The translations under genes were made by a program, and so were the position numbers. From positions 90,019 to 154,018 of IMG/VR virus record IMGVR_UViG_3300037245_001320: a DNA stretch of 64,000 nucleotides; one strand, given 5' to 3'. This document shows positions 1 through 64,000 of the stretch, piece by piece. The notes below the pieces were generated by a model that saw nothing but the letters and a program-made list of their open reading frames with translations, searched no databases and was not told where the DNA came from. The number at the start of each line of letters is the position of its first letter. The first letter of the stretch is position 1. This DNA is from a virus.

Positions 1-363
1 AATCCTGAAATAGTGCGTTTGAATGTTTTGGGGTTAGGTATAATAGGTGTCTTATATATTTACACATCTTTTAACCTTTACTTTGCTAAAATAATACAAA
101 CACTGTTACTGTTTGTGTATGGCAGTGTAGCATTTTTGTATAACGATGGGAATGTACTAGTCTCTATGTTCTGCTTCTATATTAGTGGGGAGCTAATGAG
201 GAAGTACTACCCAAAGAAATACATAAATATGTTTGTACTTGGTTCAATTTACATAACTTTTGCTGTGTTAGCAGGCTGGACTTTTTTCCATATCATAGGG
301 AGTGTTCTCATGTACTCGGCACTAACTATCATCATTTACATTATACAAAACGACAAAGTATAA
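1..363 (+). CDS. Integral membrane protein, cut by window edge
   Basis: The frame is open from the first base, so the GTG at 13 need not be the real start. The visible 120 residues are largely hydrophobic, with about four membrane-spanning stretches and a short charged loop (KYYPKKY) in the middle. No catalytic motif is seen and I do not recognise the family. The 145-base gap that follows holds two small perfect hairpins (434-449 and 476-493), the second just before the next ribosome-binding site; neither has a U-tract. Confidence 0.6.
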   Translation, partial: NPEIVRLNVLGLGIIGVLYIYTSFNLYFAKIIQTLLLFVYGSVAFLYNDGNVLVSMFCFYISGELMRKYYPKKYINMFVLGSIYITFAVLAGWTFFHIIGSVLMYSALTIIIYIIQNDKV

Positions 364-508
364 AATTAAATAAGGTTGGGACAACTCCCGTAAAAGGCAC
401 TAAGTTCTTTCCTTTTCTTAAATCAGAAAACTACATGAATCAGTTCATGAAAATATATAAACAAAACTAACACAAGAAGTAAAAAATTACTTCAAAAGGA
501 GAAATAAT

Positions 509-760
509 ATGACTTTTGGACAAGGTGTAATAACAACACTAAACAATCAAACAGGTAATTGGAGTGCTACTTACAAAGGAAAGATGCAATCATTTGGTAT
601 ATATAATTGTACTGAGGAAACAACTATTGTTTTAAATGCAGGAGAACTAACAGAGGTGACTGTGATAACAAGTGATGCATGGGATGATGACATCTATAAT
701 GGATTTAATACAATAGATATCACAACAACTGGAACATATAATTTAGTAATAAGGGGGTAA
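509..760 (+). CDS. Small structural-type protein (tail region)
   Basis: An 83-residue protein preceded by AAAAGGAG. It is Thr/Asn/Gly-rich with alternating hydrophobic residues, as in beta-sheet virion proteins, and has no membrane segment. It ends two bases before the large tail-fibre-like gene and is probably cotranscribed with it. I do not recognise the family; a fibre-associated or decoration role is inferred from composition and position only. Confidence 0.6.
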   Translation: MTFGQGVITTLNNQTGNWSATYKGKMQSFGIYNCTEETTIVLNAGELTEVTVITSDAWDDDIYNGFNTIDITTTGTYNLVIRG

Positions 761-762
761 TA

Positions 763-3700
763 ATGGCAGGGAATAAAGCATGGGGTGCAGGTGGATCAGG
801 ATCAGGATCGCTATCACCGTTAGAACAAAGACTAATAGAAGAATGGACAAATAATATTGTAACCTATTATGGTGATCCAGACACTCCATTAGAAGGGGAT
901 GTTAAAATAATACTAGAAGCAGGCGATTTAAACGGATACAGATACGAATCGGCAGTATGGGTTTTAAAATCAACCCTAGTAGGAGATTCTATATACACAG
1001 ATAGATTTGTATGTGTGGGTGATTTATTTAAAGGGTTATATAACGGTGAAGACTCAATGGTTCGTCTAGCCACGACTCTAGCTAAAACATTAGTTACAGG
1101 GGACACAGACTATAACCAAGTCCTAACAGGTGTAGGGGATTTACTATGGGTGGAGAGTGATGGAGTCCTAGAACATTCTATTCCGCAACCATTATTCGAC
1201 GAAGAAGTAACAACAGACTTTATGGAGTTCTGTACAGATCCATCTGAATATGAAAAAGTTATACAATCTAAATTTATGGTAACACATGCAACAGCTACTG
1301 AAGTTAAAATGAGATGGACAGCCCATTTAGATGTTGCAAAAACTAATCTAATTTATGAATCATGTACAGAGTTTGACTATAATAATGCTATTGGTCAATG
1401 TATGTTAGATATAACCACAGGTTTATTTTTTATAGAGAAACCATTGTATCTTAGTGATCTTGGTGGAGCAAAAGTGTATTATACTATTTACACAGAGTTC
1501 CCTATAACGTATAAAGGGCACACTGTTGACCCTGGAGGAGCTAACGAGCAATACTACCCATACAACGAGCAGTGGGACTATAATGCTGTAGGTAAAATAG
1601 TTGCAATGCAGGATTGGGTTGATGAGTATTCAGTAATGAAAGACGACACAGATACGACAGAAATGCAATTTGTATCAACTAACCCAGATTTAGATGTAGA
1701 TCCAACGCTATTAGGAACTAGAGAAGTTTTAAAACAGTATATTGATAACGCTGTTTCAGCATCTTTAGAGTATAAAGGAGGTTACGATGCATCACTAAAC
1801 ATTCCTAATCTAACAATAGCACCTACAGGAGTTTTACTAGGCTATTTCTACACAGTTACAGTAGCAGGAACATTTTTTACAGCCGATGTACTCGTAGGAG
1901 ATGCACTAATAGCAGAAGTAGACGATCCTTCAGTCGAAGCAGATTGGACTATTCTTAATAGAGGTTTAGATGCACCAACTGTTAAAACTTTATATGAATC
2001 TAATCCAGATACAAATGCTTTCCAAGATGCTGAAAAAACTAAATTAGGTACAGTAGAAACAAACGCAGAACCAAATAATATATCAGACATTAGCGCAACT
2101 GATTTAACGGATTTAGGGGATACAGCATTACACTATCACTCTACAGATAGAGCAAGAGTAAATCATACAGGCACTCAAACAGCTTCAACTATATCTGATT
2201 TTGATACAGAAGTCTCTAACAACACTTCGGTAGCGGATAATACAACTCATAGATCTTCTGATGGTAAAGACCATTCAGATGTAGTTACAAACAATGCAAA
2301 AGTTTCTTTTCCAGAAGCTCCAATAGATGGTGAAAGAAAAACTAGACTGGATGGTGCATGGGTAGCAGAATCTATAGCTTTAACAGATGAGCCAACTGGA
2401 TTCCTATTAGACGCTACTACAGGTGAAATAGATTTAGAAAGTTCTGAATTACTGTTTGTTGATGGAACAAGAACATTTACTATTCAACCTAAGAATCCCG
2501 CAACAGAGTTTTCTATTATACAAAGTGGTAAATTATCAACTTTTAACTCTGCACAAGACATCATAATATCAGACACAGAAGGGGTACATTATATCTATTT
2601 TAAAGAAGGTATTCTATATGAAACAACTGCATTTGATATATCTATAATTTATTCTAATGTTTTTGTTTCTGCTTTATACTGGGATGTACCTAATCAAGAA
2701 GCAATATATATCGGAGAGGAACGACATGGATGTAAAATGGATGGTCATACTCATACGAGATTACACCAAAAAGATGGAACTATTTATTTAATAGGTCTAG
2801 GCATAAACGATTTCGATCTAGGTAATGGTAGTCAAGATGTTCACGCTCAGTTCAGTATAGGTTCAGGACAGATAAAAGATGAAGACATCCTAATAACTAG
2901 AGATACAATATCTTCCACAGTTGGATGTCCTATATTCTATAAATCAGGTGCCACAGGTATCTGGAGAAGAGAGTTCAATGCAGGATTTAGTGTTCTTAAT
3001 GCTCTTGCGGGAAATAACAGGTTAGTTTGGAATGAGGATGTTGCAGGAACATGGCAGAAAACAGAAGTAGCAAACAACGATTATGTTCTTTGTCACATAT
3101 TTACCTCTAATGATATTAACTACCCATTCTTTGCGATTATGGGGCAGGCTGACTATGATAAAAAAGGGGATGCAAGAGAAGGTGCTTTAGTAGAGATAAA
3201 CAACTTAATCATGGCAGGGCTGCCATTTGCAGAGTTTGTTGCCACAGGAACAGTTATATTTAAAACAGCCGATGGTTACACTAATGCTGTAAAAGCTAAG
3301 ATAGAAACTACAGACGAAGGTGAAGATTATGTAGATTGGAGAAATAGTGGAATATCCCCTTCAAGTGGTACAGATGTAATTCAACATAATCTAACTGCTG
3401 GAAAGCAAGGTGGGACGATAAACGAGTATTATCATTTAACTGATCTAGAATTAGTAAAGCTTACAGGTATTGAAGATGGAGCACAGGTAAACGTTTATGG
3501 TACAGAGTTTGAAAGAGTTGAATCCTTATCTGAATCCAGCACTAATACAACACAGCTAGATAAAATAGATATGACCTCAGCAATGAAGCCAGCAGGAACT
3601 TACTTAGTAACTGCTAATTTTCAGATTACTAATGATAGATCAGGTAAAGAGGCTGTAGGAATTGTAACAATTAATGGTGTGGTCGCTCATCACCATACTG

Positions 3701-3882
3701 AGGGAATTAACGGAATCGTTCATATGCCTTGGAATGGGAAAGAGTGGATAACTGCTATGGTTATGATGACAGTAGTACTCCCTGCTCCAGCAACAATTCC
3801 TGCTAAGATTTCTTATTACTCAGGAAGTTCTGATTTATGTAGAATATCGGATGCATCCATAACTATAATAAGAGTTACATAA
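763..3882 (+). CDS. Tail fibre / receptor-binding-type protein
   Basis: A 1039-residue protein with GGGGGT ahead of ATG. It is Thr/Ser/Asp/Gly-rich with few Cys. Around residues 466-485 it carries NHTGTQTASTISDFD, a motif common in phage tail-fibre shafts, next to HYHSTDRA and HRSSDGKDHSDV, which are typical trimeric fibre repeats. A second fibre-like patch (IQHNLTAGKQGG) lies near residue 875. The last 130 residues look like a compact beta-sandwich, a plausible receptor-binding head. It should be a virion protein. It is closed by an intrinsic terminator at 3893-3925. The exact place in the tail (long fibre, short fibre or baseplate) cannot be read from sequence. Confidence 0.8.
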   Translation: MAGNKAWGAGGSGSGSLSPLEQRLIEEWTNNIVTYYGDPDTPLEGDVKIILEAGDLNGYRYESAVWVLKSTLVGDSIYTDRFVCVGDLFKGLYNGEDSMVRLATTLAKTLVTGDTDYNQVLTGVGDLLWVESDGVLEHSIPQPLFDEEVTTDFMEFCTDPSEYEKVIQSKFMVTHATATEVKMRWTAHLDVAKTNLIYESCTEFDYNNAIGQCMLDITTGLFFIEKPLYLSDLGGAKVYYTIYTEFPITYKGHTVDPGGANEQYYPYNEQWDYNAVGKIVAMQDWVDEYSVMKDDTDTTEMQFVSTNPDLDVDPTLLGTREVLKQYIDNAVSASLEYKGGYDASLNIPNLTIAPTGVLLGYFYTVTVAGTFFTADVLVGDALIAEVDDPSVEADWTILNRGLDAPTVKTLYESNPDTNAFQDAEKTKLGTVETNAEPNNISDISATDLTDLGDTALHYHSTDRARVNHTGTQTASTISDFDTEVSNNTSVADNTTHRSSDGKDHSDVVTNNAKVSFPEAPIDGERKTRLDGAWVAESIALTDEPTGFLLDATTGEIDLESSELLFVDGTRTFTIQPKNPATEFSIIQSGKLSTFNSAQDIIISDTEGVHYIYFKEGILYETTAFDISIIYSNVFVSALYWDVPNQEAIYIGEERHGCKMDGHTHTRLHQKDGTIYLIGLGINDFDLGNGSQDVHAQFSIGSGQIKDEDILITRDTISSTVGCPIFYKSGATGIWRREFNAGFSVLNALAGNNRLVWNEDVAGTWQKTEVANNDYVLCHIFTSNDINYPFFAIMGQADYDKKGDAREGALVEINNLIMAGLPFAEFVATGTVIFKTADGYTNAVKAKIETTDEGEDYVDWRNSGISPSSGTDVIQHNLTAGKQGGTINEYYHLTDLELVKLTGIEDGAQVNVYGTEFERVESLSESSTNTTQLDKIDMTSAMKPAGTYLVTANFQITNDRSGKEAVGIVTINGVVAHHHTEGINGIVHMPWNGKEWITAMVMMTVVLPAPATIPAKISYYSGSSDLCRISDASITIIRVT

Positions 3883-3892
3883 ACAAGGAGAA

Positions 3893-3925
3893 AACCCTCT
3901 TGTTAATCTGAGAGGGCTTTTGTTT
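3893..3925 (+). terminator. Intrinsic terminator after the tail-fibre gene
   Basis: Stem CCCTCT/AGAGGG around the loop TGTTAATCTG, followed by CTTTTGTTT. It is nearly the reverse complement of the terminator at 4711-4745, so the two flank 3945-4706 as an inverted pair. Confidence 0.8.
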
Positions 3926-3944
3926 AAACCAGAAGGAGAAATAA

Positions 3945-4706
3945 ATGACAATAACTAAAACATACCCATTTACTACGGATACTAATTATACTTATGATCC
4001 ATTAAAAGTAGTGATAACAAATGGAGAGGCTTCATTACTAGATCTCGGTGGAGGAACATATGCAACAGATAATCCAACTATAGTCTTTAATGATGAATTA
4101 CCTTTAGATGAATTACAATCATTTATAGAAACAAGTACTAAGGCAGGATTAGATGAGGTGAAATTTACGCTATCTAAGGAAGGGGTTGAGTATTATTACT
4201 CAGGGTCATGGGTTGTGAGTAATGGGACATATACAGAAGCAAACTTAGCGAGTGAGATAGAAACAAATAAGGCCTCCTTCACATCACTAGGAACTATAAC
4301 AAGTATAAAGATGTTTTTACACTCAGATGATGGTACAACAACACCCTCCGTAGACCTTATCTCTGTAGATTATAATTTTGTTCCTGTTGAGGAAACAATT
4401 CCAACAACTTTACTATATTGGTATGCAAAACATACAAATGCAGCGGATGATACAGCTATAGCCACTATTGAACTTACAAATTCCGTAGTTAAATATGGAA
4501 TACAGACAACTATAACAAAAGAAGCTATAGAGATTCAGCCAAATAGGGGCCTTTATCAGGTAGAAATAGTGGATACCCAAAATATGGAAACAGATGCTAG
4601 TTCAAATCAGCAAACATACACACTAGTCATGGGCGGACAGACATTTACTTTACATATTCCTGCACTTGATTCTGTTAACCTCTATGATAGTGGAATAATA
4701 GTATAA
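3945..4706 (+). CDS. Probable virion protein
   Basis: A 253-residue Thr/Asp/Ser-rich protein of beta character with AGAAGGAG upstream. No Cys, membrane segment or enzyme motif is evident. It sits between two terminators, after the fibre gene and before the lysis module, so it forms an almost separate unit. A structural role (fibre accessory or decoration) is inferred from composition and neighbourhood. No promoter was recognised in the short gap before it, so it may depend on read-through. Confidence 0.65.
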   Translation: MTITKTYPFTTDTNYTYDPLKVVITNGEASLLDLGGGTYATDNPTIVFNDELPLDELQSFIETSTKAGLDEVKFTLSKEGVEYYYSGSWVVSNGTYTEANLASEIETNKASFTSLGTITSIKMFLHSDDGTTTPSVDLISVDYNFVPVEETIPTTLLYWYAKHTNAADDTAIATIELTNSVVKYGIQTTITKEAIEIQPNRGLYQVEIVDTQNMETDASSNQQTYTLVMGGQTFTLHIPALDSVNLYDSGIIV

Positions 4707-4710
4707 ACTA

Positions 4711-4745
4711 AAAACCCTCTCAGATTAACGAGAGGGTTTTTTTAT
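4711..4745 (+). terminator. Intrinsic terminator
   Basis: Stem AACCCTCTC/GAGAGGGTT around AGATTAAC, followed by a run of seven T. A strong rightward terminator after 3945-4706. Confidence 0.85.
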
Positions 4746-4954
4746 TTACTGTACTTCCTGTAAAAATTTAATTAAACATTCCCGACAATAACTCATAGAT
4801 CTAAGAAGTCGTGCTTCATTGTCTGTTGTGTGTTTACCTTTATGTGTATAAGTTAATACAACATACTAATTAGGATTGTTGTGACTTAGAGACACCCGCT
4901 GTGTCTCATCATGCATTAGGGTGATCGGTCAAGGGTATTATTTGTATATACCCG
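4746..4954. other. Non-coding spacer with two hairpins
   Basis: About 210 bases with no usable open frame. It holds a perfect hairpin GAGACAC/GTGTCTC at 4889-4907 and GGGTAT/ATACCC at 4933-4953, directly upstream of the lysis promoter. They could be operators or the remains of a small RNA. Neither has a U-tract. Confidence 0.4.
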
Positions 4955-4979
4955 AAAAAAATTCCCACTATGGTATAAT
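4955..4979 (+). promoter_or_regulatory. Late-type promoter for the lysis module
   Basis: Contains AATTCCCACTATGGTATAAT with an A-run just upstream. TGGTATAAT is an extended -10 element; TTCCCAC replaces a normal -35. The same signature occurs leftward at 8879, 26423, 42917 and 60342. The -10 ends only five bases before the ATG at 4985, so the transcript would begin at or next to the start codon. Confidence 0.8.
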
Positions 4980-4984
4980 GAGAT

Positions 4985-5623
4985 ATGAAAGAAAATATAT
5001 TAAAACAAGCAAGAACAGAATGGAATAAAGAAAAAGGTCAAGGGTATAGACATAAGAATACCGATTATAACTTACTAAATAAAGGTGATGGGAAGTATAG
5101 TATCTTTATACATGCTTCGGGAGATATTAAAAAAGACAAGGTGGACTGGGTAAGAAATTTCTCAGCGTGGCCTGTAAAGTATAAGATGGGTAATGAAACA
5201 TTTTATATTCATGCAGGGTTTTTATCTGCTTTTAGGGAACTACTATTTGATCTAATGCCAAGGATAAAAGAAGCTAAAGAAGTGGAAATTTCAGGAACAA
5301 GCTTGGGAGGAGCAATTGCACAAATTCTAAATGTATATCTACAATTAGAAACAGATATAAAAGTCAATTCAGTCACAACATTTGGATCTCCTAAACCATT
5401 CTTAGATTATGGAAGAGGGTATGTAATAGCATTGTGTTTAAGTGCAGGAAATACACATTACAGAATTTCTAAGGATATAGTTCCAGATCTTCCATGGTTT
5501 TATGGGAGTGTAGGAACAAGAGTACAAATTAAAACAGATAACAAGGTTAGAAGTATTATGGAATTCTTATTCAGAGGATTTTATGATCACGCTAGTTATT
5601 GGAAGGAATTGAAAGATGAGTAG
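4985..5623 (+). CDS. Class 3-type lipase in the lysis module
   Basis: A 212-residue alpha/beta-hydrolase of the lipase class 3 type. The nucleophile elbow GTSLGG has Ser106; Asp164 lies in KDIVPDLP and His202 in YDHASYW, giving the usual Ser-Asp-His order. DWVRNF and HAGFLSAF match the conserved start of such lipases, so the N-terminus is needed and the next internal Met is too late. No signal peptide is evident, so export would need the holin or cell rupture. It overlaps the M23 gene by eight bases and opens the lysis operon. Cutting host membrane lipids, perhaps the outer membrane, is inferred; a virion role is also possible. The promoter leaves almost no leader, so the mRNA may be leaderless. 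Confidence 0.8.
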   Translation: MKENILKQARTEWNKEKGQGYRHKNTDYNLLNKGDGKYSIFIHASGDIKKDKVDWVRNFSAWPVKYKMGNETFYIHAGFLSAFRELLFDLMPRIKEAKEVEISGTSLGGAIAQILNVYLQLETDIKVNSVTTFGSPKPFLDYGRGYVIALCLSAGNTHYRISKDIVPDLPWFYGSVGTRVQIKTDNKVRSIMEFLFRGFYDHASYWKELKDE

Positions 5624-6104
5624 ATTAAGAAATAGAGACGATGTATACAATGTAGAAAGCGGAGAAGTATTACTAATATTAACCACAGGAGCATATGGTA
5701 TACATGTTTATATAAGACATGAAGATGACAGTACAGCTATGTATGCACATTTAGCAAGCACAAACCTAAAAGTGGGAGACATTGTTAAAGGATCAGATTT
5801 AATTGGTGTTATGGGGGAAACAGGTAATTGTCCATCAGGGATACATTTGCACATATCCTACTTTGGTAAGTATGCTAAAGAGTTGAGAGGAGAACATGCA
5901 AATGATCCAACTTTTTGGATACAATTATCAGGTAATTGGCCAACCAACACCATGGTTTCTGGGGGATTTCATGCTTTATACAAGGACGCTGATGGGAATG
6001 AGTATGAGCATGAAGGGATAGATCTATACTATACTAAGTTAATTGATAATTGGCAAGCAGGAAATATTGATCCAATGATACAAGATATGAGGATAGTTAA
6101 ATGA
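5616..6104 (+). CDS. M23-type endopeptidase with permuted domain (endolysin)
   Basis: A 162-residue protein with the hallmarks of lysostaphin-like M23 zinc peptidases in an unusual order. Residues 8-80 match the middle and end of the domain: YNVESGEVLLI, GIHVYIRH, YAHL (His45), the GD/IG turn, and SGIHLH with the zinc-ligand pair His77 and His79. The HxxxD motif, normally at the N-terminus, lies near the C-terminus as HEGID (His132, Asp136) after GGFHALYKDADG. A stop codon sits two codons upstream in frame, so the start is fixed. This looks like a circular permutation. It should cleave peptidoglycan peptides and follows the lipase directly, before the holin. Confidence 0.75.
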   Translation: MSRLRNRDDVYNVESGEVLLILTTGAYGIHVYIRHEDDSTAMYAHLASTNLKVGDIVKGSDLIGVMGETGNCPSGIHLHISYFGKYAKELRGEHANDPTFWIQLSGNWPTNTMVSGGFHALYKDADGNEYEHEGIDLYYTKLIDNWQAGNIDPMIQDMRIVK

Positions 6105-6340
6105 AAAATATAAAATATTTTCTAAAACAATTATTGAGTAAATCAGGCTCTATATCATCTAAGATCACATTTGGAATAATTCTAATAATAAATGCTATAG
6201 TTCTAGCCTATGTAAAACCTATAGATCAAAACTTAATAACACTAATTAACTCATTTTTGCTCTCGGGATCAGGATTATTGGGTGTGAGTATAGCATCAGA
6301 TATAGTTACAAAGATAGGGAAGGGAAAGGATGACAAATGA
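6101..6340 (+). CDS. Holin-like small membrane protein
   Basis: A 79-residue protein with a basic N-terminus, two hydrophobic stretches (about residues 22-39 and 46-66) and a charged, lysine-rich tail ending KGKDDK, the usual layout of a two-span holin. It overlaps the endopeptidase by four bases and the first spanin-like gene by eleven. Position between endolysin and spanin-like genes is the main support. It would form lesions in the inner membrane to release or activate the lysis enzymes. Confidence 0.7.
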   Translation: MKNIKYFLKQLLSKSGSISSKITFGIILIINAIVLAYVKPIDQNLITLINSFLLSGSGLLGVSIASDIVTKIGKGKDDK

Positions 6341-6788
6341 TAAAATTAAAACAAAGGCTATTATCATTATTAGTATTGTATTGCTTCTTAGCCTCATCTG
6401 TAATGGCTACTTCCTTGGAAATTCCAGTGGAGATCAGTCAGAGCAACTTAAGCTCTATGAAGAACTTAATCGTAAATCTAACATCACAGAGGGATTACTT
6501 ACAGACAGAATTACAAGAAGTGAGGAAGAACTTAACACAAGCAGAGAGTTATCAGAACAGCTCAGAGAAACTGTCGGGAATCTCAAGGAGCTTAACTCAA
6601 GAAGAGAGTCAGTTGATCGAATCGCTGAGGCTCTCAGTGGTAAGCTTAGAGGAGTCCTTGTCAAAAGTATCCTTAGAATTGACACAGGCGAAGCTAGACT
6701 TAACCGATTACAAGAAGCTGAACAAAGAGAAAGACAAACTTTATCAGGACTCCTTGGATCAGATAGTGGTGGTGAAGAAAAAAACTAA
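6330..6788 (+). CDS. Spanin-like coiled-coil protein, frame A (inner-membrane type)
   Basis: A 152-residue product with one N-terminal membrane segment (about residues 9-29) followed by a long, highly charged coiled coil rich in Glu, Arg and Leu, the layout of an Rz-type inner-membrane spanin. Its AGGG ribosome-binding site lies in the end of the holin gene. Nearly the whole gene overlaps 6337-6870 in the +1 frame, as lambda Rz/Rz1 do but far more extensively. A Cys follows the membrane segment, but the context LSLIC is a poor lipobox. The spanin assignment rests on topology and operon position, not on sequence similarity. Confidence 0.55.
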   Translation: MTNDKIKTKAIIIISIVLLLSLICNGYFLGNSSGDQSEQLKLYEELNRKSNITEGLLTDRITRSEEELNTSRELSEQLRETVGNLKELNSRRESVDRIAEALSGKLRGVLVKSILRIDTGEARLNRLQEAEQRERQTLSGLLGSDSGGEEKN

Positions 6789-6870
6789 ATTCTGGCAAGT
6801 CCTCTCAGGAATATTTTCAATAGCATCTTTTATATTTGGAGGCTACCTTGGAATGCAACTTGCTCCATAA
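6337..6870 (+). CDS. Spanin-like coiled-coil protein, frame B (signal peptide and C-terminal anchor)
   Basis: A 177-residue product that starts seven bases after the previous gene and reads the same DNA in another frame. It has a signal peptide (residues 1-23, possible cleavage after SVMA), a coiled coil of about 110 residues, and a C-terminal membrane segment near residues 150-172 (FWQVLSGIFSIASFIFGG). A periplasmic coil tethered at its C-terminus recalls unimolecular spanins, except that no good lipobox is present. Only the last 82 bases lie outside the overlap. Either frame could be the functional one, or both proteins could work as a pair. Confidence 0.55.
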   Translation: MIKLKQRLLSLLVLYCFLASSVMATSLEIPVEISQSNLSSMKNLIVNLTSQRDYLQTELQEVRKNLTQAESYQNSSEKLSGISRSLTQEESQLIESLRLSVVSLEESLSKVSLELTQAKLDLTDYKKLNKEKDKLYQDSLDQIVVVKKKTKFWQVLSGIFSIASFIFGGYLGMQLAP

Positions 6871-6923
6871 ACGAGCATACAACGATCAAATACACATAGT
6901 CAACAAATCATACCACTAACAAC

Positions 6924-6972
6924 AAAAGACCGCTCAGAGATCGATTAAGCATCCTTCTCAGCGGTCTTTTCT
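6924..6972 (+). terminator. Terminator closing the rightward lysis operon
   Basis: Stem AAAGACCGCT/AGCGGTCTTT with a loop of about 25 bases, then TTTTCTTTAT. A-richness on the left side could let it work in both directions at this convergent junction. Confidence 0.8.
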
Positions 6973-7033
6973 TTATATCAGCACTTAATAAAACACTACC
7001 CCTATAATAACATTACCTACAAACACATTTAAC

Positions 7034-7112
7034 GAAAAAGAGCCTGTGAGCTCCCCAAACAATAAAAAGGTAAAATCATACCACTTCTTATCAAAGATCG
7101 CTTACAGGCTCA
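7034..7112 (-). terminator. Terminator closing the leftward operons
   Basis: Long hairpin with arms GAGCCTGTGAGC (7040-7051) and GCTTACAGGCTC (7100-7111), one mismatch, loop of 48 bases. Read leftward it ends in CTCTTTTTC. It faces the rightward terminator, separating the two transcription blocks. Confidence 0.75.
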
Positions 7113-7127
7113 GTCAGACGCATAGAA

Positions 7128-7436
7128 TCAAGTATTATTATGTAACGCTAGGATAATTTCTTCCTTAGCACTTCTTATTTCCTTAGTCAACTTCCGTAAC
7201 ATATCTGGTTGGGAAGAGCTCATCTTATCAATCAGCATCCTATCGTAAAGATTCTCTAATGCAGACTCATAATTTTTATGATAAGACATAGAACTATTCA
7301 ATATCTTCTCTTTCCCTTTATCCTCTCCTGACTGTACAACTGTTAACTTACCTACAATTATATTCAAAGGAATCTGAGAGATAGCATACTCTCCAAATCT
7401 TAATAAAGCTTGTGTTTCTCTTGATGGATTACTCAT
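7128..7436 (-). CDS. Unknown protein, 102 aa
   Basis: A helical, charged protein with no Cys and no recognised motif. It starts inside the end of the preceding gene (four-base overlap) and is the last gene of the leftward block before the terminator. Function unknown. Confidence 0.6.
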   Translation of the reverse strand: MSNPSRETQALLRFGEYAISQIPLNIIVGKLTVVQSGEDKGKEKILNSSMSYHKNYESALENLYDRMLIDKMSSSQPDMLRKLTKEIRSAKEEIILALHNNT

Positions 7437-7825
7437 AAGCCTCCCATCCTTTTGTTATTTCCATTAGCATATTCTAATAACCTTCCGAGCTCTTCACTAA
7501 TGGGTAAGAACCAATCTAAGGGAAAACTATTGTGTCTCCTCTGTTGTAAATCTTCTCCTTCATAATTATAAATACCCTCCAGTACACCAAACCTATCTTT
7601 AGATATATGCTTTACCTTTGCATAGAAGGGTTCTCCAGCAGAGGGAATATGTACCTGACACCATTCCCCAACAGATACTTCTTTCTTACTCAATGCTATA
7701 TTACTATTTACTTTTATTCTTTCCTGAATAGCTTCGATGTTCTCAAAAGGATATCTAATCCCATTCTCAACAATGTTCTTAATCTTCTCTAGATCTTCAT
7801 TGATCTGCTTCTTTACTTTTTGCAT
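7433..7825 (-). CDS. Unknown protein, 130 aa
   Basis: The N-terminal 45 residues are helical and the rest (VGEWCQVHIP to the end) looks like a small beta-barrel, possibly SH3- or Tudor-like. It overlaps the end of the upstream HNH gene by 13 bases and the next gene by four, so it is probably translationally coupled. No enzyme motif is seen. Confidence 0.6.
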   Translation of the reverse strand: MQKVKKQINEDLEKIKNIVENGIRYPFENIEAIQERIKVNSNIALSKKEVSVGEWCQVHIPSAGEPFYAKVKHISKDRFGVLEGIYNYEGEDLQQRRHNSFPLDWFLPISEELGRLLEYANGNNKRMGGL

Positions 7826-8808
7826 ATTATCTCTCCTACGTTCCCTATTATTTTAAGTGTCTCCACTTCTTTTAAAATCTCTTCTAAATTATGTTCAACA
7901 ACGAGAGAATAATCTATAAAACAATATTTTTCATGATTTTCTTTTTTTGGCCAAATCCTCATATTTGTAGGACAGTTACATAATTGCATCAATCTCTTAA
8001 TCTCATTTTTATGTTTTTTCTCAGATAAAGTTAAAATAATGTCTCTAAAATAACTTAAAGGTATGATGTGATCTATGTGGTATTTATTGGAATCTTTATT
8101 ATAGTCCTTCCAAGTATACAATCCTTTATTGAATTGTTTTATATAATCCTCCCAAGAATATCCATTATCATAAATAATATCTTTAGTATGAAAGTCTTCC
8201 TGATTCTGTAAGTGTCTCCGTATACGCTTACAGAATTTCCTTAATTTCCTATTCATCTTGCCTTTTGGTGAATTGTTATAGGCTTTTGTGGTCCTCCTTC
8301 CTTGCTCAGACTCCCGATAACCTTTTGCTTTTTTCTTCCCTTCCTCTGTTTGTGCTCTTTTCCTGTTTCTTTCTTTGACTTCAGGCCGAGAATGATACTC
8401 TTTAGCATACTCTGGACAATATTTGGCAGGTGTTGTTAATTTGTATAGGTTTTCCCATGTTTGGTGTAATTCTTTATTGTTTTTATGGTCATAGAATAAC
8501 AGTAGTGCATTTGTGCTTTTTCGTTCTTCTGTTGAAAGTAACTTAAATCGTCCTCCTTTTTTGAGCAATATTGCATGCATATCTAGTAAAGAAAGCTTCT
8601 GCATACCTTTACGAGCACACATAATACAATTAGATCTGTTGTTTAGTACTTCAGAAACGGTGTTATTCCAACTATGTCCGCACCCATCAACCAAACACTC
8701 CCACTCCAGTACTTCTCCCGCTATCTTATATTCCTCAGAGACTAATTTTATATTTCGTCCCTCCAACCTAGTCTCAATTTCTTTTTTTGTTGTTAATTTT
8801 CTTCCCAA
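7813..8808 (-). CDS. HNH homing-type endonuclease with zinc-binding N-terminus
   Basis: A 331-residue free-standing endonuclease. Residues 30-65 carry a treble-clef-like zinc site (CLVDGCGHSW, then CIMC). A Lys/Arg-rich DNA-binding middle follows (about 140-200). The nuclease core is near residues 240-290: YHIDHIIPLS holds the metal and catalytic histidines, followed by CPTNMRIWPKKENHEK, a standard HNH ending. It has its own late-type promoter at 8879-8901 and a leader hairpin at 8849-8875, like the other two endonuclease genes at 25040 and 59573. Such genes spread by cutting related phage genomes; the target here is unknown. Confidence 0.8.
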   Translation of the reverse strand: MGRKLTTKKEIETRLEGRNIKLVSEEYKIAGEVLEWECLVDGCGHSWNNTVSEVLNNRSNCIMCARKGMQKLSLLDMHAILLKKGGRFKLLSTEERKSTNALLLFYDHKNNKELHQTWENLYKLTTPAKYCPEYAKEYHSRPEVKERNRKRAQTEEGKKKAKGYRESEQGRRTTKAYNNSPKGKMNRKLRKFCKRIRRHLQNQEDFHTKDIIYDNGYSWEDYIKQFNKGLYTWKDYNKDSNKYHIDHIIPLSYFRDIILTLSEKKHKNEIKRLMQLCNCPTNMRIWPKKENHEKYCFIDYSLVVEHNLEEILKEVETLKIIGNVGEIICKK

Positions 8809-8848
8809 TTATTTTACTTCCTTTTGTTCTGTTATATTAAATTTAAAA

Positions 8849-8875
8849 AGGCAGAAGATAAAACTACCTCTGCCT
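8849..8875 (-). other. Leader hairpin / attenuator-like stem before HNH gene
   Basis: Inverted repeat AGGCAGA/TCTGCCT with a 13-base loop. In the leftward RNA it forms at the very 5' end and is followed by TTTTTAAAT, so it could act as an early terminator, a 5' stabiliser or a translation control element. Confidence 0.6.
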
Positions 8876-8878
8876 CTT

Positions 8879-8901
8879 ATTATACCATAGTGGGAATTTA
8901 T
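8879..8901 (-). promoter_or_regulatory. Late-type promoter (leftward)
   Basis: Reverse strand reads AATTCCCACTATGGTATAAT, identical to the lysis promoter. The predicted start is near 8872, ahead of the HNH gene that starts at 8808. Confidence 0.8.
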
Positions 8902-8909
8902 TTTAGTAT

Positions 8910-9245
8910 TTATGAAATTCTCACTTCTGAAATAAATTTTAAATCATCTTTGGAGAGCTCTAATCCAAACAAATCATACATTTCTAAGATATAGTCAGAT
9001 ATTCCATGTATAGGATCAGAAGCAAATAAATAGTATCGCTCTTCTTCTGAATATGAATCTCCTCCTCTCTCAGCTTCAATGAAGTTTGGTTCTGGATGTT
9101 CTTGTGCCTCAGCATAAAGATATAAACCATATACAAGCCCTTCTCGTTTTATGTAATCCCAAAACCCATCTAAATTACTAGCTGTACAAAAGCCCTCAGA
9201 AATCTCAATACCTATACCAGCACATGAATTGTAATCTACACTCAT
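8910..9245 (-). CDS. Unknown acidic protein, 111 aa
   Basis: Strongly acidic (many Glu/Asp), no membrane segment, two Cys near the N-terminus. It overlaps the previous gene by four bases and is the last gene of its operon before the late promoter of the HNH gene. Possibly a nucleic-acid mimic or takeover protein, but that is only a guess from charge. Confidence 0.6.
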   Translation of the reverse strand: MSVDYNSCAGIGIEISEGFCTASNLDGFWDYIKREGLVYGLYLYAEAQEHPEPNFIEAERGGDSYSEEERYYLFASDPIHGISDYILEMYDLFGLELSKDDLKFISEVRIS

Positions 9246-9457
9246 ACCTTGTTTCCTTCTTTATCATATTTCTGCATATTACTCACATCCTTAGCAGTTT
9301 GTGCACAAGCTTCTTCGATCTCATTCCATTCCACTTCTCCATAACCAGACCAATTATCTACACCCATACCCTCTAACCCAGATAGCTCTTCTGACTCATT
9401 TAGTAGATTAATGTATTCTGTAGCTGTTATTAGTACATATTCTTCTTTCTTGCTCAT
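9242..9457 (-). CDS. Unknown acidic protein, 71 aa
   Basis: Short acidic protein with AAGGAGTAAG upstream, coupled to the next gene by a four-base overlap. No motif recognised. Confidence 0.55.
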   Translation of the reverse strand: MSKKEEYVLITATEYINLLNESEELSGLEGMGVDNWSGYGEVEWNEIEEACAQTAKDVSNMQKYDKEGNKV

Positions 9458-9460
9458 ATC

Positions 9461-10066
9461 TTACTCCTTTATTAGCTTTTGTATAGCATTACTTATTTTC
9501 TTTTCTTGCTCTTTGTCTTTATGTTGTTGCCATGCATTATTTAAATTCTCTAACAGTGATAACTCAGTATTGAATTTGTGCACTTCCGAAAAACTGTAAC
9601 CATAATATAAAGTAATCGTGTTTCCTTTTACTTTTAGATCATAGTCATATAACTTATGTCTCTCACAGAATCTGGTAATAATCTCAGAGTTCTTTAATGC
9701 TTTAACATAAGCCTCTAGTATACCAACTCTTACATCAATCACCTCATCTTTTGAACAAGGCACAACGGTTCCAACAACACCATCTTTTAACACAACTGTT
9801 GTAGTTCCTTTCTTCTCTGAAAATGTAATAAACTTAATATCATCAAATCTCCTAAGGTAATCCTCTACTAGACTTTCTCTGGTAACTTTCTTTACTAACT
9901 CTGCTGTTTCAAGGCAGTCTTTATACACCGGATCTCTTTCCTCAAACAGGGACACTATTAACTCCATTCCATTATACATACCTGTCATGTAATTGTCGTG
10001 ATCCCAATTCCCAGTAGATCCTTGAACTTTTAATAGTTCATTTGCTTTTTCTAACTTCTCTAACAT
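9461..10066 (-). CDS. Unknown protein, 201 aa
   Basis: Mixed alpha/beta soluble protein with a helical N-terminus and a Lys/Gln-rich C-terminal helix (QQHKDKEQEKKI). AAGGAG precedes its ATG. No enzyme motif recognised. Confidence 0.6.
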   Translation of the reverse strand: MLEKLEKANELLKVQGSTGNWDHDNYMTGMYNGMELIVSLFEERDPVYKDCLETAELVKKVTRESLVEDYLRRFDDIKFITFSEKKGTTTVVLKDGVVGTVVPCSKDEVIDVRVGILEAYVKALKNSEIITRFCERHKLYDYDLKVKGNTITLYYGYSFSEVHKFNTELSLLENLNNAWQQHKDKEQEKKISNAIQKLIKE

Positions 10067-10078
10067 TATTATTTCTCC

Positions 10079-10294
10079 TTATTTAATTATACTTGCTAAA
10101 TCATCAGGCATCCATCCATCTGAAGCAGACCCCCATACAATATAGGAACCATCATACCAATATCCAGCATTTATATCTTTTCCTACCACAGCTAAACAGG
10201 ATCCACCAAAACAACCACACCCTGCAATACTTATGCCTGTTTTTCTAGTTAACTTAGCTAATCCTACTAGAAAAACCTTTTCTCTTTCTTCCAT
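10079..10294 (-). CDS. Unknown Gly/Cys-rich small protein
   Basis: The start at 10294 (MEEREKVF) is chosen because ACAAGGAG lies seven bases upstream; a longer frame begins at 10330 but lacks a good site. The middle is Gly/Ser/Cys-rich (AGCGCFGGSC) and the C-terminus aromatic. About 71 residues, function unknown. Confidence 0.55.
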   Translation of the reverse strand: MEEREKVFLVGLAKLTRKTGISIAGCGCFGGSCLAVVGKDINAGYWYDGSYIVWGSASDGWMPDDLASIIK

Positions 10295-10308
10295 ATTATT
10301 TCTCCTTG

Positions 10309-10629
10309 TCATTTGCTTACCTTCTTCCAAAACTCCCTCAAGAGTTCTTTCTCTGTTTTCTCTTTCTTATCATAGGGCTTATGTAAAACATTCTCATAGA
10401 AGAACTTCATATATTCCTCTGAGTTCTTTACATCTTCCCACACTTCTTGCCATGTATAGCTCCCTGTAAAATAATCTGATATATCCCATGAACAGAAGCA
10501 ATGTTTGTACTTTCCTCCATCAGGAACATCTTCTTGGTGCCTCACTGCCTTTGATGCATTTCTTTTATCAATATATGTGTACTTTCCATGGTCTTGGTGG
10601 ATTGGGATTTTTCTGTAGCTTCTGGCCAT
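10309..10629 (-). CDS. Unknown protein, 106 aa
   Basis: Basic and aromatic protein with many Trp/Tyr and HCFCSWD in the middle. AAGGAG precedes its ATG. No known family recognised. Confidence 0.55.
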   Translation of the reverse strand: MARSYRKIPIHQDHGKYTYIDKRNASKAVRHQEDVPDGGKYKHCFCSWDISDYFTGSYTWQEVWEDVKNSEEYMKFFYENVLHKPYDKKEKTEKELLREFWKKVSK

Positions 10630-10639
10630 TGGGTTCTCC

Positions 10640-11554
10640 TTATACTGTGTAATCTCTTGTTAAATCCATGTATTCAATTATAGGTAATGTTCCACTGTCT
10701 TTTATTATACCCACATTGATATGACTCTTCGCAAAATGCTTCCCATATGCAAAAGCAAAACTTTTATCATCTATACCACATCCAATTTGACAAGCAAATA
10801 ATCTCTTGTGTGTTCCAACAAAATGTCTTATGTATGACTTACTATGAAAATGCCCCTGACAGCAACTCAACATGTCCTCTTTAACTCTTGAATCAGCTTG
10901 TCTCCCAATACCATGGCAGTATTTAACATCGTCAAAAGTAAACTCATCTGAATACACCCAATTAGGTGTTTCCAATATTTCACTAACTGATTTGATCCAT
11001 TGAGAGCTAATACCAGAAGCAAATGCCTTTCTGTTGGCATGACTATCATGATTACCTAAAGTAACAAATGCTTTTGGGAACGCCTCATACCAAGCTTTGA
11101 CAGCTCTTTTAGATGCTTCTAACTCCCCAACGCCTGAATAAGGGCTATCAGGATCAGTTCCATGGAAAGATGTGTAATGACCATCAACTATATCCCCAAT
11201 AAAAACAACCGTTTCACAATTATGCTTCTCTTTCATTTCTAAACAAAACTCTCTGTATCCTTTTCTTGTAAAGGGTTGATGGAGATCTCCAATAACCAAT
11301 ACATTCCCTACGTTCTTAGTGGGAGGTATAATACTCATTGAAACTTCTTCCTTGGTAGATAATCCCAATTTCTCCCTAGTAAACTCTCTTCCTTCTCTTA
11401 AATAACGGTTAAACGTCTCTAATTCTAAATCAGTTTCAAACTCTCTGTTGAATTCTTTTAACCACTGTTCTCTTTTTGTCTTGTCTAAATTCTTCGTGTT
11501 AATAACTTCATTCTCTAAGCATAAGTTGCTTACCCATTCCTGTCTCTTACTCAA
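10640..11554 (-). CDS. Calcineurin-like metallophosphoesterase
   Basis: A 304-residue protein with a helical, HTH-like N-terminus of about 85 residues and a metallophosphoesterase core. The motifs appear in order: GDLHQPF, GDIVDGH, GNHDSH, then HGIG and GHFHS near the end, covering the two-metal ligands of the family. It may hydrolyse phosphodiesters in nucleic acids or nucleotides; the substrate cannot be read from sequence. It follows a homing-type endonuclease gene by one base. Confidence 0.8.
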   Translation of the reverse strand: MSKRQEWVSNLCLENEVINTKNLDKTKREQWLKEFNREFETDLELETFNRYLREGREFTREKLGLSTKEEVSMSIIPPTKNVGNVLVIGDLHQPFTRKGYREFCLEMKEKHNCETVVFIGDIVDGHYTSFHGTDPDSPYSGVGELEASKRAVKAWYEAFPKAFVTLGNHDSHANRKAFASGISSQWIKSVSEILETPNWVYSDEFTFDDVKYCHGIGRQADSRVKEDMLSCCQGHFHSKSYIRHFVGTHKRLFACQIGCGIDDKSFAFAYGKHFAKSHINVGIIKDSGTLPIIEYMDLTRDYTV

Positions 11555-12586
11555 TTATTTCTCCTCTTTATTTTCTTCTTCTTTTATTTTGAACGTCCAT
11601 CCCTTATGGGATTTCGCTCCTCCATGTAGGCATTTGTTTATGCTTTTATAACTTAAATTGTACTTTTTCGCAAAAGGCCTTTGCACTGTAAACTCTTCTG
11701 AAAAACCATCACTTAATCTCGTAGCAATGTAAGTTGTTTCATAAATGTTTTCTAAAGACACAATAGTCTTATCAGACAAAGTTAATACTTTAGGTAGATG
11801 TGAGAATACTTCTACAGCCCACCCAAAGGTACTTTCCTGTGCTCCTTTAACAATGTGATTCACTCCAGCTCGACTAATACCTGTTTTATCTGCGAAATCT
11901 GCTTGATCATTTGTCACATAAGTATAACCGTCATGCAATCGAATAAATTTATATATTTGTCCTGTTAAGTTCCCTCTTTTCGCGGACTCTGACAGATTAT
12001 CAAAAGCAGGAATAAAATGACAAGTGTTTCGAGAGTACAGTTTCTTCCTTCCTGAGAGAATATCCTTATCTATGTGGTATGCTCCTCTGTGAGTTTTCCA
12101 TTCATTGTAACCTTTTAATACTTTTATGTCCTCCCAAAAAGTATTAAAATTTGCCCATCTTAAGGAAACTCCAACACCAATGTAAGAAGGAGTACGCTCT
12201 TCTCTCTGTGGTCCATAACATCTTTCGAACATTCCTCTCCAAGTAAGATACTCCTGTGTGTCCTTTCTCTTGCCATCCACATATTCAGAACCTTTAGCAT
12301 CTCCCAACCCTAAATATGTATTGTAAGGTGGTTTAGGGAAGTAAGGATTTTCCACTTTACCATCACTGATATTACTCATATTAGCTATAGTAAGAAAACC
12401 ATTATCAAAAACACACAGAAATCTTAATCCTCCTGTGTTAGCTAATCTGCCCAAAATAGTTATATTGTCACAATGATTCGTGGGGAATCTTTTTCCTGTT
12501 GGGTACTGTTTGGAAGTATTAATCTGGTCTAACAGTACATCCTCTCTATTAATACTTTGTTTCATTGGTTCAATCACATCTGTCAT
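11555..12586 (-). CDS. Homing-type endonuclease (HNH/AP2-like), copy 1
   Basis: A 343-residue protein. The core near residues 120-200 follows the phage family pattern W..MFERCY, RTPSYIGVGV, LRWANFNTFWED, HIDKDIL, YSRNTCHFIP. The C-terminal 100 residues carry repeated NUMOD-like DNA-binding motifs (YVTNDQADFADKTGISRAGVN; then QRPFAKKYNLSYKSINKCL). A paralogue lies at 46058-46867, next to the DNA polymerase. It has a sigma70-type promoter at 12648-12676 and probably mobilises itself between phages. Confidence 0.75.
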   Translation of the reverse strand: MTDVIEPMKQSINREDVLLDQINTSKQYPTGKRFPTNHCDNITILGRLANTGGLRFLCVFDNGFLTIANMSNISDGKVENPYFPKPPYNTYLGLGDAKGSEYVDGKRKDTQEYLTWRGMFERCYGPQREERTPSYIGVGVSLRWANFNTFWEDIKVLKGYNEWKTHRGAYHIDKDILSGRKKLYSRNTCHFIPAFDNLSESAKRGNLTGQIYKFIRLHDGYTYVTNDQADFADKTGISRAGVNHIVKGAQESTFGWAVEVFSHLPKVLTLSDKTIVSLENIYETTYIATRLSDGFSEEFTVQRPFAKKYNLSYKSINKCLHGGAKSHKGWTFKIKEEENKEEK

Positions 12587-12647
12587 TTCTTTAAATTCCT
12601 TCTTAACTAATATAAACCCTGAGACATATTATCCCCAAGTCTACATT

Positions 12648-12676
12648 AGTATAACACAGTTTGCAATCCTTGTCAA
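12648..12676 (-). promoter_or_regulatory. Sigma70-type promoter
   Basis: Leftward TTGACA, 17 bp, TATACT. It overlaps the last codons of the SNF2 gene and serves 11555-12586. Confidence 0.75.
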
Positions 12677-14457
12677 GCCCTTTTAGAATATTCATTCCAT
12701 AAATAACTTAACATGTCCTCTTCTTCTGTATCAATTCCATCAATAGCTTTATCAGACATAGCTTTTTTATTATCTAATTTAGCTATTATGTACTTCTCAA
12801 TTGTCTCTTCAGCAGGAAGGAATATAGATTGTACAATGTCAGACTCTTGTCCTATACGTCTTACACGGTCCTGTCCCTGTTGTACAATATGCGAGCTGAA
12901 GCCAGTCTCAAAGAAAATAACAGTATCTGATCTATGTAGAGTTATTCCTACAGAAGCAGCGACTAAATTTCCACAGAATATTCTAATACCTTTGTCATTT
13001 TGGAAGGATTGTACCGAAGCTTCTTTATCTTCATCTTTCATTCCTCCCACAAGGCAAACTGCCTTTTTACCATAGTGATTCATCACTTGTTCTACCACTT
13101 TACGATGATGACAGAAGATAACATATCGTTTGTCAGGGTAGGTTTTTAGTAACCCATCAACATATTTAAAACAGTTTTTTAACTTGCCATCTCTCGCTAA
13201 ATCTAATAGTATTTTAAACTGAGCTCTTTTAGCTTGTTGCATCCTTGGAGAATCTTCATCTGTTTCATTCTGAGCAATCCACTCTTGAAAATTATCTGTG
13301 GCTTGATCGTACGCTAATCTAAAGTCAGGTTCTAATTCTAGGGGTATTACCATTCTAGTTGTTTTAGGTAGTTCTTTTAAAACTTCATCTTTTGTAACCC
13401 TGACCATGTAATCTTTTACTAACATGTAATTTAACTTATCTAAGTTCTTCCCTCCTGTTATCTTGATTGTATTGGCTTTATATCCTGGCTCTGTTTTACA
13501 AAAGTAATCTATAAATGCATATCGATCATTAAACCTTTCTGGGTGTAACCAATGTAACCAGTTATAGATGTTTGACGGATTATGAGGGATAGGTGTGCCT
13601 GACATTGGTATAATCGCTTGAACACCTTTCCACTTAATTCCTGTTTGCTTTTCCATCTCAGGAGATAATCCCATAAGAATCATATCCATAGCTTGAACTC
13701 TCTTAGGGGGTTTTTTACATATTGTCTTTTTCCCTCTAACTATGTGAACCTCTTCCTCAGCTTTTAATTTATACTCAGGATAATATTTAGATATGATAGT
13801 TGGTCCTGTATTATAACAGTGACATTCATCTACAGCTACATAAGAAGGTTTAAACTCTGTTAAAATATACTCTAAATGTTTCCATAACATTGCATTATTT
13901 ATAATACATATATCATGATCTTTGTAGGTTAAATCTAATCCCTTAGGAAGAGATCGTACTACATGTATTGAATAGTTATCTTTGGGATCTAACCAAAGTT
14001 CACATTCTCTTTTAAGGTTTAGCTTCAATGTCGATGGACAGACAATAAGAACCTTCTTAAATTTGCCCTCTCTGATAGTAGAGGTCATTGTCAAACTTTT
14101 CCCACATCCCATATCGGAAGCCTCATACAACCTGTAATTATGGTGCTTTATTTTCCTAATATTATCTAGTTGATAATCTCGTGCAAGGTCTGTTACATTA
14201 TCCAAAACAGTCTTCTTATATTCCATGGATAATGGAGGAGCAGGTTTAGTTGATTTCTTCTTCTCAACCTTCTTCTCTTCCTTAAAAACAAAACCCAACT
14301 GACCCAACAACTCTTCCGACCGAGGATTAACAGGGCAAGTCCACGCCCCAGAGAACTTCTTATCTTTATTATAATCAGGCACCCAATCTCTTCCTGGAAT
14401 CATCTTAATCTTAGAAACAATAGTATTCCAGAGGGGTTTGTTGTTAGGAATGTACAT
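12673..14457 (-). CDS. SNF2-type DNA helicase/translocase
   Basis: A superfamily 2 ATPase of 594 residues or more. Walker A is DMGCGKS (115-121), the DExH box is DECH (210-213), SGTPIPHNP matches motif III, and the C-terminal RecA-like lobe ends with QGQDRVRRIGQ (motif VI). It should move on double-stranded DNA in repair or replication restart. The start is uncertain: the ATG at 14457 has no ribosome-binding site, while the frame stays open upstream to 14517, where GGAGG is followed at six bases by ATC GCT AAA CAG, which would be a normal start if ATC were ATG. Confidence 0.85.
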   Translation of the reverse strand: MYIPNNKPLWNTIVSKIKMIPGRDWVPDYNKDKKFSGAWTCPVNPRSEELLGQLGFVFKEEKKVEKKKSTKPAPPLSMEYKKTVLDNVTDLARDYQLDNIRKIKHHNYRLYEASDMGCGKSLTMTSTIREGKFKKVLIVCPSTLKLNLKRECELWLDPKDNYSIHVVRSLPKGLDLTYKDHDICIINNAMLWKHLEYILTEFKPSYVAVDECHCYNTGPTIISKYYPEYKLKAEEEVHIVRGKKTICKKPPKRVQAMDMILMGLSPEMEKQTGIKWKGVQAIIPMSGTPIPHNPSNIYNWLHWLHPERFNDRYAFIDYFCKTEPGYKANTIKITGGKNLDKLNYMLVKDYMVRVTKDEVLKELPKTTRMVIPLELEPDFRLAYDQATDNFQEWIAQNETDEDSPRMQQAKRAQFKILLDLARDGKLKNCFKYVDGLLKTYPDKRYVIFCHHRKVVEQVMNHYGKKAVCLVGGMKDEDKEASVQSFQNDKGIRIFCGNLVAASVGITLHRSDTVIFFETGFSSHIVQQGQDRVRRIGQESDIVQSIFLPAEETIEKYIIAKLDNKKAMSDKAIDGIDTEEEDMLSYLWNEYSKRA

Positions 14458-14532
14458 AGATAGTTCATATTCATCTCCATGCCTTAAAGCTTTTAATACT
14501 TTTAACTGTTTAGCGATATACTACCTCCTTAT

Positions 14533-14721
14533 TCACACCCAATCTCCTCTTAAATAATCATAGAGCTTATCAACCCCTTTACTAATTAACCAAACAGAAG
14601 GCAGGATAAAAGCCCACCAACCATTACTAAAAGGAACAATCCCTATATACCTAAGATAAACACCTAAGCCTATACCCCAATAGACAATGCTACCAAAATT
14701 ATCATATCTCCTTTTTAACAT
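14533..14721 (-). CDS. Small membrane protein, 62 aa
   Basis: Two hydrophobic stretches (about 14-30 and 34-50) with basic ends. GAGGAGG precedes the ATG. Function unknown; position among early genes suggests a membrane-directed takeover role. Confidence 0.55.
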   Translation of the reverse strand: MLKRRYDNFGSIVYWGIGLGVYLRYIGIVPFSNGWWAFILPSVWLISKGVDKLYDYLRGDWV

Positions 14722-14991
14722 CTAAACCTCCTCACACCATTCAACACCAACTAATAAACAAACTTCTTCTTTAGTTGGATGTCCCATCTGTACATGCATT
14801 CCATTCAAGTTAATAACCTGTCCTGGAGTAGTAACTGTGCCGTGTATCATCCCAGTAACCAAATCTTTACTCACTTTAATATTAGCTCCATCATACTGTT
14901 TCATAATCATACCAACAGGCAGACGCTTCTTAGCATAATCCTCTTGTAATTTTTTAAAACTAAATTTATACTTCTTATCTTTCTGAAACAC
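14722..14991 (-). CDS. Unknown protein, 89 aa
   Basis: Begins with GTG, which overlaps the ancestral 3' end of the ClpP-like gene upstream. Basic N-terminus and a mixed beta C-terminus. It abuts the next small membrane protein gene. No family recognised. Confidence 0.55.
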   Translation of the reverse strand: MFQKDKKYKFSFKKLQEDYAKKRLPVGMIMKQYDGANIKVSKDLVTGMIHGTVTTPGQVINLNGMHVQMGHPTKEEVCLLVGVEWCEEV

Positions 14992-15049
14992 TATATCTCT
15001 CCTTTAATAATTCTTTCATCTGTGTATTTGTTAAATAAATATCATCATT

Positions 15050-15118
15050 CATATATTTTCTTAAAAATAATAATCTACCTGCATATATTTTCTTAAAAAT
15101 AATAATCTACCTGCATAT
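15050..15118. repeat. 32-bp tandem duplication (2.2 copies)
   Basis: Two identical 32-base units (15050-15081 and 15082-15113) plus five further matching bases, in the 3' end of the ClpP-like gene. Because 32 is not a multiple of three, the extra copy changes the reading frame and brings in the TAA at 15061. Confidence 0.95.
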
Positions 15119-15567
15119 CTAACAAACCTCTTTCTCTTATTTATTTGTTTTTTAGTTAAGACATGTTTAATAACATCAAAGCTTTGTGTATCCATATCCT
15201 TCATATCTTTTATTTCCTGTTTGGTCCAATCCTTTGCTTCAAATTGACAACTGTGCCAAAGGTGACTAACAGGAATATGGTATTGACTTCCTATCTCTTC
15301 AATTTTACAAGTAGTGTACATACATAACAAGAAAGCAGAGGAGCAATTTAAACCTGATACATTTATTGTATATTCCTCAGGTTTTTTATTTATGATATCA
15401 GCCATAGCCACCATAGCAGAACCACTCCCACCCAATGAGGTAAGATACAAATACTTATGTCCTAACCCTTTTGAAAACTCAAAAAAGTCTGTTACTGCTT
15501 GTTTATCAAAATCTGTTACCATAAATAACTCGTCTTGTATTTTTAAATCTTCTTTTTTCTTTCCCAT
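15061..15567 (-). CDS. ClpP-like serine protease, C-terminus altered by duplication
   Basis: A 168-residue S14-family protein. LTSLGGSGSAMVAMADII matches the early Gly-rich motif, SGLNCSSAFLL holds the nucleophile serine, and VSHLWHSCQ the catalytic histidine. An Asp for the triad is plausible near KDMDTQ but not certain. The last seven residues are encoded by the second copy of a 32-bp tandem repeat. Removing one copy restores a longer tail (NDDIYLTNTQMKELLKER and beyond) that ends just inside the next gene. Phage ClpP-like proteins usually mature capsids, but this one lies among early genes, so a regulatory role is possible. Confidence 0.75.
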   Translation of the reverse strand: MGKKKEDLKIQDELFMVTDFDKQAVTDFFEFSKGLGHKYLYLTSLGGSGSAMVAMADIINKKPEEYTINVSGLNCSSAFLLCMYTTCKIEEIGSQYHIPVSHLWHSCQFEAKDWTKQEIKDMKDMDTQSFDVIKHVLTKKQINKRKRFVRYAGRLLFLRKYMQVDYYF

Positions 15568-15582
15568 ATATTATCTCTCCTC

Positions 15583-15912
15583 TTAATCTACATCTTTTAA
15601 AGCTTGTACTAAGCATTCATTAAAACTAGCTCCACCATTATAGAACTTTGTCTCAAATTGAATTACATCTCGACTATCCCTAGAGGCTTCAATAATATCT
15701 TCATCAGGATTACACTCCTCTTTGTCTATTGAATAAAACTCGCCATAGTAATAAACTAATGTTTCATCAGAGTTGCACCAGATATCTCGATCTATACTGA
15801 ATCCTTCCATGTCGTAGTCTTCTTTTAGTTTAAGAACCATATCTGCAAATGCTAGATCTTCATCAAACCCAATTCTATATAGTTCTCCTCTCCAATGTTC
15901 TGTGTTGCTCAT
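15583..15912 (-). CDS. Unknown acidic protein, 109 aa
   Basis: Acidic soluble protein with many Asp/Glu and aromatic residues. It lies between the ClpP-like and deoxyribosyltransferase-like genes. No motif recognised. Confidence 0.6.
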   Translation of the reverse strand: MSNTEHWRGELYRIGFDEDLAFADMVLKLKEDYDMEGFSIDRDIWCNSDETLVYYYGEFYSIDKEECNPDEDIIEASRDSRDVIQFETKFYNGGASFNECLVQALKDVD

Positions 15913-15927
15913 AAATCCTCCTGTGCC

Positions 15928-16347
15928 TTACTTAAATCCATTTGAATCCTCCTTAAAATTTCCATTTATTACTCTTGCTGTTCTCATCAAGTCATTTTCT
16001 ATATAAGCTATTCCACCATTCTCCCTTACCATTTTAACAACTGCTTTTAAACTTCTTAGTTGTCCATCAGAAAAACCTTCAGGAATTACATGTAAGATAG
16101 TTATTTTATTCATAGTTTTCACAGAGTCAATTACTTCTGCAACAGAGTAAACACCTTGCATCTCTTTAGTTAATATATACAAATGAACATTACATAAATT
16201 CCTTTTCTCATTATCCTCAACAGCTATACAATCCTCTGTCCAATCTTCTACTACTGGATCAAAGTAATTTACTTGTATGAATCCTGTCAACTTTTCTCTC
16301 CATGTTGTATCAGCACATGTACCACCTAAAAATACTTTATTTGTCAT
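15928..16347 (-). CDS. Nucleoside 2-deoxyribosyltransferase-like (YtoQ/DRT-type) protein
   Basis: The start at 16347 (MTNKVFLGG) fits AAGGAG six bases upstream; the longer frame from 16374 does not. VFLGGTCADTTWRE, a central YFDPVVEDW, and LYILTKEMQGVYSVAEVID follow the pattern of the deoxyribosyltransferase superfamily, with the Glu of SVAEVID at the expected catalytic position. It could exchange bases on deoxynucleosides or cleave modified nucleotides. The gene overlaps the previous one by eleven bases. The family is likely; the substrate is unknown. Confidence 0.65.
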   Translation of the reverse strand: MTNKVFLGGTCADTTWREKLTGFIQVNYFDPVVEDWTEDCIAVEDNEKRNLCNVHLYILTKEMQGVYSVAEVIDSVKTMNKITILHVIPEGFSDGQLRSLKAVVKMVRENGGIAYIENDLMRTARVINGNFKEDSNGFK

Positions 16348-16555
16348 CATTTTCTCCTTCTTCTGGTATACCAAACTTAATTACTTCCATATCATCTATA
16401 AAGGCATCAATATCAGAGTACACCCCAACAAGCCAATTATAATCCCGACCTTCTCTTATACTCATTAAATGCTTTTCAGCTTTTAACAACCTTTTATACT
16501 CTTCTGTTTTTAATAATGTGTATTCATCTAACATCATTTCTTCTTTAGTTACCAT
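16337..16555 (-). CDS. Unknown acidic protein, 72 aa
   Basis: Helical acidic protein overlapping both neighbours by a few bases. No motif recognised. Confidence 0.5.
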   Translation of the reverse strand: MVTKEEMMLDEYTLLKTEEYKRLLKAEKHLMSIREGRDYNWLVGVYSDIDAFIDDMEVIKFGIPEEGENDDK

Positions 16556-16818
16556 TGTAGTGCCTCCTTATAACTTATTATGTACCTTGGATGAGTAGTA
16601 GAGTAAACCATTGTGTCACTCACTTCTCCAAATGCTAAAGCATAACAGGTGAACTCTTTATGTGTATCCCATGCTGTATTATTCAAATAAGATATACCAT
16701 TACACCAAGTCCTCCCTTTAGAATGTACCCACGACAATAATGTGTTTGCTTCTTGCTGAGTACGACAATGAACTACAATCCTATTATCCTCTAGTATAAT
16801 GTCTTTAAACTTAATCAT
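16549..16818 (-). CDS. Unknown protein, 89 aa
   Basis: Alpha/beta protein overlapping the SbcC C-terminal half gene by four bases. IVVHCRTQQEANTLLSWVHSK resembles a small nucleotide- or nucleic-acid-binding fold found in phage hypothetical proteins, but I cannot name the family. Confidence 0.55.
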   Translation of the reverse strand: MIKFKDIILEDNRIVVHCRTQQEANTLLSWVHSKGRTWCNGISYLNNTAWDTHKEFTCYALAFGEVSDTMVYSTTHPRYIISYKEALQW

Positions 16819-17450
16819 TGCTCCTCCATAACAAACGTTTCTTTATCCATAACTGATACTTTTGAGTTACCTGTAACACCCCTCGAAACAGAAAAGATTC
16901 TATTAGCTGTATTTTTAATCTCTTTAGAATGAGTTACAACAATAAACTGGATACCTAAGTTTTCCGATATTGTTTGGACCAACTGACAAGCTTTTTCTAT
17001 CTGCTCGTCCCCGATCGCTTTGAAGACCTCATCTAATATGAAAATTGGGGTTGGGTTTTTAGTCAAGGTTAATAAAGCAACTCGTAAAGCTAAAGAAGCT
17101 ATAGCCATTGCACCTCCACCAGAACTAGCCCTAAATGATTCTTCAATTCCGCTCTTATACAGTACAGGTGTTGCAGTAATATTATTGTTCTTAGATTCAA
17201 TCTTCATCTTAAACTCATACTCATCTCCGAAGACCGTCTGGATGGCAACCGATACAATATCATTAAACTTACTAGCTAACTTGTCTGTTGCTTCATTAGC
17301 TAATAACTGTGCAATCATAGTAGCTTCCTTTAAGTCTAACATTGTTTCATCTAATACCAGAACAGAGTTTTTCTTCTTTTCTAATGATTCAAGTAATGTG
17401 TGTTGCTTCCCTTTTCTTTGATTTAACTTATCCCTAAAATGATTTATCAT
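16815..17450 (-). CDS. SbcC/Rad50-like ATPase, C-terminal half
   Basis: A 211-residue protein with the C-terminal ABC half-site only: signature motif ASSGGGAMAIASLALRVAL (about 108-126), Walker B PIFILDE (135-141), D-loop region and switch His174 in VVTHSKE. Only about 60 residues, possibly coiled, precede this. The N-terminal half with Walker A is a separate gene at 19385-20791. The two would have to assemble in trans with the SbcD-like nuclease (18437-19375) into an MR-type complex. The start overlaps the methyltransferase gene by 17 bases. Confidence 0.85.
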   Translation of the reverse strand: MINHFRDKLNQRKGKQHTLLESLEKKKNSVLVLDETMLDLKEATMIAQLLANEATDKLASKFNDIVSVAIQTVFGDEYEFKMKIESKNNNITATPVLYKSGIEESFRASSGGGAMAIASLALRVALLTLTKNPTPIFILDEVFKAIGDEQIEKACQLVQTISENLGIQFIVVTHSKEIKNTANRIFSVSRGVTGNSKVSVMDKETFVMEEQ

Positions 17451-18186
17451 TTCCTAATTTCCTCCTTGCTATTTCATAAGCTTTCAATCCAATATCACAA
17501 CCTATGAAATCTCTATTTAATTCTTTACACACTTCACCTGTTGTGCATGATCCCATATAGAAATCTCCGACTAAGTCTCCTTCATTAGAAGATGCTTTTA
17601 CAATTCTCCTTAATAAAGATAAAGGCTTCTGTGTGTTATACTCTCTTTTATTATGTAATGAGAAGTTACAATCGTCCCATACATTAGTTGGTATCTTTCC
17701 TCTCTTATATTTCTCAGGAGAGATTAACTGCCTCTTAGTCGTATTTAAATTAACCACAGATTTGTAAGGAACTCTTATGTCTTCTGTATTAAACACGAAG
17801 TCTTTAGATTTAGAATAAACTAATATCTGATCGTGCTTTTTAGAGAAATGTTTCTTATCTATTCCACCAACATTGTAACTCCAAATGATATAGTTAAGGA
17901 AGTTGTTGTACCCAAACACATCATCCATAATACATCTTATCCAATGAGAAATTCTATAATCCATCTGAAGATAGATAGTGCCTGTTTCAGATAGTACTCG
18001 ATGCATCTCTTTAATCCTTGGAACATAATGCTGGTATATGACTTCCTTATCAGGTTTTAAATCCTGAAAGTCTCTGAACTTCTTGCCAGTACCATATAAG
18101 CAATCGCAATATATTAGTTGAATATGATTAGCAGGGAGATCATTTAACAATTCAAGATTATCTTTATTGTATAATTCTAACATCAT
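17434..18186 (-). CDS. DNA methyltransferase (amino-type, motif order beta-like)
   Basis: A 250-residue SAM-dependent enzyme. The catalytic motif IV reads IYCDCLYGTG, that is D-C-L-Y in place of the usual D-P-P-Y. The SAM-binding motif I lies at the C-terminus as GDFYMGSCTTGEVCKELNRDFIGCD. The target-recognition part is in the middle. It probably methylates adenine-N6 or cytosine-N4, though the loss of the PP pair could lower activity. It is inserted between the two SbcC halves and overlaps both neighbours. Confidence 0.75.
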   Translation of the reverse strand: MMLELYNKDNLELLNDLPANHIQLIYCDCLYGTGKKFRDFQDLKPDKEVIYQHYVPRIKEMHRVLSETGTIYLQMDYRISHWIRCIMDDVFGYNNFLNYIIWSYNVGGIDKKHFSKKHDQILVYSKSKDFVFNTEDIRVPYKSVVNLNTTKRQLISPEKYKRGKIPTNVWDDCNFSLHNKREYNTQKPLSLLRRIVKASSNEGDLVGDFYMGSCTTGEVCKELNRDFIGCDIGLKAYEIARRKLGNDKSF

Positions 18187-18425
18187 ACATCAAACTCTTC
18201 TCTGTAAGCCTCACATTTACCTTCGTATTCTTTTTTCTGTTTCTCTTCCGAAGCTTCCTCACTAGTTATTTTAGCTTGTAATGCTTTTCCATCTGGTATT
18301 GAATAAGTAGTCTTCATCTCTTTAATAAGATTCTCCATATTTGTTTCGGCTTTTATTCTCGCTTCCTTCTGTGAATCTACCTTGTTTTTCTCTTGAACTA
18401 ATTCCTCTTTTGTAAACACTTCCAT
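18183..18425 (-). CDS. Small coiled-coil protein (possible SbcC coil fragment)
   Basis: An 80-residue, highly charged protein dominated by heptad-like helices. It lies immediately after SbcD and before the methyltransferase, exactly where the returning coil of an intact SbcC would be encoded. It could be the detached second arm of the coil or an unrelated helical protein. Confidence 0.55.
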   Translation of the reverse strand: MEVFTKEELVQEKNKVDSQKEARIKAETNMENLIKEMKTTYSIPDGKALQAKITSEEASEEKQKKEYEGKCEAYREEFDV

Positions 18426-18436
18426 ATACTATCTCC

Positions 18437-19375
18437 TTACCCTTTCTCATTATGCATTTCTGCTTCACATATAGCTATATATTTATCTAGAATAGCTTGT
18501 GTGTTCTCTCTTGCTTCATTACTAATAAAATAATTATCAGTATCCTCTTTAAAATTACCTGAGTACTCTTGATCTGTAGGTATGTTATCTGCCCACTCTT
18601 GCATTCTTTTCACATCTGCGTATGCTTTTTCTGTATGCTCTGTTGTTATACACTCAGATGATTCCTTTATCTTTAAATAAATTGGAGTAAACTTCTCACC
18701 ATCAAATCTGTGTATACACGGCATATGCTTGATTTGCTTTGTTGTTCTTCGAGTTATTGATCCAGGCGATAAATATTTATCATTAACAGTAAACGTACTG
18801 TGATTATCACCAACAATGATAGCATCAAACTCAGGGAACTCTTTCACAATATCCTCAGCAACCGAAGCATCTCCTTTCACATAGAACGGAACCTTCTTTG
18901 CATAACTAAGAAAATGCCCAATTGCAATGTTTTTCTTTGTTTTATCTACATCTCTGTGTTCAAGAGTTTTACCTGCTCCAAAGTTAAATCCATAAATAAC
19001 ATAATCTCCCCATTCAAATGGTTCAGCATCTGTTAAATAAGTTAATCCTTTAGTTCTAATCATAGTACCTAAAGATCCTTTAGCTATAGCAACATCCAAC
19101 TGCTGTGAAAAATCTCGAAGCTCGTGGTTTCCAGCTATAAAGATTGTGTTCTTAGGTAAACAATCTGCATACATATTTGTTATTATCTGAGCTCCTAATG
19201 GCTTACCTACGTCAATCTGATCTCCAGCTAAGATGAATAAATCATCTCCAACTATCTCTTTTATCTGTAGTAACTTTCCTCGTTGAACTAAATACCATTC
19301 CTCTGGCGTTTCTGTTCTACACTCGGGAACGGTAATGGTTATGTGAAAATCACTACCTGTATAAATATTCTTCAT
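18437..19375 (-). CDS. SbcD/Mre11-like nuclease subunit
   Basis: A 312-residue metallophosphoesterase with DFHI, LAGDQIDVG, AGNHELRDF, GHFLS and VGDNHSTF in order, followed by PGSITRRTT, a typical SbcD/gp47 stretch. With the two SbcC-like genes around it, it should form the MR-type nuclease that processes DNA ends during recombination. It ends 11 bases before the coiled-coil gene and starts nine bases after the SbcC N-half. Confidence 0.85.
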   Translation of the reverse strand: MKNIYTGSDFHITITVPECRTETPEEWYLVQRGKLLQIKEIVGDDLFILAGDQIDVGKPLGAQIITNMYADCLPKNTIFIAGNHELRDFSQQLDVAIAKGSLGTMIRTKGLTYLTDAEPFEWGDYVIYGFNFGAGKTLEHRDVDKTKKNIAIGHFLSYAKKVPFYVKGDASVAEDIVKEFPEFDAIIVGDNHSTFTVNDKYLSPGSITRRTTKQIKHMPCIHRFDGEKFTPIYLKIKESSECITTEHTEKAYADVKRMQEWADNIPTDQEYSGNFKEDTDNYFISNEARENTQAILDKYIAICEAEMHNEKG

Positions 19376-19384
19376 CTATCCTCC

Positions 19385-20791
19385 TCATAATGGTTTATTA
19401 CAGAAAGGGCATTCTTGTCCAATCAGCTTTTTTTCAGATTCTGTTATGTTAAGATCTAACTTCTTAATTGTTGTTGAGAGCTCTCTGACAGCTTGTAAAT
19501 CTTTTTTCATACCTTTTATCAACAATCTTGTTTCAGCCAGTCTGTGCTCATCCTCGATCAACTCAGCTAGTAATCGAGCTTGTTTATCTGATGCAAAACT
19601 CTTTATCTCTCTGTTAACTTCAACTAAGTTATTTAAATCTTTTTTCATAGTTGTTACCAAATTGGTCGTGTTGCTTAATTTCTCTTCTAGGTTCATCAAC
19701 TCTGAAATTCTTTTTTCTTTAGCTTCGAGTACTTCATGTTTATCTAGAGTATCTTGTACATACCCTATTTCCCTTTTCAGATCCTTTAAAGAAAGAATAT
19801 ATTTAGCTCTACTATCAATTACTTCTTGTAGTGTTTTCAATTCTTGTAAGTTAGTTGATCTTTCATCAAGGTTAGTATATTTACTTAGTTCCTCTGTAAC
19901 ATAAATGTAATCATCGTATATACTTTCAAGTAACCGTAATTGCTTAGTAGTCTCCTCAAGAGTATCACATAGTATATTTAATTCCTTTAATGCTTTCTCT
20001 TGTTTTGGTGTAGAGTCAGATTTACTTAATTCTAGTTCTAATTGTAAGAGAAGTGTTTGCTTTTCCTTTAAATCTTTTAAAGATTCTTGAGTAGTATTTA
20101 GTTTGTCATGAAGATTACTTAACCTATCTAGTTGCTCTTCCATCTCTTTTAAATTATTATACTCTTCCAAATCATCTTCTAATTCAACTATATCCTCTTT
20201 AACTACCTTTAGTCTAGCTGTAACCGATTTACTCTCTGCTTTTATTTTAGTTAATACATTACTGGCTAGTGTCATATCAGCATATTTGTTTAGTTCCTTA
20301 GCTATCTTCCCTGGGGTCTGTAGAATCATAAAGTGTCCATCTAATTGGTTACTATAATTTAATGATTTAAAATCAAATAAATCCAAGACTTCCTCAGGCA
20401 CACTATTTCCTGGGGCTGTTAAAGGTTGTTCTCTCCCATCTGGATGTGTTATTAAATACTTAGTTGTAATCTTAGATTCAAACTTTCCTTTAGTCTTCCT
20501 TAGGAGGGTTGTATCGTTAAATTCAATCTCAACATAAGTCTGGTCCAATAATGTCTTGACACCCTTCTTTGTTTTTCCAACTATATTATGAGAGTGCACG
20601 CCAAACCCATATTTATTATCTCCACCTAGACTATCAGAATACACCCACTCAATACTTTTACATAGGAGAGTGGACTTGCCTGAATCCGATGGTCCAATAG
20701 CAGCATTAACCCCTTCATGTAAATCAATTACTGTATGAGGATGTTGTTGGAAGTTATGGAGAGTTAGTTTAGTTAATTTTCTGTTTTTCAT
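19385..20791 (-). CDS. SbcC/Rad50-like ATPase, N-terminal half with zinc hook
   Basis: A 468-residue protein. Walker A is GPSDSGKST (33-41) and the ABC N-lobe runs to about residue 180. A long coiled coil (about 190-455) ends at the zinc-hook motif CPFC (Cys461, Cys464), only four residues before the stop. In intact Rad50/SbcC the chain turns at this hook and returns; here it ends. The C-terminal lobe is a separate gene at 16815-17450. The four-base overlap with the upstream zinc-finger gene indicates one operon. Confidence 0.88.
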   Translation of the reverse strand: MKNRKLTKLTLHNFQQHPHTVIDLHEGVNAAIGPSDSGKSTLLCKSIEWVYSDSLGGDNKYGFGVHSHNIVGKTKKGVKTLLDQTYVEIEFNDTTLLRKTKGKFESKITTKYLITHPDGREQPLTAPGNSVPEEVLDLFDFKSLNYSNQLDGHFMILQTPGKIAKELNKYADMTLASNVLTKIKAESKSVTARLKVVKEDIVELEDDLEEYNNLKEMEEQLDRLSNLHDKLNTTQESLKDLKEKQTLLLQLELELSKSDSTPKQEKALKELNILCDTLEETTKQLRLLESIYDDYIYVTEELSKYTNLDERSTNLQELKTLQEVIDSRAKYILSLKDLKREIGYVQDTLDKHEVLEAKEKRISELMNLEEKLSNTTNLVTTMKKDLNNLVEVNREIKSFASDKQARLLAELIEDEHRLAETRLLIKGMKKDLQAVRELSTTIKKLDLNITESEKKLIGQECPFCNKPL

Positions 20792-21033
20792 TTATTCTCC
20801 TTCAGTACCTCTGATGCTTCTTTTATAATTCTTATAGCTTCTAAATGATCCTCAGAAGTAGGGATATTTCTATACATAACTTTAACACATTCATCACAAA
20901 TAAAGATAGTTCCCTGTTTACTTCTATGACCACTAAAACAATTAGAGTATTCTTCATTTTTCACTATTGATTCATTACAACAAGAACAACAAGCGCCTCT
21001 TTTAGTTTGTCTGTATTCAAAGTTGAATCTCAT
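20788..21033 (-). CDS. Small zinc-finger protein, 81 aa
   Basis: Two Cys pairs (CCSCC, then CDEC) with a His between make a zinc-ribbon-like core; the C-terminus is helical. Overlaps the SbcC N-half gene and the next upstream gene by four bases each. A DNA- or RNA polymerase-binding role is possible but not shown. Confidence 0.6.
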   Translation of the reverse strand: MRFNFEYRQTKRGACCSCCNESIVKNEEYSNCFSGHRSKQGTIFICDECVKVMYRNIPTSEDHLEAIRIIKEASEVLKENK

Positions 21034-21278
21034 GATACTACTCCCAACACAATCTGTAGTTCCTTACTCAGAGATAGTAGTTTATTTTTTACCTGTTCTC
21101 GTAAATCATCTTGAATAGATTCCTCTGCACTCCTTACTAAGGGAATAGATCCAAATAATAAGTTAAACTCATAACCATCAGTCTCCATAATATAAGCTTC
21201 ATCTTCGTAACCTCTGTCAATCAACTCATCATTTAAATCCTGTATAAGGGTAATAGCTCTTGTTAAATCTTGCTTCAT
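21030..21278 (-). CDS. Unknown protein, 82 aa
   Basis: The start at 21278 is chosen because its ATG overlaps the stop of the upstream gene as ATGA and follows a purine-rich stretch; the longer frame from 21320 runs inside that gene. Helical and acidic, no motif recognised. Confidence 0.55.
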   Translation of the reverse strand: MKQDLTRAITLIQDLNDELIDRGYEDEAYIMETDGYEFNLLFGSIPLVRSAEESIQDDLREQVKNKLLSLSKELQIVLGVVS

Positions 21279-21499
21279 CCTCTCAATCCCTCCATATATT
21301 CTAATAAGTTTTCCAACCATTCTTTTGCTTGCTTAGAATCTTCTCCATATAAATCTCTCATCATTTTGTAGCTGTTTAAAAGAACCACACCTGCATCTAA
21401 CATTTTGTCCACTTCGATTTGTTCATATACTGTGAGGACATCTAACCATAAATGCATGTCCTCGTCTACATCCCATACTGTTAATTTACTTCTTGTCAT
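21275..21499 (-). CDS. Unknown acidic protein, 74 aa
   Basis: Helical protein coupled by four-base overlaps to the helicase gene upstream and the next gene downstream. No motif recognised. Confidence 0.55.
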   Translation of the reverse strand: MTRSKLTVWDVDEDMHLWLDVLTVYEQIEVDKMLDAGVVLLNSYKMMRDLYGEDSKQAKEWLENLLEYMEGLRG

Positions 21500-22908
21500 T
21501 TGTTCTCCTTTATAGTTCTATCTTCTGATTTTTCCACTATGTTATTATTCCATGCTAATGCAAATTTATCTACCTTCACATCCCTTAATGTAATAGGCTT
21601 TAGCAATCTTAAACCATCTGGGTTAGAACTTCGGCTCAGTGAAGTGTATAATTGACCACAAGAAAAGAAACCTCTTCCTGGATTTATTAACATATACTCG
21701 AACTGAAGCCCTTGTGATTTATGCACAGTAATAGCATAACAAACGTTCAGAGGGAATTGTATTACCGATCCTATAACATCTTCATCAGGACCTAATATAT
21801 CCCATTGATAAGGAGCGATTTCAAATGTTCTGCTTCCCACCTTCACGCGAATATAATGATCACAATTACCACGTAAGAATCTTCCTCTTGGTAAAGAAAC
21901 GATTGTTCCAATGGTACCGTTCACATAACTTCCATTCTGAGCATTAGCTCTGAGCATAACCTTACAGCCTTTCTTTAAAACTAATTCATCTGGAACTATC
22001 TTCTCACTAGCCTTCACATCCCCATAAATAACAGTTGAGATGATCGTTTCAGGCTCATCAATCTTAGCCATCTCTCGATTATTTATTACCTCAACATCTT
22101 TATTCGTTGTACACAATGTAGTATACTCTGTTTCAGGTGTTGGGAGAACTGTATTTATGTACTCTTCCTCTGAACTAATTAAAAAATGATTGGACAGTTC
22201 TTCAATACTTTCCCAAGTGACAGCTCCTGTTCGCACCTTTCTTAAAGCATTTAAGTAACCAACATGTTTAGTTCTATAACTCTTCAATAAAGATAACTCT
22301 TTGAAATTCATTAACTGATATAATCGAGATCCAAAGAAGTAATGTGTGAAGGTATCAAAATCATTTAATAACTCATTCTTTTCATCTTTCTTTAATATCG
22401 ACTCAAGCTGCAAAGGGTCACCTAACAGTATTATTTGAATATGTTTAATCCTATCTAAAGCTTCTTCTACATTATTTAAATCATGTGCCCCAAAATACCC
22501 TAGCAAACTCCATAGGAACTTGTGTATTAGGTCAATACGCACCATACTGATTTCATCTATCACAATTCTAGTGACGTTCTCCCTAAAGAACTTGTAATTT
22601 TTAGAACTGGTCACTTGATCCTCTGGATGTATTTTACTGATGTCGAATTCCATGGCTCTGTGAAGTGTAGATGCTTTTACACCAACCTTCTCTGTAATAT
22701 TTATAGCAGAAATTCCTGTGGATCCTGCGTAGATGGTAGATCCATCTGTTTTGTATTCTGGATCATGGGCTAATATGTTTACGATTTCTGTCTTACCTGA
22801 ACCACCTGGTCCTAGTATGCAAATATTATCTCCTTTCTTAACATGTCCCAGAATTACTTTTAGTTCTGGATTAATCTCAATATAGCTGAGGTCTTTTTGT
22901 TTTGTCAT
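21496..22908 (-). CDS. Pif1/RecD/Dda-type superfamily 1B helicase
   Basis: A 470-residue helicase. Walker A is GPGGSGKT (33-40), Walker B IVIDEISM, motif III GDPLQLES, and the C-terminal UvrD_C2-like part has YAITVHKSQGLQ followed by YTSLSRS. This matches phage Dda/RecD2-type 5'-3' helicases that act at forks and in recombination. It is coupled to the downstream small genes. Confidence 0.88.
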   Translation of the reverse strand: MTKQKDLSYIEINPELKVILGHVKKGDNICILGPGGSGKTEIVNILAHDPEYKTDGSTIYAGSTGISAINITEKVGVKASTLHRAMEFDISKIHPEDQVTSSKNYKFFRENVTRIVIDEISMVRIDLIHKFLWSLLGYFGAHDLNNVEEALDRIKHIQIILLGDPLQLESILKKDEKNELLNDFDTFTHYFFGSRLYQLMNFKELSLLKSYRTKHVGYLNALRKVRTGAVTWESIEELSNHFLISSEEEYINTVLPTPETEYTTLCTTNKDVEVINNREMAKIDEPETIISTVIYGDVKASEKIVPDELVLKKGCKVMLRANAQNGSYVNGTIGTIVSLPRGRFLRGNCDHYIRVKVGSRTFEIAPYQWDILGPDEDVIGSVIQFPLNVCYAITVHKSQGLQFEYMLINPGRGFFSCGQLYTSLSRSSNPDGLRLLKPITLRDVKVDKFALAWNNNIVEKSEDRTIKENK

Positions 22909-22912
22909 TTTA

Positions 22913-23095
22913 TTATTTGTTCTCCTTTATTATCTTCTTTCCTTCTTCATATATTACATAAACCACATACCATAACACTATGCACATCAATAAAGGGATA
23001 GGCATAGGTACTTCTAACTTCGCTGTACACCATCCAATCAGTGCACTGAGAATGAAAAATAAGAAAGTCCATGTATGTTTTAAATATTTATTCAT
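22913..23095 (-). CDS. Small membrane protein, 60 aa
   Basis: The start at 23095 is chosen because GGGGAG precedes it at the right distance and it overlaps the upstream stop. Two hydrophobic segments and a lysine-rich C-terminus. Function unknown. Confidence 0.55.
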   Translation of the reverse strand: MNKYLKHTWTFLFFILSALIGWCTAKLEVPMPIPLLMCIVLWYVVYVIYEEGKKIIKENK

Positions 23096-23297
23096 CAAGA
23101 ACTCCCCAACAAGATCCCATAGGAACTGTATCGAATCCACATCCTTTTAATTGCTTAGTTACCCAATCTGCTTTCTTTTCCTGAGACATCTTTACAATTT
23201 CTTTATTGTATTCTTTATCTAAACAAGTTAGAACCAATTGGTAACATATGGCTATAAGTTTGTTTTCTCTGCTAATACTCAATTTTTCTCCTTTCAA
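23088..23297 (-). CDS. Unknown protein, 69 aa
   Basis: Small soluble protein overlapping both neighbours (25 bases with the zinc-ribbon gene upstream). AAAGGAG lies before its ATG. No motif recognised. Confidence 0.5.
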   Translation of the reverse strand: MKGEKLSISRENKLIAICYQLVLTCLDKEYNKEIVKMSQEKKADWVTKQLKGCGFDTVPMGSCWGVLDE

Positions 23298-23568
23298 ATG
23301 TTTCTGAATCTAGTAACCTACCTGAGAGGAATTCTCGGGTACTACTGTGAAAACAACTCCAACAATAAGTATCTTTCTCCTCATTGAATATAGTGAAAGC
23401 ATCCGTTTTATTGAAAAAAGATTTCCTCCCGTTATTAGAGTAGTCTATTATGTACTCTGTGTATACTTCTGGATTGACTATCTTTGCTCCACAATTTGAA
23501 CAAAAATTACTCCTGTTTACTGAGTTTCCACACTCACATTCAAAAGGGTTTCCATTTTTAGTATTCAT
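23272..23568 (-). CDS. Zinc-ribbon protein, 98 aa
   Basis: The N-terminus has CECGN and CSNCGAK, a clear four-Cys zinc ribbon; a further CWSCFHS lies near residue 76. AGGAGG precedes the ATG. The rest is beta-rich. One of several small zinc proteins in this early region. Confidence 0.65.
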   Translation of the reverse strand: MNTKNGNPFECECGNSVNRSNFCSNCGAKIVNPEVYTEYIIDYSNNGRKSFFNKTDAFTIFNEEKDTYCWSCFHSSTREFLSGRLLDSETFERRKIEY

Positions 23569-23581
23569 TTACTCCTCCTAT

Positions 23582-23640
23582 ACCCTTCAGGGTACGATTA
23601 CAGCCATTATTACTAAACTTATACCCGTTAAGGTATACTT
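23582..23640. other. Intergenic inverted repeats
   Basis: The short gap holds TACCC/GGGTA and ATACC/GGGTAT hairpins sharing the core GGGTATA. They could be a repeated operator. No U-tract is present. Confidence 0.3.
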
Positions 23641-23642
23641 TT

Positions 23643-23915
23643 TTAGTTCTTATCTACCTCTTTCCATAACATTTCAACACCCGCTACAAATCTCTTCCCA
23701 TTAAGAAAATGCTTTTTATAACTATCCATAACAAATACGGGACGATTATCTTTAGTTACATGGAGTAGAATCCTTTCCCTATAACCAGATGATTCATTAT
23801 GAGCAACTAAAACAGTTCGGCAGTCCTCAATGATCTGTTTACTTATTGCATCTATACTTGCCCCAATACTGTTATTTTCAAAATCAAACGTTATATTATT
23901 TTTACTTATCTCCAT
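23643..23915 (-). CDS. Unknown protein, 90 aa
   Basis: Soluble alpha/beta protein starting one base after the stop of the membrane-protein gene upstream. No motif recognised. Confidence 0.55.
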   Translation of the reverse strand: MEISKNNITFDFENNSIGASIDAISKQIIEDCRTVLVAHNESSGYRERILLHVTKDNRPVFVMDSYKKHFLNGKRFVAGVEMLWKEVDKN

Positions 23916-24608
23916 CTACTCATTCTCCCATAAAGGATTAGCATGAGTATTTAAAAACTCCATAGCTTCCTTAAATAATTTATCAGGAGAACTTTCTCTC
24001 ACTGTATGCTTTACCTCTTGCCTAAATCCATTCATAGATCTGTCATACCATACAATAAGTGTAAAATCCGCTTTCCAATCATATTCATTCTCCACATATA
24101 ATGCAAATCCTATAGAGCTATTTTGCAATACCCACAATAATTGTCTTAATGTCTCGGGTTTTCCCTCTATATAAGAATAAGGTGTTGGATCTAGTACAGT
24201 GTTAAAATGTATTTCTCCTGCTTGGCATATATTTATAGCTTCAGGTAGAATATCGTTTTTAGATATACCTTCCAATGTTCCTGTATCTATTTCTAAATCA
24301 TACCATACCTCACTGCCATCATCAGAATTATATAAATCAAATGTTAGGAATGATTTATTATCGAGCAACGTTTTAAGTAATATATCAAAATCATCTCCTT
24401 TATACTTTTTGGTTGGGTACACTTTCTTGGTTTCTTTATGTGTATTGACTGTTGTCTCATAAATGACTTCTGTATTTTTCATACCTGTTCTAACTATAAT
24501 CAAAGCTGTTAGTGCTAATAACAATGCTCCAATACTACAACACTGTGAAAATGTTAACCTCCTGACTTTAGTAAGGGTTTTGTTTGTGAATTGTTTTAGT
24601 TTCTCCAT
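23916..24608 (-). CDS. Single-span membrane protein with soluble domain
   Basis: A 230-residue protein with a basic N-terminus, one membrane segment (about residues 24-43) and a soluble domain of about 185 residues presumably outside the inner membrane. No Cys-based anchor. It is the first gene after the sigma70-type promoter at 24642. An envelope-directed early role such as exclusion is possible but unproven. Confidence 0.6.
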   Translation of the reverse strand: MEKLKQFTNKTLTKVRRLTFSQCCSIGALLLALTALIIVRTGMKNTEVIYETTVNTHKETKKVYPTKKYKGDDFDILLKTLLDNKSFLTFDLYNSDDGSEVWYDLEIDTGTLEGISKNDILPEAINICQAGEIHFNTVLDPTPYSYIEGKPETLRQLLWVLQNSSIGFALYVENEYDWKADFTLIVWYDRSMNGFRQEVKHTVRESSPDKLFKEAMEFLNTHANPLWENE

Positions 24609-24641
24609 ATATTTTATATCTCCTTTTATCCATTTACGAGT

Positions 24642-24670
24642 AGTTTACCATAGATAATGTTTGGTGTCAA
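24642..24670 (-). promoter_or_regulatory. Sigma70-type promoter
   Basis: Leftward TTGACA, 17 bp, TAAACT with TGG just upstream of the -10. Serves the operon starting at 24608. Confidence 0.7.
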
Positions 24671-24695
24671 GTGTTTTAAATAAAAAATAACCCAA

Positions 24696-24995
24696 TTAAG
24701 GGCTCTCTGTGTTATTTGTGTCCTTTAATTCCATTTCCTCTACTTGTTTCAAGTAATCAGATGGAGTTTGTGTCCTGTCAAAAAAAGTTTCTTTTAGAAA
24801 TTGTTCTGCTTTCCCAATGTTACAGTCATGTAGATGGGAAACCTCTTCTGCTAAAGATATAGTATCTTTTGTTGATTGCCCACATTCTCTACATAACCAA
24901 CTACATCCACGGACGTGTGGTCCCCAACGCCTTTTGTAGTCATAACCAGACGTAACAATATCCCAACTCTCTTTAACTGCTTTATATAAATTCAT
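24696..24995 (-). CDS. Zinc-finger-like protein, 99 aa
   Basis: The start at 24995 (MNLYKAV) is chosen because AAGGAG lies six bases upstream, and the predicted RNA starts near 25013, where the longer frame would begin. CSWLCRECG and later HLHDC form a probable zinc site; the C-terminus is acidic. Function unknown. Confidence 0.6.
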   Translation of the reverse strand: MNLYKAVKESWDIVTSGYDYKRRWGPHVRGCSWLCRECGQSTKDTISLAEEVSHLHDCNIGKAEQFLKETFFDRTQTPSDYLKQVEEMELKDTNNTESP

Positions 24996-25019
24996 GTATC
25001 TCTCCTTATGCATGTAAGG

Positions 25020-25048
25020 ATACTACCATGTTAGGGTATTTACGTCAA
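25020..25048 (-). promoter_or_regulatory. Sigma70-type promoter
   Basis: Leftward TTGACG, 17 bp, TAGTAT with TGG just upstream. It overlaps the last codons of 25040-26233 and serves 24696-24995. Confidence 0.7.
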
Positions 25049-26233
25049 TCCTTCTTTCTTAATTTTCTGCTTTTCTTTATACTCATCTTTAAGTTCTTGT
25101 ACTTTCTTATCTAGCTCTTTTTGTGTGTACGGGACTAGTTGTGTGAAGCATTCCGTATAGCCTGCAAAATACTTCTTAGGCTCGTACTTGTATTCTTTAT
25201 GTAATTCGTGTAGTGCGTTTTCGATGTATGTAGCATTATATTTATTTGTTTCTATTTTCTTTACAACTGTGTAACTATAAGGTAAGTTTTGTCCTGAAAA
25301 ACGGTATGTTACTTTCCCCGAAGTAATCCCAATTTTCTTAAAACGTTCTTGGGAGTTGAACAGAGTAATGAAGTATACAGTTGCTTTACTTAGTAACCAT
25401 TCTTTCTTTTTATGCTCTGCTGTGGGAATAGTGTAGGGTGCATTATTTGGTGGATGGCAACAGGAACAGATAGGATAACAGGAAAGAACGTTCCAACTTA
25501 TATCTCTATTAAATCCACATTTCTTACATGTGAACCTTACAGTAGATATAGCTGTCACATCATAAGGAATAGTCGTACACTGCCAATTACTATAAGCTTG
25601 TTCTGTTAATCTATACATTAACAATTCCTTACTCATATTTAATGTATTACTGCATCTAGGGCATAACTGTTTTCGATGAAACATGTTTGTCCACAAAGGT
25701 TTCCACACATAGTTACAAGTAGCACATTTACAATGAATGGGTATATAGCAATCCACATATTCTTTAGATAATAATTGTATAGAAGCATAAAAAGGATGAG
25801 CTAATTTTTCAAGTATTCTTTTCTGTGACCAATGCTCCTGTTGAGAACAACGACTACAATTTGAGGATCCTGTTTTTATATAAGTCCAAGCTATATCCCA
25901 TATATAACCATCAATAGTACATTGCCATTTCATTTCCTCAGGAGAGTACACCTCTGATAGTCTTTTTATAGGTAATTTATATTCGTCTATATACTTATCT
26001 ATTAAGGGAATTGTCCACCGAGTAACTTTACTGGTAATAGTATTCCATGTTTCTTCTGTTATTCTATAGTATGTTGCTTTTTGGGGTTTTTGCCTCTTTG
26101 TCCAGTACGTATCTTTTACGATCTTATGCTTAGCCTTATCTAGCTTTTCCAATCTTCTTATAGCAGCTAATAAATTACTATGGTCTCTTCCTGTTTCCTT
26201 TGCTAAATCTAATGATGATTTTAGTTCTTCCAT
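25040..26233 (-). CDS. GIY-YIG/T5orf172-like endonuclease with zinc-ribbon array
   Basis: A 397-residue protein. The N-terminal 75 residues are helical and DNA-binding-like. Four or five CxxC zinc-ribbon or treble-clef units follow (CSRC, CKCATC, CPRC, CKKC, CSCC) with Trp residues in positions typical of phage homing nucleases. The C-terminal 110 residues resemble a T5orf172/GIY-YIG fold: VYFITL, FKKIGITSG, IENALH and FAGYTECF. It has its own late-type promoter at 26423 and a structured leader, as do the other endonuclease genes. Confidence 0.7.
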   Translation of the reverse strand: MEELKSSLDLAKETGRDHSNLLAAIRRLEKLDKAKHKIVKDTYWTKRQKPQKATYYRITEETWNTITSKVTRWTIPLIDKYIDEYKLPIKRLSEVYSPEEMKWQCTIDGYIWDIAWTYIKTGSSNCSRCSQQEHWSQKRILEKLAHPFYASIQLLSKEYVDCYIPIHCKCATCNYVWKPLWTNMFHRKQLCPRCSNTLNMSKELLMYRLTEQAYSNWQCTTIPYDVTAISTVRFTCKKCGFNRDISWNVLSCYPICSCCHPPNNAPYTIPTAEHKKKEWLLSKATVYFITLFNSQERFKKIGITSGKVTYRFSGQNLPYSYTVVKKIETNKYNATYIENALHELHKEYKYEPKKYFAGYTECFTQLVPYTQKELDKKVQELKDEYKEKQKIKKEGLT

Positions 26234-26283
26234 TCTTATTTCCTTTTCCCAATTAAAAAAGCTTACTAATAAATTCCCTCTAA

Positions 26284-26398
26284 GTTGACCCGAAATACAA
26301 TACCAGTGTTTCTTGCATTTCTCTTAAAGGGATTTTTACTAATAAGCTCTGTTTGAGTTCACTATGATTTTTCACTGGATTTCTTAAAGAAGGGTCAA
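26284..26398 (-). ncRNA. Structured 5' leader before the GIY-YIG-type gene
   Basis: In the leftward RNA two nested helices can form: TTGACCC/GGGTCAA outside and CCAGTG/CACTGG inside, separated by internal loops of 13 and 11 bases, with smaller stems within. The decamer TTATTAGTAA occurs inside the element and again just downstream. It lies between the late promoter and the start codon at 26233, and probably controls translation or RNA stability. Confidence 0.5.
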
Positions 26399-26422
26399 GT
26401 TCTTTTTATATCTTCTTCCTCT

Positions 26423-26447
26423 ATTATACCATAGTGGGAATTTTTTT
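26423..26447 (-). promoter_or_regulatory. Late-type promoter (leftward)
   Basis: Reverse strand reads AATTCCCACTATGGTATAAT with an A-run upstream. Serves 25040-26233. It follows directly after the terminator of the upstream operon. Confidence 0.8.
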
Positions 26448-26460
26448 GAGGTGTTGTAAG

Positions 26461-26496
26461 AAAAACCCTCTCAGATGTGTGCAGAGAGGGTTTAGA
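26461..26496 (-). terminator. Intrinsic terminator (leftward)
   Basis: Stem AACCCTCTC/GAGAGGGTT around a loop of about ten bases, with GGGTTTTTC on the leftward exit. The stem sequence is the same as in the terminator at 4711. Confidence 0.8.
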
Positions 26497-26497
26497 A

Positions 26498-26959
26498 TTA
26501 TTTACTTTTTGTTTTCTTTGATTTTTTAACTCTTGGCTTCGGTTCTACAAAATCTATAGGTACCAGATATTCTTTTTTTACATTCTCTTCATATTCCCAA
26601 GCTGTAATCTTACATAAAAGTTTGTATAGGGTATCCCATGCAGGAGTTGTTTTTGCTTTCTTTTGCATAATATGAGCAGTCTCATGGCATTGAACACATA
26701 GAATAATAATATCCTCAGGCTCTTTATCTGTTCCCATCCGGTCATATTTAACATGGTGGCACTGCATCATTAATAATCGCTTCTTATCTCCTGCTTTTTT
26801 CTTCTTTTTAACAGAACCATTTTTCCAAATACTCCAGCGTTTTCTTTTACAAATAGCACAAACAACATCAGGGTTATCTAACAAGGACTTCGATCTACGC
26901 TTCCACCAGCTTGAGGACATGTAATTTTTATGTGTAATTTGTTTCTTATCCTCAGACAT
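26498..26959 (-). CDS. HNH endonuclease
   Basis: The start at 26959 (MSEDKKQ) overlaps the upstream stop and follows GAAGAGAAG. Zinc pair CAICKRK and a later CVQCHE, with QCHHVKYDRMG as the His-His core and ETAHIM closing the HNH fold. The middle and ends are very Lys-rich. About 153 residues. It lies at the end of the RecA operon, just before a terminator, and could be a free-standing homing or restriction-type nuclease. Confidence 0.8.
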   Translation of the reverse strand: MSEDKKQITHKNYMSSSWWKRRSKSLLDNPDVVCAICKRKRWSIWKNGSVKKKKKAGDKKRLLMMQCHHVKYDRMGTDKEPEDIIILCVQCHETAHIMQKKAKTTPAWDTLYKLLCKITAWEYEENVKKEYLVPIDFVEPKPRVKKSKKTKSK

Positions 26960-27140
26960 ATATCTTCTCTTCAAAAATAGGAACAATTACTTCTATAATT
27001 TTCCTTGATTCTGGATCTCTTTCTTCACTTACCCCTGCTGTTCTAAAATCAAATTCTTCTTCAAAATCATTAAGCAAGGTTTTAATGTTATCTGCGAGGG
27101 CTCGTAAGCCCTCCTTTAATTCTTCGGTTGTTTTATCCAT
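26952..27140 (-). CDS. Unknown acidic protein, 62 aa
   Basis: Helical acidic protein whose ATG overlaps the last base of the RecA-like gene. No motif recognised; tight coupling suggests a recombination accessory. Confidence 0.55.
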   Translation of the reverse strand: MDKTTEELKEGLRALADNIKTLLNDFEEEFDFRTAGVSEERDPESRKIIEVIVPIFEEKIYV

Positions 27141-28444
27141 TAGAACTTCCTCTTTCTGCCTACAATAGCAAGTTCATTTTCTATAGATAACCATTTGTCT
27201 AAGACTTGTTGTTTCAGCTCACCTTCTAAATCGTTGTCATAAACATACTGAGCTAAAGTCTCTACATCCATTCCTGATCCAAAAATAGCTTCATAAGCAG
27301 GTTCTAACATAACATCATCCATGATAATTTCTAGCATGTCCTTCTTACTCGTACTTTTTTTAAGTCCTGGAAAATCTCGTTCTTGCTCTAATAAGAACTC
27401 ATAGATATTAGCTTTGTTAGCTTCTTTTAATTCATCTGAACTTGTACCTGCCCATGATAAATTCTTACTAGCAGCATCATCTTTTAGTTGTCCTGTGTCT
27501 GTAACAAGATCATGTAAATATACAAGATTAGTATATACATTATCTAAACCTATTTGAGGAAAGAAACAACCATAACAATCTCTCCCAGGTTTAGCATTTC
27601 TTACTTTTAACATCTTAATCTTAAGCAATTGCCCAATAGGGTATTTTTTACCTTTAACAGTTCTTCTGATAATACAAGACTCTGCTACTAATGTTCTAAG
27701 ATTTATATAGAACTGTAAGGCTTTCCCTCCTGTTGGTTGTATCTTATTACCAAAAGAAACATTCATTTTTTCTCTAATCTGTGAAATTATTATTACAAAG
27801 ACACCAGAGTTCTTTAATCTAGGTACTAGGTCGGGCAGCATTTCAGTCGAAATGTACTTTTGCTTGTCTAATAAATAACTCCCCTCATCAAATACCTTTC
27901 CTTTATCATCTGCTTTAACTCTATCCTGTCCACGTTTTACAATGGTACCAGATGCAAATGAGTCCAGGGAATCTACCATTATAATATGAAGATGCTTACC
28001 GACTAATTTACCTTTATTTTTCTTTTTATTCTTCTCAATAGCTCGGGATATATTACAGTACACACCCTCAATTGTTTCCACTGTTGGATCTTTTTGTAAC
28101 TCTACTCCATACATAGCTTGTGTATTAAAGGAGTTCCCATCCTCCCCATCCAGAACTTCGTTGGAGACAGTTGAGTACTCCTCAGATCTGTTTGCCATAA
28201 TATAATTTGATATATCACAAACACCCTGAGTACCTATAGCAGTCTTACCTCCGCCTGAGTCCCCTATTATATTCCACAACCCTGTTAGAGGAAAGCCCAT
28301 ATTAGTATGACTTCCTCCGTGTAGTAAATCAATTAAATCCTGCCCCATAGGCACGTTTGTTACTTCTTGATTATCTACCTTATTCTTCGCCATTCTTCCA
28401 CCTCTTTCTTCATTTAACTTTTCTTTTTCTTTCTTTGTTGCCAA
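27140..28444 (-). CDS. RecA/UvsX-like recombinase
   Basis: A 434-residue RecA-fold ATPase: Walker A GDSGGGKT (61-68), Walker B HIIMVDSLDS, then VIIISQIREKMNV and GGKALQFYINLR, as in UvsX/RecA L2-region motifs. The frame begins with TTG after AAAGGAAT; an internal ATG (MAKNKVDN, residue 18) after GAGGTGG is an alternative start. It should promote strand exchange with the SSB encoded upstream. Confidence 0.85.
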   Translation of the reverse strand: MATKKEKEKLNEERGGRMAKNKVDNQEVTNVPMGQDLIDLLHGGSHTNMGFPLTGLWNIIGDSGGGKTAIGTQGVCDISNYIMANRSEEYSTVSNEVLDGEDGNSFNTQAMYGVELQKDPTVETIEGVYCNISRAIEKNKKKNKGKLVGKHLHIIMVDSLDSFASGTIVKRGQDRVKADDKGKVFDEGSYLLDKQKYISTEMLPDLVPRLKNSGVFVIIISQIREKMNVSFGNKIQPTGGKALQFYINLRTLVAESCIIRRTVKGKKYPIGQLLKIKMLKVRNAKPGRDCYGCFFPQIGLDNVYTNLVYLHDLVTDTGQLKDDAASKNLSWAGTSSDELKEANKANIYEFLLEQERDFPGLKKSTSKKDMLEIIMDDVMLEPAYEAIFGSGMDVETLAQYVYDNDLEGELKQQVLDKWLSIENELAIVGRKRKF

Positions 28445-28468
28445 ATTCTATTCCTTTCTTATTGTGTT

Positions 28469-28897
28469 TTATCTGTTACCATTCCAGATTCCTAAAAACT
28501 TATTACAATCAGTCCGAGAGATAGTGTGATTCTTTATCACATCTCCCTCTTTCTTTTTAGCTACATAACCTAATTTCTCTGCATCTTTCCTGAACTGTCT
28601 TAATTTATAATTAGGATCAATTCCACATTTATGTAAATATCTTAAAGCTACTGCTAATTTCATAACAGGTTTTGTTATAGCTAAATCTGGAAAACCATTT
28701 TCTAAATAATATGACCAAATATTTTCATACAGTCTCCACTTCGCTTCAGCGTTCTTATATGACAAAACCCCCTCATAGAGTTCTGCATAGTTATATACAT
28801 ATCTAATGTTGGGGGTTGTTTTATCATGATCTTTATTATACTGCACCATAACTGCGTAAGCTTGGTTAGGTGTTATAGTTTTTTTGATCGGTAACAT
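28469..28897 (-). CDS. Unknown protein, 142 aa
   Basis: Helical basic protein between the SSB and RecA-like genes, three bases after the SSB stop. Composition (Lys/Tyr-rich, no Asp/Glu cluster) suits nucleic-acid binding. In this position a recombination mediator or helicase loader is possible, but no similarity is recognised. Confidence 0.6.
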   Translation of the reverse strand: MLPIKKTITPNQAYAVMVQYNKDHDKTTPNIRYVYNYAELYEGVLSYKNAEAKWRLYENIWSYYLENGFPDLAITKPVMKLAVALRYLHKCGIDPNYKLRQFRKDAEKLGYVAKKKEGDVIKNHTISRTDCNKFLGIWNGNR

Positions 28898-28900
28898 CTA

Positions 28901-29965
28901 TTAGAAAGGGATATCATCTTCAAAGTTGCCATCACCTTCTCCGCCTGACTCTGGCTCAACTATTTCTACATTAGTTTCAGAAGCCATAGCTTCTGTAAAT
29001 GATAACCCTTCATCTACCGCCTCTTCCTTTGTTTCCTCAGGAGCTACAGGAGCAGATGTACCAAATAAAGCTTTGTACACTTCTTCCTCGGTAGGTATAA
29101 TGATGTGCTCGTCTAAACTAGGAACTTTGTCTATGATAGTATCTGGGTAAGCCTCTAGTCTAGGCATGATAGCTATTGATTTGTAATCTACCATCTTTCT
29201 TGATGTTCCTGTAGAATCCTTCCATTCCCCATCTTTACCATCAATGAATATAGTAGGTCCTAATGTAGGGTGTCCCCAGTTGATATCATTCCCAATTTTC
29301 ATCTCATCAGATTTCTTCTCTTCTAAGAGTCTACCAAAAGTGTGGTAAGCTGGAGCAAATAAGTGAAACTCTCTCTTATTTTTATTTAACTGTTTCTTCT
29401 CTTTATTATCAGGATTGTTGTTATACTTTTGTGCTTCTCTATTATACACAACAATCTCAGCATCATAAACAGCTACGATATATAGAGATCTAGTGCTAGG
29501 GAATAGTTTCTTAGCTCTTTGAAATACAGCACAATTATCTTTGTCAGATTGAGGACTCTTTCCTGTGATATCATGATCTTCTTTAGCTTTTTTGAATAAT
29601 CTCCATTTCTCATCAGCTATAGCATCACCCTCTAATCCAAAAAATGATCTTGATGGGTAATCCCATGATGTATTACCTTGTGACAATCTCATATTAACAT
29701 CTACAACAATATCGTAAACAATCTTACCTTTATTTCTGTTTATTTTCTTAGCATCATTGATATCTACTCTGTCATACTTATCTGTCGCCATTCTAAAAGG
29801 AATTAAATCCACATAGTTTGGTCCTAAGGCTGGTTTCCACAAAGGTAACTCTGTACCATCTTTCTTTAATACAGGTGTGTAAAACCTATTGTTTACAAAA
29901 TCCTTGCTTGGTGCGTTAGGGTTCTCTGTTCTCTCTTCGTTCATGTTATCAAATATGCTTCCCAT
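28901..29965 (-). CDS. Single-stranded DNA-binding protein (gp32-like)
   Basis: A 354-residue protein ending in an acidic tail finished with DDIPF, the classical C-terminal tip of SSB proteins. The body is rich in Lys and aromatics (LDLIPFRM-like beta strands, residues 45-250). AAGGAA precedes the ATG. It heads the operon with the RecA-like gene. The fold resembles T4-like gp32 more than tetrameric SSB in size. The assignment rests on the tail and context. Confidence 0.75.
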   Translation of the reverse strand: MGSIFDNMNEERTENPNAPSKDFVNNRFYTPVLKKDGTELPLWKPALGPNYVDLIPFRMATDKYDRVDINDAKKINRNKGKIVYDIVVDVNMRLSQGNTSWDYPSRSFFGLEGDAIADEKWRLFKKAKEDHDITGKSPQSDKDNCAVFQRAKKLFPSTRSLYIVAVYDAEIVVYNREAQKYNNNPDNKEKKQLNKNKREFHLFAPAYHTFGRLLEEKKSDEMKIGNDINWGHPTLGPTIFIDGKDGEWKDSTGTSRKMVDYKSIAIMPRLEAYPDTIIDKVPSLDEHIIIPTEEEVYKALFGTSAPVAPEETKEEAVDEGLSFTEAMASETNVEIVEPESGGEGDGNFEDDIPF

Positions 29966-30042
29966 ACTGTTTCTGTTTCCTTCTTATCTTTCTTTAAGAT
30001 TTTTCTTTTTCTTCTTAGTTATTTATTGTAGTTTTCTTCTAC

Positions 30043-30222
30043 TTACTTCTTTTCTTCTACAGGCTCAACTATTGCATTTTCCTTCATTTCTTTTTGAACT
30101 TCTAATATTAGATTGTTCACTTCTATGAAGGGTAAATGGGATTGAGCACAAACACTAAACATCTTATTAAATACTTCTAGTGATATTGTAATTTTCTGCT
30201 TTGGTACTTGGTCTGGTTCCAT
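30043..30222 (-). CDS. Unknown small protein, 59 aa
   Basis: A short frame from ATG at 30222 with AAAGGA upstream to TAA at 30043. Sequence begins MEPDQVPKQKITIS and is helical and acidic at the end (EPVEEKK). It fills an otherwise empty gap before the SSB gene. No family recognised. Confidence 0.6.
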   Translation of the reverse strand: MEPDQVPKQKITISLEVFNKMFSVCAQSHLPFIEVNNLILEVQKEMKENAIVEPVEEKK

Positions 30223-30343
30223 ACTTTTATATCCTTTTTTAAATTATTGCTATATGGTCTTTGAGATTTATTTCATTTTATATCTCCCTCTTGGGTAGTA
30301 GTATAAATAATTCTTTGTAAAGACTATCATATAGCTTTTTTAT

Positions 30344-30799
30344 TTATTTTAATCCTGGTACTGCATCTTTGGCTTTAACTGTAGCATCAGCATAAAATTC
30401 GTTATACCTATCAGACATCATCATCTTTAACAACTCTTTATTACCTAGATAAGTTGTTACTAATGCTTTAACAGTATCGTATGTGTATTCTGCCTCAGCT
30501 CTATCGCCTCTAGCTTGTATAACCTTAGAATGACTATTACAGTAGGCTGTCATTGCCGCACCCGTAATCTTGATAGTAGGTTCACCATTTACGGGAATCT
30601 TCCCTAAGATATGGGTCTCCATCTCTATTCTACCTAAAACAGCTTTAACATTATCTTTCGCTATCTCTAATGATTTTAATGCGTCTGCTCTTCTTGGAAA
30701 TATGGATCCTGCCATGGCACTATGTTTAATTGCTTCATCTGTTACATTGTGTAACTTGGAAATTTTTAAATCTTCGAATGATACTAAATCTTTACTCAT
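30344..30799 (-). CDS. Unknown protein, 151 aa
   Basis: Mostly helical protein sharing one base with the upstream gene. No motif recognised. Between this stop and 30222 lies about 120 bases of AT-rich sequence in which I see no clear signal. Confidence 0.6.
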   Translation of the reverse strand: MSKDLVSFEDLKISKLHNVTDEAIKHSAMAGSIFPRRADALKSLEIAKDNVKAVLGRIEMETHILGKIPVNGEPTIKITGAAMTAYCNSHSKVIQARGDRAEAEYTYDTVKALVTTYLGNKELLKMMMSDRYNEFYADATVKAKDAVPGLK

Positions 30800-31116
30800 T
30801 AATTACTTTCCCTCTCCGCTCTTGCTTCTTCCTTTAAAGTAATAAGTCTATCAATAGCATTCTCTTCTGTTCTATCCTCTTTTAATAAAGCCTTCACTTC
30901 TAGATCAATCTGCTTCTTAATCTCTTTACCAAATACTTTCTTATCTTCATCTCTAGGACAAAACTCTTCACAGTACTGATTTTTAGCATCTGTTATTCCT
31001 GATGTTAATGCTGAAATATCCTCTTTAGTATCTGCAATTACTCTAACCAACTTCTTTAATACATCTAGCTGATCTTGTGCCGTGTATTCCTTATTACTCT
31101 TCCCTTTAAAAATCAT
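30799..31116 (-). CDS. Unknown coiled-coil protein, 105 aa
   Basis: Charged helical protein with one short Cys pair (CEEFC). Starts two bases after the previous stop. Function unknown. Confidence 0.6.
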   Translation of the reverse strand: MIFKGKSNKEYTAQDQLDVLKKLVRVIADTKEDISALTSGITDAKNQYCEEFCPRDEDKKVFGKEIKKQIDLEVKALLKEDRTEENAIDRLITLKEEARAERESN

Positions 31117-31118
31117 CC

Positions 31119-31424
31119 TTACTCTCCTCTTGTTCTCTTTCTCTTCTTATCTTTATAGTGGTATAAGCTATCTACTCCACTACAATCTTCATCTGCTATT
31201 TCACTACTTGTTATTAACCTGTCATTCTCTGATAGAACCCTTAAATAAGTTATAGCTTGATCCAATGGCATATCCCTATCAAACTTCTTCACAATATCCC
31301 AAGCTGTAACTCCCCTTGGAGGAATCATGTAGGCTTTATTTGTAATAGGATCTATAACAGTTTCTCCTGTTTCAGGATCTTCTAGAGGACCACCTCTCAT
31401 GTACTTCTTCAATCGACTTTTCAA
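31119..31424 (-). CDS. Unknown protein, 101 aa
   Basis: Basic ends with PRGVTAWDIVKKF in the middle, and a Lys/Arg-rich C-terminus (KKRKRTRGE) suggesting nucleic-acid contact. It begins with TTG; the ribosome-binding site is weak, so the start may be wrong. Confidence 0.5.
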   Translation of the reverse strand: MKSRLKKYMRGGPLEDPETGETVIDPITNKAYMIPPRGVTAWDIVKKFDRDMPLDQAITYLRVLSENDRLITSSEIADEDCSGVDSLYHYKDKKRKRTRGE

Positions 31425-31428
31425 TTTC

Positions 31429-31650
31429 TTATTCTTTGTCAGAGTTTACTCCTTTATAGATTACTACATCAGTTACTTTGTTAATAGAGATAATCAACTT
31501 AGTCTTATGTTGAATAGGTAAGAGTTCTTTTATTCTATCTATATTTTCCTCTTCCATCTCAGCATTTACATAATCTGTATGATCTATTAAGATAATAATT
31601 TCTGTGAAGTATTTGTCATTCTTACATACTTGTAGTTCTAGTGTTGTCAT
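31429..31650 (-). CDS. Unknown protein, 73 aa
   Basis: Small alpha/beta protein overlapping the dUTPase stop by one base. No motif recognised. Confidence 0.55.
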   Translation of the reverse strand: MTTLELQVCKNDKYFTEIIILIDHTDYVNAEMEEENIDRIKELLPIQHKTKLIISINKVTDVVIYKGVNSDKE

Positions 31651-32096
31651 TAGTGACTCCCTGTACTGCCATAAGCTCCTGATCCTCTTTCTGTTTCCTT
31701 ATTTAAAGAATCTACTTTTTTAAATACTGCCTCTGTTGTGGGAGCATAAACACCTTGACAAACTCTCATTCCGTGAGTTACATAAAATGGTTTATCCCCT
31801 TCATTTCTAAGGATAATTCCAACTTCTCCCACGTAATCTTCATCAATTGTAGCAGTTCCCTGGGCAATAATCAAACCATGCTTTTTAGTTAAGCCTGATC
31901 TTGATCTTAATTGGACTTCATATCCTTCATAAATACCCATTTTAATACCAGAAGGTACAGTTACTGCTTCCCCTATACCTATTCTAATGTCTTCATTAGG
32001 TGTGAATGCTTTTAAATCGAAGCCTGATGATTGTTTTGTGCCATATTCAGGCATGAACTCTTTTGTTTCTATTAGTAATTCTTTTTGATCTCTCAA
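31650..32096 (-). CDS. dut: dUTPase (deoxyuridine triphosphatase)
   Basis: A 148-residue trimeric-type dUTPase. Its five motifs are visible: SGFDLKAF (1), RSRSGLTKKHG (2), GTATIDEDYVGEV (3), a motif-4 region around MRVCQGVYAP, and the C-terminal arm RGSGAYGSTG (5). It starts at TTG with GAGGAG seven bases upstream. It hydrolyses dUTP to dUMP, keeping uracil out of DNA and feeding dTMP synthesis. It follows the RNA cluster and may share its promoter at 32688. Confidence 0.92.
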   Translation of the reverse strand: MRDQKELLIETKEFMPEYGTKQSSGFDLKAFTPNEDIRIGIGEAVTVPSGIKMGIYEGYEVQLRSRSGLTKKHGLIIAQGTATIDEDYVGEVGIILRNEGDKPFYVTHGMRVCQGVYAPTTEAVFKKVDSLNKETERGSGAYGSTGSH

Positions 32097-32128
32097 TAAT
32101 TCTCTCCTCTTTATTATTAAAATATGTA

Positions 32129-32209
32129 TGGATCTTATCCGACTCGAACGGATGACTTCATGAGAGCATTACCTTTGATCATGATTTCTACCAACTGAAT
32201 TAAAGACCC
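32129..32209 (-). tRNA. Aberrant tRNA-like gene with enlarged anticodon region
   Basis: A seven-pair acceptor GGGTCTT/AAGATCC, a D-arm with AGTTGGTA loop (weak stem), and a perfect T-arm ATCCG-TTCGAGT-CGGAT are present, followed by A and no encoded CCA. Between D- and T-arms there are about ten bases too many: the best anticodon stem TCATG/CATGA encloses 17 bases instead of seven. The anticodon is therefore undefined. It may be a decayed tRNA, one with an insertion, or a tRNA-like end of the structured RNA next to it. Confidence 0.5.
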
Positions 32210-32220
32210 GTATGTTAGAT

Positions 32221-32650
32221 TTTCACAGCGAATCCTCCCCAAACTGGCTAAAGTATTTACAACCCTTGAGCAATGAGTTGGTCCTTTTCCTTATTTTATT
32301 TACGAGAGTTTTAAAAGGTCTTCTAAACGTACTCTCTTTATTAAATCAATTTTTGTGCTCTTGGTTTTTATTCCAACTCATAGTCTTTCCTCTGATCGTC
32401 ATAAGGGTTTCTCTGTTACTCCCTTAACTCTCAACCTCTTTTAAAGCAATAGGCGTGCATCAACGCCTCGGTTTACTTAATGGAAGGGTTATTAATCTCC
32501 CACCTTACTCCTGACCTGCGAAGTAAGCTCTCGCTTTAATTCTCATGCTTCCTCCTTTATATTGTCTTATCTTAATAATTGTAGTATATCCCTTATGTCC
32601 CATATACCAGAGGCTGACACAACGCTTATTGTCACGACACCAATTATTAA
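32221..32650 (-). ncRNA. Large structured RNA candidate
   Basis: About 430 bases without a credible long gene, downstream of a sigma70-type promoter. Leftward RNA can form many helices: TTAATAATTG/CAATTATTAA (32641-32650 with 32573-32582) closing two hairpins (TGACA/TGTCA; GTATAT/ATATAC); CTTACT/AGTAAG; AGGCG/CGCCT; and a nested pair AACCCTT/AAGGGTT outside ATGAGTTGG/CCAACTCAT, which encloses GAGAGT/ACTCTC. Adjacency to a tRNA-like gene recalls the large ornate phage RNAs (GOLLD, ROOL), but I cannot show homology. Confidence 0.5.
32505..32546 (-). CDS. Possible 13-codon leader peptide
   Basis: ATG with an excellent site (AAAGGAGGAAGC) begins MRIKARAYFAGQE and stops at TAA. It lies just after the first helix bundle of the structured RNA. 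It may be a leader peptide that couples translation to RNA folding, or a chance frame. Confidence 0.4.
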   Translation of the reverse strand: MRIKARAYFAGQE

Positions 32651-32687
32651 AAAGTTTATTTATTATTTGTTACTCTTGACTTAAAAC

Positions 32688-32716
32688 AGTATACCACACT
32701 TTCAAGTAAAAGTCAA
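32688..32716 (-). promoter_or_regulatory. Sigma70-type promoter for the RNA/dUTPase unit
   Basis: Leftward TTGACT, 17 bp, TATACT with TGG just upstream of the -10. The predicted RNA start is near 32681, ahead of the structured RNA, tRNA-like gene and dut. Confidence 0.75.
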
Positions 32717-32872
32717 CCCCTTTTCGGAATATTTCTCAATTATTTTTTCAATTGTTATATCTTCTGGTAAATCCTTTAAAATAATGCCTTCTAAACGACA
32801 GCTCTCCCGATAATTATCCTTTCTAACCTTCCTAATGAATTCTGCTTTCTCTTCAAAAGTCTTGTTAATCAT
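32702..32872 (-). CDS. Unknown small protein, 56 aa
   Basis: Starts at 32872 inside the stop of the previous gene and ends at TGA 32702, within the promoter. Charged helical sequence beginning MINKTFEEKAEF. No family recognised. Confidence 0.6.
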   Translation of the reverse strand: MINKTFEEKAEFIRKVRKDNYRESCRLEGIILKDLPEDITIEKIIEKYSEKGLTFT

Positions 32873-33059
32873 TCTCTAAAATATCCAACACTTCTTTTAA
32901 TGTCTTAACTCTTTCTGTAGCTAGATGTAAGTTATCTAAGGCTACCTGTTTTAAACCGCCCATTTCATGAGTAGCATTATTGTAAACATCTTTACACATG
33001 TTCTCTCTTTCTATACCTTTCTCATAGAGTGTTCTTATTTTATTTAGTTTTTGTTTCAT
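32865..33059 (-). CDS. Unknown helical protein, 64 aa
   Basis: Charged coiled-coil-like protein with AGGAGA before the ATG, after the CoaE-like gene. No motif recognised. Confidence 0.55.
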   Translation of the reverse strand: MKQKLNKIRTLYEKGIERENMCKDVYNNATHEMGGLKQVALDNLHLATERVKTLKEVLDILEND

Positions 33060-33067
33060 CTGTTCTC

Positions 33068-33574
33068 CTAATTATTTATTATTAAGAAATTTTTATATAG
33101 TCTTGGAGTAATATCTCTCTGACTATAGATCCTTCTTAATATTTGTATAAGTGATTTATTATCTCTTTTATACAATCTATAAATTCTTACTGATAAAGGA
33201 GCTTGTACATAAAGTATTAAATCACACTTTTCAAGTAAGGTTGATTTATGTAAAACAGCTCCGTTTAATATGCTGCTTCCTTGAATATCTTCTAAAACTT
33301 GTTTTGTTATTAAAGGATGAACAAAGTCGTTTAAAACTTTCATAGCTCTTTTTGATTTAAATACTATCTTAGATAATTCCTTGGGATTCCTATACTGATT
33401 AAAAGGTACACCACACGTAGTGAGTAATTCACAACTTATAGCAAACATGTTTTCATCCACTATCTTATGTCCGTACAAATCTAAATCAAAATGAGTATGT
33501 CCTGTTTTCTCACTTAGTTTCTCAGAGATATAATTCTTACCTGATCCTGATTTTCCCACAATACCTATATTCAT
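33068..33574 (-). CDS. coaE: Dephospho-CoA kinase-like protein
   Basis: A 168-residue P-loop kinase. The P-loop is GKSGSGKN (7-14); HFDLDLYGHKIV matches the CoaE substrate region (D-D-x-x-x), FVHPLI matches the HP motif, and LILYVQAPLSVRIYRL the R-lid region. It is somewhat shorter than usual CoaE. It would phosphorylate dephospho-CoA to CoA, the last step of the pathway. It overlaps by four bases the gene for the preceding step (CoaD-like), which strongly supports the assignment. Asn replaces the usual Ser/Thr after the P-loop Lys. Confidence 0.75.
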   Translation of the reverse strand: MNIGIVGKSGSGKNYISEKLSEKTGHTHFDLDLYGHKIVDENMFAISCELLTTCGVPFNQYRNPKELSKIVFKSKRAMKVLNDFVHPLITKQVLEDIQGSSILNGAVLHKSTLLEKCDLILYVQAPLSVRIYRLYKRDNKSLIQILRRIYSQRDITPRLYKNFLIINN

Positions 33575-34527
33575 GACAGATATTTCTCATATGCTTTTAC
33601 ACCAAATTCCTGTAATGATCTAATCATGGATGAAGAAATATGTTGTAGCTCAGGTTTACATGTAAAATAAACAACAGGGTTATTAAAACCTGCATCAATT
33701 AAAGTCTGCTTCAAAGCTATCTCACTAGTTAAATCCTCTGTATTCCTTAATCCTCTTATCAGTGAATAGTTATTATCTTTAAATACATCCACTAATAAAC
33801 CATCATAGGAAATAAACTCCTGAATAGGATTTGCTATGTAGTAGGATTGTACTTTATCTCTGTTATGTCCTTGAGCAATAATAACCTTATCAAAAACTCC
33901 CTCAGCTTGTGTAACAATATCTTCATGACCTATATGAAAAGGATTAAAACTTCCTGCATACACTCCTATCTTGTACTGCTTATTAGTTACATAATTTATT
34001 AAAAAATCACAACTAATATACTCATCCTCACTAGATGTAAAATTATCTTGGTACTTTTTAAGGAATTCTAATCTTCCTTCTTTGTATTCCTCTAATGAGA
34101 ACTTCTGATACTCATAAAAAATAGCATCTTCATATTGTATAAGCTTACAACCTTCTTCTTTGAATATAGCTGTATCTGCTTGAACAATCCAATTCTTATT
34201 ATTATCTTCAAAATCTGCATAGTGCTTCTTTGTAGCTCTAATTAACTCTGCTACATACTGTCTATCAAAATCATTATCATCAGTATAGCAACTGTTACGA
34301 TTAGGATCGCTATGTCTCAACCATGCCATTGCGGATCTTTCTTCATTATCATCTCTGGAAGGATCATATATAAAGTCATGCCATACGATAGCATTAAATA
34401 AATGTTCATTCTGCGTTGGTCTGTTCAAACCACAGTATTCCAACATATTATAGATGTGCTGTATTGTATGAAATCTTCTGTGTGGTTCTGCATATGCTTT
34501 TAATACTTCTTCTGGTATATAACTCAT
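33571..34527 (-). CDS. HD-domain / phosphopantetheine adenylyltransferase (CoaD) fusion
   Basis: A 318-residue two-domain protein. Residues 1-165 resemble small HD phosphohydrolases: PHRRFHTIQHI (His20, His24), WHDFIYD (His50-Asp51) and a later QADTA. Residues 185-318 are CoaD-like: VYAGSFNPFHIGHEDIV carries the nucleotidyltransferase HxGH, FDKVIIA follows, LIRGLRNTEDLTSEIAL is a CoaD-specific stretch, and HISSSMIR is the ISSS motif. CoaD joins ATP and phosphopantetheine into dephospho-CoA. With CoaE next to it, the phage encodes the last two CoA steps. The HD domain's substrate is unknown; a related nucleotide or cofactor is possible. Confidence 0.82.
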   Translation of the reverse strand: MSYIPEEVLKAYAEPHRRFHTIQHIYNMLEYCGLNRPTQNEHLFNAIVWHDFIYDPSRDDNEERSAMAWLRHSDPNRNSCYTDDNDFDRQYVAELIRATKKHYADFEDNNKNWIVQADTAIFKEEGCKLIQYEDAIFYEYQKFSLEEYKEGRLEFLKKYQDNFTSSEDEYISCDFLINYVTNKQYKIGVYAGSFNPFHIGHEDIVTQAEGVFDKVIIAQGHNRDKVQSYYIANPIQEFISYDGLLVDVFKDNNYSLIRGLRNTEDLTSEIALKQTLIDAGFNNPVVYFTCKPELQHISSSMIRSLQEFGVKAYEKYLS

Positions 34528-34542
34528 TATATTATCTCCTTT

Positions 34543-34764
34543 TTAATTAACAGGGTGAAGTACTAAACTTCTTTTCTGTTTCTTTAATTCTTCCCAATCT
34601 TCTTCTGTGTAACAAGCTTCATCTGCTGTCCATTGCATTGATAATACATCTCCTGACCAAGTAGAATCAGGAAGATACACACAATCTTTGTCTCCACCAG
34701 ATAAAGGACTGTATCCATTACCCTCTGAATCTTTTAATAGACTTCTTAGTTCTTTTACATCCAT
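34543..34764 (-). CDS. Unknown protein, 73 aa
   Basis: Acidic protein overlapping the exonuclease stop by ten bases. Trp-rich middle, no motif recognised. Confidence 0.55.
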   Translation of the reverse strand: MDVKELRSLLKDSEGNGYSPLSGGDKDCVYLPDSTWSGDVLSMQWTADEACYTEEDWEELKKQKRSLVLHPVN

Positions 34765-35333
34765 CTAAGTAGTTCCTTCATCTTATAGGCAACAGCTCTA
34801 GTTAATACAATATCATCCATGGCATTATGTAAATTCTCCGTATTTAAGTCAAAATGTTTCCCTAAAGTTTCTAGTTTAGAATTCTCTAGTTGAGGAATCT
34901 TGCCTGCCCATTGTAAAAAAGCTAAAGACTGATAAGTATCTATAAACTTTCCTGCCTGCACCCATGAAAACCAATAAGGATCGCCACAATGTTCAAAATA
35001 ACTTTTCATCATGTTACTGTCGAAGATAACGTTTTGGCCTGCCAGCAAGAACTTATCTTCTTTCTTGTAAGGAGATACAAACTCTTTCATAAAAGCTAGG
35101 ATATCTTGACGCACTTGTTCCCTTGGCCTAAAGCTTTGTATCTGTTCGAGGGTGAATCCATTAACTTCCAGTGCCCCTTGCTCTATTTCTGTTCCAACTG
35201 GATTCATTTCAAAGTACTCTTTACCTTCAATTTTGCCATCAATCTCGGCTATTAAAGCAAGAGATATAATCCCATTCTTATTAAAATCCAAGCCTCCTGT
35301 TTCTGTATCACACCATAACAATTTTTCACTCAT
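34755..35333 (-). CDS. DnaQ-like 3'-5' exonuclease (DEDD)
   Basis: A 192-residue exonuclease: ExoI WCDTETGGL (Asp8, Glu10), ExoII AGQNVIFDSNMM, and ExoIII NLHNAMDDIVLT (His and Asp), a DEDDh set. It should act in proofreading, DNA trimming or RNA turnover. It overlaps both neighbours by a few bases within a long run of early genes. Confidence 0.88.
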   Translation of the reverse strand: MSEKLLWCDTETGGLDFNKNGIISLALIAEIDGKIEGKEYFEMNPVGTEIEQGALEVNGFTLEQIQSFRPREQVRQDILAFMKEFVSPYKKEDKFLLAGQNVIFDSNMMKSYFEHCGDPYWFSWVQAGKFIDTYQSLAFLQWAGKIPQLENSKLETLGKHFDLNTENLHNAMDDIVLTRAVAYKMKELLRWM

Positions 35334-35707
35334 TTTCCAAATCCTCCATAATCCCCATCTAAAACATCTGATACAAGAACATAATCAAGATTACTTTTAA
35401 CAACTATAGGGTTAATGTTTATTTCAATCCACTCACTCATACCTGTCATTTCCTCAAACTCTTCTAACATATGTTTTATGGTATAGTCACAATAACTAAC
35501 ATCCATACTTCTAAGGAAAACAAATCTTGTTACCCAGTATGAAAAAGCAGAATAAGTATCTAGTTTATTTGTAATTTGTTCAGACAAACCCTCTAATACA
35601 TGGTAGTGCTCCATTAAGTATTCTAATGTTACCTTCATTTCTTTCGATTCTTCTAATCTTATATCTATAACTAAACCTGCTATAGTTTGTATACTAAAAT
35701 GTCTCAT
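35330..35707 (-). CDS. Unknown protein, 125 aa
   Basis: Alpha/beta soluble protein coupled by four-base overlaps at both ends. No motif recognised. Confidence 0.55.
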   Translation of the reverse strand: MRHFSIQTIAGLVIDIRLEESKEMKVTLEYLMEHYHVLEGLSEQITNKLDTYSAFSYWVTRFVFLRSMDVSYCDYTIKHMLEEFEEMTGMSEWIEININPIVVKSNLDYVLVSDVLDGDYGGFGK

Positions 35708-36072
35708 CCTTCAAACTCCTCTTTTCCCTTTAGGAATACCTCATATCTTCTTTTCTTATCAAACAATTCTCTTTCCTCTAACTGCTTAATCCTCTGCTCT
35801 AATGCTTCAGGTGTTTTTGATGGACAAGATAATCCGATAACTATATCAGTGCCTTCTTCCCATTCAATAGGTTCTTCCCAAGCGTCTACTTCAATAGCTT
35901 CATATGTTAATCCAAGATGGTTTTTAATCATTTCATCAGCTACATCTAGTATATCAGACAAAGTACCACCATTCCAAACTCTTTCTGAGTACTCCGTTGC
36001 ATTCTGTATTAAATCTTCTTTAGCTTGTTTTACTATTACTTCTTTCTCTTGTTCTGTTAATTCAAACTTCAT
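35704..36072 (-). CDS. Unknown acidic protein, 122 aa
   Basis: Helical, strongly acidic protein. Four-base overlaps with neighbours. No motif recognised. Confidence 0.55.
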   Translation of the reverse strand: MKFELTEQEKEVIVKQAKEDLIQNATEYSERVWNGGTLSDILDVADEMIKNHLGLTYEAIEVDAWEEPIEWEEGTDIVIGLSCPSKTPEALEQRIKQLEERELFDKKRRYEVFLKGKEEFEG

Positions 36073-36260
36073 TTATTATCCTCTACATAGATGTACCCTT
36101 CAGAACAGTTAGGTAAATTAAGATATTTAGTCAAAAATGGTATAACCTCTGTTGTGCATGGATTTACTGGTTGTGGATCTTTAGTATAAAATAAACACTG
36201 CTTTGGACAAATATTACCTGTGTACTCTTTGGCTACTATTGCTTTAGTTATTTGTATCAT
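36069..36260 (-). CDS. Unknown small protein, 63 aa
   Basis: The start at 36260 (MIQITKAI) is set by AAGGAG seven bases upstream; the longer frame lacks a site. Three Cys (CPKQC, PC) might bind metal. Function unknown. Confidence 0.55.
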   Translation of the reverse strand: MIQITKAIVAKEYTGNICPKQCLFYTKDPQPVNPCTTEVIPFLTKYLNLPNCSEGYIYVEDNK

Positions 36261-36261
36261 C

Positions 36262-36531
36262 TTATTTCTCCTTCCCAAATTTATTAGCTATCTTCTTAAT
36301 AGTTATTTGTCTTTTTAAACTCTTGATCTGTCTTCGTAAAGGAATTGTTTCCTCATGATAAGCAGATCTCATTCCTTGCCCTGGAGAAACCATCCAACCT
36401 AAATCACTCTCAGCTTTCTTTAAAGTACTTTCTAGATCCTCTAGTGTTGGTTTATACTCTGTATTATCTGGAAAATCTATGTAAACCCTATTTCCATAAG
36501 GTGCTTTGTATGGTTTATCAAATATTGTCAT
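36262..36531 (-). CDS. Unknown basic protein, 89 aa
   Basis: The start at 36531 (MTIFDKPYK) fits GGGAGG eight bases upstream and an ATGA overlap with the previous stop; the longer frame would run deep into that gene. Helical with Lys/Arg-rich C-terminus. No motif recognised. Confidence 0.55.
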   Translation of the reverse strand: MTIFDKPYKAPYGNRVYIDFPDNTEYKPTLEDLESTLKKAESDLGWMVSPGQGMRSAYHEETIPLRRQIKSLKRQITIKKIANKFGKEK

Positions 36532-36881
36532 GGTGTTACCTCCCATTGTTCTCCTTCTTTCTCTTTCCATCCACAATCGTAACATATTCTGGTAGACCAT
36601 GGACTTCTGTACTCTGCATATATTTTAGTATTCTTACACTTGGGACAACATCCTATTGGCTTTATTTTAGGCTGTGGTTTCTCATACTCATTAACCACCT
36701 CCCTAGCTAATGTAATAGCACAGTCCTCTTTATGTTGTATCATATGTTCGTTCAAACTAAAATGGTATTTTTTACAAATTGGACATGAAATAGTATCTCC
36801 TGTCATCCCACCAGAGTTTTCATTATATTCTATATTTTCTACTAAGGCTTTGCTTATTTGGTAGTTTATTTTTTTAATCAT
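36528..36881 (-). CDS. Zinc-binding protein with two Cys motifs, 117 aa
   Basis: An N-terminal CPICKKYHFSLNEHMIQH looks like a C2H2-type finger and the C-terminal CPKC...CYDCG is a four-Cys zinc ribbon. Such proteins often contact nucleic acid or RNA polymerase. One base separates it from the next upstream gene. Confidence 0.65.
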   Translation of the reverse strand: MIKKINYQISKALVENIEYNENSGGMTGDTISCPICKKYHFSLNEHMIQHKEDCAITLAREVVNEYEKPQPKIKPIGCCPKCKNTKIYAEYRSPWSTRICYDCGWKEKEGEQWEVTP

Positions 36882-37106
36882 CTAATCTCCCTCCTGATCG
36901 TAACTACTAAAGAAGTCATCTACTAAAACAATTTCTCCTTGTGTGTACGTGTCTTTCTCTGTTTTCATAAAGTGCTCTAATCTTAGTTTAATATCGTTCT
37001 GATACATTTTTGTTTCATCTTCATTCATTTCTTCTAGATATAGTTTGAACTCTTCTTTACATTCCCAACATACATAACCTACACCATCTACATAGGTATC
37101 ACACAT
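36882..37106 (-). CDS. Unknown acidic protein with Cys pair, 74 aa
   Basis: Starts MCDTYVDGVGYVCWEC; the Cys cluster could bind zinc. C-terminal half acidic. It is the first gene after the tRNA cluster. Confidence 0.5.
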   Translation of the reverse strand: MCDTYVDGVGYVCWECKEEFKLYLEEMNEDETKMYQNDIKLRLEHFMKTEKDTYTQGEIVLVDDFFSSYDQEGD

Positions 37107-37149
37107 TATACTTTCACAATTATTTCTGTGACATGTTTTTAATCACATA

Positions 37150-37312
37150 TTATTCTCTCCTCTCAAAAATATGCGTTAGAGTCGCATCCCTCCGTCTAAC
37201 CTCACCAAAGTTAGTCTATATTCATTCAGTTAAATATAGACAAATCAATAGGAATTGAACCTACGACTTCTTACCAAACCTCTACGAACGAGTTGGAATC
37301 GAACCTACATTC
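37150..37312 (-). other. tRNA-like remnants downstream of tRNA
   Basis: About 160 bases without a gene. Pieces look like T-arms (GTAGG-TTCAATT-CCTAT; GTAGG-TTCGATT-CCAAC with a mismatch), and there are strong stems TCTATATT/AATATAGA, CTAAC/GTTAG and GTTAGA/TCTAAC. No complete cloverleaf can be built, so these are probably decayed tRNAs. Confidence 0.35.
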
Positions 37313-37387
37313 TACCTATAGATGGGCTTGAACCATCGACCCTCTGGATATGAGCCAGATACTCTAAACCAACTGAGCTATATAGGT
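37313..37387 (-). tRNA. tRNA with CAT anticodon (Met or Ile2)
   Basis: A complete 75-nt cloverleaf: acceptor ACCTATA/TATAGGT, D-stem GCTC/GAGT with GTTGG loop, anticodon stem TCTGG/CCAGA around CTCATAT (anticodon CAT), T-arm GATGG-TTCAAGC-CCATC, discriminator A, no encoded CCA. The anticodon fits elongator Met or, if the C is modified to lysidine, isoleucine AUA codons, which are frequent in this AT-rich genome. Confidence 0.9.
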
Positions 37388-37414
37388 GTGCTATTTTTAT
37401 AAATCTTCCTTTAC

Positions 37415-37606
37415 CTAAACTCTATATCTTATTGTTACATATGGAGTAGGTGCTACACTTGCAGTTGTCCATGAACCTATTCTTATATCTTCACATGATA
37501 AGTTAGGGTTAGCAGACATTATATCATTACATAATTCTCTTAAGTCTCCATATGATATTGTGTTGTGCAATTGAATTTCTTTTTCTTCCATATTTATTTT
37601 ATTCAT
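37415..37606 (-). CDS. Unknown small protein, 63 aa
   Basis: The start at 37606 (MNKINMEE) has AAGGAG at the right distance; the longer frame does not. No motif recognised. Confidence 0.5.
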   Translation of the reverse strand: MNKINMEEKEIQLHNTISYGDLRELCNDIMSANPNLSCEDIRIGSWTTASVAPTPYVTIRYRV

Positions 37607-37616
37607 TTGTTTCTCC

Positions 37617-37898
37617 TTACACACAATCAGAACAAGCGTCCCATTGTAATTCCTTTTCTAATTTATCACAGATAATATTCCAATCCTCTATAGTCAAACA
37701 GTAATCGTCCATAGTCTTTCCATCAGGATTATCTGTTCTTTTAAAATAACAGGGATCACATGTATAAGAATCCTCATCACAAGTCCATTCAGAAGATTCA
37801 TACACTATTTTACCAAACATTGTGTGTTCTGCATCTAGTCCATCTATCTTAAATTCATATCTGCCATTACAATCGTTAGCTTCTATAAGTAAATCCAT
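37617..37898 (-). CDS. Cys-containing acidic protein, 93 aa
   Basis: Acidic protein with CDEDSYTCDPC and a C-terminal CSDC, possibly metal-binding. First gene after the sigma70-type promoter at 37924. Confidence 0.55.
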   Translation of the reverse strand: MDLLIEANDCNGRYEFKIDGLDAEHTMFGKIVYESSEWTCDEDSYTCDPCYFKRTDNPDGKTMDDYCLTIEDWNIICDKLEKELQWDACSDCV

Positions 37899-37923
37899 AC
37901 TACTTCTCCTCTCAACTGTTTAT

Positions 37924-37952
37924 ACTATAATATATTTAGTAATTGTTGTCAA
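37924..37952 (-). promoter_or_regulatory. Sigma70-type promoter
   Basis: Leftward TTGACA, 17 bp, TATAGT. Serves the operon that starts at 37898. Confidence 0.75.
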
Positions 37953-37956
37953 CCCT

Positions 37957-38361
37957 TTATTGGAACTTTTTACCATTTAAATTGAACTGGTGTCTTAAGG
38001 CATTTGGATCCTTTCTACCTTTATTCTTTTCTAAGGGATCGAACGTACATGTAGTAAGAAGATTTTCTTTGGCTGTGAACTCTAATACAGCTAATTGCTC
38101 CATTCTAGAAGTTGGCAACCCTAAATATTCTTTTCTAATATACCGTTTGGCTTCTGCCAGCTCTTTTTTCTCAGCTTCTTTTGTGTAAGCATGATTCCCA
38201 TAAGATAAGTCCATAGTCTTTGCAAACTGAGCCATTTTAAGAGAAGAAGTTTTACCAATATAACTTGGTCCAACCATTACTACTATGTGTTCCTTCTTAA
38301 TGTTCCCAGATAATTCTAATCCTTCTGCTTCAAAATCTATTGCTATTTCGTTTGCTTTCAT
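37957..38361 (-). CDS. P-loop protein, 134 aa
   Basis: A Walker A-like GPSYIGKTSS near residues 31-40 follows a beta strand (HIVVMVG), so it begins like a small ATPase or nucleotide kinase, but no Walker B is clear and the protein is short. The ATG overlaps the stop of the broken gene upstream as ATGA. Function unknown. Confidence 0.6.
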   Translation of the reverse strand: MKANEIAIDFEAEGLELSGNIKKEHIVVMVGPSYIGKTSSLKMAQFAKTMDLSYGNHAYTKEAEKKELAEAKRYIRKEYLGLPTSRMEQLAVLEFTAKENLLTTCTFDPLEKNKGRKDPNALRHQFNLNGKKFQ

Positions 38362-38605
38362 ATTTTATATCTCCTTTGAATTAAATTATGTAAAGGTGTT
38401 TCTTCATAGGTTTGTAATTTATTATTAAACTCTTTTAATTTATCCTCTTCTCTCTGTTTTAAATAATGTGGATCTTTAAGTTTATTTATCCACCATTGTA
38501 AAAATGAAAGTGTTAAAGTAGGTTTCTATAGGAACTGTAAAATCCATATACAGGCTCTTTTAAACAGTTTTCATAGAAATATTCAAAGTGTTTGTTTACT
38601 TTCAT
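38358..38605 (-). pseudogene. Small gene broken by one frameshift
   Basis: An ATG at 38605 overlaps the upstream stop (ATGA) and reads 30 residues to a TAA. A second frame, open from just before this point, encodes about 50 more residues (TLSFLQWWINKLKD onwards) and ends in TGA at 38358, overlapping the next ATG. Joining the frames needs one added base near 38520, and the total of 248 bases fits one lost base. The clean junctions on both sides show that it was one gene. Confidence 0.7.
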
Positions 38606-38805
38606 AGTTCTTCTAAAATCCTTAAACAATCAATACAAGTATTATAGGAGCTCCTGTGGATTGTGGCTTCTGTGTTGTATTCTGCTCTTTCATCAGGACT
38701 TAAATCTTCTATAGAAGTGTTCTGTCTAAGGTAAGAATTAACACCTCTTAATTTGCTATGATGATAATCTCTTAATTCTTTAATCTTTTTAATTTTATCT
38801 ATCAT
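38602..38805 (-). CDS. Unknown helical protein, 67 aa
   Basis: The start at 38805 (MIDKIKKI) overlaps the upstream stop as ATGA with GGGAG upstream. Lys-rich and helical. No motif recognised. Confidence 0.55.
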   Translation of the reverse strand: MIDKIKKIKELRDYHHSKLRGVNSYLRQNTSIEDLSPDERAEYNTEATIHRSSYNTCIDCLRILEEL

Positions 38806-39122
38806 TTGACCAACTCCCAAATACACTCACCGAAGTCTAATAAGAATTCCCCTTCTAGCATATCTATTTGTATTGCGTTCCTATCTCCATAAATTGCTTC
38901 ATCAGAGACAGTGTAGTAAGAACTTGCCCAATCAGGGAAATTATGGCTATAGTTTAAAGTCCCCATAGTATCTAAAGAAATATATCCTTCACTAACAAGT
39001 AAATCTTTCTCAACTAAAGTATCATAATAATCCTCTAGGTTCTCTTCAATATGTTTAACAACATCTGTAATAGTCCAGACCTTTTCTTTAAATCCTGATT
39101 CTAAGCTTAATTTTTTTATCAT
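38802..39122 (-). CDS. Unknown acidic protein, 106 aa
   Basis: Soluble acidic protein, first gene after the promoter at 39157, with AAGGAG before the ATG. No motif recognised. Confidence 0.6.
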   Translation of the reverse strand: MIKKLSLESGFKEKVWTITDVVKHIEENLEDYYDTLVEKDLLVSEGYISLDTMGTLNYSHNFPDWASSYYTVSDEAIYGDRNAIQIDMLEGEFLLDFGECIWELVK

Positions 39123-39156
39123 TTAGTTCTCCTTAATATTTAACTGGTATGTGCAT

Positions 39157-39185
39157 ATAATACACTATCCACTTTGTTTAGTCAA
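39157..39185 (-). promoter_or_regulatory. Sigma70-type promoter
   Basis: Leftward TTGACT, 17 bp, TATTAT. Serves 38802-39122 and downstream genes. Confidence 0.75.
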
Positions 39186-39189
39186 GTAG

Positions 39190-40383
39190 CTACTGCACTA
39201 ATCTTTTAACTCTTTCATAATTTTCTATATCCTCTTTTGTAACTACTTCCATGCTCTCTATTCTTCTCCAGAGCTTATCCTGTCTTGTTTTTTGTTCTTC
39301 TGGATTAGTAAATCTGGTTATATTCCTAAGTAAATATTCTTTATTTTCTAACAACCATTCTTTCATTTTAATAGTATTGCAATCATATATAAGTTTATTT
39401 AGTAAATTAATTACATCTCCTGATTTCTTTAATAAAATTAACATATGCTCGGAACACTTAAATATTTCAAAATAGTCCTTTAAGTTGTTTTCTGTGAGGG
39501 CCCTGTAATCACTACTGTTATAGCCATAACAATTTGCATTTTTGGGAATACCTTCCCACTTAAAAGGGTGAGGGATATGAAGATCAGTTAATCTATTAAA
39601 AATATGAGTAAGCTCCTCCATCTTATGTCCAGATGCAAAAATGTAATCCAAACCTAACTCTTTAATAAATATCTCTGAACATGTTTCCCACCCGATCTCT
39701 CTTCCAACAGTATATCTAAATTCTTTTATTTCCTTTTCATCTAAAGTCTTTTCGTGTTCTTTACAAAAATTACAAATCTCTTCTGCTGACATAGTTACAT
39801 ATTCTCTTCTTAAAGCGTAAGTTACAATAGCTTCCTCTTTTAAAGGGGCAATACCCATATACATTAAATAATCTTTAATTTGGACAAGTGTCATATGTAT
39901 TCCTCTAATTAAACAGTAATTGTTATATTCTTTTAGTTCTTGTTTATTTTTATACACTATATTAGAGAAGGTTTTTCTAATAAAAGACGCTTCTCTTCTT
40001 TTTTTTATTTCCCCTGAATCCCACATATTTCCTCCACGACTATAGTTTACCCATTTATTGGTGTCGTGTGCCTTGTAATAAGCAACAACTTCATTGTCTA
40101 TTACTTCTCCAAGTTCAAATTTTTCTTTACTTCTATTAAATTTAATGTCCTCATCATATATCTTTTTGTTTTCTTTCAGAGATTTACCAGTGTTTGTTAT
40201 TGTACTATTCACGTAGCTTTCTAATGCTCTTTTTATTATTGTTTCTGGACAAAACTCTTTAAGGTCTTTTATTAGGTTATCTTCTGTGTAAAACATCTTA
40301 TCATCTTCATCTGATTTAAAGTTAACGTGCTTTTGTAGTTCTGTCTTTAATTTATTTATATATTGGTTTATATTTACTTCCAT
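39190..40383 (-). CDS. Unknown helical protein, 397 aa
   Basis: A large, Lys/Glu-rich, nearly all-helical protein with scattered Cys but no zinc motif, membrane segment or P-loop. GAGGAG precedes its ATG and it has its own promoter at 40410. No known family recognised. Size and single-gene unit suggest a specific early function, for example host takeover. Confidence 0.65.
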   Translation of the reverse strand: MEVNINQYINKLKTELQKHVNFKSDEDDKMFYTEDNLIKDLKEFCPETIIKRALESYVNSTITNTGKSLKENKKIYDEDIKFNRSKEKFELGEVIDNEVVAYYKAHDTNKWVNYSRGGNMWDSGEIKKRREASFIRKTFSNIVYKNKQELKEYNNYCLIRGIHMTLVQIKDYLMYMGIAPLKEEAIVTYALRREYVTMSAEEICNFCKEHEKTLDEKEIKEFRYTVGREIGWETCSEIFIKELGLDYIFASGHKMEELTHIFNRLTDLHIPHPFKWEGIPKNANCYGYNSSDYRALTENNLKDYFEIFKCSEHMLILLKKSGDVINLLNKLIYDCNTIKMKEWLLENKEYLLRNITRFTNPEEQKTRQDKLWRRIESMEVVTKEDIENYERVKRLVQ

Positions 40384-40409
40384 ATTTAATTCTCCTCCTC
40401 AATATAAGT

Positions 40410-40438
40410 ACTATAATATATTTAGAAATTACTGTCAA
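40410..40438 (-). promoter_or_regulatory. Sigma70-type promoter
   Basis: Leftward TTGACA, 17 bp, TATAGT. Spacer and -10 closely resemble the promoter at 37924. Confidence 0.75.
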
Positions 40439-40746
40439 GTAGTTTCAACCATTTATTTTTTAATTGTTTATATCTCTCTGTTTTTATTACTTCCTTTACA
40501 GGTTGAGTTCTTACTGAAAAGATATCTCTCCCCAACCACTTTGTGAATTCCTCTTTATTCAGTGATTCTGTTTCTTCAACGCATTTAGGACAAGGAGCGT
40601 AACCTGTACCTGACGAAATATGATTATTATTTAAAACTAATACATTGGAAGCAAAAACTTTCTATACAACATTAAGGGTAACTATAATATTCCCCAAAGA
40701 CATAGAAATGAACTGTCTCTTTGGTTAGGTTTGTTTTATAGTTCAT
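40422..40746 (-). pseudogene. Broken zinc-motif gene
   Basis: ATG at 40746 with AGGAG reads MNYKTNLTKETVHFYVFG and meets a TAA after 24 residues, then continues in frame to CCIE. A shift of one frame is then needed to reach a long open stretch with GYAPCPKC and a Lys-rich end, closed by TAA at 40422. Together these would make a protein of about 107 residues with a CC...CPKC metal site. At least one nonsense change and one indel are present, so it is probably truly decayed. Confidence 0.6.
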
Positions 40747-40772
40747 TTTATCTCTCCTTTCTTTATGTTTCC

Positions 40773-40801
40773 ATACTATAGACTTTAGGAAGTTGTGTCA
40801 A
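40773..40801 (-). promoter_or_regulatory. Sigma70-type promoter
   Basis: Leftward TTGACA, 17 bp, TAGTAT. Sits before the broken gene at 40422-40746. Confidence 0.7.
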
Positions 40802-41061
40802 CCATTATACCAAAATAATTCATAAATTAACTGAGTCTTTAGCTCAGGAGCTTTAAAAGAATCATTCATGTATTTAGTGATATCTGCTAATATCTCTATT
40901 GCTTCATAATCTTGTAAGTTCAATTCGTTCACATCATCTAATTCATTTGAATCTAAAATACTCTCAATATATTTACCATGTTTCAAATAGTCTGTGGATT
41001 GATAGTCATAAAATGATTTAATTATTGTGTGTGCCTTTTTCTGTTCTAGTGTTTGTTTCAT
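40798..41061 (-). CDS. Unknown helical protein, 87 aa
   Basis: Acidic helical protein with AAGGAG upstream. Its stop lies in the next promoter. No motif recognised. Confidence 0.55.
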   Translation of the reverse strand: MKQTLEQKKAHTIIKSFYDYQSTDYLKHGKYIESILDSNELDDVNELNLQDYEAIEILADITKYMNDSFKAPELKTQLIYELFWYNG

Positions 41062-41072
41062 TTATTTCTCCT

Positions 41073-41249
41073 TTATTTTGCCTCTTCTACTAAACTTAAA
41101 TCGTTAGTGTGCTGATTTACCCATTGCATAAAATCTATGTTAGTAGGGAAGGCTTCATTATTTGAATATATCCAAGGACTATCCCCTTTATTTATGTGTG
41201 GGTGGAATGTGTCTTTAATTCTGTATATGGTTTTGTCGTTTAATATCAT
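41073..41249 (-). CDS. Unknown small protein, 58 aa
   Basis: Short frame from ATG 41249 (GAGGAG upstream) to TAA 41073, beginning MILNDKTIYRIKDTF. Tightly spaced with its neighbours. No motif recognised. Confidence 0.6.
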   Translation of the reverse strand: MILNDKTIYRIKDTFHPHINKGDSPWIYSNNEAFPTNIDFMQWVNQHTNDLSLVEEAK

Positions 41250-41261
41250 AATTCACTCTCC

Positions 41262-41480
41262 TCATAAAAAAGGAATTGGTTCAAAACCTAATGTAAATAC
41301 ATCTATAGGTAATTCAAAAGAATATTTTGCCCCTATTATACAAATTTCTACTTTAGAGTTAATAGCTGTTCCTGAATTGCCTGCTATTATTTCCATAACC
41401 TCGACTATGTCCCCTGCACTTACTAATCCACTCTTCTTCCTTAATTGGATATCTGTTATACATTTATATTCTCTGTTCAT
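41262..41480 (-). CDS. Unknown beta-rich protein, 72 aa
   Basis: A small beta-barrel-like protein (SAGDIVEVMEI, SKVEICIIG), perhaps SH3- or OB-like. It opens the operon behind the promoter at 41504. Confidence 0.55.
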   Translation of the reverse strand: MNREYKCITDIQLRKKSGLVSAGDIVEVMEIIAGNSGTAINSKVEICIIGAKYSFELPIDVFTLGFEPIPFL

Positions 41481-41503
41481 TTTATCTCCTCTTTAATATA
41501 AGT

Positions 41504-41532
41504 ACTATAATCTATTTCTAATTTAAAGTCAA
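41504..41532 (-). promoter_or_regulatory. Sigma70-type promoter
   Basis: Leftward TTGACT, 17 bp, TATAGT. Serves 41262-41480 and following genes. Confidence 0.75.
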
Positions 41533-41535
41533 TAC

Positions 41536-42358
41536 TTACCATGGGAAATTAAATATATTTTGATCTGGACTGTTATTACTATTTTTATCCTCTTCATTTC
41601 CTTCTCTTAATCTTTGAAGTTCCTTATATAAGTGTTCTGCTTCTTTTCCTTTTTCATTAAGCTTTTCCTTAACATCCGATACTCTTCTTTCCTTTTCGGA
41701 CAATGACACATAATCAATAAAATCTTTAGATTCTTCCTCAGTAGAAAACTTGAGTGCTTCTGTTAAATCAATATTTTCTGTAATAGTTTCATAAGTTAAA
41801 TCATCATCTAAAATCTTCACTGTGTTATAGCCCACAAAGATAAGCTCTTTTCTTGTTTTAGGGTGTTGGTAGGAACATCGTTCTCCAAATAGTATTAAAG
41901 GGAGTGGTTCTGTTAAAGATAAACAGTTTACTTGTACCTCTTGGAACTGCAACTTAAAGCTATTTAAAGAAACATTCCACAACATAAGTTTTCCCTGTTT
42001 AAACTCTTTACTGTAGACTCTTACTAAATATAGAGTTCTCTGTTTAGGGGAGAGTACTCTTACTTTACTACTTAGACTAATTTTTTCTTCATAATCTTTT
42101 GTAGCTTCACCAATAGTTACTAATCTTAGTCTCTCCTCTTTAATGTAATCTCTTCGGTTAAAAAGGGATGCATCTAAAACAGCATATCCTCCTGTATATA
42201 AATAAGCACTTATAGGTAAATCATATATTACTTCTCCTGTTGGGCTTATCCAAGGAACAAGATCTATTCTATTTTCCCCCTACTTCTGGTGTCCAGTATT
42301 CTAAAGGTTTTCCATCTTTGTCATTTATCTCTTTTAAATATTTACACTTTGATTTCAT
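41536..42358 (-). pseudogene. 274-residue gene with a frameshift in a G5 run
   Basis: ATG at 42358 (AAGGAG upstream) reads MKSKCKYLKEINDKDGKP and is ended by TAG right after GTAGGGGGAAAATAG. Dropping one G from the run at 42276-42280 keeps the frame open (EVGENRIDLVPW) through to the stop at 41536. The complete product would have about 273 residues: a beta-rich body (LVPWISPTGEVIYDLPISAY) and a charged helical C-terminus ending IFNFPW. Function unknown. A homopolymer indel is a typical consensus error, so the gene may really be intact; slippage in the run is another option. Confidence 0.7.
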
Positions 42359-42382
42359 TTGTTTCTCCTTATCAATATACCT

Positions 42383-42411
42383 AATTTACCATAGATAAGA
42401 ACTTGTGTCAA
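42383..42411 (-). promoter_or_regulatory. Sigma70-type promoter
   Basis: Leftward TTGACA, 17 bp, TAAATT with TGG just upstream of the -10. Serves 41536-42358. Confidence 0.7.
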
Positions 42412-42433
42412 TAGGAAATATAAAATAATGAAA

Positions 42434-42466
42434 TAAAAAGAGCCTTCCAAACGGAAAGCTCTTTAT
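42434..42466 (-). terminator. Intrinsic terminator (leftward)
   Basis: Stem AAAGAGC/GCTCTTT continued by TTCC/GGAA, loop AAAC; the leftward exit is CTCTTTTTATTTC. It closes the single-gene unit 42501-42860. Confidence 0.8.
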
Positions 42467-42500
42467 CTAGTTCTACAGCTATAAGTCTACTGCAAGACTT

Positions 42501-42860
42501 TTACTCTGTTCTAATACCTTCAACTAATACTTTAGCTCTGTCCGTTGCTCCATTTGTTGTTAATACAACACGGTCTACTATGGCATAAGTTAAATCTATC
42601 GTTGCGGCTTCTGATCTAACATCAAGTACTGCAATAATAACAGCATCGGTTAGGTCATTTGTACCATCTGATACTGTAACTGTAGCTAAGGCTACTGCTG
42701 CTGTTGAAATAGCTGTCACACCTGTTACCAGCATCTTGTATGGTAATACAAACGCAATTCCTGAAGTTGCATCTGCTACAATGTCTACTTCCACTGCTAT
42801 TTTCTGCACAGCATTTAGCTTTCCTAATGAATAGCTCTTTAAACTTTCTAACTTTGGCAT
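42501..42860 (-). CDS. Probable late structural protein, 119 aa
   Basis: An Ala/Val/Thr-rich, Cys-free protein with VDIVADATSGIAFVLPYKML and TVTVSDGTNDLTD, of the type seen in small virion or head-decoration proteins. It stands alone among early genes with its own late-type promoter (42917) and terminator (42434), which fits high late expression. AGGAG precedes the ATG. The structural role is inferred from composition and regulation; I do not recognise a precise family. Confidence 0.65.
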   Translation of the reverse strand: MPKLESLKSYSLGKLNAVQKIAVEVDIVADATSGIAFVLPYKMLVTGVTAISTAAVALATVTVSDGTNDLTDAVIIAVLDVRSEAATIDLTYAIVDRVVLTTNGATDRAKVLVEGIRTE

Positions 42861-42916
42861 TTCTTTTTCTCCTATGAAAAATTTATTTGCTTGGGAATTT
42901 ATATTCCTCTATATCT

Positions 42917-42940
42917 ATTATACCATAGTGGGAATTTATT
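42917..42940 (-). promoter_or_regulatory. Late-type promoter (leftward)
   Basis: Reverse strand reads AATTCCCACTATGGTATAAT. The predicted start is near 42910, 50 bases before the ATG at 42860. Confidence 0.8.
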
Positions 42941-42964
42941 TGGGGTTTGGTTTGAATCTTAATA

Positions 42965-42993
42965 AATTTAACGGTTTTTGCCATGAATAAGTG
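42965..42993. repeat. 29-base element, copy 1
   Basis: Matches 60390-60418 at 28 of 29 positions (core AACGG...AAGTG, 24 identical bases). Both copies lie between the stop of a replication gene and a late-type promoter. Confidence 0.85.
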
Positions 42994-42999
42994 TTTTAT

Positions 43000-45900
43000 T
43001 TACATAGCTATGTAATTTTCTTCGTAATCAGCTAAGTTCATTCTCTTCTCTTCCGGCTTTGATCCCCAGTTACCTTCAACATAGGTATCACAGTCCAATA
43101 CAAAATCAAGTGTAATCCAGTCGAACAGGGGATGGTTGTCTGTTCCTTTAACTAAAGCTAAAGTAATTATCTTATCAACCAATTCCTCCTCCGAAGGTTC
43201 TACTGAAACACAAACACTATCATGTACCTGCCCCACCAACTTAGATTTAAGATTTAATCTTTCAAACTCTTTTTGCACTATGTTCAAACCACATAATAGT
43301 TTCTCAAAGCTTCCGCCCTGGATAGAGTAACTTGAAGCAGTTCGTCTGTTGTGGACTGATCTTAAAACATGTCCCACAGGTGTTTGTAAATAACCTTGTT
43401 TAACAAATAATTTCCAAATATCCTGTTTATACTGGTAGTAGTCTTTGAATCGTACTTGCCAAAATTGGTACTCAGCTTCTTTAACTATTTCTTGGAAACT
43501 ATCTTTGTTGGCTATTCCATGAGCTTGGAAATGAGCACTCAACCAATCCTTCTGCTCAGTTGTAAAACTCATTATAGCTTCCCATATTGATTCAGTAATT
43601 CCTATATAATTGGAACCAAAGAACGCGGGGAAAACAAATAGCTTACCAGCTTGTCTTAATCTTTTCCACATACCTTCTGGTGCTTCTGTTAAAACACCAT
43701 CAATAGTATAAGCAGACAGATTATTTCTGTCATCAATCTTAAAAATATCCACGGCTGTATCACCATGTAAATCAGTCGAGCTATCAGAATTATAACGTAA
43801 TAATTCCATATCCCCACTTACAATAGATGCACAATAATTTTCAGCAGCGGAAAAGTCATATTCCTTCCACACTTGTCCTTTAAAAGGACCCATAAACGAT
43901 CTTGCTAATTTGGATAAACGGGGATCGTGCTTAATATTATTCTGAAAATTGTTAGAATTTGAGCTGCTCCTCCATGATAAAGTTAAACCTAATGGGAAAT
44001 TACATTTAACAACTCCATCATCTCCGCTCTCCCTAATATAGCCTACTAAGTAGGTTTGGACAACTTTAGCTAAAGCTTTCTTCTCTAAAATCAACTTACA
44101 CATTGGGGTATTTAACTTTTCTAGTGCTGCTTTATCTGTTGAGTAAGCTCCCGAAGCAGTCTTCTTTCCTGGAGGATGTTTAAGAATATCAAAGAAAAGG
44201 TGAGCCAACTGTTGCCCTGAGTTATAGTTCAGGGGTGTCTTTCCATCTTTGCCTCCATCCCATTGTTTAGCTTCATCACAATTTAAGATCTTACCATGCA
44301 GATCAGCAACCTCTTTGTCCAATTCCTCAATATTAGCTTGTAGCTTAACTTGATCAGTTTGTAAACCATTGTAAGTCATCTTAGCCATGGTAATTGCTCC
44401 TTGAGTACTAAACCTCACAGCATCCAACTCTCTCTTATTCATAAGCATAGGTATTACTTTCTTAACTAATTTTGTAGTGTATATACTATCAAGGCAGTTA
44501 TATTCCAGAATTTCATCTTCTGTTAGTGTACCTTTCTTTACTTCCTTCTCTCTTCTTTTATTCTCCTCTTCTATTTCTTTAGAATCTCCTTCTAAGGGAT
44601 AGAGTAAGCCAGCCTCTAAAAGTTTACCTCTAGCCAAGGCTTCTGGTAATTTATTGATTGTTTGATTACTTTTAAAGTACTTTGTGTCTTTATCAGCATC
44701 TCTCATTTTAAAGAAAGGTTTACACTTATCCCCATAACCAGCGTTTCCGAAGTGAAAATAGGTCTGAATTTTTAAATTCGATGCCATCCCACGGTGGTCC
44801 AGACCATGACATAATAGCTGTGTATCAATGTATATATTGTCCATCCAAACATCCCACTTACCTTTATAGGCTGATATTTCATACTGTACATTGTGTGCTA
44901 CTTTCATAACCTTTGGATCAGCCATGAGTTTAGCAGATGCTTTTACTATGTCTTCATCTTGAGTCATGTATGCTACATTTCTTTTTCCATCGGATAAACT
45001 CATACATAAAATCTCTGCTTCTTTCCTCTGAAACTTTAAAGAACTTGCCTCAACATCGTTAGAAACACATTTAACTGTGTGGAAGTATTTTATAGCATCT
45101 AAGATTTCTTGTTTATCTTTTAAGATCTCAATTAGATCATAAGCATCATCAATAGGAACTGGTTTATTCCAATGCTCCTTAGCTGATTTTAAAGCTTTAA
45201 TGAATCTGTCCCATTTAACCTTGAAATCATCACTTCTTAATACCTTATTATCAACTAAAGATATCTCTCGACTAACTGCCTCATCATAATATCTGGGTAT
45301 CTGTTGTCCTTGTTTTACTTTCTCTCTTCTCCACTCTTTATATCTACCTTGTCTATTCTTTAATTCCCATATGAGATCACGGGGGGAAAAAGACACTATT
45401 AAATTTGCCATAAATTCCTGATCTGGGATCACGTAAGATTCGTAGATATCCCATGAATTCGTGATGGAAAGCTTATGGGAAAGTAAAGTCGAAGTGGCTG
45501 AGTACCCAAATGCTAATATCACATTCACCTTCAACCTCTTAATATCATCATGAAGAATTTGAGCACAAGCTTTTCTAGCTATTCCCGAGCTTTTCTTATC
45601 CAACCCATCTTTATAACCTCTCACCGAATTTATTATGAATACATCCTTGTTAATATCTAATCCAGCTTCTTTCAAAGCACTTTTTAATAATTTAAACTCC
45701 TGCCCTATTATAGGTTTTCCTGACTCTAACCCATTGCTTGTCAACTCGTCACAAACTATTAAGATCCCTTTCTCACCTTTACCCCAAACAGGCATTGAGG
45801 GACTTCCTCCAATCTCAACCCACTTCCACTCTACATGTTCCTTCTGAGTAATCACCTCTTTCCCATTTTCATCAGTTTCTTTAATCTCAGGCAAACACTT

Positions 45901-46074
45901 CTCTTCATCTCTTACTTTAATCTTAGCATGAGAACATCTTCCGCAATCGTTACACCCATAGACCTTCTTCTTATTTGGTGCTTTTAATAGTGCTCTCTTC
46001 CCTTTAACTTGTGTTAAATCTTCAATCATATCCATGGGGGGACTGAAGAAGCCTCCTTTATTTCCTTCTATCAT
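43000..46074 (-). CDS. DNA polymerase I-type with N-terminal uracil-DNA-glycosylase-like domain
   Basis: A 1024-residue fusion. Residues 40-260 resemble family 4/5 uracil-DNA glycosylases: Cys41, 44, 47 and 60 as a likely Fe-S site, IGQEF, FIINSVRG and LAFGYSATSTLL. Residues 330-480 are a 3'-5' exonuclease (SNDVEASSL, KVAHNVQYEI, YIDTQLLC). Residues 560-1010 are a family A polymerase: motif A YDFSAAEN, motif B RQAGKLFVFPAFFGSNY, motif C QVHDSV (951-953 HDS, where most family A enzymes have HDE). This fusion type is known in SPO1-like phages. It should be the replicative polymerase. Confidence 0.9.
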   Translation of the reverse strand: MIEGNKGGFFSPPMDMIEDLTQVKGKRALLKAPNKKKVYGCNDCGRCSHAKIKVRDEEKCLPEIKETDENGKEVITQKEHVEWKWVEIGGSPSMPVWGKGEKGILIVCDELTSNGLESGKPIIGQEFKLLKSALKEAGLDINKDVFIINSVRGYKDGLDKKSSGIARKACAQILHDDIKRLKVNVILAFGYSATSTLLSHKLSITNSWDIYESYVIPDQEFMANLIVSFSPRDLIWELKNRQGRYKEWRREKVKQGQQIPRYYDEAVSREISLVDNKVLRSDDFKVKWDRFIKALKSAKEHWNKPVPIDDAYDLIEILKDKQEILDAIKYFHTVKCVSNDVEASSLKFQRKEAEILCMSLSDGKRNVAYMTQDEDIVKASAKLMADPKVMKVAHNVQYEISAYKGKWDVWMDNIYIDTQLLCHGLDHRGMASNLKIQTYFHFGNAGYGDKCKPFFKMRDADKDTKYFKSNQTINKLPEALARGKLLEAGLLYPLEGDSKEIEEENKRREKEVKKGTLTEDEILEYNCLDSIYTTKLVKKVIPMLMNKRELDAVRFSTQGAITMAKMTYNGLQTDQVKLQANIEELDKEVADLHGKILNCDEAKQWDGGKDGKTPLNYNSGQQLAHLFFDILKHPPGKKTASGAYSTDKAALEKLNTPMCKLILEKKALAKVVQTYLVGYIRESGDDGVVKCNFPLGLTLSWRSSSNSNNFQNNIKHDPRLSKLARSFMGPFKGQVWKEYDFSAAENYCASIVSGDMELLRYNSDSSTDLHGDTAVDIFKIDDRNNLSAYTIDGVLTEAPEGMWKRLRQAGKLFVFPAFFGSNYIGITESIWEAIMSFTTEQKDWLSAHFQAHGIANKDSFQEIVKEAEYQFWQVRFKDYYQYKQDIWKLFVKQGYLQTPVGHVLRSVHNRRTASSYSIQGGSFEKLLCGLNIVQKEFERLNLKSKLVGQVHDSVCVSVEPSEEELVDKIITLALVKGTDNHPLFDWITLDFVLDCDTYVEGNWGSKPEEKRMNLADYEENYIAM

Positions 46075-46867
46075 ATATTATTGCTCCTTTTACTTCTATT
46101 TTCCATCCACCTGTTGTTTTTTGTCTTCCCCCACAACACCTGCAAAGGGTCACTATGTTTAAGTTGTATTTATCAGCAAACTCTGATTGGTTAACAAACT
46201 CTTCTGTATGTCCATTGGACAATCTAGTTGCTATGTAGGTTAGTCCTGTTATGCTTTGCTTCTTATTATATCGGCTCAAGTTTTCTTTTTGGGGTATAAA
46301 CATGCATTTATATTTAGAATATATTTTATTTCCTTTTATTTTTATGTCCTTATCTAATTGCCAAGCATTCTTTAGTTTATTCTCTTTCCATTCTTTATAT
46401 CCTTTTAAATGGAGTATATCATCGCAGAAGTTCTGAAAACAGAGCCAGCTAACATCAACCACCACTTCTTTATAGGTTGGACATCTTTCTATATGGGATT
46501 TTCCGTAACACCTATGCAACATTCGTTCCCATAATTTGTATTCTTTTGTCTTTTCTCCATTTTTTGTAGCTAACCACATTCCTTGCCCTTCATATCCTAC
46601 TTCAGATATTGAGGGTTTATTGGGGTTTTTTACTTTTCCTTGTTTTATGTGGGACATGGATGCTTGAACCTTTGTTCCGTCTCCAAACTGAACTATAAAG
46701 TATTTGTAGGTCTTATTGTCATTAGTCTTTGTGTAATATCTACTCTCTTGGGCGATAACTGTTACATCTCCCCAACTATGTGTTTTGTGGGTACTGCCAT
46801 TACAATACACAGTACTACTATTAAAAGTTCTTACTGGAATATCTTCTCCACCTTTGTATAAAATCAT
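46058..46867 (-). CDS. Homing-type endonuclease (HNH/AP2-like), copy 2
   Basis: A 269-residue paralogue of 11555-12586 with the same order: LWERMLHRCY, CPTYKEVVVDVSW, FCDDILHL, QLDKDIKI, YSKYKCMFIP, then a C-terminal NUMOD-like repeat (FVNQSEFADKYNLNIVTLC). It overlaps the DNA polymerase start by 17 bases, a typical place for a homing gene next to an essential replication gene. Confidence 0.75.
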   Translation of the reverse strand: MILYKGGEDIPVRTFNSSTVYCNGSTHKTHSWGDVTVIAQESRYYTKTNDNKTYKYFIVQFGDGTKVQASMSHIKQGKVKNPNKPSISEVGYEGQGMWLATKNGEKTKEYKLWERMLHRCYGKSHIERCPTYKEVVVDVSWLCFQNFCDDILHLKGYKEWKENKLKNAWQLDKDIKIKGNKIYSKYKCMFIPQKENLSRYNKKQSITGLTYIATRLSNGHTEEFVNQSEFADKYNLNIVTLCRCCGGRQKTTGGWKIEVKGAIIYDRRK

Positions 46868-47344
46868 TTATTTCTTATCTCCAATAATCCTATCATATAA
46901 CACAACATCAAATAAAGTCTGCCCAGCTTCTAATTTAATTACATTCTCATTGTAAGCTTCTTCTAATTCCAACCCTTTAATAAACATTTCCCAGTTAGCA
47001 CTCATTAAATCTATAAAACCTTTTGGACTTCCTCTATCTATATATCTTTGCATGTATTCTGCTTTTAAAGATATAGCAGGATATACTACTGTAAAGGGTA
47101 GCCCATTACTTTTTAATGCTTCTCTTACCTCTGCATGAGTGCTAACAAACATATAATCAGGACCTTCCCAATCGTTTAAAACTTCTTTAATGTGCTTTAT
47201 ATAATTATTCGGGAAATCAGGGTTTCTAACTCCTTTCTCCTTCCAAGAATAAACACTAGAGTCCGAATCATGACAATAAATATCTGTGTTATTCTTTATA
47301 TATGATTTTCCTACTCCTGGAAATCCTGCTATTATTTTACCCAT
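46868..47344 (-). CDS. P-loop kinase-like protein, 158 aa
   Basis: Starts with a Walker A motif GFPGVGKSYI (8-17) and continues DIYCHDSDSSVYSW, as in phage nucleotide- or polynucleotide-kinase-like proteins, with an Arg-containing lid (QRYIDRGSP). It might phosphorylate nucleotides or nucleic-acid ends. The family is likely; the substrate is unknown. Confidence 0.65.
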   Translation of the reverse strand: MGKIIAGFPGVGKSYIKNNTDIYCHDSDSSVYSWKEKGVRNPDFPNNYIKHIKEVLNDWEGPDYMFVSTHAEVREALKSNGLPFTVVYPAISLKAEYMQRYIDRGSPKGFIDLMSANWEMFIKGLELEEAYNENVIKLEAGQTLFDVVLYDRIIGDKK

Positions 47345-47518
47345 TTATTTCTCCTCAACATAGTCATATCCCATAACTTCTTTATAAAAAGCCTTTCTTT
47401 CATCATCTCCATACAGTGTCCTTTTCTGTTTTATTAACTCTCTCATACATTCTATAGGGAACTCTTTGTCTGATTTTTCTAAATATGCTTCTATAACTTC
47501 ATCTATTGTTTTATTCAT
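47345..47518 (-). CDS. Unknown small protein, 57 aa
   Basis: Frame from ATG 47518, overlapping the upstream stop, to TAA 47345. Charged helical protein beginning MNKTIDEVIEAYLEK. No motif recognised. Confidence 0.6.
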   Translation of the reverse strand: MNKTIDEVIEAYLEKSDKEFPIECMRELIKQKRTLYGDDERKAFYKEVMGYDYVEEK

Positions 47519-47711
47519 CACTTATCTTAATCTCTTCTTTAATCAAATCAACATCAAACACAATAAAACCTTCATCTACGTCTTCAACTATCTCCCTAGA
47601 ATATCTAATCTCAGTGTCGTCAATCATTTCGTAGAAGTTATTATCTGTATTTAATTCAAACACATGACATTCATTATATCTAACATCTCCTATGTAAATA
47701 GCTCTTTTCAT
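47511..47711 (-). CDS. Unknown acidic protein, 66 aa
   Basis: Acidic alpha/beta protein with AGGAGA upstream. Overlaps the next gene by eight bases. No motif recognised. Confidence 0.55.
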   Translation of the reverse strand: MKRAIYIGDVRYNECHVFELNTDNNFYEMIDDTEIRYSREIVEDVDEGFIVFDVDLIKEEIKISDE

Positions 47712-47715
47712 TTAG

Positions 47716-47970
47716 TTATCTCTCCTTTCCCGAACTAGCTCTAAAAGAGTTCGGTGTTTTAAATTGTTTTGCCCATTCTAAACCAATAAGAGGACAATCT
47801 CTTCCATTACAATTTCCCTCTGTATCACATTCATTATCAGGATGATTACAAAATATCAATTCAGGTGTGTTTTCTTTATATCTTTCTTCTTCATATAGAT
47901 ATTGATCTTCCCATTGACCTATAAGGTATTTACACCCTTTTCCAAAATAATCTTTAGTCATTCTCTCCAA
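47716..47970 (-). CDS. Cys-rich small protein, 84 aa
   Basis: CNHPDNECDTEGNCNGRDC is a dense Cys cluster that probably binds metal. Overlaps the upstream gene by 17 bases. Function unknown. Confidence 0.6.
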   Translation of the reverse strand: MERMTKDYFGKGCKYLIGQWEDQYLYEEERYKENTPELIFCNHPDNECDTEGNCNGRDCPLIGLEWAKQFKTPNSFRASSGKER

Positions 47971-48262
47971 TCTCCTCTATCTCAATAGAAACTAACTCTA
48001 TCCATTCAGTTAAGTTTCCTTCATCCAAATCATAATGCCAAATGCAAGTAGCTTGCAAACTCTGTTCCAAATACTTCTTATCATCTAGTAAATCCCACTC
48101 GGAAAGTTCCTCATTCATCAACTTCTCATCTTGTATATAACTAATTAGAGTGGAGTGTATAAAGCCCTCTAAAGAGAAAAGATCAAACTGTAAGTATTCT
48201 CCTGTCTCATAATGGGAGTGTAACCAAAAGTGCATTTTAAATGTATTATCTACTTCTACCAT
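47954..48262 (-). CDS. Unknown acidic protein, 102 aa
   Basis: Acidic, Trp-containing protein two bases after the previous stop. No motif recognised. Confidence 0.55.
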   Translation of the reverse strand: MVEVDNTFKMHFWLHSHYETGEYLQFDLFSLEGFIHSTLISYIQDEKLMNEELSEWDLLDDKKYLEQSLQATCIWHYDLDEGNLTEWIELVSIEIEEIGEND

Positions 48263-48264
48263 TT

Positions 48265-48660
48265 TTAATCCTTCTTCTGTGCTTTACATAACTTATCATA
48301 TATACTTGATCTTTGTTCTGTTAATTTTAAAACACGTTCTTGTATAGTGATCATTTCAGACATATTCTTCTCAGTTGATTTCATCATCAACTTTCCTAAC
48401 TTCTTCCAACACTTCATGTATTCCTTACTAACCTTATTAAACTCTTTACATAAACCTTTTAATTCTTTATTGTTTTTCATCTGTTGCTCCTTTACTTGTT
48501 TCTTTTTATGCTTTTCTCTTATCTCTTGATACAGATCCTTATGCCATCTTCCTGCTCTTACTTCCCTTCTGTATTCTTTATTTTCAGCTAAAGACCTTTT
48601 TAAATTAGATATGGCTTCTATATATGAGAACTCTTTCTTGGGTGGTATTGTTATATGCAT
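48265..48660 (-). CDS. Unknown basic coiled-coil protein, 131 aa
   Basis: Very Lys/Glu-rich and helical throughout, net basic. May bind nucleic acid; no family recognised. Confidence 0.6.
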   Translation of the reverse strand: MHITIPPKKEFSYIEAISNLKRSLAENKEYRREVRAGRWHKDLYQEIREKHKKKQVKEQQMKNNKELKGLCKEFNKVSKEYMKCWKKLGKLMMKSTEKNMSEMITIQERVLKLTEQRSSIYDKLCKAQKKD

Positions 48661-48663
48661 ATG

Positions 48664-48858
48664 CTACTCCTCTCCAAAAATATTATAATCTTCTCCACTA
48701 CTATCCTCATCTAAGAATCTTAAAACATGTCCTTTATGTTTATGTAAGAACAAGGCTAATTTATCTATATGTTTCTGAGCAGAATAAATATGATCTCTTT
48801 GTCCTATCCATAACTTTTCTTCACATTCATCACATTGAATTTCATAACAAACACTCAT
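48664..48858 (-). CDS. Small zinc-finger-like protein, 64 aa
   Basis: CDECEEKLW with HIDKLALFLHKHKGH makes a plausible C2H2-type site; the tail is acidic. Overlaps the next upstream gene by four bases. Confidence 0.55.
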   Translation of the reverse strand: MSVCYEIQCDECEEKLWIGQRDHIYSAQKHIDKLALFLHKHKGHVLRFLDEDSSGEDYNIFGEE

Positions 48859-49139
48859 CCCTCAACTCCTTTACAATACTTCTCACACTCTATTGTAGGT
48901 TGACATACATCCCCACATCTCCCTAAACTCTTATTTATTAATGTACAAGCATAGAAGGTATCATATTGGTCTCCTACAGCATCTTTACGATAAGGACAAG
49001 CATACCCTATTCTGTTTAATTTTGTACTTAATTGTTTTGCTTCATATGTTGCTTGCTTACATATATCATGTGTAATTAAGTTAACCTCGGAACATAAATC
49101 ACATATTCTATCATCTTTAAAATTTCCTTTACATCTCAT
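48855..49139 (-). CDS. Cys-rich protein, 94 aa
   Basis: Ten or more Cys (CDLC, CPYR, CGDVCQPTIECEKYC) indicate metal binding or an Fe-S site. Coupled to both neighbours. Function unknown. Confidence 0.6.
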   Translation of the reverse strand: MRCKGNFKDDRICDLCSEVNLITHDICKQATYEAKQLSTKLNRIGYACPYRKDAVGDQYDTFYACTLINKSLGRCGDVCQPTIECEKYCKGVEG

Positions 49140-49744
49140 ATATTCTCCCTAAATCTCAAAGCTTCATGGTTTACACATTCCTTAGGTACATTCTTATTTA
49201 ATCTTAACAAACATTCCATTAGATTCTTCATCTTAGGCATTCTCCATGCTGTATTAGCGTAAGTATGAGGTTTCCTTCCTAGGAGGTGTTTATTATTCTT
49301 GATGTAATTTTGTACATCAGTAAGAAATATACTTGGATTGTGTTCTTGTTTTCGATTCCAATCAAAAGTGTACACCTCTGCATCATCTATATCATCATCT
49401 ATATAATCTTTCCACTCATCCTCTAGATCTGGATAGTATTCATTGAAATTATACTCCCATTTATCATCCTCGTCTTCATCAAATTCCCATTCCTTTTTCT
49501 CTTTTAAAAACTTATTGTAATTTTCAAAGTCATCATATTCTGCAAAATCTAAAAAGCCATATAGTTCAGTATCATAGTAAACTTTAACATCTTGTCCTTC
49601 TCCATGAGGATTCATTTCTTGTTTATAGCTTGATGGTTCCCAAAAATAAGGAAATGCTTGTCCATGGTTATCTTGTGTCTGTAATTCTTTTGATAATGCC
49701 ATTAATATTTCATAATCTTTATCTGATACTTCTATTGTTTTCAT
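49136..49744 (-). CDS. Unknown acidic protein, 202 aa
   Basis: A strongly acidic middle (FDEDEDDKWE, DDDIDDAE) gives it DNA-mimic character; the C-terminus is more basic and helical. No enzyme motif. A DNA-mimic inhibitor is one possibility, but unproven. Confidence 0.6.
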   Translation of the reverse strand: MKTIEVSDKDYEILMALSKELQTQDNHGQAFPYFWEPSSYKQEMNPHGEGQDVKVYYDTELYGFLDFAEYDDFENYNKFLKEKKEWEFDEDEDDKWEYNFNEYYPDLEDEWKDYIDDDIDDAEVYTFDWNRKQEHNPSIFLTDVQNYIKNNKHLLGRKPHTYANTAWRMPKMKNLMECLLRLNKNVPKECVNHEALRFRENI

Positions 49745-49747
49745 CTC

Positions 49748-50035
49748 TTAATTCCCCAACGTCACTATTATAACTTGATCTAACATGTTAGCTGCTCTAT
49801 CCTCTGCATCTTCTTCTGATAATTCCTCATCCTGATACATCATATCTTCCATCAAATCCTCAAGATCCGTGTATACTTTATTGTTCCATTCTCTATATTC
49901 AGTTATAGAAATATATCTTATCTTCTGAGTATTATATGTGTAGCTATCATCTACTGTGGTAACATCTACCATGAATTTAATATCGTATGTTGGATATCTT
50001 TCTATATAATCTTTTAATTGTTCTTGGTTATTCAT
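49748..50035 (-). CDS. Unknown acidic protein, 95 aa
   Basis: Beta strands at the N-terminus and an acidic helical end (DEELSEEDAEDRA). Three bases separate it from each neighbour. No motif recognised. Confidence 0.55.
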   Translation of the reverse strand: MNNQEQLKDYIERYPTYDIKFMVDVTTVDDSYTYNTQKIRYISITEYREWNNKVYTDLEDLMEDMMYQDEELSEEDAEDRAANMLDQVIIVTLGN

Positions 50036-50038
50036 TTA

Positions 50039-50263
50039 CTAATACTCCTCATCATTTAATTTAGTTATTACTACTTCTACATTATCTCGTCCATATAATA
50101 ACCCTTCTACAAAAGGGTATGCCATATATTTGTCTCTTCCAAATCCGTAACCTTCTCTAAACTCATCAAACTTCTCATTATCAATAAACACCTCTATTTT
50201 TCTGATATCTCCATCAAACTCTAAATCTGTTATTTTATAATGTTCTTTAATTTCTATATTCAT
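50039..50263 (-). CDS. Unknown protein, 74 aa
   Basis: Small alpha/beta acidic protein with AGGAAG upstream. No motif recognised. Confidence 0.55.
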   Translation of the reverse strand: MNIEIKEHYKITDLEFDGDIRKIEVFIDNEKFDEFREGYGFGRDKYMAYPFVEGLLYGRDNVEVVITKLNDEEY

Positions 50264-50272
50264 GTCTTCCTC

Positions 50273-50503
50273 CTAATATAATGCTTCTGATACTTCTTTA
50301 ATTATGTCTAATGCATCTTCTACCTTAGTTAATTTCCTAACGCTGTTTATATCATCTAATAACCATTTTGCTTTATTAACCCTATCTTCTACCCTATTTA
50401 AATAATCCTCTACCTCATCTAAGAGTACTACATAAAGATTACTATCTAAATCTCCTGCTGGCATTGCTCTTTCTGATATATTATCTGTTCTGCTTAAATT
50501 CAT
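50273..50503 (-). CDS. Unknown helical protein, 76 aa
   Basis: Coiled-coil-like acidic protein. Its ATG overlaps the stop of the preceding frame (ATGA), with GAAGGAG upstream. No motif recognised. Confidence 0.55.
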   Translation of the reverse strand: MNLSRTDNISERAMPAGDLDSNLYVVLLDEVEDYLNRVEDRVNKAKWLLDDINSVRKLTKVEDALDIIKEVSEALY

Positions 50504-51118
50504 TGCATCTCCTTCTCATAAACCTTCTTCATTAAATTCCATTTAGCTTCTGATTCTCTTTCAACAACATCTTTAACATCAAACCTTTTATGAAATATAG
50601 TAGAAATCGTATATTTGATATCAGGAATACAGTACGATGTATTAAAATGAGCACTTTCGTTCTTACAATATCCTTCAATAGCTTCTTGAATAAAATTACT
50701 AAAATAAACATTGTCCTTATATTCTAAAAACTCCTTCCATTCAATATCAAAATAATCTGGATTCTCAATAGAGTTTCCATTTATATTTACTATTAGTTAA
50801 AGAACAAAGCCAAATCAAACAAGATCTATTTACTTTACCTTCTATGGAATAGATTCCTTGCATTTGATCCTGAAAATACTTTTCTTCAACATTTCTACAA
50901 GCTATTAAAGTATCTATTAAGTCTTCTTTTACTTCTCCACACTTTAAATCTACTGTAGCTGAGTCATATCCAAAAGCACAAACAACTTGAGCTCCACATT
51001 CATATTTAATAGTGTAAGCATGTAATCCAGATTGTGGTTGTTGATCTTCTGGTAGTTGTTTAGCTTTGCATATAGGACATGTTTCCACTTTATCTGTTGT
51101 TATGAATTCTTGTTTCAT
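50500..51118 (-). pseudogene. Zinc-motif gene split by a frameshift
   Basis: ATG at 51118 (MKQEFITTDK, chosen over 51139 because of its position just after the upstream stop) encodes CPICKAKQ and later Cys, and ends at 50765. A second frame without any ATG, GTG or TTG start is open from about 50797 to TGA at 50500 (IENPDYFDIEWKEF onwards, about 95 residues), and that TGA overlaps the next ATG. The clean downstream coupling and missing start argue for one gene of about 205 residues with a shift near 50760-50800. Confidence 0.55.
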
Positions 51119-51120
51119 TT

Positions 51121-51372
51121 CTATTGTTCCTCTTCCCAATTGTACTCTTCATAAATTACTTCAACCAAGAAACCTTTTAACTCTTGGTATATTTGTAAAT
51201 TATATCTTAGCTCATTTAAATCTTTAAACTCTCCATATTCATAAATACCATGACATCCAGAATGAAAATCCCAATAGTTTCCTCCCATTATGTATTTATC
51301 ATCCAAGTATACTTCAGCCATTTCACAACTTTCGTCCTGCCTTACTCTGATTGTACTAAACTCTTTACTCAC
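51121..51372 (-). CDS. Unknown acidic protein, 83 aa
   Basis: Beta-rich acidic protein with a Tyr/Gly-rich middle (GGNYWDFHSGCHG). Four-base overlap with the next upstream gene. No motif recognised. Confidence 0.55.
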   Translation of the reverse strand: MSKEFSTIRVRQDESCEMAEVYLDDKYIMGGNYWDFHSGCHGIYEYGEFKDLNELRYNLQIYQELKGFLVEVIYEEYNWEEEQ

Positions 51373-51914
51373 TTTAATATTTCTCCTTCTATATATTCCC
51401 AGAAAGTCCCAAAGTTATATTGTAGAATTTCCCATGTGTTCCCATTATAGTTTAAAATAGTGACTCTTCTTTTATACTTAATATTATCTTGGTAATACAC
51501 TTCATCTGTTGTTTTTCTGTCTAAAATCTTACATAATCCTAGTATAACACTTTTATCATAAGCTTTATCTGATTGAAATGGGAAGGCACTTTCGTTAATG
51601 CATTGTAGGTATTCATAATAATACATCCATCTAGTTCCTTCCTCCAATACATTTTCGTCTAAGTTAATTGTAATTCCTATTGGTTGTCCATTCTCATTAA
51701 AAGCATACTCATCATCTTTATATAAAACTTTCAAACCATCAGCAAAGGCTTCTTGAAGAGTTTTGTATTTATATGGGTACCAATATTCTACAGCACCTAA
51801 ATCACCTCCTAACATAAGCTGATCCCAATCTGTTCTATTATTAACAGCAAATATATCTAAGCCTTCCTCAGGATCTTTGTCTTCTCCTATAGTGTGTATA
51901 TTTAATTGTTTCAT
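51369..51914 (-). CDS. Unknown protein, 181 aa
   Basis: Aromatic-rich alpha/beta protein, coupled by four-base overlap to the NADAR gene. No motif recognised, but the pairing makes a role in the same process possible. Confidence 0.6.
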   Translation of the reverse strand: MKQLNIHTIGEDKDPEEGLDIFAVNNRTDWDQLMLGGDLGAVEYWYPYKYKTLQEAFADGLKVLYKDDEYAFNENGQPIGITINLDENVLEEGTRWMYYYEYLQCINESAFPFQSDKAYDKSVILGLCKILDRKTTDEVYYQDNIKYKRRVTILNYNGNTWEILQYNFGTFWEYIEGEILK

Positions 51915-52342
51915 CTTATCTCCTCTCTTCTTTCCATAATCAACTTCCCTAAATTATTCTTACCCATTTCATCTATAAAACAATAACCCCAGAATGAATC
52001 TCCCCATGTATTACCTTCTTGTATATACTGGTCTTTTGTCTCAATTAACTTCTGTTTTAAAATAGGGTTATCATCTGAGAACTTGTAGTCTATACCTGTT
52101 TTCATGGTGGATATCTTAATAGCTTTCCATCCTTCTCTTAATGGAAATGTGTACCCAAACTGCTTTACTTCATAAGGATTTCTTATCTCTGTTATTTGTT
52201 TCCTAATTTCAATATCTTTGGTTTTCATAGCAACATAAAAGTGTTCATTAGTCCTGTAAGATAATTGTTCATAAACAAACGGTTTCTCAAATGGAGTCAT
52301 GTTACTTAGCCAACTGTATTCATCTTTGAATTCGTGTATCAC
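51911..52342 (-). CDS. NADAR-family protein (YbiA-like N-glycosidase)
   Basis: A 143-residue protein matching the NADAR pattern: YSWLSNMTPFEKPF, RTNEHFYVAMK, EVKQFGYTFPLREGWKAIKI with MKTGIDYKF, then EGNTWGDSFWGYC and NNLGKLIMERREEI. Members act on N-glycosidic bonds of ribosylated compounds, and some remove ADP-ribose from guanine in DNA, reversing DarT2-type toxins. With the macrodomain gene at 62311 it may protect phage DNA or RNA against ADP-ribosylating defences. A housekeeping role in flavin or nucleotide clean-up is the alternative. Confidence 0.82.
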   Translation of the reverse strand: MIHEFKDEYSWLSNMTPFEKPFVYEQLSYRTNEHFYVAMKTKDIEIRKQITEIRNPYEVKQFGYTFPLREGWKAIKISTMKTGIDYKFSDDNPILKQKLIETKDQYIQEGNTWGDSFWGYCFIDEMGKNNLGKLIMERREEIR

Positions 52343-52785
52343 AAACTCTCCTTAACAAGTTTAGAAGCTTTGCCCATATCAATCTGAGCAGAATGTTCTT
52401 TTTTTAAAACTCCCATAACTCTACCAATATTTCTTTGCTCGACAGGTAGATTGTTAATAACTTGCATAATAAGAAAAGCTGTTTCACTCTCACCTAAAGT
52501 CTTTGGTAGGAACTCTTCACAAATAGCTATTTCCATGTCATACTCTGTTAATTCAGGGATAGTTAAGTAAGAACCTCCATTAGCTAAAATATCTTTATGT
52601 GCTTTTAAGAGAGCTTTTACAGTTCTTTTACAAGTTAGTACAATATCAGCTTCAATAACTTCTCTATTACTTTCTTTAGCTATTTTCTTAGCTCCATCAA
52701 TGATTCCACCTAATACCTGAGATCTAAACTTATTATCAGCTCTGCATGTAATTCTTTCTCTTTGTAATTCTTTAATTGTTTTCAT
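52339..52785 (-). CDS. GatB/YqeY-domain protein
   Basis: A 148-residue helical protein resembling YqeY: FRSQVLGGIIDGAKK, a central KRTVKALLKAHKDI, EMEIAICEEFLPKTL-like region, then NIGRVMGVLKKEH and DMGKASKLVKESL. In GatB and some synthetases this tail domain contacts tRNA. The phage copy may bind tRNA, fitting the tRNA genes in the window. Four-base overlap with the NADAR gene. Confidence 0.65.
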   Translation of the reverse strand: MKTIKELQRERITCRADNKFRSQVLGGIIDGAKKIAKESNREVIEADIVLTCKRTVKALLKAHKDILANGGSYLTIPELTEYDMEIAICEEFLPKTLGESETAFLIMQVINNLPVEQRNIGRVMGVLKKEHSAQIDMGKASKLVKESL

Positions 52786-52990
52786 ATGTTTTCTCCTCTA
52801 ATTTCTCTTTAATAAATTTAATTAAAATAAACTTATCCTTAATAGTGTCTTTATCAATTACACTATCAAAAGTTATATTTTCCAACTCTTTTAAATGATT
52901 TACAAGATTATCTCTCTTGGCTTTATCTGATAACTTTATCTTTGAAAGCATTTTCTCAATCTTTTCTTTTATATCATCTGAATTACTCAC
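52772..52990 (-). CDS. Unknown helical protein, 72 aa
   Basis: Lys-rich helical protein overlapping the YqeY-like gene by 14 bases, with AAGGAG upstream. No motif recognised. Confidence 0.55.
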   Translation of the reverse strand: MSNSDDIKEKIEKMLSKIKLSDKAKRDNLVNHLKELENITFDSVIDKDTIKDKFILIKFIKEKLEEKTYENN

Positions 52991-53000
52991 TTATTCTCCT

Positions 53001-53156
53001 TTAAATCAAATCCCAGAAATGTTTATTAACTAAATCTGCATACTCTGGTTTTATGTCTTTCTGATCACTTATATTTTCAATAAAACTCTTAGGTGGTTTG
53101 TACTTTGTGTCTCTTTCATCCCATTGGAGCATTATATCTTCTGGTACTATATCCAT
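53001..53156 (-). CDS. Unknown small protein, 51 aa
   Basis: First gene after the promoter at 53178. ATG 53156 to TAA 53001, beginning MDIVPEDIMLQWDERD. Acidic; no motif recognised. Confidence 0.6.
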   Translation of the reverse strand: MDIVPEDIMLQWDERDTKYKPPKSFIENISDQKDIKPEYADLVNKHFWDLI

Positions 53157-53308
53157 AAACCTGACCTCGTTGTTTCTATAATAATATTTTTCTTATGTTC
53201 TGTCAAGTGGTTTTTTAACCTTTCTTTGTATTTTGTGTGTAAGGCTAATTTGAAAGGTGTTTCTAGCAAAGATTCTACTGCTTTATTTAAGTGCTCCTCT
53301 ATAATCAT
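53147..53308 (-). CDS. Possible small helical protein, 53 aa
   Basis: ATG 53308 overlaps the upstream stop as ATGA and the frame runs to TAG 53147. The last third lies within the promoter at 53178, so only the first part looks naturally protein-like (MIIEEHLNKAVESLLE). Confidence 0.45.
   Translation of the reverse strand: MIIEEHLNKAVESLLETPFKLALHTKYKERLKNHLTEHKKNIIIETTRSGLWI
53178..53206 (-). promoter_or_regulatory. Sigma70-type promoter
   Basis: Leftward TTGACA, 17 bp, TATTAT; RNA start near 53171. It opens the operon with YqeY-like and NADAR genes. Confidence 0.8.
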
Positions 53309-53646
53309 CTCCAATCCCCTCCAAAATACAATAGTACAAAAGACACACCATTAAAAAGAGTATTTAACATGTCTAAGCAGATATAATCTAAATCTAATTC
53401 ATGATAACCCTTTCTGTGATTATCCCAAATAAAAACCTTCAGAATTAATAAAGTAGCAATCCCTATTACTGTAATGGTCATTACTATAATTCCTATTGAT
53501 AGAAGTATATCATAGATTACCACTCCTGTCAAGGGAAATAAAAATATAGGTAATGCAATAACTAATATAATTAGAGATACTGATAAAACCTTCCCTCTTA
53601 CTGTTAGTTGTGAATTTACTATTTTATTGTATTTTTCTTTAGTCAT
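53305..53646 (-). CDS. Membrane protein with two spans, 113 aa
   Basis: Two long hydrophobic segments (about 18-38 and 45-70) and a charged C-terminus. AGGAGA upstream. No motif recognised. The 104-base gap before it shows nothing clear. Confidence 0.6.
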   Translation of the reverse strand: MTKEKYNKIVNSQLTVRGKVLSVSLIILVIALPIFLFPLTGVVIYDILLSIGIIVMTITVIGIATLLILKVFIWDNHRKGYHELDLDYICLDMLNTLFNGVSFVLLYFGGDWR

Positions 53647-53750
53647 CTTATTTTAATCTCCTTTTCTGTGCTCCTGACAGGGGCTGTAAGCTATCTTTTA
53701 CTAACTCTGGTACCAATTTATATCTTTGTTATTTGGGTCGCTGTATGAGC

Positions 53751-54383
53751 TTATTTGATCGGATTCCTAAAAGAAGTTACTCTATCAAATCCGTGTTTTT
53801 CTGCTCTTTCAACATCTGTTAAAGTAGTTTCTTTATCTTCATCATTGTTTAAAGAAGATATATAAGTTTGTAATTCTATCCAAATTTCCTCTGGTGTAAA
53901 TAATGAAGTTAAGGAAGTTTCTTTTAGGATAGAATTTGCGTATGAGTCTAAATTAAAGAACTCTTCTCTTACTCCTACATCTTTAATATCCTGTCCAAAC
54001 TTTCCTGTTAGATCATCTCTGTTATTTCTTCTCTCCCATCTATAAAATGTTCTAGCTTTCCTGATAGATAAAGGAGTTGAATAATAGTGTTTGTTTTCTT
54101 TATATGTTTTTACTATTTCAAAATCACAAGAGTCAAATTGTGTAAGGTTATTAGCTTCATGTGTTTTTATATTAACTGCTTTTAACAATGTCTGTATAAA
54201 CCCATATTCTATTAGTATAAAAGAGTTATTTAATACTGATCTGTGATCTACCATGTTATATAAGTCTTCGTCTGCTATTACTGTTGATCCTCTTCTATCT
54301 AGTACTACTCTCTTATCTGTTCCATACATGTTTGGGGATGATAAGTAATCGTAATAATCTTTGTTTTTATCTATTATGTACAT
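53751..54383 (-). CDS. Unknown protein paired with DUF262-like gene, 210 aa
   Basis: Alpha/beta protein sharing one base with the DUF262-like gene upstream, so the two are probably translated together. Rich in Arg/Asn in the middle. No motif recognised. Confidence 0.6.
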   Translation of the reverse strand: MYIIDKNKDYYDYLSSPNMYGTDKRVVLDRRGSTVIADEDLYNMVDHRSVLNNSFILIEYGFIQTLLKAVNIKTHEANNLTQFDSCDFEIVKTYKENKHYYSTPLSIRKARTFYRWERRNNRDDLTGKFGQDIKDVGVREEFFNLDSYANSILKETSLTSLFTPEEIWIELQTYISSLNNDEDKETTLTDVERAEKHGFDRVTSFRNPIK

Positions 54384-55105
54384 TATGCTAGTTTCTCCTT
54401 TAACTCTCTTACTCTATCTAATTCTTCTTTTGTGTGAGGTGTACCACTTTGGTTAAGCTGTAAATACCATGTAAGTATTTCCTCTTCTGTTTGAAAATCT
54501 AATACATGTAATTTAAAAGAACACACTAAGTTTGGTAATCTATCAATATCATTATGATAGATAGTTTCAAATATAGGGAACTCATTCTTTAGGAAAGATA
54601 CAACAGCAGTTATTCGTTGTAAACCATCTATGCAGAACATAGTGTTCTCACCTGAGGTCTCTCTGTCCCAAGTAGGAGAATTGAAATAAATATCTTTTCC
54701 AATTTTTCCACCCTTCATAATGTGCTCTATATAAGATATTTGTTGTTCCTCAGACCACACTCTGTTTCTCTGGAAATAAGGATTAACGATTTCTTCGTAT
54801 GTTTGTCCTGTCTCATCTGCTCGATCTAAGATCCAAGGTTCTATTCTTTTCCACTCAGTATTAACTGCATATTCTCCACTAGGTGTTAAATACTTTGGTA
54901 GGTCTCCACCTGTTAATTTTCTAGTTATTGTTTCCATAATTTTACCATCTTCATCAGTAATAGTTATAGTTGTATAGGATTCGTATGGGAGGCTTACAGA
55001 TGAGGATCTTTTATAGCACTCAGAATAAGCACTGAATGTTCCTGTTTTTAATACTTTGTTTGTTTTATTGTCTGTCATTGCCCATGTATACGTTTTCTCT
55101 AGCAT
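54383..55105 (-). CDS. DUF262-like (ParB/Srx-fold) protein
   Basis: A 240-residue protein. NPYFQRNRVWSEEQQISYIEHI, then FCIDGLQRITAVVSFLKNEF is the classic DUF262 pattern, with QR and DGLQR residues forming the nucleotide-handling site of ParB-like NTPases. In GmrSD and related systems the domain is fused to an HNH nuclease; here it stands alone. It may bind DNA or hydrolyse NTP in anti-restriction or modification control. Confidence 0.75.
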   Translation of the reverse strand: MLEKTYTWAMTDNKTNKVLKTGTFSAYSECYKRSSSVSLPYESYTTITITDEDGKIMETITRKLTGGDLPKYLTPSGEYAVNTEWKRIEPWILDRADETGQTYEEIVNPYFQRNRVWSEEQQISYIEHIMKGGKIGKDIYFNSPTWDRETSGENTMFCIDGLQRITAVVSFLKNEFPIFETIYHNDIDRLPNLVCSFKLHVLDFQTEEEILTWYLQLNQSGTPHTKEELDRVRELKEKLA

Positions 55106-55350
55106 AGTTGTTGTTTCTCCTTTAATTCTTTATCACTTAACCCTCTATCATTGTAATAGGGAATAGAATCCATATTACTGTAACAATTACAGTCCTTACA
55201 TCTTTGAGTAGTGCTTCCTGTGTCTTTTCTATTTCCTTCTCTATGAATACACATCTGACAACCTAATCTATATATTTCTAAGTCTTCTTGTTTTCTCTTC
55301 CGTTTATCTGCATATAACATAAGTTCGTAGTTAGGTATTTCTGTATTCAT
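55099..55350 (-). CDS. Cys-rich zinc-binding protein, 83 aa
   Basis: The start at 55350 (MNTEIPNYE) has AGGAG seven bases upstream; a longer frame from 55392 would begin in the promoter. CQMCIHREG and CKDCNCYSN form a four- to six-Cys metal site. Overlaps the DUF262-like gene by seven bases. Confidence 0.6.
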   Translation of the reverse strand: MNTEIPNYELMLYADKRKRKQEDLEIYRLGCQMCIHREGNRKDTGSTTQRCKDCNCYSNMDSIPYYNDRGLSDKELKEKQQLC

Positions 55351-55375
55351 ATGGTTTCTCCTCTTGTTTATAAAG

Positions 55376-55405
55376 AGAATAACACAGAACATATGTCTGT
55401 GTCAA
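55376..55405 (-). promoter_or_regulatory. Sigma70-type promoter
   Basis: Leftward TTGACA, 18 bp, TATTCT. Serves 55099-55350 and the DUF262-like operon. Confidence 0.65.
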
Positions 55406-55408
55406 GCC

Positions 55409-56065
55409 TTATTTATATAATTCTTCTTTATAGCATCCTAATGTTGCATAGTCTTGGACTTCTAAAACTTTAAATGAAGGATCACCTGTGTAGCCTTTCT
55501 TCCAAACAAACCAGCATGTAACAAGATTTCCCACATGAAAATATCCATCATCTCTCTTAGGTGTTTGGTAATCTATCATTCTATCAAAAACGTACATGTA
55601 TTTTAGTCCATCCCATATTCTATCAGCATCTCCATATTTCTCTTTTAACTTCTTAACTCTATCCTCTGGTTTAACATTCCTACTAAACACACCTAAGAAA
55701 TTAGTTTTGCCTAACATTATAATTGTGTCAGGATCATACTCTTTAGCTTTCATAATAAAAGAATCGAATAATGAAAATGGAGGGTTAGTCAATATTGTAT
55801 CGAACGGTTTCTCTTGTTTATCTTTTAGGAAATCAAATCCTGTAGATAAATCTGTTCCAAATCCTTCTATATTATATTTAGGAAACTCTTCTAATAAAGC
55901 ATTATCTCCTGATGCACATTCCCATGTTATACCTTCTATTTTCTCATTCTCCATCAATTTCCAGAATATAGACTTTGGAGAATGATATAAATCTCCTTTT
56001 GGTCTTAAATACTCTGCTTTTCTGTTAGCATATGCTTTGCCTTTCTTTTTTGTTTCTTCTAACAT
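55409..56065 (-). CDS. DNA adenine methyltransferase-like protein
   Basis: A 218-residue SAM enzyme: WECASGDNALLEEF is the SAM-binding motif I and TNPPFSLFDSF carries the NPPF catalytic motif of N6-adenine methylases; the conserved tail GNLVTCWFVWKKGY follows. The target region is short. It would methylate phage DNA, probably to evade restriction, unless it acts on another base. Overlaps the upstream gene by seven bases. Confidence 0.8.
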   Translation of the reverse strand: MLEETKKKGKAYANRKAEYLRPKGDLYHSPKSIFWKLMENEKIEGITWECASGDNALLEEFPKYNIEGFGTDLSTGFDFLKDKQEKPFDTILTNPPFSLFDSFIMKAKEYDPDTIIMLGKTNFLGVFSRNVKPEDRVKKLKEKYGDADRIWDGLKYMYVFDRMIDYQTPKRDDGYFHVGNLVTCWFVWKKGYTGDPSFKVLEVQDYATLGCYKEELYK

Positions 56066-56460
56066 AATCTCTCCTTTCCTGCTCTAAATCTTGCCCACCA
56101 TGAAACTTGTGTCTTAGTATACTCTAAGTAGTCCTTGAATATTTTGTTTATGTCTTTAAACTCTTCTTCCTTAATTATTTTTAATAGGTAGAAGGTGTAT
56201 TGATCTGCATAGGTTCCTAATGTATTATCACAGTATACTCCTTCTTTATTGATGTTAATAAAGTGTAATACAGGATCATCATCTTCTATATCATACATAA
56301 CCATAGCAATAGTTGGTTCGTTAAATAACCGTGCAAAATGAACACTATTTAAATGACATCTGTAATTCATTAAATACCCTGTTCCTTTTACAGATATTAT
56401 CTCTTTAGTATTCTTTATCCATGTACATAATTCTTTCTTTCCTCTTGTGACATTACTCAA
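56059..56460 (-). CDS. Unknown protein, 133 aa
   Basis: Alpha/beta protein coupled to the SLOG-like gene by a four-base overlap. No motif recognised. Confidence 0.55.
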   Translation of the reverse strand: MSNVTRGKKELCTWIKNTKEIISVKGTGYLMNYRCHLNSVHFARLFNEPTIAMVMYDIEDDDPVLHFININKEGVYCDNTLGTYADQYTFYLLKIIKEEEFKDINKIFKDYLEYTKTQVSWWARFRAGKERLC

Positions 56461-56855
56461 TATAAGACCTCCATAAAATTACCTATAATCTTCAAGCCTA
56501 GTTTCTTAGATGTTTTTAACATGTCCATTGACCCCCTTCCTCCATCGAATACAATTAATCCCTCTGCATTATTAGCCATCAAAAGGTTACGATTGTTTCC
56601 TGCACAGGCATTGTAAGCCTTGCCAAATTTATTGTATTTCACTAAACAAGGCTCTACTGTTAAATCATCCCATAAAGCAGGATAAGGATCTACAGGGACT
56701 AGGTGTTTTAGGAGTTTGTGTGCTTGGATATCTATTCCTGCTGCTTCTCCCGATACTAAGGTTGTGATAGTTCCATCTTTAACTTTACTTATTAAATAAG
56801 CTTTATCTTCTTCTGTGAGATCTGTATCTCTGCCGCCTGCTACTATTACTCTCAA
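56457..56855 (-). CDS. SLOG-domain (YspA-like) protein
   Basis: The start is probably the TTG at 56855 (RVIVAGGRD follows), because AAGGAG lies seven bases upstream. IVAGGRDTDL, LVSGEAAGIDIQAHKLL, and GKAYNACAGNNRNLLMANNAEGLIVFDGGRGS follow the DUF2493/SLOG pattern, a Rossmann-like fold that binds nucleotide-derived ligands. About 132 residues. It may sense or hydrolyse a nucleotide signal; the ligand is unknown. Confidence 0.8.
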   Translation of the reverse strand: MRVIVAGGRDTDLTEEDKAYLISKVKDGTITTLVSGEAAGIDIQAHKLLKHLVPVDPYPALWDDLTVEPCLVKYNKFGKAYNACAGNNRNLLMANNAEGLIVFDGGRGSMDMLKTSKKLGLKIIGNFMEVLY

Positions 56856-56856
56856 C

Positions 56857-57408
56857 CTAATACTCCTTCTCACTAATAGTTATCCTATCTGTGTACAATG
56901 TGTTATTCTTAATTGTTTCTCTATTATGGGGACACCTAATAAGAAAACCTTTAGATTCAGGATTACTCTCTAGGAAATTAGTTATGTTCTCTAATTTATC
57001 ATCATACAACCAATCAGCTCGCAATAACCCTTTATTATTAACAAACATAATATTATCTTTTGGTATGAATGACATATGTGTCTCAAGCCATTCTAGCTTA
57101 TCTTTCATCATTACAGTGTTGTTCATTGCTGATGTACATATTACTATGTTATGTCCTGCATGGTGTAACTTTTCTGCTTCGATAGCAAAATCTGTAATTG
57201 GTCGAACTCTCTTGTAGAAATCTTTTGTTGTTAAATATTTAAAGATATATTTTTTAGCCTCGGGTTTGACAAACTTTGAGATATTAAAATCTAGTACATC
57301 CTCTGATGTTACATTATCATTAAACTCTTCATTATACGCTTCTAGCCATGGATCTATTATATTACATAAGGTGGAATCCATGTCGAAACCTATTGTTAGT
57401 TTTTTCAT
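56857..57408 (-). CDS. 5'(3')-deoxyribonucleotidase-like HAD phosphatase
   Basis: A 183-residue HAD-fold enzyme: GFDMDSTL holds the nucleophile Asp and acid Asp, IVICTSAMN is motif II, and NNKGLLRADWLYDDK is motif IV. This matches the NT5C family that dephosphorylates deoxynucleoside monophosphates. It overlaps the dNMP kinase gene by four bases, so the two enzymes may adjust the nucleotide pool together. Confidence 0.82.
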   Translation of the reverse strand: MKKLTIGFDMDSTLCNIIDPWLEAYNEEFNDNVTSEDVLDFNISKFVKPEAKKYIFKYLTTKDFYKRVRPITDFAIEAEKLHHAGHNIVICTSAMNNTVMMKDKLEWLETHMSFIPKDNIMFVNNKGLLRADWLYDDKLENITNFLESNPESKGFLIRCPHNRETIKNNTLYTDRITISEKEY

Positions 57409-57992
57409 TTAATTATTTCCCCTCTTTCTTTTATAATTTCACATATCTTCTTATGTAATTCTTCTATTGTTCCATTATTATGGATAACATAATCAACATC
57501 TAATCCCATAATCTGGTTTTCAGAAGCATGTAAATCGTTATCCACAACTGAATCCCTCTCTACTCTTACCGACACTACATTATCAAAGTTTTCTTTAATC
57601 ATCTTTGCTTCATTAGGAAATCTAAAGTCAGTTATTACATAATTATTTGGATTTTCCTTGTAGCATTCCATAAATCTTTTTATCCATAAATCTTCACCTA
57701 CGCTATCTTTGTATCCGTCATCTAGTTCACATAATGTTTCTCTCATTAGCTCTGTCCCAAACAACTGAAATATCTTTCTTGGGGACATGCCCCATCTCTC
57801 ATCAACTACTTCTTTCTTGCATCCATCTACCTGTTCATCATCTAACAAGAACACCTCTTTGCAAGCTACTTTTATTGGATCAGCAAATGCATATCTTTTA
57901 TATTCTTTGGTATTTAGTAAAGCTTTAGCTGCTTCATCCTTTCCTGATCTCTTTAATCCTGTTAATAAGACTATCTTGTTTTCTTTAATCAT
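57405..57992 (-). CDS. Deoxynucleoside monophosphate kinase
   Basis: A 195-residue P-loop kinase similar to T4 gp1-type dNMP kinases: GLKRSGKDEAAKAL is the P-loop, YVITDFRFPNEA the conserved DxRFxxE-like motif, and VDYVIHNNGTIEELHKKI a typical ending. It phosphorylates dNMPs to dNDPs for phage DNA synthesis. Confidence 0.88.
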   Translation of the reverse strand: MIKENKIVLLTGLKRSGKDEAAKALLNTKEYKRYAFADPIKVACKEVFLLDDEQVDGCKKEVVDERWGMSPRKIFQLFGTELMRETLCELDDGYKDSVGEDLWIKRFMECYKENPNNYVITDFRFPNEAKMIKENFDNVVSVRVERDSVVDNDLHASENQIMGLDVDYVIHNNGTIEELHKKICEIIKERGEIIK

Positions 57993-58155
57993 TTATTTCT
58001 CCTTCTTCCATTTTTTTCACTCTGTCCTGTAAATTATCTATAGCCCAATTCATAGCCTCCATTAGTTCAGAAGCTTTTTCTAAGGCTTTTCCAGTATTCT
58101 TATCTTTTCGCTCTAGTTCTTTTATTCTTTTGTTTAATTCTCTTTTAGTTATCAT
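57985..58155 (-). CDS. Unknown coiled-coil protein, 56 aa
   Basis: ATG 58155 to TAA 57985, overlapping the kinase gene start by eight bases. Highly charged helix beginning MITKRELNKRIKELE. No motif recognised. Confidence 0.6.
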   Translation of the reverse strand: MITKRELNKRIKELERKDKNTGKALEKASELMEAMNWAIDNLQDRVKKMEEGEIND

Positions 58156-58512
58156 TTATAATTCCTCTATCTCATAACCACGAGCACTTAACATTTTAGC
58201 TAATATGTTTCTATGACAGAATTCATCAGGAGTCTCATAGCACAACAAAACAGAACCATGTTTAAATTCAATCCCATCTAATAAAGGCTCTACTTTCTTA
58301 ATGTATCTTTTTGTAAACTCTTCCTCTGTCATTTCACCTGATTTAAGTAACTTTATGTTATTCTTATCAGGAGCTATCTCAGGCATCTGTTCTACAGGAT
58401 AGAACCAGAAAGGGCTATATCTTGCTATAGATATTAGATAATCTTCTTTATCATCTAATACTATTTGCTTTACTTTAGGTGATGCAAAGTAACTTGTTCT
58501 TAGTCTTATCAC
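58156..58512 (-). CDS. DUF488-family protein
   Basis: A 118-residue protein starting with GTG that overlaps the upstream stop. ISIARYSPFWF, LAP-like APDKNNIK, EEEFTKRY, VLLCYETPDEFCHRNILAKML are the conserved stretches of DUF488, including the Cys-His pair CHR. The biochemical role of the family is not established. Confidence 0.75.
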   Translation of the reverse strand: MIRLRTSYFASPKVKQIVLDDKEDYLISIARYSPFWFYPVEQMPEIAPDKNNIKLLKSGEMTEEEFTKRYIKKVEPLLDGIEFKHGSVLLCYETPDEFCHRNILAKMLSARGYEIEEL

Positions 58513-58658
58513 TTCTTATCCTCTAGGTGTATGATGATAGCATTTCCATCTTGTGAAACACTCTCTATCTCATGTCTTGATCCATCTGAGAGTTCTATCA
58601 GCATTCTGCTTCCGTCGTTTTGTTGCTTAATTCTCTCTGTTAATTCTTGTTTGTTCAA
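58509..58658 (-). CDS. Unknown small protein, 49 aa (TTG start)
   Basis: Begins at TTG 58658 with GGAG seven bases upstream and ends at TGA overlapping the DUF488 start. Sequence starts (M)NKQELTERIKQQND. No motif recognised. Confidence 0.6.
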   Translation of the reverse strand: MNKQELTERIKQQNDGSRMLIELSDGSRHEIESVSQDGNAIIIHLEDKK

Positions 58659-59580
58659 TGTTTTTCTCCTTTTTTATTTATTCTTTCAGATGCAATATTA
58701 AAGTAATTCTCATCCAACTCTATACCTATAAAAGCTCTATTTAGATTCTTACACGCAACTCCAGTTGAACCTGATCCCATTGTGAAATCTAATACTGTAT
58801 CGCCTTCATTGGTATATGTTTTGATTAGATACTCCATTAGTGCAACTGGTTTTTGTGTTGGGTGTACTGCTGATTTCTGCTTGTCTGTCTTAAACTTTAA
58901 TACTGTTCTAGGGTATCTTTCTGTAGAATCATACCCTGTTAAACCATGTTCACCATAAACATCTGTCTTAACGCTATTTCTTTTATGTTCTGCTGTACTT
59001 ACTTTTCTTTCATGCCCTGTAGTTTTTTGAGGATTATATAAACAAGGCTTTTTATAAAATACACTAATTATTTCATTTGCTTTCATAGGCATTTTCTTAG
59101 CATTTAAATGTCCTGTAGCTGTGGTCTTTTCCCAAATCCAATCATACTTAAACTCTTTTAGGTTGCTCATTCGTAAATTACTGGAGAAGGGTTCTGATCC
59201 AAATAATACAATAGGAGTTGTATCTTTTCTTATTTTCCTTAATTTATCCCATAAACCCTCGATGCAAAGTTCTTTAAACTCATCTCTGATTAGTTCATAT
59301 GAATCGTAACTTGTTGAGAGTCGGTGAAGGATATACTCATTTTCATACATTACAACTTCTTTTTTTCCTTTTAATACTTTTATATACTTATTGAAAGGAA
59401 TGATTGAATCCCATTTACAGGCTGTTGTTCCAGTCATCCGTATGGAGGATCACAAATAATAGAATCAACCTTGATGTTGTTAGAAATTAAATAATCCATA
59501 ACTTCTAAGCATTCATCATTGTATAGCTCTGCTTTGCAGTCTCCATACGAAATAACCTCCTTTTTATAGTCTTTATTCAT
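58655..59580 (-). pseudogene. DNA methyltransferase broken after DPPY
   Basis: The N-terminal part starts at 59580 (ATG overlapping the HNH stop) and reads 48 residues up to SIICDPPYG, where TGA ends it at 59434. The rest is in another frame from ATG 59437 to 58655 and contains the remaining motifs (IVLFGSEPFSS, DWIWEKTTATG, HPTQKP, DFTMGSGSTGVAC). One missing base in TACGGATGACT explains the split. The junction ATGA could let ribosomes restart, giving two chains. Intact, it would be a beta-type amino-methyltransferase. Confidence 0.8.
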
Positions 59581-60154
59581 TTACAAAATACTCCTTTATG
59601 TTTAATTTTAGGTTATGCCACTCATCTTGTGTCATATCATTCTTACAGCGATTCTCAAACCAAGACAAAAATTGTAAATTATTCAAGTCATTGTTTCCAC
59701 CTTTTGCCTTTGAAACTACATGGTCTATTGAGGGCTTTTTATATGCTTCAAAACCACTTACACACCATTTCTGATATACTGAATTAAATTGTTTTTGATT
59801 ATAGAACTTAGTTAAGTAGTCCTTGTACCACTCAGTGGTAACTTCCCATCTTCCACTTCTATTTGTAATAGCTTCATTTAAAAGTTTTAGCTTATTAAAA
59901 TCTTTAAATTGCATAAGATACCCAAAGCTCACATCAAATCTTAAATGAGTAGCCATGTTATTATAACGTCTTTCAGTGACACAATCAAACTTTTTCTTGC
60001 CTCTTAAATTTTTAGGTTTTCTAGTTTGTATATTTTCCCCTTTCAGTACTCTTGCTATAAGTTTATGATTAGTGCTGAACTTTAAAGCTATTTGCCTCAT
60101 TGACTTGCCCTTTTTATACATTTTACAAACTTCTTCTTTATTTATATTGCTCAA
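59573..60154 (-). CDS. HNH homing-type endonuclease with HTH
   Basis: A 193-residue protein. Residues 8-40 form a helix-turn-helix (VCKMYKKGKSMRQIALKF), and the nuclease core near residues 140-170 has SIDHVVSKAKGGNNDLNNLQFLSW, a clear HNH motif. The gene lies under its own late-type promoter (60342) and a 19-bp leader hairpin, and overlaps the start of the methyltransferase by eight bases. Confidence 0.82.
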   Translation of the reverse strand: MSNINKEEVCKMYKKGKSMRQIALKFSTNHKLIARVLKGENIQTRKPKNLRGKKKFDCVTERRYNNMATHLRFDVSFGYLMQFKDFNKLKLLNEAITNRSGRWEVTTEWYKDYLTKFYNQKQFNSVYQKWCVSGFEAYKKPSIDHVVSKAKGGNNDLNNLQFLSWFENRCKNDMTQDEWHNLKLNIKEYFVNE

Positions 60155-60184
60155 ATCTGTTTATTCCTTAAAGATGTATAAGAA

Positions 60185-60263
60185 AGACTTTAGTTTTAGT
60201 GGGTTAGTCCGTTTTCCAAGATCAGCTACTAAATCTTTTCAACTCCCACTAAAACTAAAGTCT
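60185..60263 (-). other. 19-bp perfect leader hairpin before HNH gene
   Basis: Arms AGACTTTAGTTTTAGTGGG (60185-60203) and its exact complement (60245-60263) with a 41-base loop. It lies between the late promoter and the start codon at 60154. It could block translation of longer transcripts, stabilise the RNA or terminate weakly. Confidence 0.85.
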
Positions 60264-60341
60264 CTATATACCTTCAGTTATTTACGATTATTGTAGCTTT
60301 TTTCTTTATCAAAGAAGGACTAGTTCTTTTACTCTATCTCT

Positions 60342-60367
60342 ATTATAGCATAGTGGGAATTTTTTTG
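60342..60367 (-). promoter_or_regulatory. Late-type promoter (leftward)
   Basis: Reverse strand reads AATTCCCACTATGCTATAAT, one change (GG to GC) from the other four copies, again with an A-run upstream. Serves the HNH gene at 59573-60154. Confidence 0.75.
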
Positions 60368-60389
60368 ATACTTCGTTGGAGTTTTAAGA

Positions 60390-60418
60390 AATTCAACGGT
60401 TTTTGCCATGAATAAGTG
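60390..60418. repeat. 29-base element, copy 2
   Basis: Second copy of the element at 42965-42993. It starts seven bases after the helicase stop codon and lies about 25 bases before a late promoter. Confidence 0.85.
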
Positions 60419-60424
60419 GACTTT

Positions 60425-61936
60425 TTAGTAATAAGCATCATACCCATGGTTTACTTCATCTCGCCATTCCTGTCCTGTATTGGGTTTCCACAATCTTATA
60501 TCTTCTTCAACATCAGGAATATGATCCCATGAATCAGAAGACCACCGTGCATCAAGATTGAATAACCCTATTCCATTATTGCTCAGAGTAATTAGTGCAC
60601 GGGAAGCATCGTAAGGAATCTCCCTATGAAAAGAAACATATTGTCTGTATACCCCTAAATTTTTCTCATTCGGTGTTTGCTCAAGTTTTATTATAAAATT
60701 GGCATCTTGCTCCTTGGAAATACTGGATGCGAGTACATTCTCCCTTGAGAGCTGCGAAGCTGTATGGGTATGTAAGTGTCTGTCTTGACTCATTTTCTTC
60801 AAAGATTTCCACTGATTACCTATTCTTATCCTCTCATCAGCCCTCTCATCTCCCTTGTTGGCCTTTAACAAATCAGCGTAGTCTATAATTACACATTTTA
60901 TATCTACTCCATCATTTGCTCTTATCTGGTCTAGGTGTGGGATGAGGTCATCTTCTATAGAACAACTCATTTGGGACCATTCTTTACAGTATAACTTTGC
61001 TGTTGGGTTAAACATTCCAAAAGCTTTCCATTTCTCCTCTAATTCCTCAGGTGTTTTTGGGTCTTTTTGTAATTTTTTAAATACTATCTCTGTTCCTTCT
61101 CCCTTGCCTTTAAACATGGGAACGACCCCTGATCCTCCGTCTACATATTCTCTCAATATTTCTGCATCTATTAATGATAGAAATGCGTCCTCTGACATCT
61201 CAAGTGAGGCTATGAACACAGTTAGACCGTTTCTTAGGGCTTGACAAGCAAACCATGCAAGCTCTCGGGTCTTCCCAACCTTAGCCCTGGCTGAGCTGGC
61301 AGAAAGATGGCGCTCACATATTGGCCCATATAGCTCTGAAAAAGGGTACGACATTTCAAAGAGCACATCATCCCTATCTTTTGTTCGTCTAAACCTAGAG
61401 AAATCTTTCATGCCATCTACGGGTGCTCCAGGGGCTTGTCTTATCTGGGCATAATTTGCTATTGTTGCTTTAGCCTTAGTAGTGTTCCCTGTTAGCATAT
61501 TCTTCTCTACAGAATTAACTAATTTTTTAACTCCTTGTTTATCTAAATACTCTTCCGCTATATCTAGTTCAAATTTAACATTTATATCCCCTTCTCCATC
61601 TGCATACTGTTGGCTTATTGAGGATAAAAAGTCATTAATATCTTTCGATGTTGTGACATTTAGTTTACTTCTAGCACTTTCGTAAACACCTATAACATCT
61701 TTTTTCATGGCTGTTCCATAGGCTTCGTAAAATGTTTTGTTCCATTGTAAGATAGTTCTACAGACAACACTTTCTATAAGACTCATATCTGCTAACAAAG
61801 GTTTTACACCCTTAATGAACTCAGTACTCATGATGCTGTTTATACACATCTTCCTCTCAATACTCACGTCCCCCACCGATTTCGTCTCCTCAACTAAATC
61901 TTCTATATTAAACTCTGGTTCTTCTATGTTGCTCAA
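60425..61936 (-). CDS. DnaB-type replicative helicase
   Basis: About 503 residues. The probable start is TTG 61936 (SNIEEPEFN follows), seven bases after AAGGAG; an ATG at 61960 is less well placed. The N-terminal part is helical. The RecA-like core has SARAKVGKTRELAW as Walker A region, VFIASLEMSEDAF, and VKCVIIDYADLL as Walker B, then HTASQLSRE, matching DnaB/gp41 motifs. It should unwind DNA at the fork with the polymerase at 43000. No primase gene is recognised in the window. Confidence 0.82.
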   Translation of the reverse strand: MSNIEEPEFNIEDLVEETKSVGDVSIERKMCINSIMSTEFIKGVKPLLADMSLIESVVCRTILQWNKTFYEAYGTAMKKDVIGVYESARSKLNVTTSKDINDFLSSISQQYADGEGDINVKFELDIAEEYLDKQGVKKLVNSVEKNMLTGNTTKAKATIANYAQIRQAPGAPVDGMKDFSRFRRTKDRDDVLFEMSYPFSELYGPICERHLSASSARAKVGKTRELAWFACQALRNGLTVFIASLEMSEDAFLSLIDAEILREYVDGGSGVVPMFKGKGEGTEIVFKKLQKDPKTPEELEEKWKAFGMFNPTAKLYCKEWSQMSCSIEDDLIPHLDQIRANDGVDIKCVIIDYADLLKANKGDERADERIRIGNQWKSLKKMSQDRHLHTHTASQLSRENVLASSISKEQDANFIIKLEQTPNEKNLGVYRQYVSFHREIPYDASRALITLSNNGIGLFNLDARWSSDSWDHIPDVEEDIRLWKPNTGQEWRDEVNHGYDAYY

Positions 61937-61940
61937 ATGT

Positions 61941-62153
61941 TTATCTCCTTCTCTTACCATGATAAATAGTGTGTAATATTGTTACATAATCCCCTACATC
62001 AGGATCGTTAGCTATTTCTACAATAAACCCTATTATGTCCTCTGCCACATAGTACTCTATCTTCTTCTTTAAATACAATCTAGTTGTTTGGTACATTTCT
62101 ACCCTTCGGGATTTCTTAATCCATGTTACTGTGTATGTGTGTAATTTCATCAT
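61941..62153 (-). CDS. Unknown protein, 70 aa
   Basis: Basic beta-rich protein with AAGGAG upstream and an ATG overlapping the preceding stop. No motif recognised. Confidence 0.55.
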   Translation of the reverse strand: MMKLHTYTVTWIKKSRRVEMYQTTRLYLKKKIEYYVAEDIIGFIVEIANDPDVGDYVTILHTIYHGKRRR

Positions 62154-62314
62154 ATCTCCTTCTCATACTCATCTAATCTATTTATTGCTTCCTTGTTAGT
62201 TTTATAATAAACAACTGCAAATCCCCATGTAGTATATTCACAGTTCTGCCAAAACAAGTTTTTCTTCTGTATGTGATATCCTTTTGAGGATTGTTTAATT
62301 CTGTATTGTATCAT
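62150..62314 (-). CDS. Unknown small protein, 54 aa
   Basis: ATG 62314 overlaps the macrodomain stop (ATGA) and the frame ends at TGA 62150. Basic with aromatics, beginning MIQYRIKQSSKGYHIQ. No motif recognised. Confidence 0.6.
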   Translation of the reverse strand: MIQYRIKQSSKGYHIQKKNLFWQNCEYTTWGFAVVYYKTNKEAINRLDEYEKEI

Positions 62315-62769
62315 CTAAACTCCACCGCTGTTATATTCAAATTAGGTGTTACTCGTTCTATAATACCTTTAATCTTTTCCCAATCTCCACCTGCATATCC
62401 TGAACCAATAAAAGGAATTCCCATCTTAGTTTGAGATAAAGTATCCCACTCATTTAATCTAGTGAACACTTTCTCTATTGCATCATAATCTACAGAAGAC
62501 TTTCCACCATACCTGTACTGAGTATAAGCATTGATAATAATTTGAGAATATTCTCTCTCGTATAAAATAACATGAGAACAATTACCTAATTTATTAATAT
62601 CACCCTTCTTGGTTTTCAAATCTGCTTTATATGCCTCTGGATATTGTTCTTTTATTTGTTTTGCTATTCCTGCTCCCATTGTATTAAAACAGTTACACCC
62701 ATGTATAATTGTATCAAATTGTTTTAATCTAAAATATTCTAGTAGGTTTCCTCTTATTGTTTCCATCAC
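62311..62769 (-). CDS. Macrodomain protein (ADP-ribose hydrolase-type)
   Basis: A 152-residue protein covering one whole macrodomain: IRGNLLEY, IIHGCNCFNTMGAGIAKQI (ligand Asn and Gly loop), then PFIGSGYAGGDW as the second ADP-ribose loop. It is closest in pattern to the Poa1p/DarG-like group. It likely removes ADP-ribose from proteins, nucleic acids or phosphate ends. The NADAR gene at 51911 and SLOG gene at 56457 point to a theme of ADP-ribose handling, possibly against host toxins. It overlaps the FliM/FliN-like gene by four bases. Confidence 0.88.
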   Translation of the reverse strand: MMETIRGNLLEYFRLKQFDTIIHGCNCFNTMGAGIAKQIKEQYPEAYKADLKTKKGDINKLGNCSHVILYEREYSQIIINAYTQYRYGGKSSVDYDAIEKVFTRLNEWDTLSQTKMGIPFIGSGYAGGDWEKIKGIIERVTPNLNITAVEFR

Positions 62770-63581
62770 TTAAATACCTCAACCAAGCGTACTCCAAACT
62801 TCTCATCAACTAATACCACTTCTCCTAGCCCAATCTGTTTTCCATCCACAAATACAGGGACAGCATCTCCGACATTCCTATCTAATTCTATAATCGAACC
62901 TTCTCCGAGTTCTCCTACATCACCTATACTTATCTCTGCTTTTCCTAGACTAGCTTCTATATTTGTTTTTATAGCATCTTTATCAAATTTCATATTATTC
63001 TCCTTTAATTCATTTTTGTGTAACCATTTACTTAATTCTTTAGCTGGTATACAGATAGTAAATAACCCCTCTAGTTCTTCAGAACATATCTCAAAAGTAA
63101 ATAAGCAAATCATCTCATGCCTTTCCTCATAAAATCTATATTCTGTGGTGTAATCTTTATGTCCTGCTGTACAACCTCCTAAATTAGGGAGGTTTTTGAA
63201 TAGATTATCTTGTGGTATGTCTGCTAAGTTCTTATCTAGTTCTATAATAATATACTTTAATCTATCATTAAGAGCGCGGTATACTCTAGAAACGGAAGGT
63301 ATACTTCTTGTGAACTCCTCATAGGTTAATTGATCTATAGAGCATAAGTTACATTGGTATTTTTCTCCTAAAAGCTCTTGTATCTCCATATGTATTAAGA
63401 ATGAGTATCTCTGGAAAATGTCATTTAGTTTTGTTAAATCTTTCTTGGTTAATATATCTGGTCTTTGAAAATCATATATTTTTATATTCTTTCTTTGTGT
63501 TACTTCTTGTTCTCCTGTATCTTCTTCTGATATTACAGTTAATAATTGATCTATGTCATCTTGACTTAATACTTCTGTCAT
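62766..63581 (-). CDS. Flagellar switch-like protein, FliM/FliN chimera
   Basis: A 271-residue protein. Residues 1-14 (EVLSQDDIDQLL) match the CheY-binding N-terminal peptide of FliM; KIYDFQRPD (35-42) and SIDQLTYEEFTRSIP (81-95) are further FliM hallmarks. Residues 96-190 resemble a shortened FliM middle domain, with an LGG near 134-136 where FliM has its FliG-binding loop. Residues 208-270 are a SpoA/FliN-type domain (GKAEISIGDVGELGEGSIIEL, GEVVLVDEKFGVRL). Domain order resembles FliM or FliY, but the C-terminus is FliN-like. AGGAAG precedes its ATG. It could enter the host C-ring and alter switching or sequester CheY. I know of no described phage system of this kind; that remains to be checked. 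Confidence 0.85.
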   Translation of the reverse strand: MTEVLSQDDIDQLLTVISEEDTGEQEVTQRKNIKIYDFQRPDILTKKDLTKLNDIFQRYSFLIHMEIQELLGEKYQCNLCSIDQLTYEEFTRSIPSVSRVYRALNDRLKYIIIELDKNLADIPQDNLFKNLPNLGGCTAGHKDYTTEYRFYEERHEMICLFTFEICSEELEGLFTICIPAKELSKWLHKNELKENNMKFDKDAIKTNIEASLGKAEISIGDVGELGEGSIIELDRNVGDAVPVFVDGKQIGLGEVVLVDEKFGVRLVEVFK

Positions 63582-63790
63582 TGTTCTTCCTCCACTAATT
63601 TTAAACTATCTTCAAATACCTCTACAGTATCTCCCCATTCATTTCCGAAGGGATCAGTCCATTTATGACTAATCATAATACTATCTGTCTTATCTGTCAC
63701 TCTTGGACCTTTTACCTCATCTCCTGAGAAGTAATGATCTCCATTCCATTTAACTCTACCTGTATATATTTCTTTAGTTATTTCTATCAT
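63578..63790 (-). CDS. Unknown beta-rich protein, 70 aa
   Basis: Small beta-rich protein with four-base overlap to the FliM/FliN-like gene. No motif recognised. Confidence 0.55.
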   Translation of the reverse strand: MIEITKEIYTGRVKWNGDHYFSGDEVKGPRVTDKTDSIMISHKWTDPFGNEWGDTVEVFEDSLKLVEEEQ

Positions 63791-64000
63791 AAAGTTCCTT
63801 TACTAACCTTTCATGTAAATCATACAATTTTTCATTATGTTCTTTAACATATTTTACAACAGTTTCTTTATCTATTTTGTGTTTACTTAAAATAACTCTT
63901 TCAAAATCATCATATATCAGATCAATTTTTCCCATAACCCCTTTATACTTTCCATAGGAGTCTTTGTCGTCTCTAAACATCTTCTTTGCTTCATATCTAC
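63774..64000 (-). CDS. Unknown helical protein, probably cut by window edge
   Basis: Charged helical protein. The frame stays open through the window edge upstream of the ATG at 63980 (RYEAKK precedes it), and that ATG has no good ribosome-binding site, so the gene probably begins outside. Overlaps the next gene by 17 bases. Confidence 0.5.
   Translation of the reverse strand, partial: RYEAKKMFRDDKDSYGKYKGVMGKIDLIYDDFERVILSKHKIDKETVVKYVKEHNEKLYDLHERLVKELYDRNN

Follow-up and report, generated by a model that had tools for sequence, protein, structure and literature searches.

Organization of the locus

Between a strong promoter and the dUTPase gene of a 154-kb phage lie about 550 bases in which no protein could be recognized. 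The stretch is predicted to be transcribed, it precedes the DNA-replication genes, and its 3′ end has the shape of a tRNA, which raises the question of whether it gives rise to a structured RNA, serves as a leader for the genes behind it, or is a relic. The window that we analyzed, 64,000 nucleotides in length, comprises bases 90,019–154,018 of the phage record, and positions below are those of the window unless another source is named. Because the flanking genes sit on the minus strand, we read the feature on that strand, where the order is promoter, some 470 nt lacking any convincing gene, tRNA-like element and dUTPase gene. The individual features are as follows:

32688–32716, minus strand: extended −10 promoter of the sigma-70 type (TTGACT-17-TATACT), with a start predicted near 32681
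32210–32681, minus strand: body of the predicted non-coding RNA or leader, about 470 nt (ORF, family, GC and fold analyses)
32572–32650, minus strand: 10-bp perfect stem TTAATAATTG / CAATTATTAA, with smaller hairpins inside (stem count)
32551–32558, minus strand: Shine-Dalgarno-like AAAGGAGG, preceding the mini-ORF (sequence motif)
32505–32546, minus strand: 13-codon mini-ORF MRIKARAYFAGQE (ORF scan)
32441–32550, minus strand: four-way junction with closing stem TTAAAGC/GCTTTAA and three hairpins (z −2.7)
32273–32381, minus strand: 9-bp perfect stem ATGAGTTGG / CCAACTCAT, with a GAGAGT/ACTCTC hairpin inside (stem count, folding)
32129–32209, minus strand: tRNA-like element (ARAGORN with introns allowed, shuffle control)
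31650–32096, minus strand: dUTPase gene, the first past the tRNA-like element (ORF and family match)

A strong promoter far ahead of dUTPase

The initial annotation had proposed a sigma70-type promoter at the head of this stretch, and scoring across the whole genome bears this out. Reading from 32716 to 32688, it consists of TTGACT, 17 nt of spacing and an extended −10 (TGG-TATACT), and its −35 overlaps the 3′ end of an upstream 56-aa ORF (32702–32872). The same scoring on both strands of the 154-kb genome yields 39 candidates, of which this is one of those tied at ranks five to twelve. The top-scoring promoters lie mostly in gaps, 16–55 nt upstream of a gene, whereas about 585 nt separate this one from the dUTPase gene. 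Transcription is predicted to begin near 32681. A search for a minus-strand terminator between the tRNA-like element and dUTPase found none, so a single transcript probably spans both and runs on into the replication genes.

In one reading of this arrangement, the promoter drives the dUTPase operon, and everything between is an ordinary long 5′ leader together with the remains of a tRNA gene, without function of its own. We regard this as an unlikely but serious alternative. The unusual distance from promoter to gene speaks against it, as do two properties of the body described next, while the folding and the tRNA-like element provide arguments in its favor.

The body lacks a convincing gene

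From the predicted start to the dUTPase gene at 32096 there is no convincing gene, and the earlier estimate of some 430 non-coding bases agrees with the 430–470 or so ORF-poor bases that we count after the promoter. When the three minus-strand frames were read through their stops (entered as X), Pfam and PHROGs returned no family match, and a codon-usage score preferred no single frame of the body and revealed no consistent reading frame; a recently broken protein gene is therefore unlikely. A decayed gene was among the findings that the initial annotation had named as telling against an RNA, and the body does not resemble one. A decayed tRNA array is likewise unsupported, as no further tRNA remains were found in the body, and their absence is also an argument against a functionless residue. 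So is base composition: the region has a GC content of 36–37% (body, 36%) compared with a mean of 31% for non-coding tiles, which places it above most non-coding gaps, and the gaps that equal or exceed it mainly contain introns or tRNA-Met. In keeping with a residue, the genome has further ORF-free gaps whose size is comparable or greater. A search of the same genome for second copies of the region found none. Elsewhere in the genome, two large ORF-free regions (genome 19622–21232 and 32350–33589, in L003/L004) both carry copies of a TTAGGC...CCTAA-like repeat and are possible replication origins or regulatory arrays.

The one frame in the body that stands out is the mini-ORF at 32546–32505, whose ATG is preceded at good spacing by a strong ribosome site, AAAGGAGG, and which an in-frame ATG farther upstream would extend to 32 aa. 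It suggests a form of translated-leader control, in which a ribosome on the 13 codons would switch the downstream fold and so tune the dUTPase operon, with the tRNA-like element as a bystander or as part of the switch. AAGGAGG followed by ATG occurs just ten times in 154 kb, both strands included, and the mini-ORF runs into the best-folding sub-domain of the body, the four-way junction at 32441–32550, both of which favor such control. However, about half or more of the ten sites lie inside other genes or open very short frames, so this ribosome site may be a chance occurrence. A search for homologs of the peptide found none, and a back-translated pattern of the mini-ORF gave four matches, all inside unrelated longer frames. 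Furthermore, neither a good terminator nor a sequestered dUTPase ribosome site was found. We consider this kind of regulation rather improbable, although together with the functionless residue it is a main rival of the explanation given below.

Folding and comparison with RNA families

The same annotation had described an ornate fold with perfect stems of ten, nine and seven base pairs. The stems are indeed present, as we count one of 10 bp (32650/32572), one of 9 bp (32381/32273), two of 8 bp and five of 7 bp, but an excess over chance was not confirmed. Dinucleotide shuffles equal these counts in 3–10% of cases, and 15–27% of same-size tiles of the genome carry as many; for 9- or 10-bp stems the corresponding share of tiles is 15–18%, and a 10-bp stem occurs in 18%. 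The ornate character is not supported: the RNA as a whole folds no better than its shuffles (z of −0.26), and neither does the body (−0.63; −1.9 for its best 240-nt window), so that the folding energy below shuffles by which a structured non-coding RNA would be recognized is seen for neither. As a calibration, the four group I introns of the same phage reach z values of −3.0 to −6.1. Only one sub-domain, the 110-nt four-way junction, is clearly better than shuffles (z −2.7, picked after scanning). A weak z is nevertheless compatible with a real RNA, because the long non-coding RNA (lncRNA) region of phage ICP1 scores just −1.7. For the view that the region is a residue, the near-zero z and the stem counts close to those of genome tiles are what one would expect.

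Rfam identified tRNA-Met as the sole match in the window at gathering thresholds, and a search of 801 bases of the region at E values up to 10 returned nothing relevant. This negative result is meaningful because the same search detects four group I introns elsewhere in the genome. Those introns lie within 2.6 kb of one another at 10795–13371 of L005 (genome 50795–53371), where one of the surrounding ORFs matches the terminase large subunit, and the terminase gene has apparently been split several times. In the region under study, the covariance models for GOLLD, ROOL, RNase P RNA and the group I intron gave no match at gathering thresholds or at E up to 10, and no tmRNA gene was called by ARAGORN or Rfam. 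These were the searches by which the suggested kinship with GOLLD or ROOL could be judged, and that suggestion is largely refuted. GOLLD and ROOL are nanocage-forming RNAs often found near tRNA islands (PMC12286853), and a phage location with a tRNA-like neighbor would suit a diverged member of either family. However, besides the silence of Rfam, the RNA is shorter than most GOLLD RNAs, many of which exceed 800 nt (PMC12286853), and it folds weakly, and we consider such an identity extremely improbable.

The element at the 3′ end descends from a tRNA

The claim that the stretch ends at a tRNA-like gene is upheld by ARAGORN, albeit under relaxed settings. By default the program makes no call here, but with introns allowed it reports complement 32129–32209, whose anticodon loop carries an insert of 10 nt. 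Such a match appeared in 0 of 60 shuffled genomes when introns of up to 30 nt were permitted, and once in 60 shuffled copies when the limit was raised to 300 nt. Acceptor stem, D-arm and T-arm follow one another in the right order, which indicates that the element descends from a tRNA. The acceptor stem (7 bp, GGGTCTT/AAGATCC) contains a G3·U70 pair and is followed by A73, with no encoded CCA; a G·U at 3–70 together with A at 73 is an identity signal for alanyl-tRNA synthetase. The T-arm is canonical, and only three perfect T-arms occur in the genome, the other two belonging to tRNA-Met (37387–37313) and to a relic behind it.

Other parts depart from a functional tRNA. The D-arm has an A10·A25 mismatch, and the anticodon stem of 5 bp (32183–32179/32163–32159) closes a loop of 15 nt in place of the 7 nt of a true tRNA, which makes it very unlikely that the element is able to decode. 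The element is absent from the matches to the Rfam tRNA model even at E up to 10, and its lowest-energy fold (−18.1 kcal/mol) is not the cloverleaf (−14.9 kcal/mol). The oversized loop and the mismatched D-stem would also be expected of a residue, and the T-arm relic behind tRNA-Met adds to the case for one. That locus (37107–37312, minus strand) holds two T-arm-like sequences, GTAGGTTCGATTCCAAC and GTAGGTTCAATTCCTAT, without the remaining tRNA parts, and these are remains of further tRNA genes. Additionally, the phage encodes an RtcB RNA ligase (L005 17213–18385, plus strand), which is of interest given the extra bases in the anticodon loop of the tRNA-like element.

A proposed processed leader as the best explanation

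It is likely that a transcribed non-coding stretch adjoining a tRNA-like element is real. The explanation that we favor, tentatively and at somewhat less than even chances, is that the region is the non-coding leader of the replication gene cluster and that the tRNA-like element is a processing site for RNase P. Transcription would start near 32681, cross some 470 bases that are translated little or not at all, and read on through the tRNA-like element and the dUTPase gene to the genes that follow. The element, unfit for decoding owing to its 15-nt anticodon loop, would act as a processing signal, with RNase P cutting at its 5′ end (before 32209) and 3′-side nucleases cutting after 32129. Two products would result, namely a released non-coding RNA, about 470 nt long and with a fixed 3′ end, and an mRNA beginning at dUTPase. 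A mark that separates these two molecules fits the element well, because the acceptor stem and T-arm, the parts that RNase P recognizes, remain intact, in contrast to the decoding loop.

Several further observations support this explanation. The strong promoter is placed for the stretch, the GC content matches that of the phage's own intron and tRNA gaps, the tRNA ancestry is significant against shuffled genomes, and the body is neither a decayed tRNA array nor a recognizable decayed gene. Two other phages, described below, have a similar order of a non-coding stretch followed by a tRNA-like element. Against it stand the shuffle-like folding of the body, the body's lack of a homolog in the searches described below, the silence of the Rfam tRNA model at E up to 10 and a cloverleaf that is not the lowest-energy fold. 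A broken tRNA gene near a promoter also needs no function, and the genome carries a tRNA relic elsewhere. The promoter, the lack of coding, the tRNA ancestry and the failure to find a terminator are results of computation, and from them we infer that the stretch is transcribed, that RNase P would cut the transcript and that the released RNA may have a role.

Search for relatives

A DNA similarity search of a phage collection found no homolog of the body, and the similarities in named phages were just short tRNA-like stretches or noise. Approaching the body through its neighbors and through marker genes (dUTPase, CoaE-like kinase, DNA polymerase, major capsid protein and UvsX) also yielded no homolog. 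The phage is isolated, its DNA polymerase being about 23% identical to the best named match, and the single real relative found is a 12-kb contig (L008) whose capsid protein is 64% identical and which has no match to the region studied here. The phage also encodes a FliM/FliN-type flagellar switch protein (window 62766–63581, minus strand) and a CheD chemotaxis protein (L003 19169–19621, plus strand), uncommon phage cargo which suggests that the host is motile.

A pattern search for a D-arm and a T-arm with a long spacer, in which the D-arm core was part of the pattern, returned 18 loci. Most of these are aberrant or long-spaced tRNA genes that no long non-coding stretch precedes. A scan of a genome collection for the D-arm signature gave two matches, apparently inside protein-coding sequence. 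Two of the 18 loci, L018 and L031 from related 410-kb phages, have a layout that resembles the window, with apparently non-coding upstream DNA of about 0.47 kb or about 1 kb and then a tRNA-like element. The 20-nt D-arm TAATTCAGTTGGTAGAAATC is identical in all three, including the A10·A25 mismatch, and by hand alignment L018 and L031 also have a drawable five-pair anticodon stem, a large loop with TGCTC at its end, a G3·U70 pair that is possible and an A discriminator.

These resemblances would fit a novel kind of phage RNA, closed at its 3′ end by a tRNA-like domain and common to the window and the two larger phages. However, the D-arm core belonged to the search pattern, and in the flanks outside that pattern the window and L018 agree at 11 of 18 positions, little above the background, in which the hits average 8.7 and an unrelated one reaches 10. 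The acceptor stem of L018 requires a bulged U, and the bodies have no alignable similarity outside the D-arm. We treat a shared origin of the window's tRNA-like element with those of L018 and L031 as no more than possible, and a common class seems to us a long shot. Equally speculative is a fuller version, in which a large, fast-changing body carries a 3′ tRNA-like cap with alanine identity and an oversized anticodon loop, shared with the unrelated 410-kb phages, and in which RtcB perhaps takes part in cutting and resealing the RNA.

A search for named relatives of the L018 phage found none, but there is clear homology between L018 and L031, and we note that they contain a candidate large non-coding RNA of their own (L018 2960–3640, plus strand; L031 about 3190–4370, minus strand) with conserved 5′ and 3′ blocks, the tRNA-like element and a terminator. 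The terminator stem shows a compensatory change from GATTGGG/CCCAATT to GATGGGG/CCCCATT, and a large internal stretch has been replaced between the two, the central part being longer in L031 by several hundred bases. Rfam gives just a weak tRNA match on this candidate. Near its 5′ end is a seven-codon mini-ORF, ATG GAA (A/C)GA CCT CCG CCC (TCA/ATG) TAA, at about 2992–3015 in L018 and about 1615–1638 of the reverse strand in L031, with a synonymous change of the arginine codon between the two. Enlarged anticodon loops (GGGCGGTTAGTTCAGTTGGTAGAAC... and close variants) also recur in phage tRNA-like genes of L019, L021, L023, L025, L027, L032 and L033, several of them directly downstream of a 151-aa ORF.

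Comparison with known RNAs

Several abundant phage lncRNAs have unknown roles. If the tRNA-like element is a handle for processing or charging and not a decoder, it would provide a direct experimental handle on such an RNA; should the region amount to just a leader and a defective tRNA, it would be a relic of an ordinary kind. Like GOLLD and ROOL, the region is phage-encoded, hundreds of bases long and adjoined by a tRNA or tRNA-like element, but it matches neither covariance model and has no strong overall fold. With tmRNA it shares a G3·U70 pair and A73 together with a short reading frame in one RNA. The tRNA-like part of tmRNA is formed from both ends of the RNA, whereas here it is one contiguous 3′ domain with a D-stem.

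Unclassified phage lncRNAs are already known, including one of about 800 nt in phage ICP1 (PMC7567579) and others near tRNA genes in phage K (PMC9241854). These are long ORF-less stretches as here, and those of phage K share the proximity to tRNA genes; they are abundant by RNA-seq, while the RNA of our region is predicted from sequence. The ICP1 RNA shows no sequence likeness to our region and has no tRNA-like end. If transcribed, the region would be a further unclassified phage RNA with an unusual tRNA-like end. A parallel to the processing that we favor is MALAT1/mascRNA, a eukaryotic lncRNA directly followed by a tRNA-like element and with a 3′ end made by RNase P. Although MALAT1 is unrelated in sequence, and cleavage of the phage RNA is a proposal, both systems place a tRNA-like element directly behind a long non-coding RNA, whose 3′ end RNase P would form in the phage as well.

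What the first reader, a model, noticed from the sequence alone, without database searches (positions are those of the whole stretch)
33068..34527. Two-gene coenzyme A module: HD-CoaD fusion plus CoaE
The last two steps of CoA synthesis are encoded next to each other with a four-base overlap, and CoaD is fused to an HD phosphohydrolase-like domain. Phages rarely carry CoA genes. Possible roles are rebuilding CoA after a host defence attacks it, altering the dephospho-CoA pool (used as an RNA 5' cap), or making a related cofactor. The HD domain might remove a damaged or signalling nucleotide.
Basis: partly seen in the sequence, partly recalled or inferred. Interest (0 to 1): 0.82.

Follow-up and report, generated by a model that had tools for sequence, protein, structure and literature searches.

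The report
Phage HD–CoaD fusion with CoaE
This large phage carries the last two enzymes of coenzyme A synthesis as adjacent genes; the first is fused to an uncharacterised HD-type hydrolase that turns up beside the same enzyme again and again, in unrelated phages and in some bacteria, which suggests a clean-up partner for coenzyme A synthesis that has not yet been described.

Summary
Window 33571-34527(-) encodes a 318-aa HD-hydrolase + CoaD fusion. Its stop codon overlaps the start of a 168-aa CoaE (33068-33574(-)) by ATGA. CoaD and CoaE are supported by profiles, active-site residues and predicted folds. Phage CoaD and CoaE are already on record, so their presence alone is not new.

What seems undescribed is the HD partner. 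The same fusion occurs in about 20 other viral contigs and in rare Bacteroidota, where in 12 of 15 genomes it is the only CoaD found. In other lineages an HD of this family is fused C-terminally (CoaD-HD, CoaD-CoaE-HD), is an overlapping neighbour of CoaD, or precedes a CoaD-CoaE fusion. Trees put these in separate HD and CoaD clades, so the pairing arose more than once. Two phage copies keep the HD active site while their CoaD domain has decayed.

Best explanation: a CoA-finishing module whose HD domain hydrolyses wrong or damaged products or precursors of the CoaD step, as YqeK does when fused to NadD (PMC9426524). CoaD and CoaE identity is well supported; the HD substrate and the benefit to the phage are inferred. 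Counter-defence by CoA rebuilding is possible but has no direct support.

The parts
33571..34527 (-). HD-CoaD fusion gene, 318 aa
34033..34527 (-). HD phosphohydrolase domain, residues 1-165; residues conserved in all 24 aligned fusions: H20, H24, H50, D51, Y54, N61, E62, D118, E139; T99 and H102 nearly invariant
   Evidence: phrog_19425 2.1e-14; alignments
33571..33975 (-). CoaD (PPAT) domain, residues 185-318, with short middle region; GSFNPFHIGH 192-201, K225, RGLRN 258-262, D265, E269, SS 298-299
33571..33574 (-). ATGA stop/start overlap between HD-CoaD and CoaE
   Evidence: sequence read
33068..33574 (-). CoaE (dephospho-CoA kinase), 168 aa, ends before the usual C-terminal helix; Walker A GKSGSGKN, D32, R137
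34536..34540 (-). Shine-Dalgarno AGGAG before the fusion gene
   Evidence: Shine-Dalgarno use over the record

Best explanation
A phage CoA-finishing module. CoaD (PPAT) joins 4'-phosphopantetheine and ATP to give dephospho-CoA; CoaE phosphorylates that to CoA; overlapping stop and start codons suggest coupled translation. The fused HD domain is a metal-dependent hydrolase that works at the CoaD step as a proofreading or clean-up enzyme: it hydrolyses wrong or damaged products or precursors (for example dephospho-CoA analogues made with dATP or CTP, or damaged phosphopantetheine), as the HD protein YqeK does when fused to NadD. The phage gains a CoA supply that keeps working late in infection, when host synthesis fails and dNTP pools are distorted. 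Shown by sequence, structure prediction or comparison: gene identities, intact active sites (one Walker A deviation in CoaE), HD-CoaD linkage in several lineages. Inferred: all activities, the HD substrate, the benefit to the phage.
For: CoaD identity; fused homologues are the only CoaD found in 12 of 15 genomes, most of which do have CoaE. CoaE identity. HD linked to CoaD more than once: N-terminal fusion, CoaD-HD (L079), CoaD-CoaE-HD (L157), overlapping gene pairs (L240, L244, L247, L248, L264), HD before CoaD-CoaE fusions (L091, L097, L098, L228). HD tree and CoaD tree place these apart from the N-terminal fusions with strong support. In trans in jumbo phages. HD linked to CoaD more often than to CoaE: many fusions lack a neighbouring CoaE. 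HD active-site residues conserved in every fused copy aligned, kept even where the CoaD domain decayed (L002, L227). Mechanistic precedent: HD protein YqeK fused to NadD, same nucleotidyltransferase superfamily, hydrolyses mis-adenylated NaAD analogues (PMC9426524).
Against: No activity is shown. The HD also exists alone in many bacteria and phages without a nearby CoaD, so its substrate need not be a CoaD by-product. Most phage records with a CoaD and no HD fusion show no HD (21 of 27). The HD is not in the YqeK family by profile: the only YqeK match, PDB 2o08, has E = 0.68 and no YqeK model was hit. The CoaD part scores below the TIGR01510 cut-off. CoaE has Asn after the Walker A Lys and a shortened C-terminus, so it may be weak.
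Confidence: 0.45

Rival explanations
1. HD is a 4'-phosphopantetheine phosphatase that disposes of surplus or oxidised phosphopantetheine before CoaD uses it (damage pre-emption, as I recall for DUF89 phosphatases fused to pantothenate kinase).
For: HD sits at the phosphopantetheine-using step, often without a neighbouring CoaE. Some HD-domain enzymes are monophosphatases (PMC8177086).
Against: A phosphatase on CoaD's own substrate would oppose the pathway unless selective; no direct test.
Confidence: 0.2
2. HD releases 4'-phosphopantetheine from carrier proteins (as AcpH does, from memory a non-canonical HD protein) and hands it to CoaD: the phage recycles host acyl carrier protein arms into CoA.
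For: It would explain why a phage needs only CoaD and CoaE and not the earlier steps. The HD superfamily link of AcpH is from memory.
Against: No profile similarity to AcpH (hhalign probability 0.3%; no PF04336 hit); 12 of 16 bacteria with the fusion or triple fusion also carry a separate AcpH-family gene above cut-off.
Confidence: 0.1
3. HD is an Ap4A or dinucleoside polyphosphate hydrolase, or acts on another signalling nucleotide, and its link with CoaD is only that both handle adenylyl transfer.
For: YqeK hydrolyses Ap4A (PMC8177086, PMC9426524); stand-alone HD copies exist across phyla.
Against: The repeated, specific linkage with CoaD would be unexplained; no YqeK family match.
Confidence: 0.12
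4. Counter-defence: the module rebuilds CoA after an unknown host defence degrades or blocks CoA, with HD removing the blocked form, by analogy with NAD+ reconstitution by phages.
For: Recurrent in phages of unlike hosts (Shine-Dalgarno test); one group of phages with related CoaD carries genes next to it that read as Prs and Sir2-like (my reading of the sequences).
Against: The same fusion is the only CoaD found in many bacteria, so it is basic metabolism there; no CoA-targeting defence found in the papers searched.
Confidence: 0.1
5. The CoaD-like domain uses another substrate (for example NMN) and the module makes a related cofactor.
For: TIGR01510 cut-off is not reached; the middle region is shortened.
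Against: CoaD outscores every NMN/NaMN adenylyltransferase model by more than 50 bits; the CoaD-type K and RGLR residues are conserved; homologues are the only CoaD in many genomes; paired with CoaE.
Confidence: 0.03

Closest known systems
NadD-YqeK fusion (mycoplasmas; YqeK = COG1713)
   Same: HD hydrolase fused to an adenylyltransferase of the same superfamily acting in cofactor synthesis; there the HD domain hydrolyses wrongly adenylated products (PMC9426524)
   Different: Partner is CoaD, not NadD; HD is usually N-terminal; HD is not in the YqeK family by profile
Bacterial CoaD / PPAT (TIGR01510)
   Same: HxGH-type motif, Lys, RGxR, Glu and SSS residues; PPAT fold
   Different: Shorter in the middle by about 10 residues (my count against canonical CoaD), below the family cut-off, carries an N-terminal HD domain
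Dephospho-CoA kinase CoaE (PF01121, TIGR00152)
   Same: Walker A Lys, catalytic Asp, LID Arg, fold
   Different: 168 aa, ends before the C-terminal helix; Asn after the Walker A Lys
Eukaryotic CoA synthase (COASY)
   Same: CoaD and CoaE activities made together
   Different: Here two genes; some other phages (L068, L074, L091, L097, L098, L228) do fuse CoaD-CoaE
Phage NAD+ reconstitution pathways (NARP1)
   Same: Phage-borne cofactor synthesis genes
   Different: CoA instead of NAD; no matching defence known

Membership tests
CoaD / PPAT | HxGH-type motif and Lys, RGxR, Glu, SSS active-site residues | tested here: met
   H198-x-G200-H201, K225, R258-R261, E269, S298-S299
CoaD / PPAT | PPAT fold | tested here: met
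   listed PDB matches all PPAT, TMt up to 0.77
CoaD / PPAT | curated TIGR01510 score cut-off | tested here: not met
   77.3 of 103.3 bits. The bacterial fusions, mostly the only CoaD of their genomes, score 81.5-101.6 bits and one 103.9, so the cut-off appears not to cover this subfamily
CoaD / PPAT | makes dephospho-CoA from phosphopantetheine and ATP | not testable with these tools
   needs assay
CoaE | PF01121 and TIGR00152 cut-offs | tested here: met
   61 of 27 and 69.5 of 65.55 bits
CoaE | Walker A Lys followed by Ser or Thr | tested here: not met
   GKSGSGKN: Asn14 follows Lys13; this lowers the claim of full activity, while family membership by profile and fold stands
CoaE | catalytic Asp and LID Arg | tested here: met
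   D32 and R137 invariant in 13 sequences
HD superfamily | H...HD...D metal ligands in a helical fold | tested here: met
   H24, H50-D51, D118 invariant; helical domain in the model
YqeK (COG1713) | match to YqeK profile or structure | tested here: not met
   no YqeK model hit; PDB 2o08 at E = 0.68 only
AcpH (PF04336) | profile match | tested here: not met
   no hit; hhalign probability 0.3%
COASY bifunctional CoA synthase | CoaD and CoaE in one polypeptide | tested here: not met
   two ORFs with 4-nt overlap

The most novel reading that the evidence does not exclude
The HD domain is the founding member of a new class of CoA-metabolite proofreading or repair hydrolase, and phages carry the HD-CoaD-CoaE module to keep or rebuild CoA when the host pool is damaged, possibly by a defence that attacks CoA and has not been described.
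Probability: 0.15. Interest if true: 0.9.

Novelty: new variant of a known kind. Interest (0 to 1): 0.6.

Why it matters
Metabolite proofreading has been shown for NAD synthesis (NadD-YqeK) but, as far as I found, not for CoA. A hydrolase family of unknown function that is repeatedly joined to CoaD, in phages and in bacteria where it is the only CoaD found, gives a concrete and easily tested candidate. It also makes the question why phages carry the last CoA steps testable with one small two-gene module.

Tried and rejected
Single-protein scans of viral contigs with the fusion or CoaE found no relatives; profile scans did. The first HD alignment was too diverse to scan; A4 worked. AcpH as relative of the HD: rejected on profile comparison (a first comparison used wrongly oriented AcpH ORFs and was redone) and weakened by co-presence, though distant HD kinship cannot be excluded that way. 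PDB profile search for the HD gave nothing significant. Fold search of the whole fusion is dominated by PPAT and says nothing on the HD. Neighbours of bacterial stand-alone HDs: no informative conserved partner except in Caulobacterales, where coaD lies 1.4-2.3 kb upstream in the loci measured, with what read as cyclophilin genes between and queA beyond; this may be ordinary gene order. The 'Microcystis phage MaAM05' hit was set aside as bacterial DNA (ribosomal protein genes near coaD). No literature found on an HD-CoaD fusion or on COG4339; only open-licence papers were searched. The COG4339 label for this HD family is from memory.

Full report
Observation. The window is G000:90019-154018, the end of a 154,018-base IMG/VR record with a portal protein and a major head protein of tailed phages elsewhere in the record. 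On the minus strand, 33571-34527 encodes 318 aa and 33068-33574 encodes 168 aa; the stop of the first and the start of the second share ATGA. A Shine-Dalgarno AGGAG precedes the fusion gene. Upstream on the same strand are a 73-aa ORF and a DNA-polymerase-type exonuclease; a dUTPase lies about 1 kb downstream.

CoaD. Residues 185-318 match PF01467 above its cut-off, TIGR01510 with 1.3e-21 but 77.3 of 103.3 bits, and solved PPATs. NMN and NaMN adenylyltransferase models score at most 22 bits. In 24 aligned fusions G192, S193, F194, P196, G200, H201, K225, R258, G259, R261, N262, D265, E269, S298 and S299 are invariant and H198 nearly so. The predicted structure (pLDDT 89.2, pTM 0.84) finds only PPATs at the top of the PDB.

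CoaE. PF01121 and TIGR00152 cut-offs are both met. A profile of phage CoaE finds dephospho-CoA kinases with E from 5e-49 to 1e-30 and the next kinase at 1e-13; the predicted fold agrees. Oddities: Asn after the Walker A Lys, and an end before the usual C-terminal helix. The CoaEs next to HD-CoaD fusions in L021 (160 aa) and L048 (163 aa) are short as well.

HD domain. phrog_19425 'phosphohydrolase' at 2.1e-14; no Pfam or NCBIfam HD model hit. H20, H24, H50, D51, D118 and E139 are invariant in 19 phage HDs and in all 24 fusions. Residue numbers are those of the 318-aa protein; searches used it without its first Met.

The fusion recurs. A CoaD profile scan of IMG/VR kept 80 loci of 153. With three iterated profiles I found HD-CoaD fusions in L021, L024, L026, L045, L047, L048, L053, L058, L065, L076 and L093, a CoaD-HD fusion in L079/L080, CoaD-CoaE fusions with a separate HD gene next to them in L074, L091, L097 and L098, a CoaD-CoaE fusion without HD in L068, and in L035 an HD-CoaD-CoaE series broken once by a frame change. 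CoaE is directly next to CoaD in L021, L048, L066, L077 and its near copies, L088, L099, L102 and others. A scan with an HD query (four of its five rows, the window's included, come from fusions, so it is not free of bias) gave 46 viral loci, of which I count 18 with CoaD fused or directly adjacent (the printed total of 21 includes three weak, distant matches; five of the 18 are contigs already seen in the CoaD scan). If the two genes were independent, about 46 x 153 / 2.9 million = 0.002 would be expected, a rough figure since both scans are incomplete.

It is cellular too. The one scan of bacterial genomes returned HD-CoaD fusions of 317-369 aa in 16 loci of Bacteroidota (Kapaibacterium and Ignavibacteria MAGs counted there) and a 604-aa CoaD-CoaE-HD protein in a Brocadiia MAG (L157). 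I searched 16 of these genomes with TIGR01510, 15 with HD-CoaD and one with the triple fusion. The fused ORF is the only CoaD match of any strength in 12 of the 15 HD-CoaD genomes and also in the triple-fusion genome (the other matches, about 21-25 bits, look like NadD relatives). Three genomes (two Mucilaginibacter isolates and one Bacteroidetes MAG) have a second, canonical CoaD. CoaE is found in 14 of the 16, so incompleteness of the MAGs is an unlikely reason for the missing canonical CoaD. In 198 Bacteroidota drawn evenly, including the centre genome G007, three have the full fusion: it is rare.

More than one origin. The HD tree (99 rows) splits into a clade with all N-terminal fusions plus 13 phage HDs without a CoaD match, and a clade with the bacterial stand-alone HDs and the C-terminal, gene-pair and CoaD-CoaE-linked HDs (support 98; root by midpoint). 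The CoaD tree (115 rows) places the N-terminal fusions in a subfamily with a short middle region and L079, L157, L240/L248, L264 and the CoaD-CoaE fusions in the canonical one (97). Domain order also differs. Both trees are quick ones with many weak inner branches; the number of origins is not fixed, but one origin does not fit.

HD without CoaD. In L002 (LR756501) and L227 the region after HD continues the fusion; in L002 the alignment runs through the CoaD part, with the HxGH and RGLR motifs gone, and L227 looks the same by eye. LR756501 has an intact CoaD-CoaE pair elsewhere. Six of 14 records, twelve of them fetched through an HD not fused to an intact CoaD and two (LR745206, LR756502) through their CoaD, hold both an HD and a separate CoaD. 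But 21 of 27 records fetched through a CoaD show no HD (L035, the broken series, is one of the six that do), so HD is a frequent partner, not a required one.

Host. 73% of the longer ORFs of the record have a Shine-Dalgarno core against 13% in random stretches; in the Bacteroidota loci with the fusion the figure is 3% against 7%. The host of this phage is therefore probably not a Bacteroidota, and the fusion occurs in phages of both translation styles (small samples per locus). Direction of transfer is not resolved.

Mechanism. CoaD and CoaE catalyse successive steps. HD goes with CoaD more than with CoaE. The nearest worked-out case is NadD-YqeK: an HD hydrolase fused to an adenylyltransferase of the same superfamily removes products made with the wrong nucleotide (PMC9426524). 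I therefore take proofreading or clean-up at the CoaD step as most likely (about 0.45), followed by a phosphopantetheine phosphatase (0.2), Ap4A-type hydrolysis (0.12), release of phosphopantetheine from carrier protein (0.1; weakened) and counter-defence (0.1). No step of this has been assayed. That infection distorts dNTP pools and would raise the error rate of CoaD is a suggestion of mine.

Known and new. coaD and coaE are reported among abundant viral genes in snow viromes (PMC11097641), and CoaD is annotated in Caulobacter and Brevundimonas phages. I found no paper on an HD-CoaD fusion; the library holds open-licence papers only.

Noticed in passing
window 62766-63581 (-): FliM/FliN-like flagellar switch protein (PF01052 2.5e-18, PF02154 1.3e-11) with an N-terminal LSQDDIDQLL segment that resembles the CheY-binding motif of FliM (from memory), at the end of the record; phage gene or host DNA not settled.
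   Followed up: partly
window 43000-46074 (-): DNA polymerase I-type protein with an N-terminal uracil-DNA glycosylase-like domain.
   Followed up: no
L023, L025, L027, L028, L030, L033, L041, L043, L051: Phages with a stand-alone CoaD of the short subfamily whose neighbours read as Prs, Sir2-like and Thg1-like proteins (not every neighbour in every locus); the three names are my reading of the sequences, not profile hits.
   Followed up: no
L157:4753-6567: CoaD-CoaE-HD triple fusion, 604 aa, in a Brocadiia MAG; bacterial or viral contig not checked.
   Followed up: partly
L068, L074, L091, L097, L098, L228: Phage CoaD-CoaE fusions, resembling eukaryotic CoA synthase; all but L068 lie next to a separate HD gene.
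   Followed up: partly
L002:3920-4891; L227:3920-4843: HD followed by a decayed CoaD domain while the HD residues stay intact.
   Followed up: partly
MW495066.1 (L012): 'Microcystis phage MaAM05' record carries ribosomal protein genes, nusG and secE near coaD, so it is probably bacterial DNA.
   Followed up: no
window 17434-18186, 58655-59437, 54383-55105 (-): Two N6/N4 DNA methylases and a GmrSD N-terminal-like protein.
   Followed up: no

Follow-up and report, generated by a model that had tools for sequence, protein, structure and literature searches.

Flagella serve phages as receptors, and a virus carrying parts of the direction switch would mean viral action on the rotor itself. One open reading frame in a virus record of 154,018 bases raises this prospect, as the initial annotation took it to encode a FliM head and a FliN-like tail in one chain shorter than cellular FliM, and to belong to the phage rather than to a host fragment. 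We asked whether this description holds, where the gene comes from, and what its product could do to a flagellar motor. The window analyzed here is a stretch of 64,000 nucleotides (positions 90019-154018 of the record), and its relevant features, in window coordinates, are as follows.

62766..63581, minus strand: FliM head/FliN tail chimera gene, 271 aa (ORF; Pfam FliM and FliMN_C; NCBIfam)
63531..63581, minus strand: CheY-binding peptide MTEVLSQDDIDQLLTVI, residues 1-17 (consensus match; CheY binding presumed from known FliM)
63012..63476, minus strand: FliM middle domain, shortened, residues 36-190 (Pfam FliM at 36-128; AlphaFold model)
63297..63341, minus strand: conserved FliM signature SIDQLTYEEFTRSIP, residues 81-95 (13 of 15 identical to consensus)
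63114..63200, minus strand: place of the GGxG loop, helix H1' and next strand of cellular FliM, residues 128-156 (no helix; DSSP, alignment)
62775..62972, minus strand: SpoA domain of FliN/FliY type, residues 204-269 (Pfam FliMN_C; tail HMMs; SpoA tree)
63589..63593, minus strand: ribosome-binding site GGAGG, 7 bases before the chimera ATG
63578..63790, minus strand: 70-aa ORF, next gene upstream, ATGA overlap (phrog_34664 only, E 0.01)
62311..62769, minus strand: macro-domain protein, next gene downstream, TGATG overlap (Pfam Macro 8.9e-7; phrog_335 1.8e-57)
60425..61960, minus strand: DnaB-like helicase in the same minus-strand block (phrog_19 7.4e-24)

Domain composition of the chimeric gene

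The gene forms one complete frame on the minus strand, from an ATG at 63581-63579 to a stop codon at 62768-62766, which bears out both its original coordinates and the remark that its product, at 271 residues, is shorter than cellular FliM (326-350 residues, n = 77). This cellular set comprises the 78 FliM sequences found, less the incomplete L031; the FliM pattern used missed L083 and L090 among 80 genome loci.

In the profile searches that had been proposed as a check, both Pfam families scored above their cut-offs, FliMN_C at residues 204-269 (E 2.5e-18, 66.2 bits) and FliM at residues 36-128 (E 1.3e-11), the latter covering profile positions 1-94 of 192 only. Among NCBIfam models, TIGR01397 (fliM_switch; E 8.5e-26, 90.8 bits) and TIGR02480 (fliN; E 3.8e-21, 74.8 bits) matched below their curated cut-offs of 219.6 and 84.05, and NF005995 (FliY) matched residues 204-269 only, with 65.3 bits against a cut-off of 218. 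With the Pfam profile half covered and TIGR01397 below its cut-off, the FliM middle domain is not recovered over its whole length. No PHROGs family was convincing for the chimera (best E 0.091), and no viral structure in BFVD matched it at E ≤ 0.001.

We then scored the two ends separately with our own HMMs, built from cellular genes for the heads and tails of FliM and FliY. The chimera head reached 84.9 bits with the FliM-head HMM vs 14.7 bits with the FliY-head HMM, and the tail 60.7 bits with the FliY-tail HMM vs 32.7 bits with the FliM-tail HMM; the best of 200 shuffled copies of the chimera reached 7.8 bits in any of the four. In a SpoA tree (67 rows, 113 columns, thinned to one in two FliY and one in three FliM), FliM tails occupy a separate branch (SH-aLRT 100, length 4.5) and the chimera groups elsewhere, with FliY and viral tails, in a topology that carries long-branch warnings and in which the chimera is among the long branches that meet. 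Judged by its sequence, the tail is thus a SpoA domain of FliN/FliY rather than FliM type.

Structure prediction of the chimera alone, another of the proposed checks, gave an AlphaFold model with a pLDDT of 80.5, based on 117 of 139 candidate alignment rows. Its middle domain matches the FliM fold (4gc8_B, VIA Z 18.9, rmsd 2.1, 147 aligned) and its tail matches the SpoA domain of H. pylori FliY (5xrw_C, Z 9.4). Because the alignment is rich in cellular FliM, the modeled fold leans on cellular FliM; a single-sequence control produced no usable model (pLDDT 33.6). Profiles, trees, and fold comparison together back the reading of a FliM head and a FliN-like tail in one chain.

Conservation along the chain is uneven. 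Relative to a consensus of 33 FliM rows from the spirochaete group (three of which derive from MAGs whose titles say only 'bacterium' and fall with Spirochaetota in the FliM-head tree), 15 of 17 positions are identical at residues 1-17 and 9 of 12 agree at residues 31-42, compared with 3 of 38 at residues 43-80 (helix H1 and strand 1) and 24 of 90 at residues 101-190. Within the N-terminal peptide, the part of FliM needed to hold CheY-P, LSQDDIDQLL satisfies the FliM pattern LSQxEIDxLL with D for E. Besides this peptide, the elements IKIYDFxRPD and DQLTYEEFxRSIP are strongly kept. The SpoA domain is kept less strongly, with 28 of 70 tail positions (201-270) equal to the FliY consensus and 17 of 70 equal to the FliM consensus.

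Some of the losses concern parts that FliM uses for contacts with other rotor subunits. GGxG, present in 76 of 77 cellular FliM (the single one without the exact motif being L095), is absent from the chimera; a run GGCTAG sits approximately six residues past the usual place and might serve instead. Helix H1' is absent between residues 128 and 156 of the AlphaFold model (by DSSP, in a region where pLDDT is partly low). The accessible text of PMC7355467 places the FliM GXXG/GGxG loop and the FliG EHPQR motif at the FliM-FliG interface, and the role of the FliM GGPG loop is treated in PMC4938800, as far as its accessible text goes. Residues N56, H63, D184, P185, and M187, given as FliM-FliM interface residues in Vibrio in the accessible part of PMC7505661, fall by our alignment into H1 and the H1'-strand region, two regions that have diverged or are gone in the chimera.

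Phage setting and origin

The surroundings of the chimera are those of a tailed phage. Downstream of it lie the macro-domain protein, two small frames, and the DnaB-like helicase; 419 bases separate its start from the end of the contig, which leaves two small ORFs visible upstream. Its GC content is 0.32 vs 0.334 for the window, and its third-position GC of 0.228 lies inside the range of four other genes in the record (0.203-0.328). Elsewhere, the record encodes a portal protein (phrog_145), major head protein (phrog_247), scaffold (phrog_206), tape measure (phrog_27166), tail fibre (phrog_31), DNA polymerase (phrog_17), a head morphogenesis protein, and a helicase. The scanned structural genes are on the plus strand, as are one ligase and one endonuclease, and the polymerase and helicases are on the minus strand, where the chimera sits within the block of replication genes. 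Overlaps on both sides, a ribosome-binding site, phage-like composition, and portal, capsid, and tail genes in the same record all uphold the original view of a phage gene.

The sheath family phrog_23 has no match in this record, and for this reason the phage is probably a siphovirus. As to near relatives, megablast of 24 kb returned only 192 bases of a methylase, from one Vibrio phage (two records); among named phages, the top matches listed for portal and capsid come from phages that infect Gram-negative bacteria, at ~28-36% identity, too distant to name a host. The outer 2 kb at the two contig ends have no 15-mer in common. FliG_C, flagellin, and Response_reg gave no match in the record, though a fliG gene could lie just past the contig end, 419 bases upstream of the chimera. 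We also observed an apparent DNA methylase in two overlapping frames (48 and 260 aa; window 58655-59580) split at its DPPYG motif, and a 240-aa protein (window 54383-55105) carrying a restriction-type GmrSD_N domain (Pfam E 8.6e-14).

The gene itself resembles spirochaete genes. A scan of genome contigs confirmed 575 relatives; among the best 80 of these, the 11 at the head of the list all come from Spirochaetota. In a set of 247 Spirochaetota genomes, 237 had a match. The phylogeny that had been suggested likewise places the chimera head closest to Spirochaetota FliM, its five nearest rows all being from this phylum, with the caveats that the chimera branch is long (4.1 changes per column), has an odd composition, joins a viral row at support 75, and carries a long-branch warning. 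Among the matches listed, the Spirochaetota frames span 322-433 aa and match the head, none being a short fusion, and the best cellular identities are 43% over ~128 residues for the head and 48% over 60 residues for the FliY tail.

Many spirochaete and Bacillota loci have fliY, with its FliN-type SpoA end, immediately after fliM, so the chimera may most simply have arisen by fusion of the two neighbors with loss of the middle. The spirochaete hint of the initial annotation therefore stands for the gene, to which Spirochaetota are nearest in both loci and tree. It found no such backing for the host, as the phage portal has matches in only 2 of 392 Spirochaetota genomes and does not name one. 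The host is nonetheless probably a spirochaete.

Switch genes in other viral contigs

A search for homologues in other phage genomes, also proposed at the outset, was run as five scans of viral contigs. The scan with the single protein returned no relatives (17 stretches). The other four, based on two FliM alignments, a FliN DNA pattern, and a FliG alignment, agree with one another: the FliM and FliN scans identify the same five IMG/VR contigs (G001-G005), which carry spirochaete-type FliM/FliN, and the FliG scan identifies three with FliG.

The organization of these genes varies. G001 (90 kb) carries fliM, fliN, and fliG as separate genes, with a FliN of 121 aa. G005 (329 kb) carries fliG and a FliM::FliN fusion of 431 or 465 aa, depending on which of two possible starts is used, along with genes for a flagellin (E 8.7e-42) and for a second, 88-aa FliN; one further frame is kinase-like and includes a receiver domain. 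G003 (39 kb) encodes a FliG with M and C domains, its N domain unmatched, and a 423-aa FliM::FliN fusion; in G002 (306 kb), fliM and a FliN-type tail occupy two frames that overlap; and G004 (33 kb) has a 334-aa FliM::FliN fusion. Because the G003 and G005 fusions are 53% identical over 424 residues, their sequences probably share one origin. FliM of Breznakiella homolactica is 66% identical to that of G001 over 338 residues and 73% identical to that of G005 over 264.

Several further observations concern individual records. The G001 FliG (L013:9366-10580) has a hydrophobic, membrane-anchor-like N-terminal stretch, judged by eye, before its FliG N, M, and C domains. In its 465-aa form, the G005 fusion opens with a second CheY-peptide-like stretch, VLDQDDIDDLV, before VLSAKEIDELL (L017:7899-8001). 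The G005 flagellin (L141:2493-3347, ~306492-307346 of the record) is full, with Flagellin_N (E 2.9e-40) and Flagellin_C (E 5.9e-24), and lies ~3 kb from the stand-alone 88-aa FliN and ~9 kb from a weakly terminase-like gene. The phrog_335 macro protein that adjoins the chimera also occurs in another viral contig (L015:15191-15637), ~6 kb from a fusion.

Counting the record of the chimera, a recognizable CheY peptide is present in all six viral copies (LSAKEIDELL in L017) and SpoA is kept in all six records. Response_reg is found in two of the six, one of them above the cut-off (a 705-aa frame), and flagellin in one. GGxG is present in viral FliM in 3 of 3 records with fliG and absent in 3 of 3 without detected fliG, chimera included, an association resting on six records that are all linear and possibly fragments.

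G001, G002, G004, and G005 have in common a frame of 706-753 aa (30-40% identity), whose G005 copy weakly resembles a terminase (phrog_2699, E 0.0017) and whose G002 copy does not, and the sheath family has matches in G001 and G002. The chimera's record has neither this frame nor a sheath match, and in the stretches compared with the other five it yields, besides the chimera, only weak ligase, methylase, and macro matches (26-31%). Given how little is shared, at least two phage lineages probably carry motor-switch genes, as judged from these comparisons. Besides the IMG/VR listing, fewer markers speak for the phage nature of G003 (DNA methylase, macro protein), G004 (ligase, shared frame), and G005 (HNH endonuclease, radical SAM protein, shared frame). 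When ORFs of four cellular fliM neighborhoods were compared with the surroundings of viral fliM and with the chimera's record, only switch genes matched, aside from two weak hits on the kinase/receiver gene in the 329-kb contig.

Named phages yielded no further case. Against 50,697 phage records, tblastn matched 6 records with the chimera, 7 with its G005 relative, and 5 with the G005 FliG, none of them convincing. The fliM of Microcystis phage MaAM05 is surrounded by annotated pomA, ompA, acdA, and fabI and resembles bacterial DNA; the Listeria records are short and without annotation, one being flagged UNVERIFIED; the Salmonella record has 1,461 bases and no annotation; and MT835480, also UNVERIFIED, holds FlgD-, FlgG-, MotA-, FliM-, FliY-, and CheY-like genes within 17 kb, like a bacterial flagellar operon. 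MW495066.1 and MT835480.1 are thus public 'phage' records that resemble bacterial DNA, with flagellar genes beside bacterial neighbors. In the accessible text of a termite-gut virome study (PMC5759034), an apparent report of FliG proved to be the word 'flight' in a reference.

Possible functions and known systems

What could such a protein do? The initial annotation suggested that it could join the C-ring, change or stop rotation, or titrate CheY-P. The parts of FliM and FliN that would hold CheY-P and pair through SpoA are kept and those that would signal to FliG are lost, which suggests a decoy or uncoupler. As far as sequence can tell, this anatomy fits a CheY-P-binding decoy or uncoupler better than a plain replacement of FliM, against which the missing FliG-docking motif and H1' helix argue. 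We therefore tentatively favor, at somewhat less than an even chance, a FliG-blind decoy that binds CheY-P, docks on the base of the host C-ring, and uncouples switching.

Under this proposal, a tailed phage, probably of a spirochaete, would carry a fliM head fused to the SpoA end of fliN/fliY. The N-terminal peptide would bind phosphorylated CheY, and the SpoA domain would pair with SpoA domains of FliM, FliN, or FliY at the host C-ring base, or with FliH. Because the middle domain would probably no longer dock on FliG or pack normally against FliM neighbors, the chimera would hold CheY-P with the signal not passed on. The infected cell would then lose switching and chemotactic control, its motor uncoupled or jammed, during infection. 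The T. maritima FliY middle domain, reported in the accessible text of PMC7355467 not to bind FliG, would provide a precedent for a SpoA protein without FliG docking.

Alternatively, the chimera could be built into the C-ring as a modified FliM/FliN subunit that still works, imposing one direction or a new bias. Its CheY peptide and SpoA domain are compatible with such a rotor replacement, as are the three viral records that pair FliG with FliM and FliN or with a FliM::FliN fusion, GGxG intact, one of which adds flagellin and a second FliN. However, the chimera has neither GGxG nor H1', its H1 has diverged, and its record has no FliG_C match. We consider this explanation unlikely here; it suits the FliG-bearing viral relatives better than the chimera.

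Two narrower roles, each of which we regard as improbable and to the same degree, would use one end of the protein. In one, the SpoA domain would act as a competitor for FliH and so shut down type III export of flagellar parts, which would spare resources for the phage, and the head would be a remnant. The FliN-type SpoA, agreeing with the FliY consensus at 28 of 70 positions, and the binding of FliH to the FliM-C/FliN dimer, described in the accessible text of PMC7355467, are consistent with this, but the 15 of 17 conserved positions of the CheY peptide would be left unexplained. In the other, the chimera would be a soluble protein whose sole action is to titrate CheY-P, with no contact with the C-ring; this would account for a CheY peptide in 6 of 6 viral copies and for the strongly diverged middle domain, but makes superfluous a SpoA domain that 6 of 6 viral records keep.

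Slightly less probable still is a captured gene that now serves elsewhere than in the motor or is on its way to being lost. The great length of its tree branch (4.1 changes per column) and the 24 of 90 consensus positions at residues 101-190 could be read in this way, yet the frame is intact, with a ribosome-binding site and overlaps with its neighbors, and its motifs are selectively conserved. Finally, a misassembly joining host DNA to a phage contig is suggested by the 419 bases that separate the chimera start from the contig end and can be set aside as highly improbable, given the overlaps with genes on both sides, overall and third-position GC in keeping with the window and the record (0.32 vs 0.334; 0.228 within 0.203-0.328), cellular identities of at best 43% (head, ~128 residues) and 48% (FliY tail, 60 residues) among the matches listed, and flagellar neighbor genes of which none tested matched in the record.

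A broader interpretation, possible but on balance doubtful, is that spirochaete phages took over the motor rotor in graded form and in at least two lineages independently, from near-complete rotor sets to the FliG-blind chimera. If true, the near-complete sets (FliG, FliM::FliN, spare FliN, flagellin) could rebuild or re-bias the host motor, the chimera would be a reduced form that intercepts CheY-P at the C-ring, and the motor switch would be a recurrent target of viral takeover. Because spirochaete flagella are periplasmic and propel the cell as a whole, control of the motor could influence both the movement of infected cells and the place where they lyse. Natural chimeras would also offer reduced C-ring proteins with which to dissect CheY-P binding, FliG docking, and SpoA pairing in switching.

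In the literature searched (titles and abstract openings of the papers listed, with few subscription papers and no preprints), we found no phage-encoded FliM, FliN, or FliG. The nearest known case within that literature appears to be the flagellin-remodelling prophages with TldR and FliC-P, which are enterobacterial and act by RNA-guided repression, and whose FliC-P flagellins the accessible text of PMC13418256 calls the first known prophage-encoded example. Like the chimera, they are a flagellar part supplied by a phage, with a change in motility that is known there and proposed here; unlike it, they supply the filament protein, and the accessible text of PMC13418256 holds neither FliM nor FliG.

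Among motor proteins, the chimera is like FliM in its CheY peptide, linker IKIYDFxRP, DQLTYEEFxRSIP, first half of the middle domain, and, in the predicted model, fold. It differs from FliM in lacking GGxG and, in the model, H1', in its FliN/FliY-type SpoA domain, and in its length of 271 vs 326-350 aa. With FliN it shares the SpoA domain (TIGR02480, E 3.8e-21; 36-43% identity to T. maritima FliN in the fold alignment), whereas FliN is small (121 aa in viral G001) and has no FliM head. FliY, found in spirochaetes, Bacillota, and Thermotoga, consists of a CheY-binding peptide, a CheC-like middle, and a FliN SpoA domain. The chimera has the same order of parts (CheY peptide, CheC/FliM-type middle, FliN-type SpoA), but its head is of FliM type (84.9 vs 14.7 bits) and it has 271 residues, compared with 333-490 in the cellular FliY collected. 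Finally, the FliM(SpoA)::FliN proteins of PDB entries 4yxb and 4yxc, matched by both sequence and fold, likewise join FliM and FliN parts; unlike the viral chimera, they are, by their titles, laboratory constructs, which include the FliM SpoA domain and leave out the FliM head.
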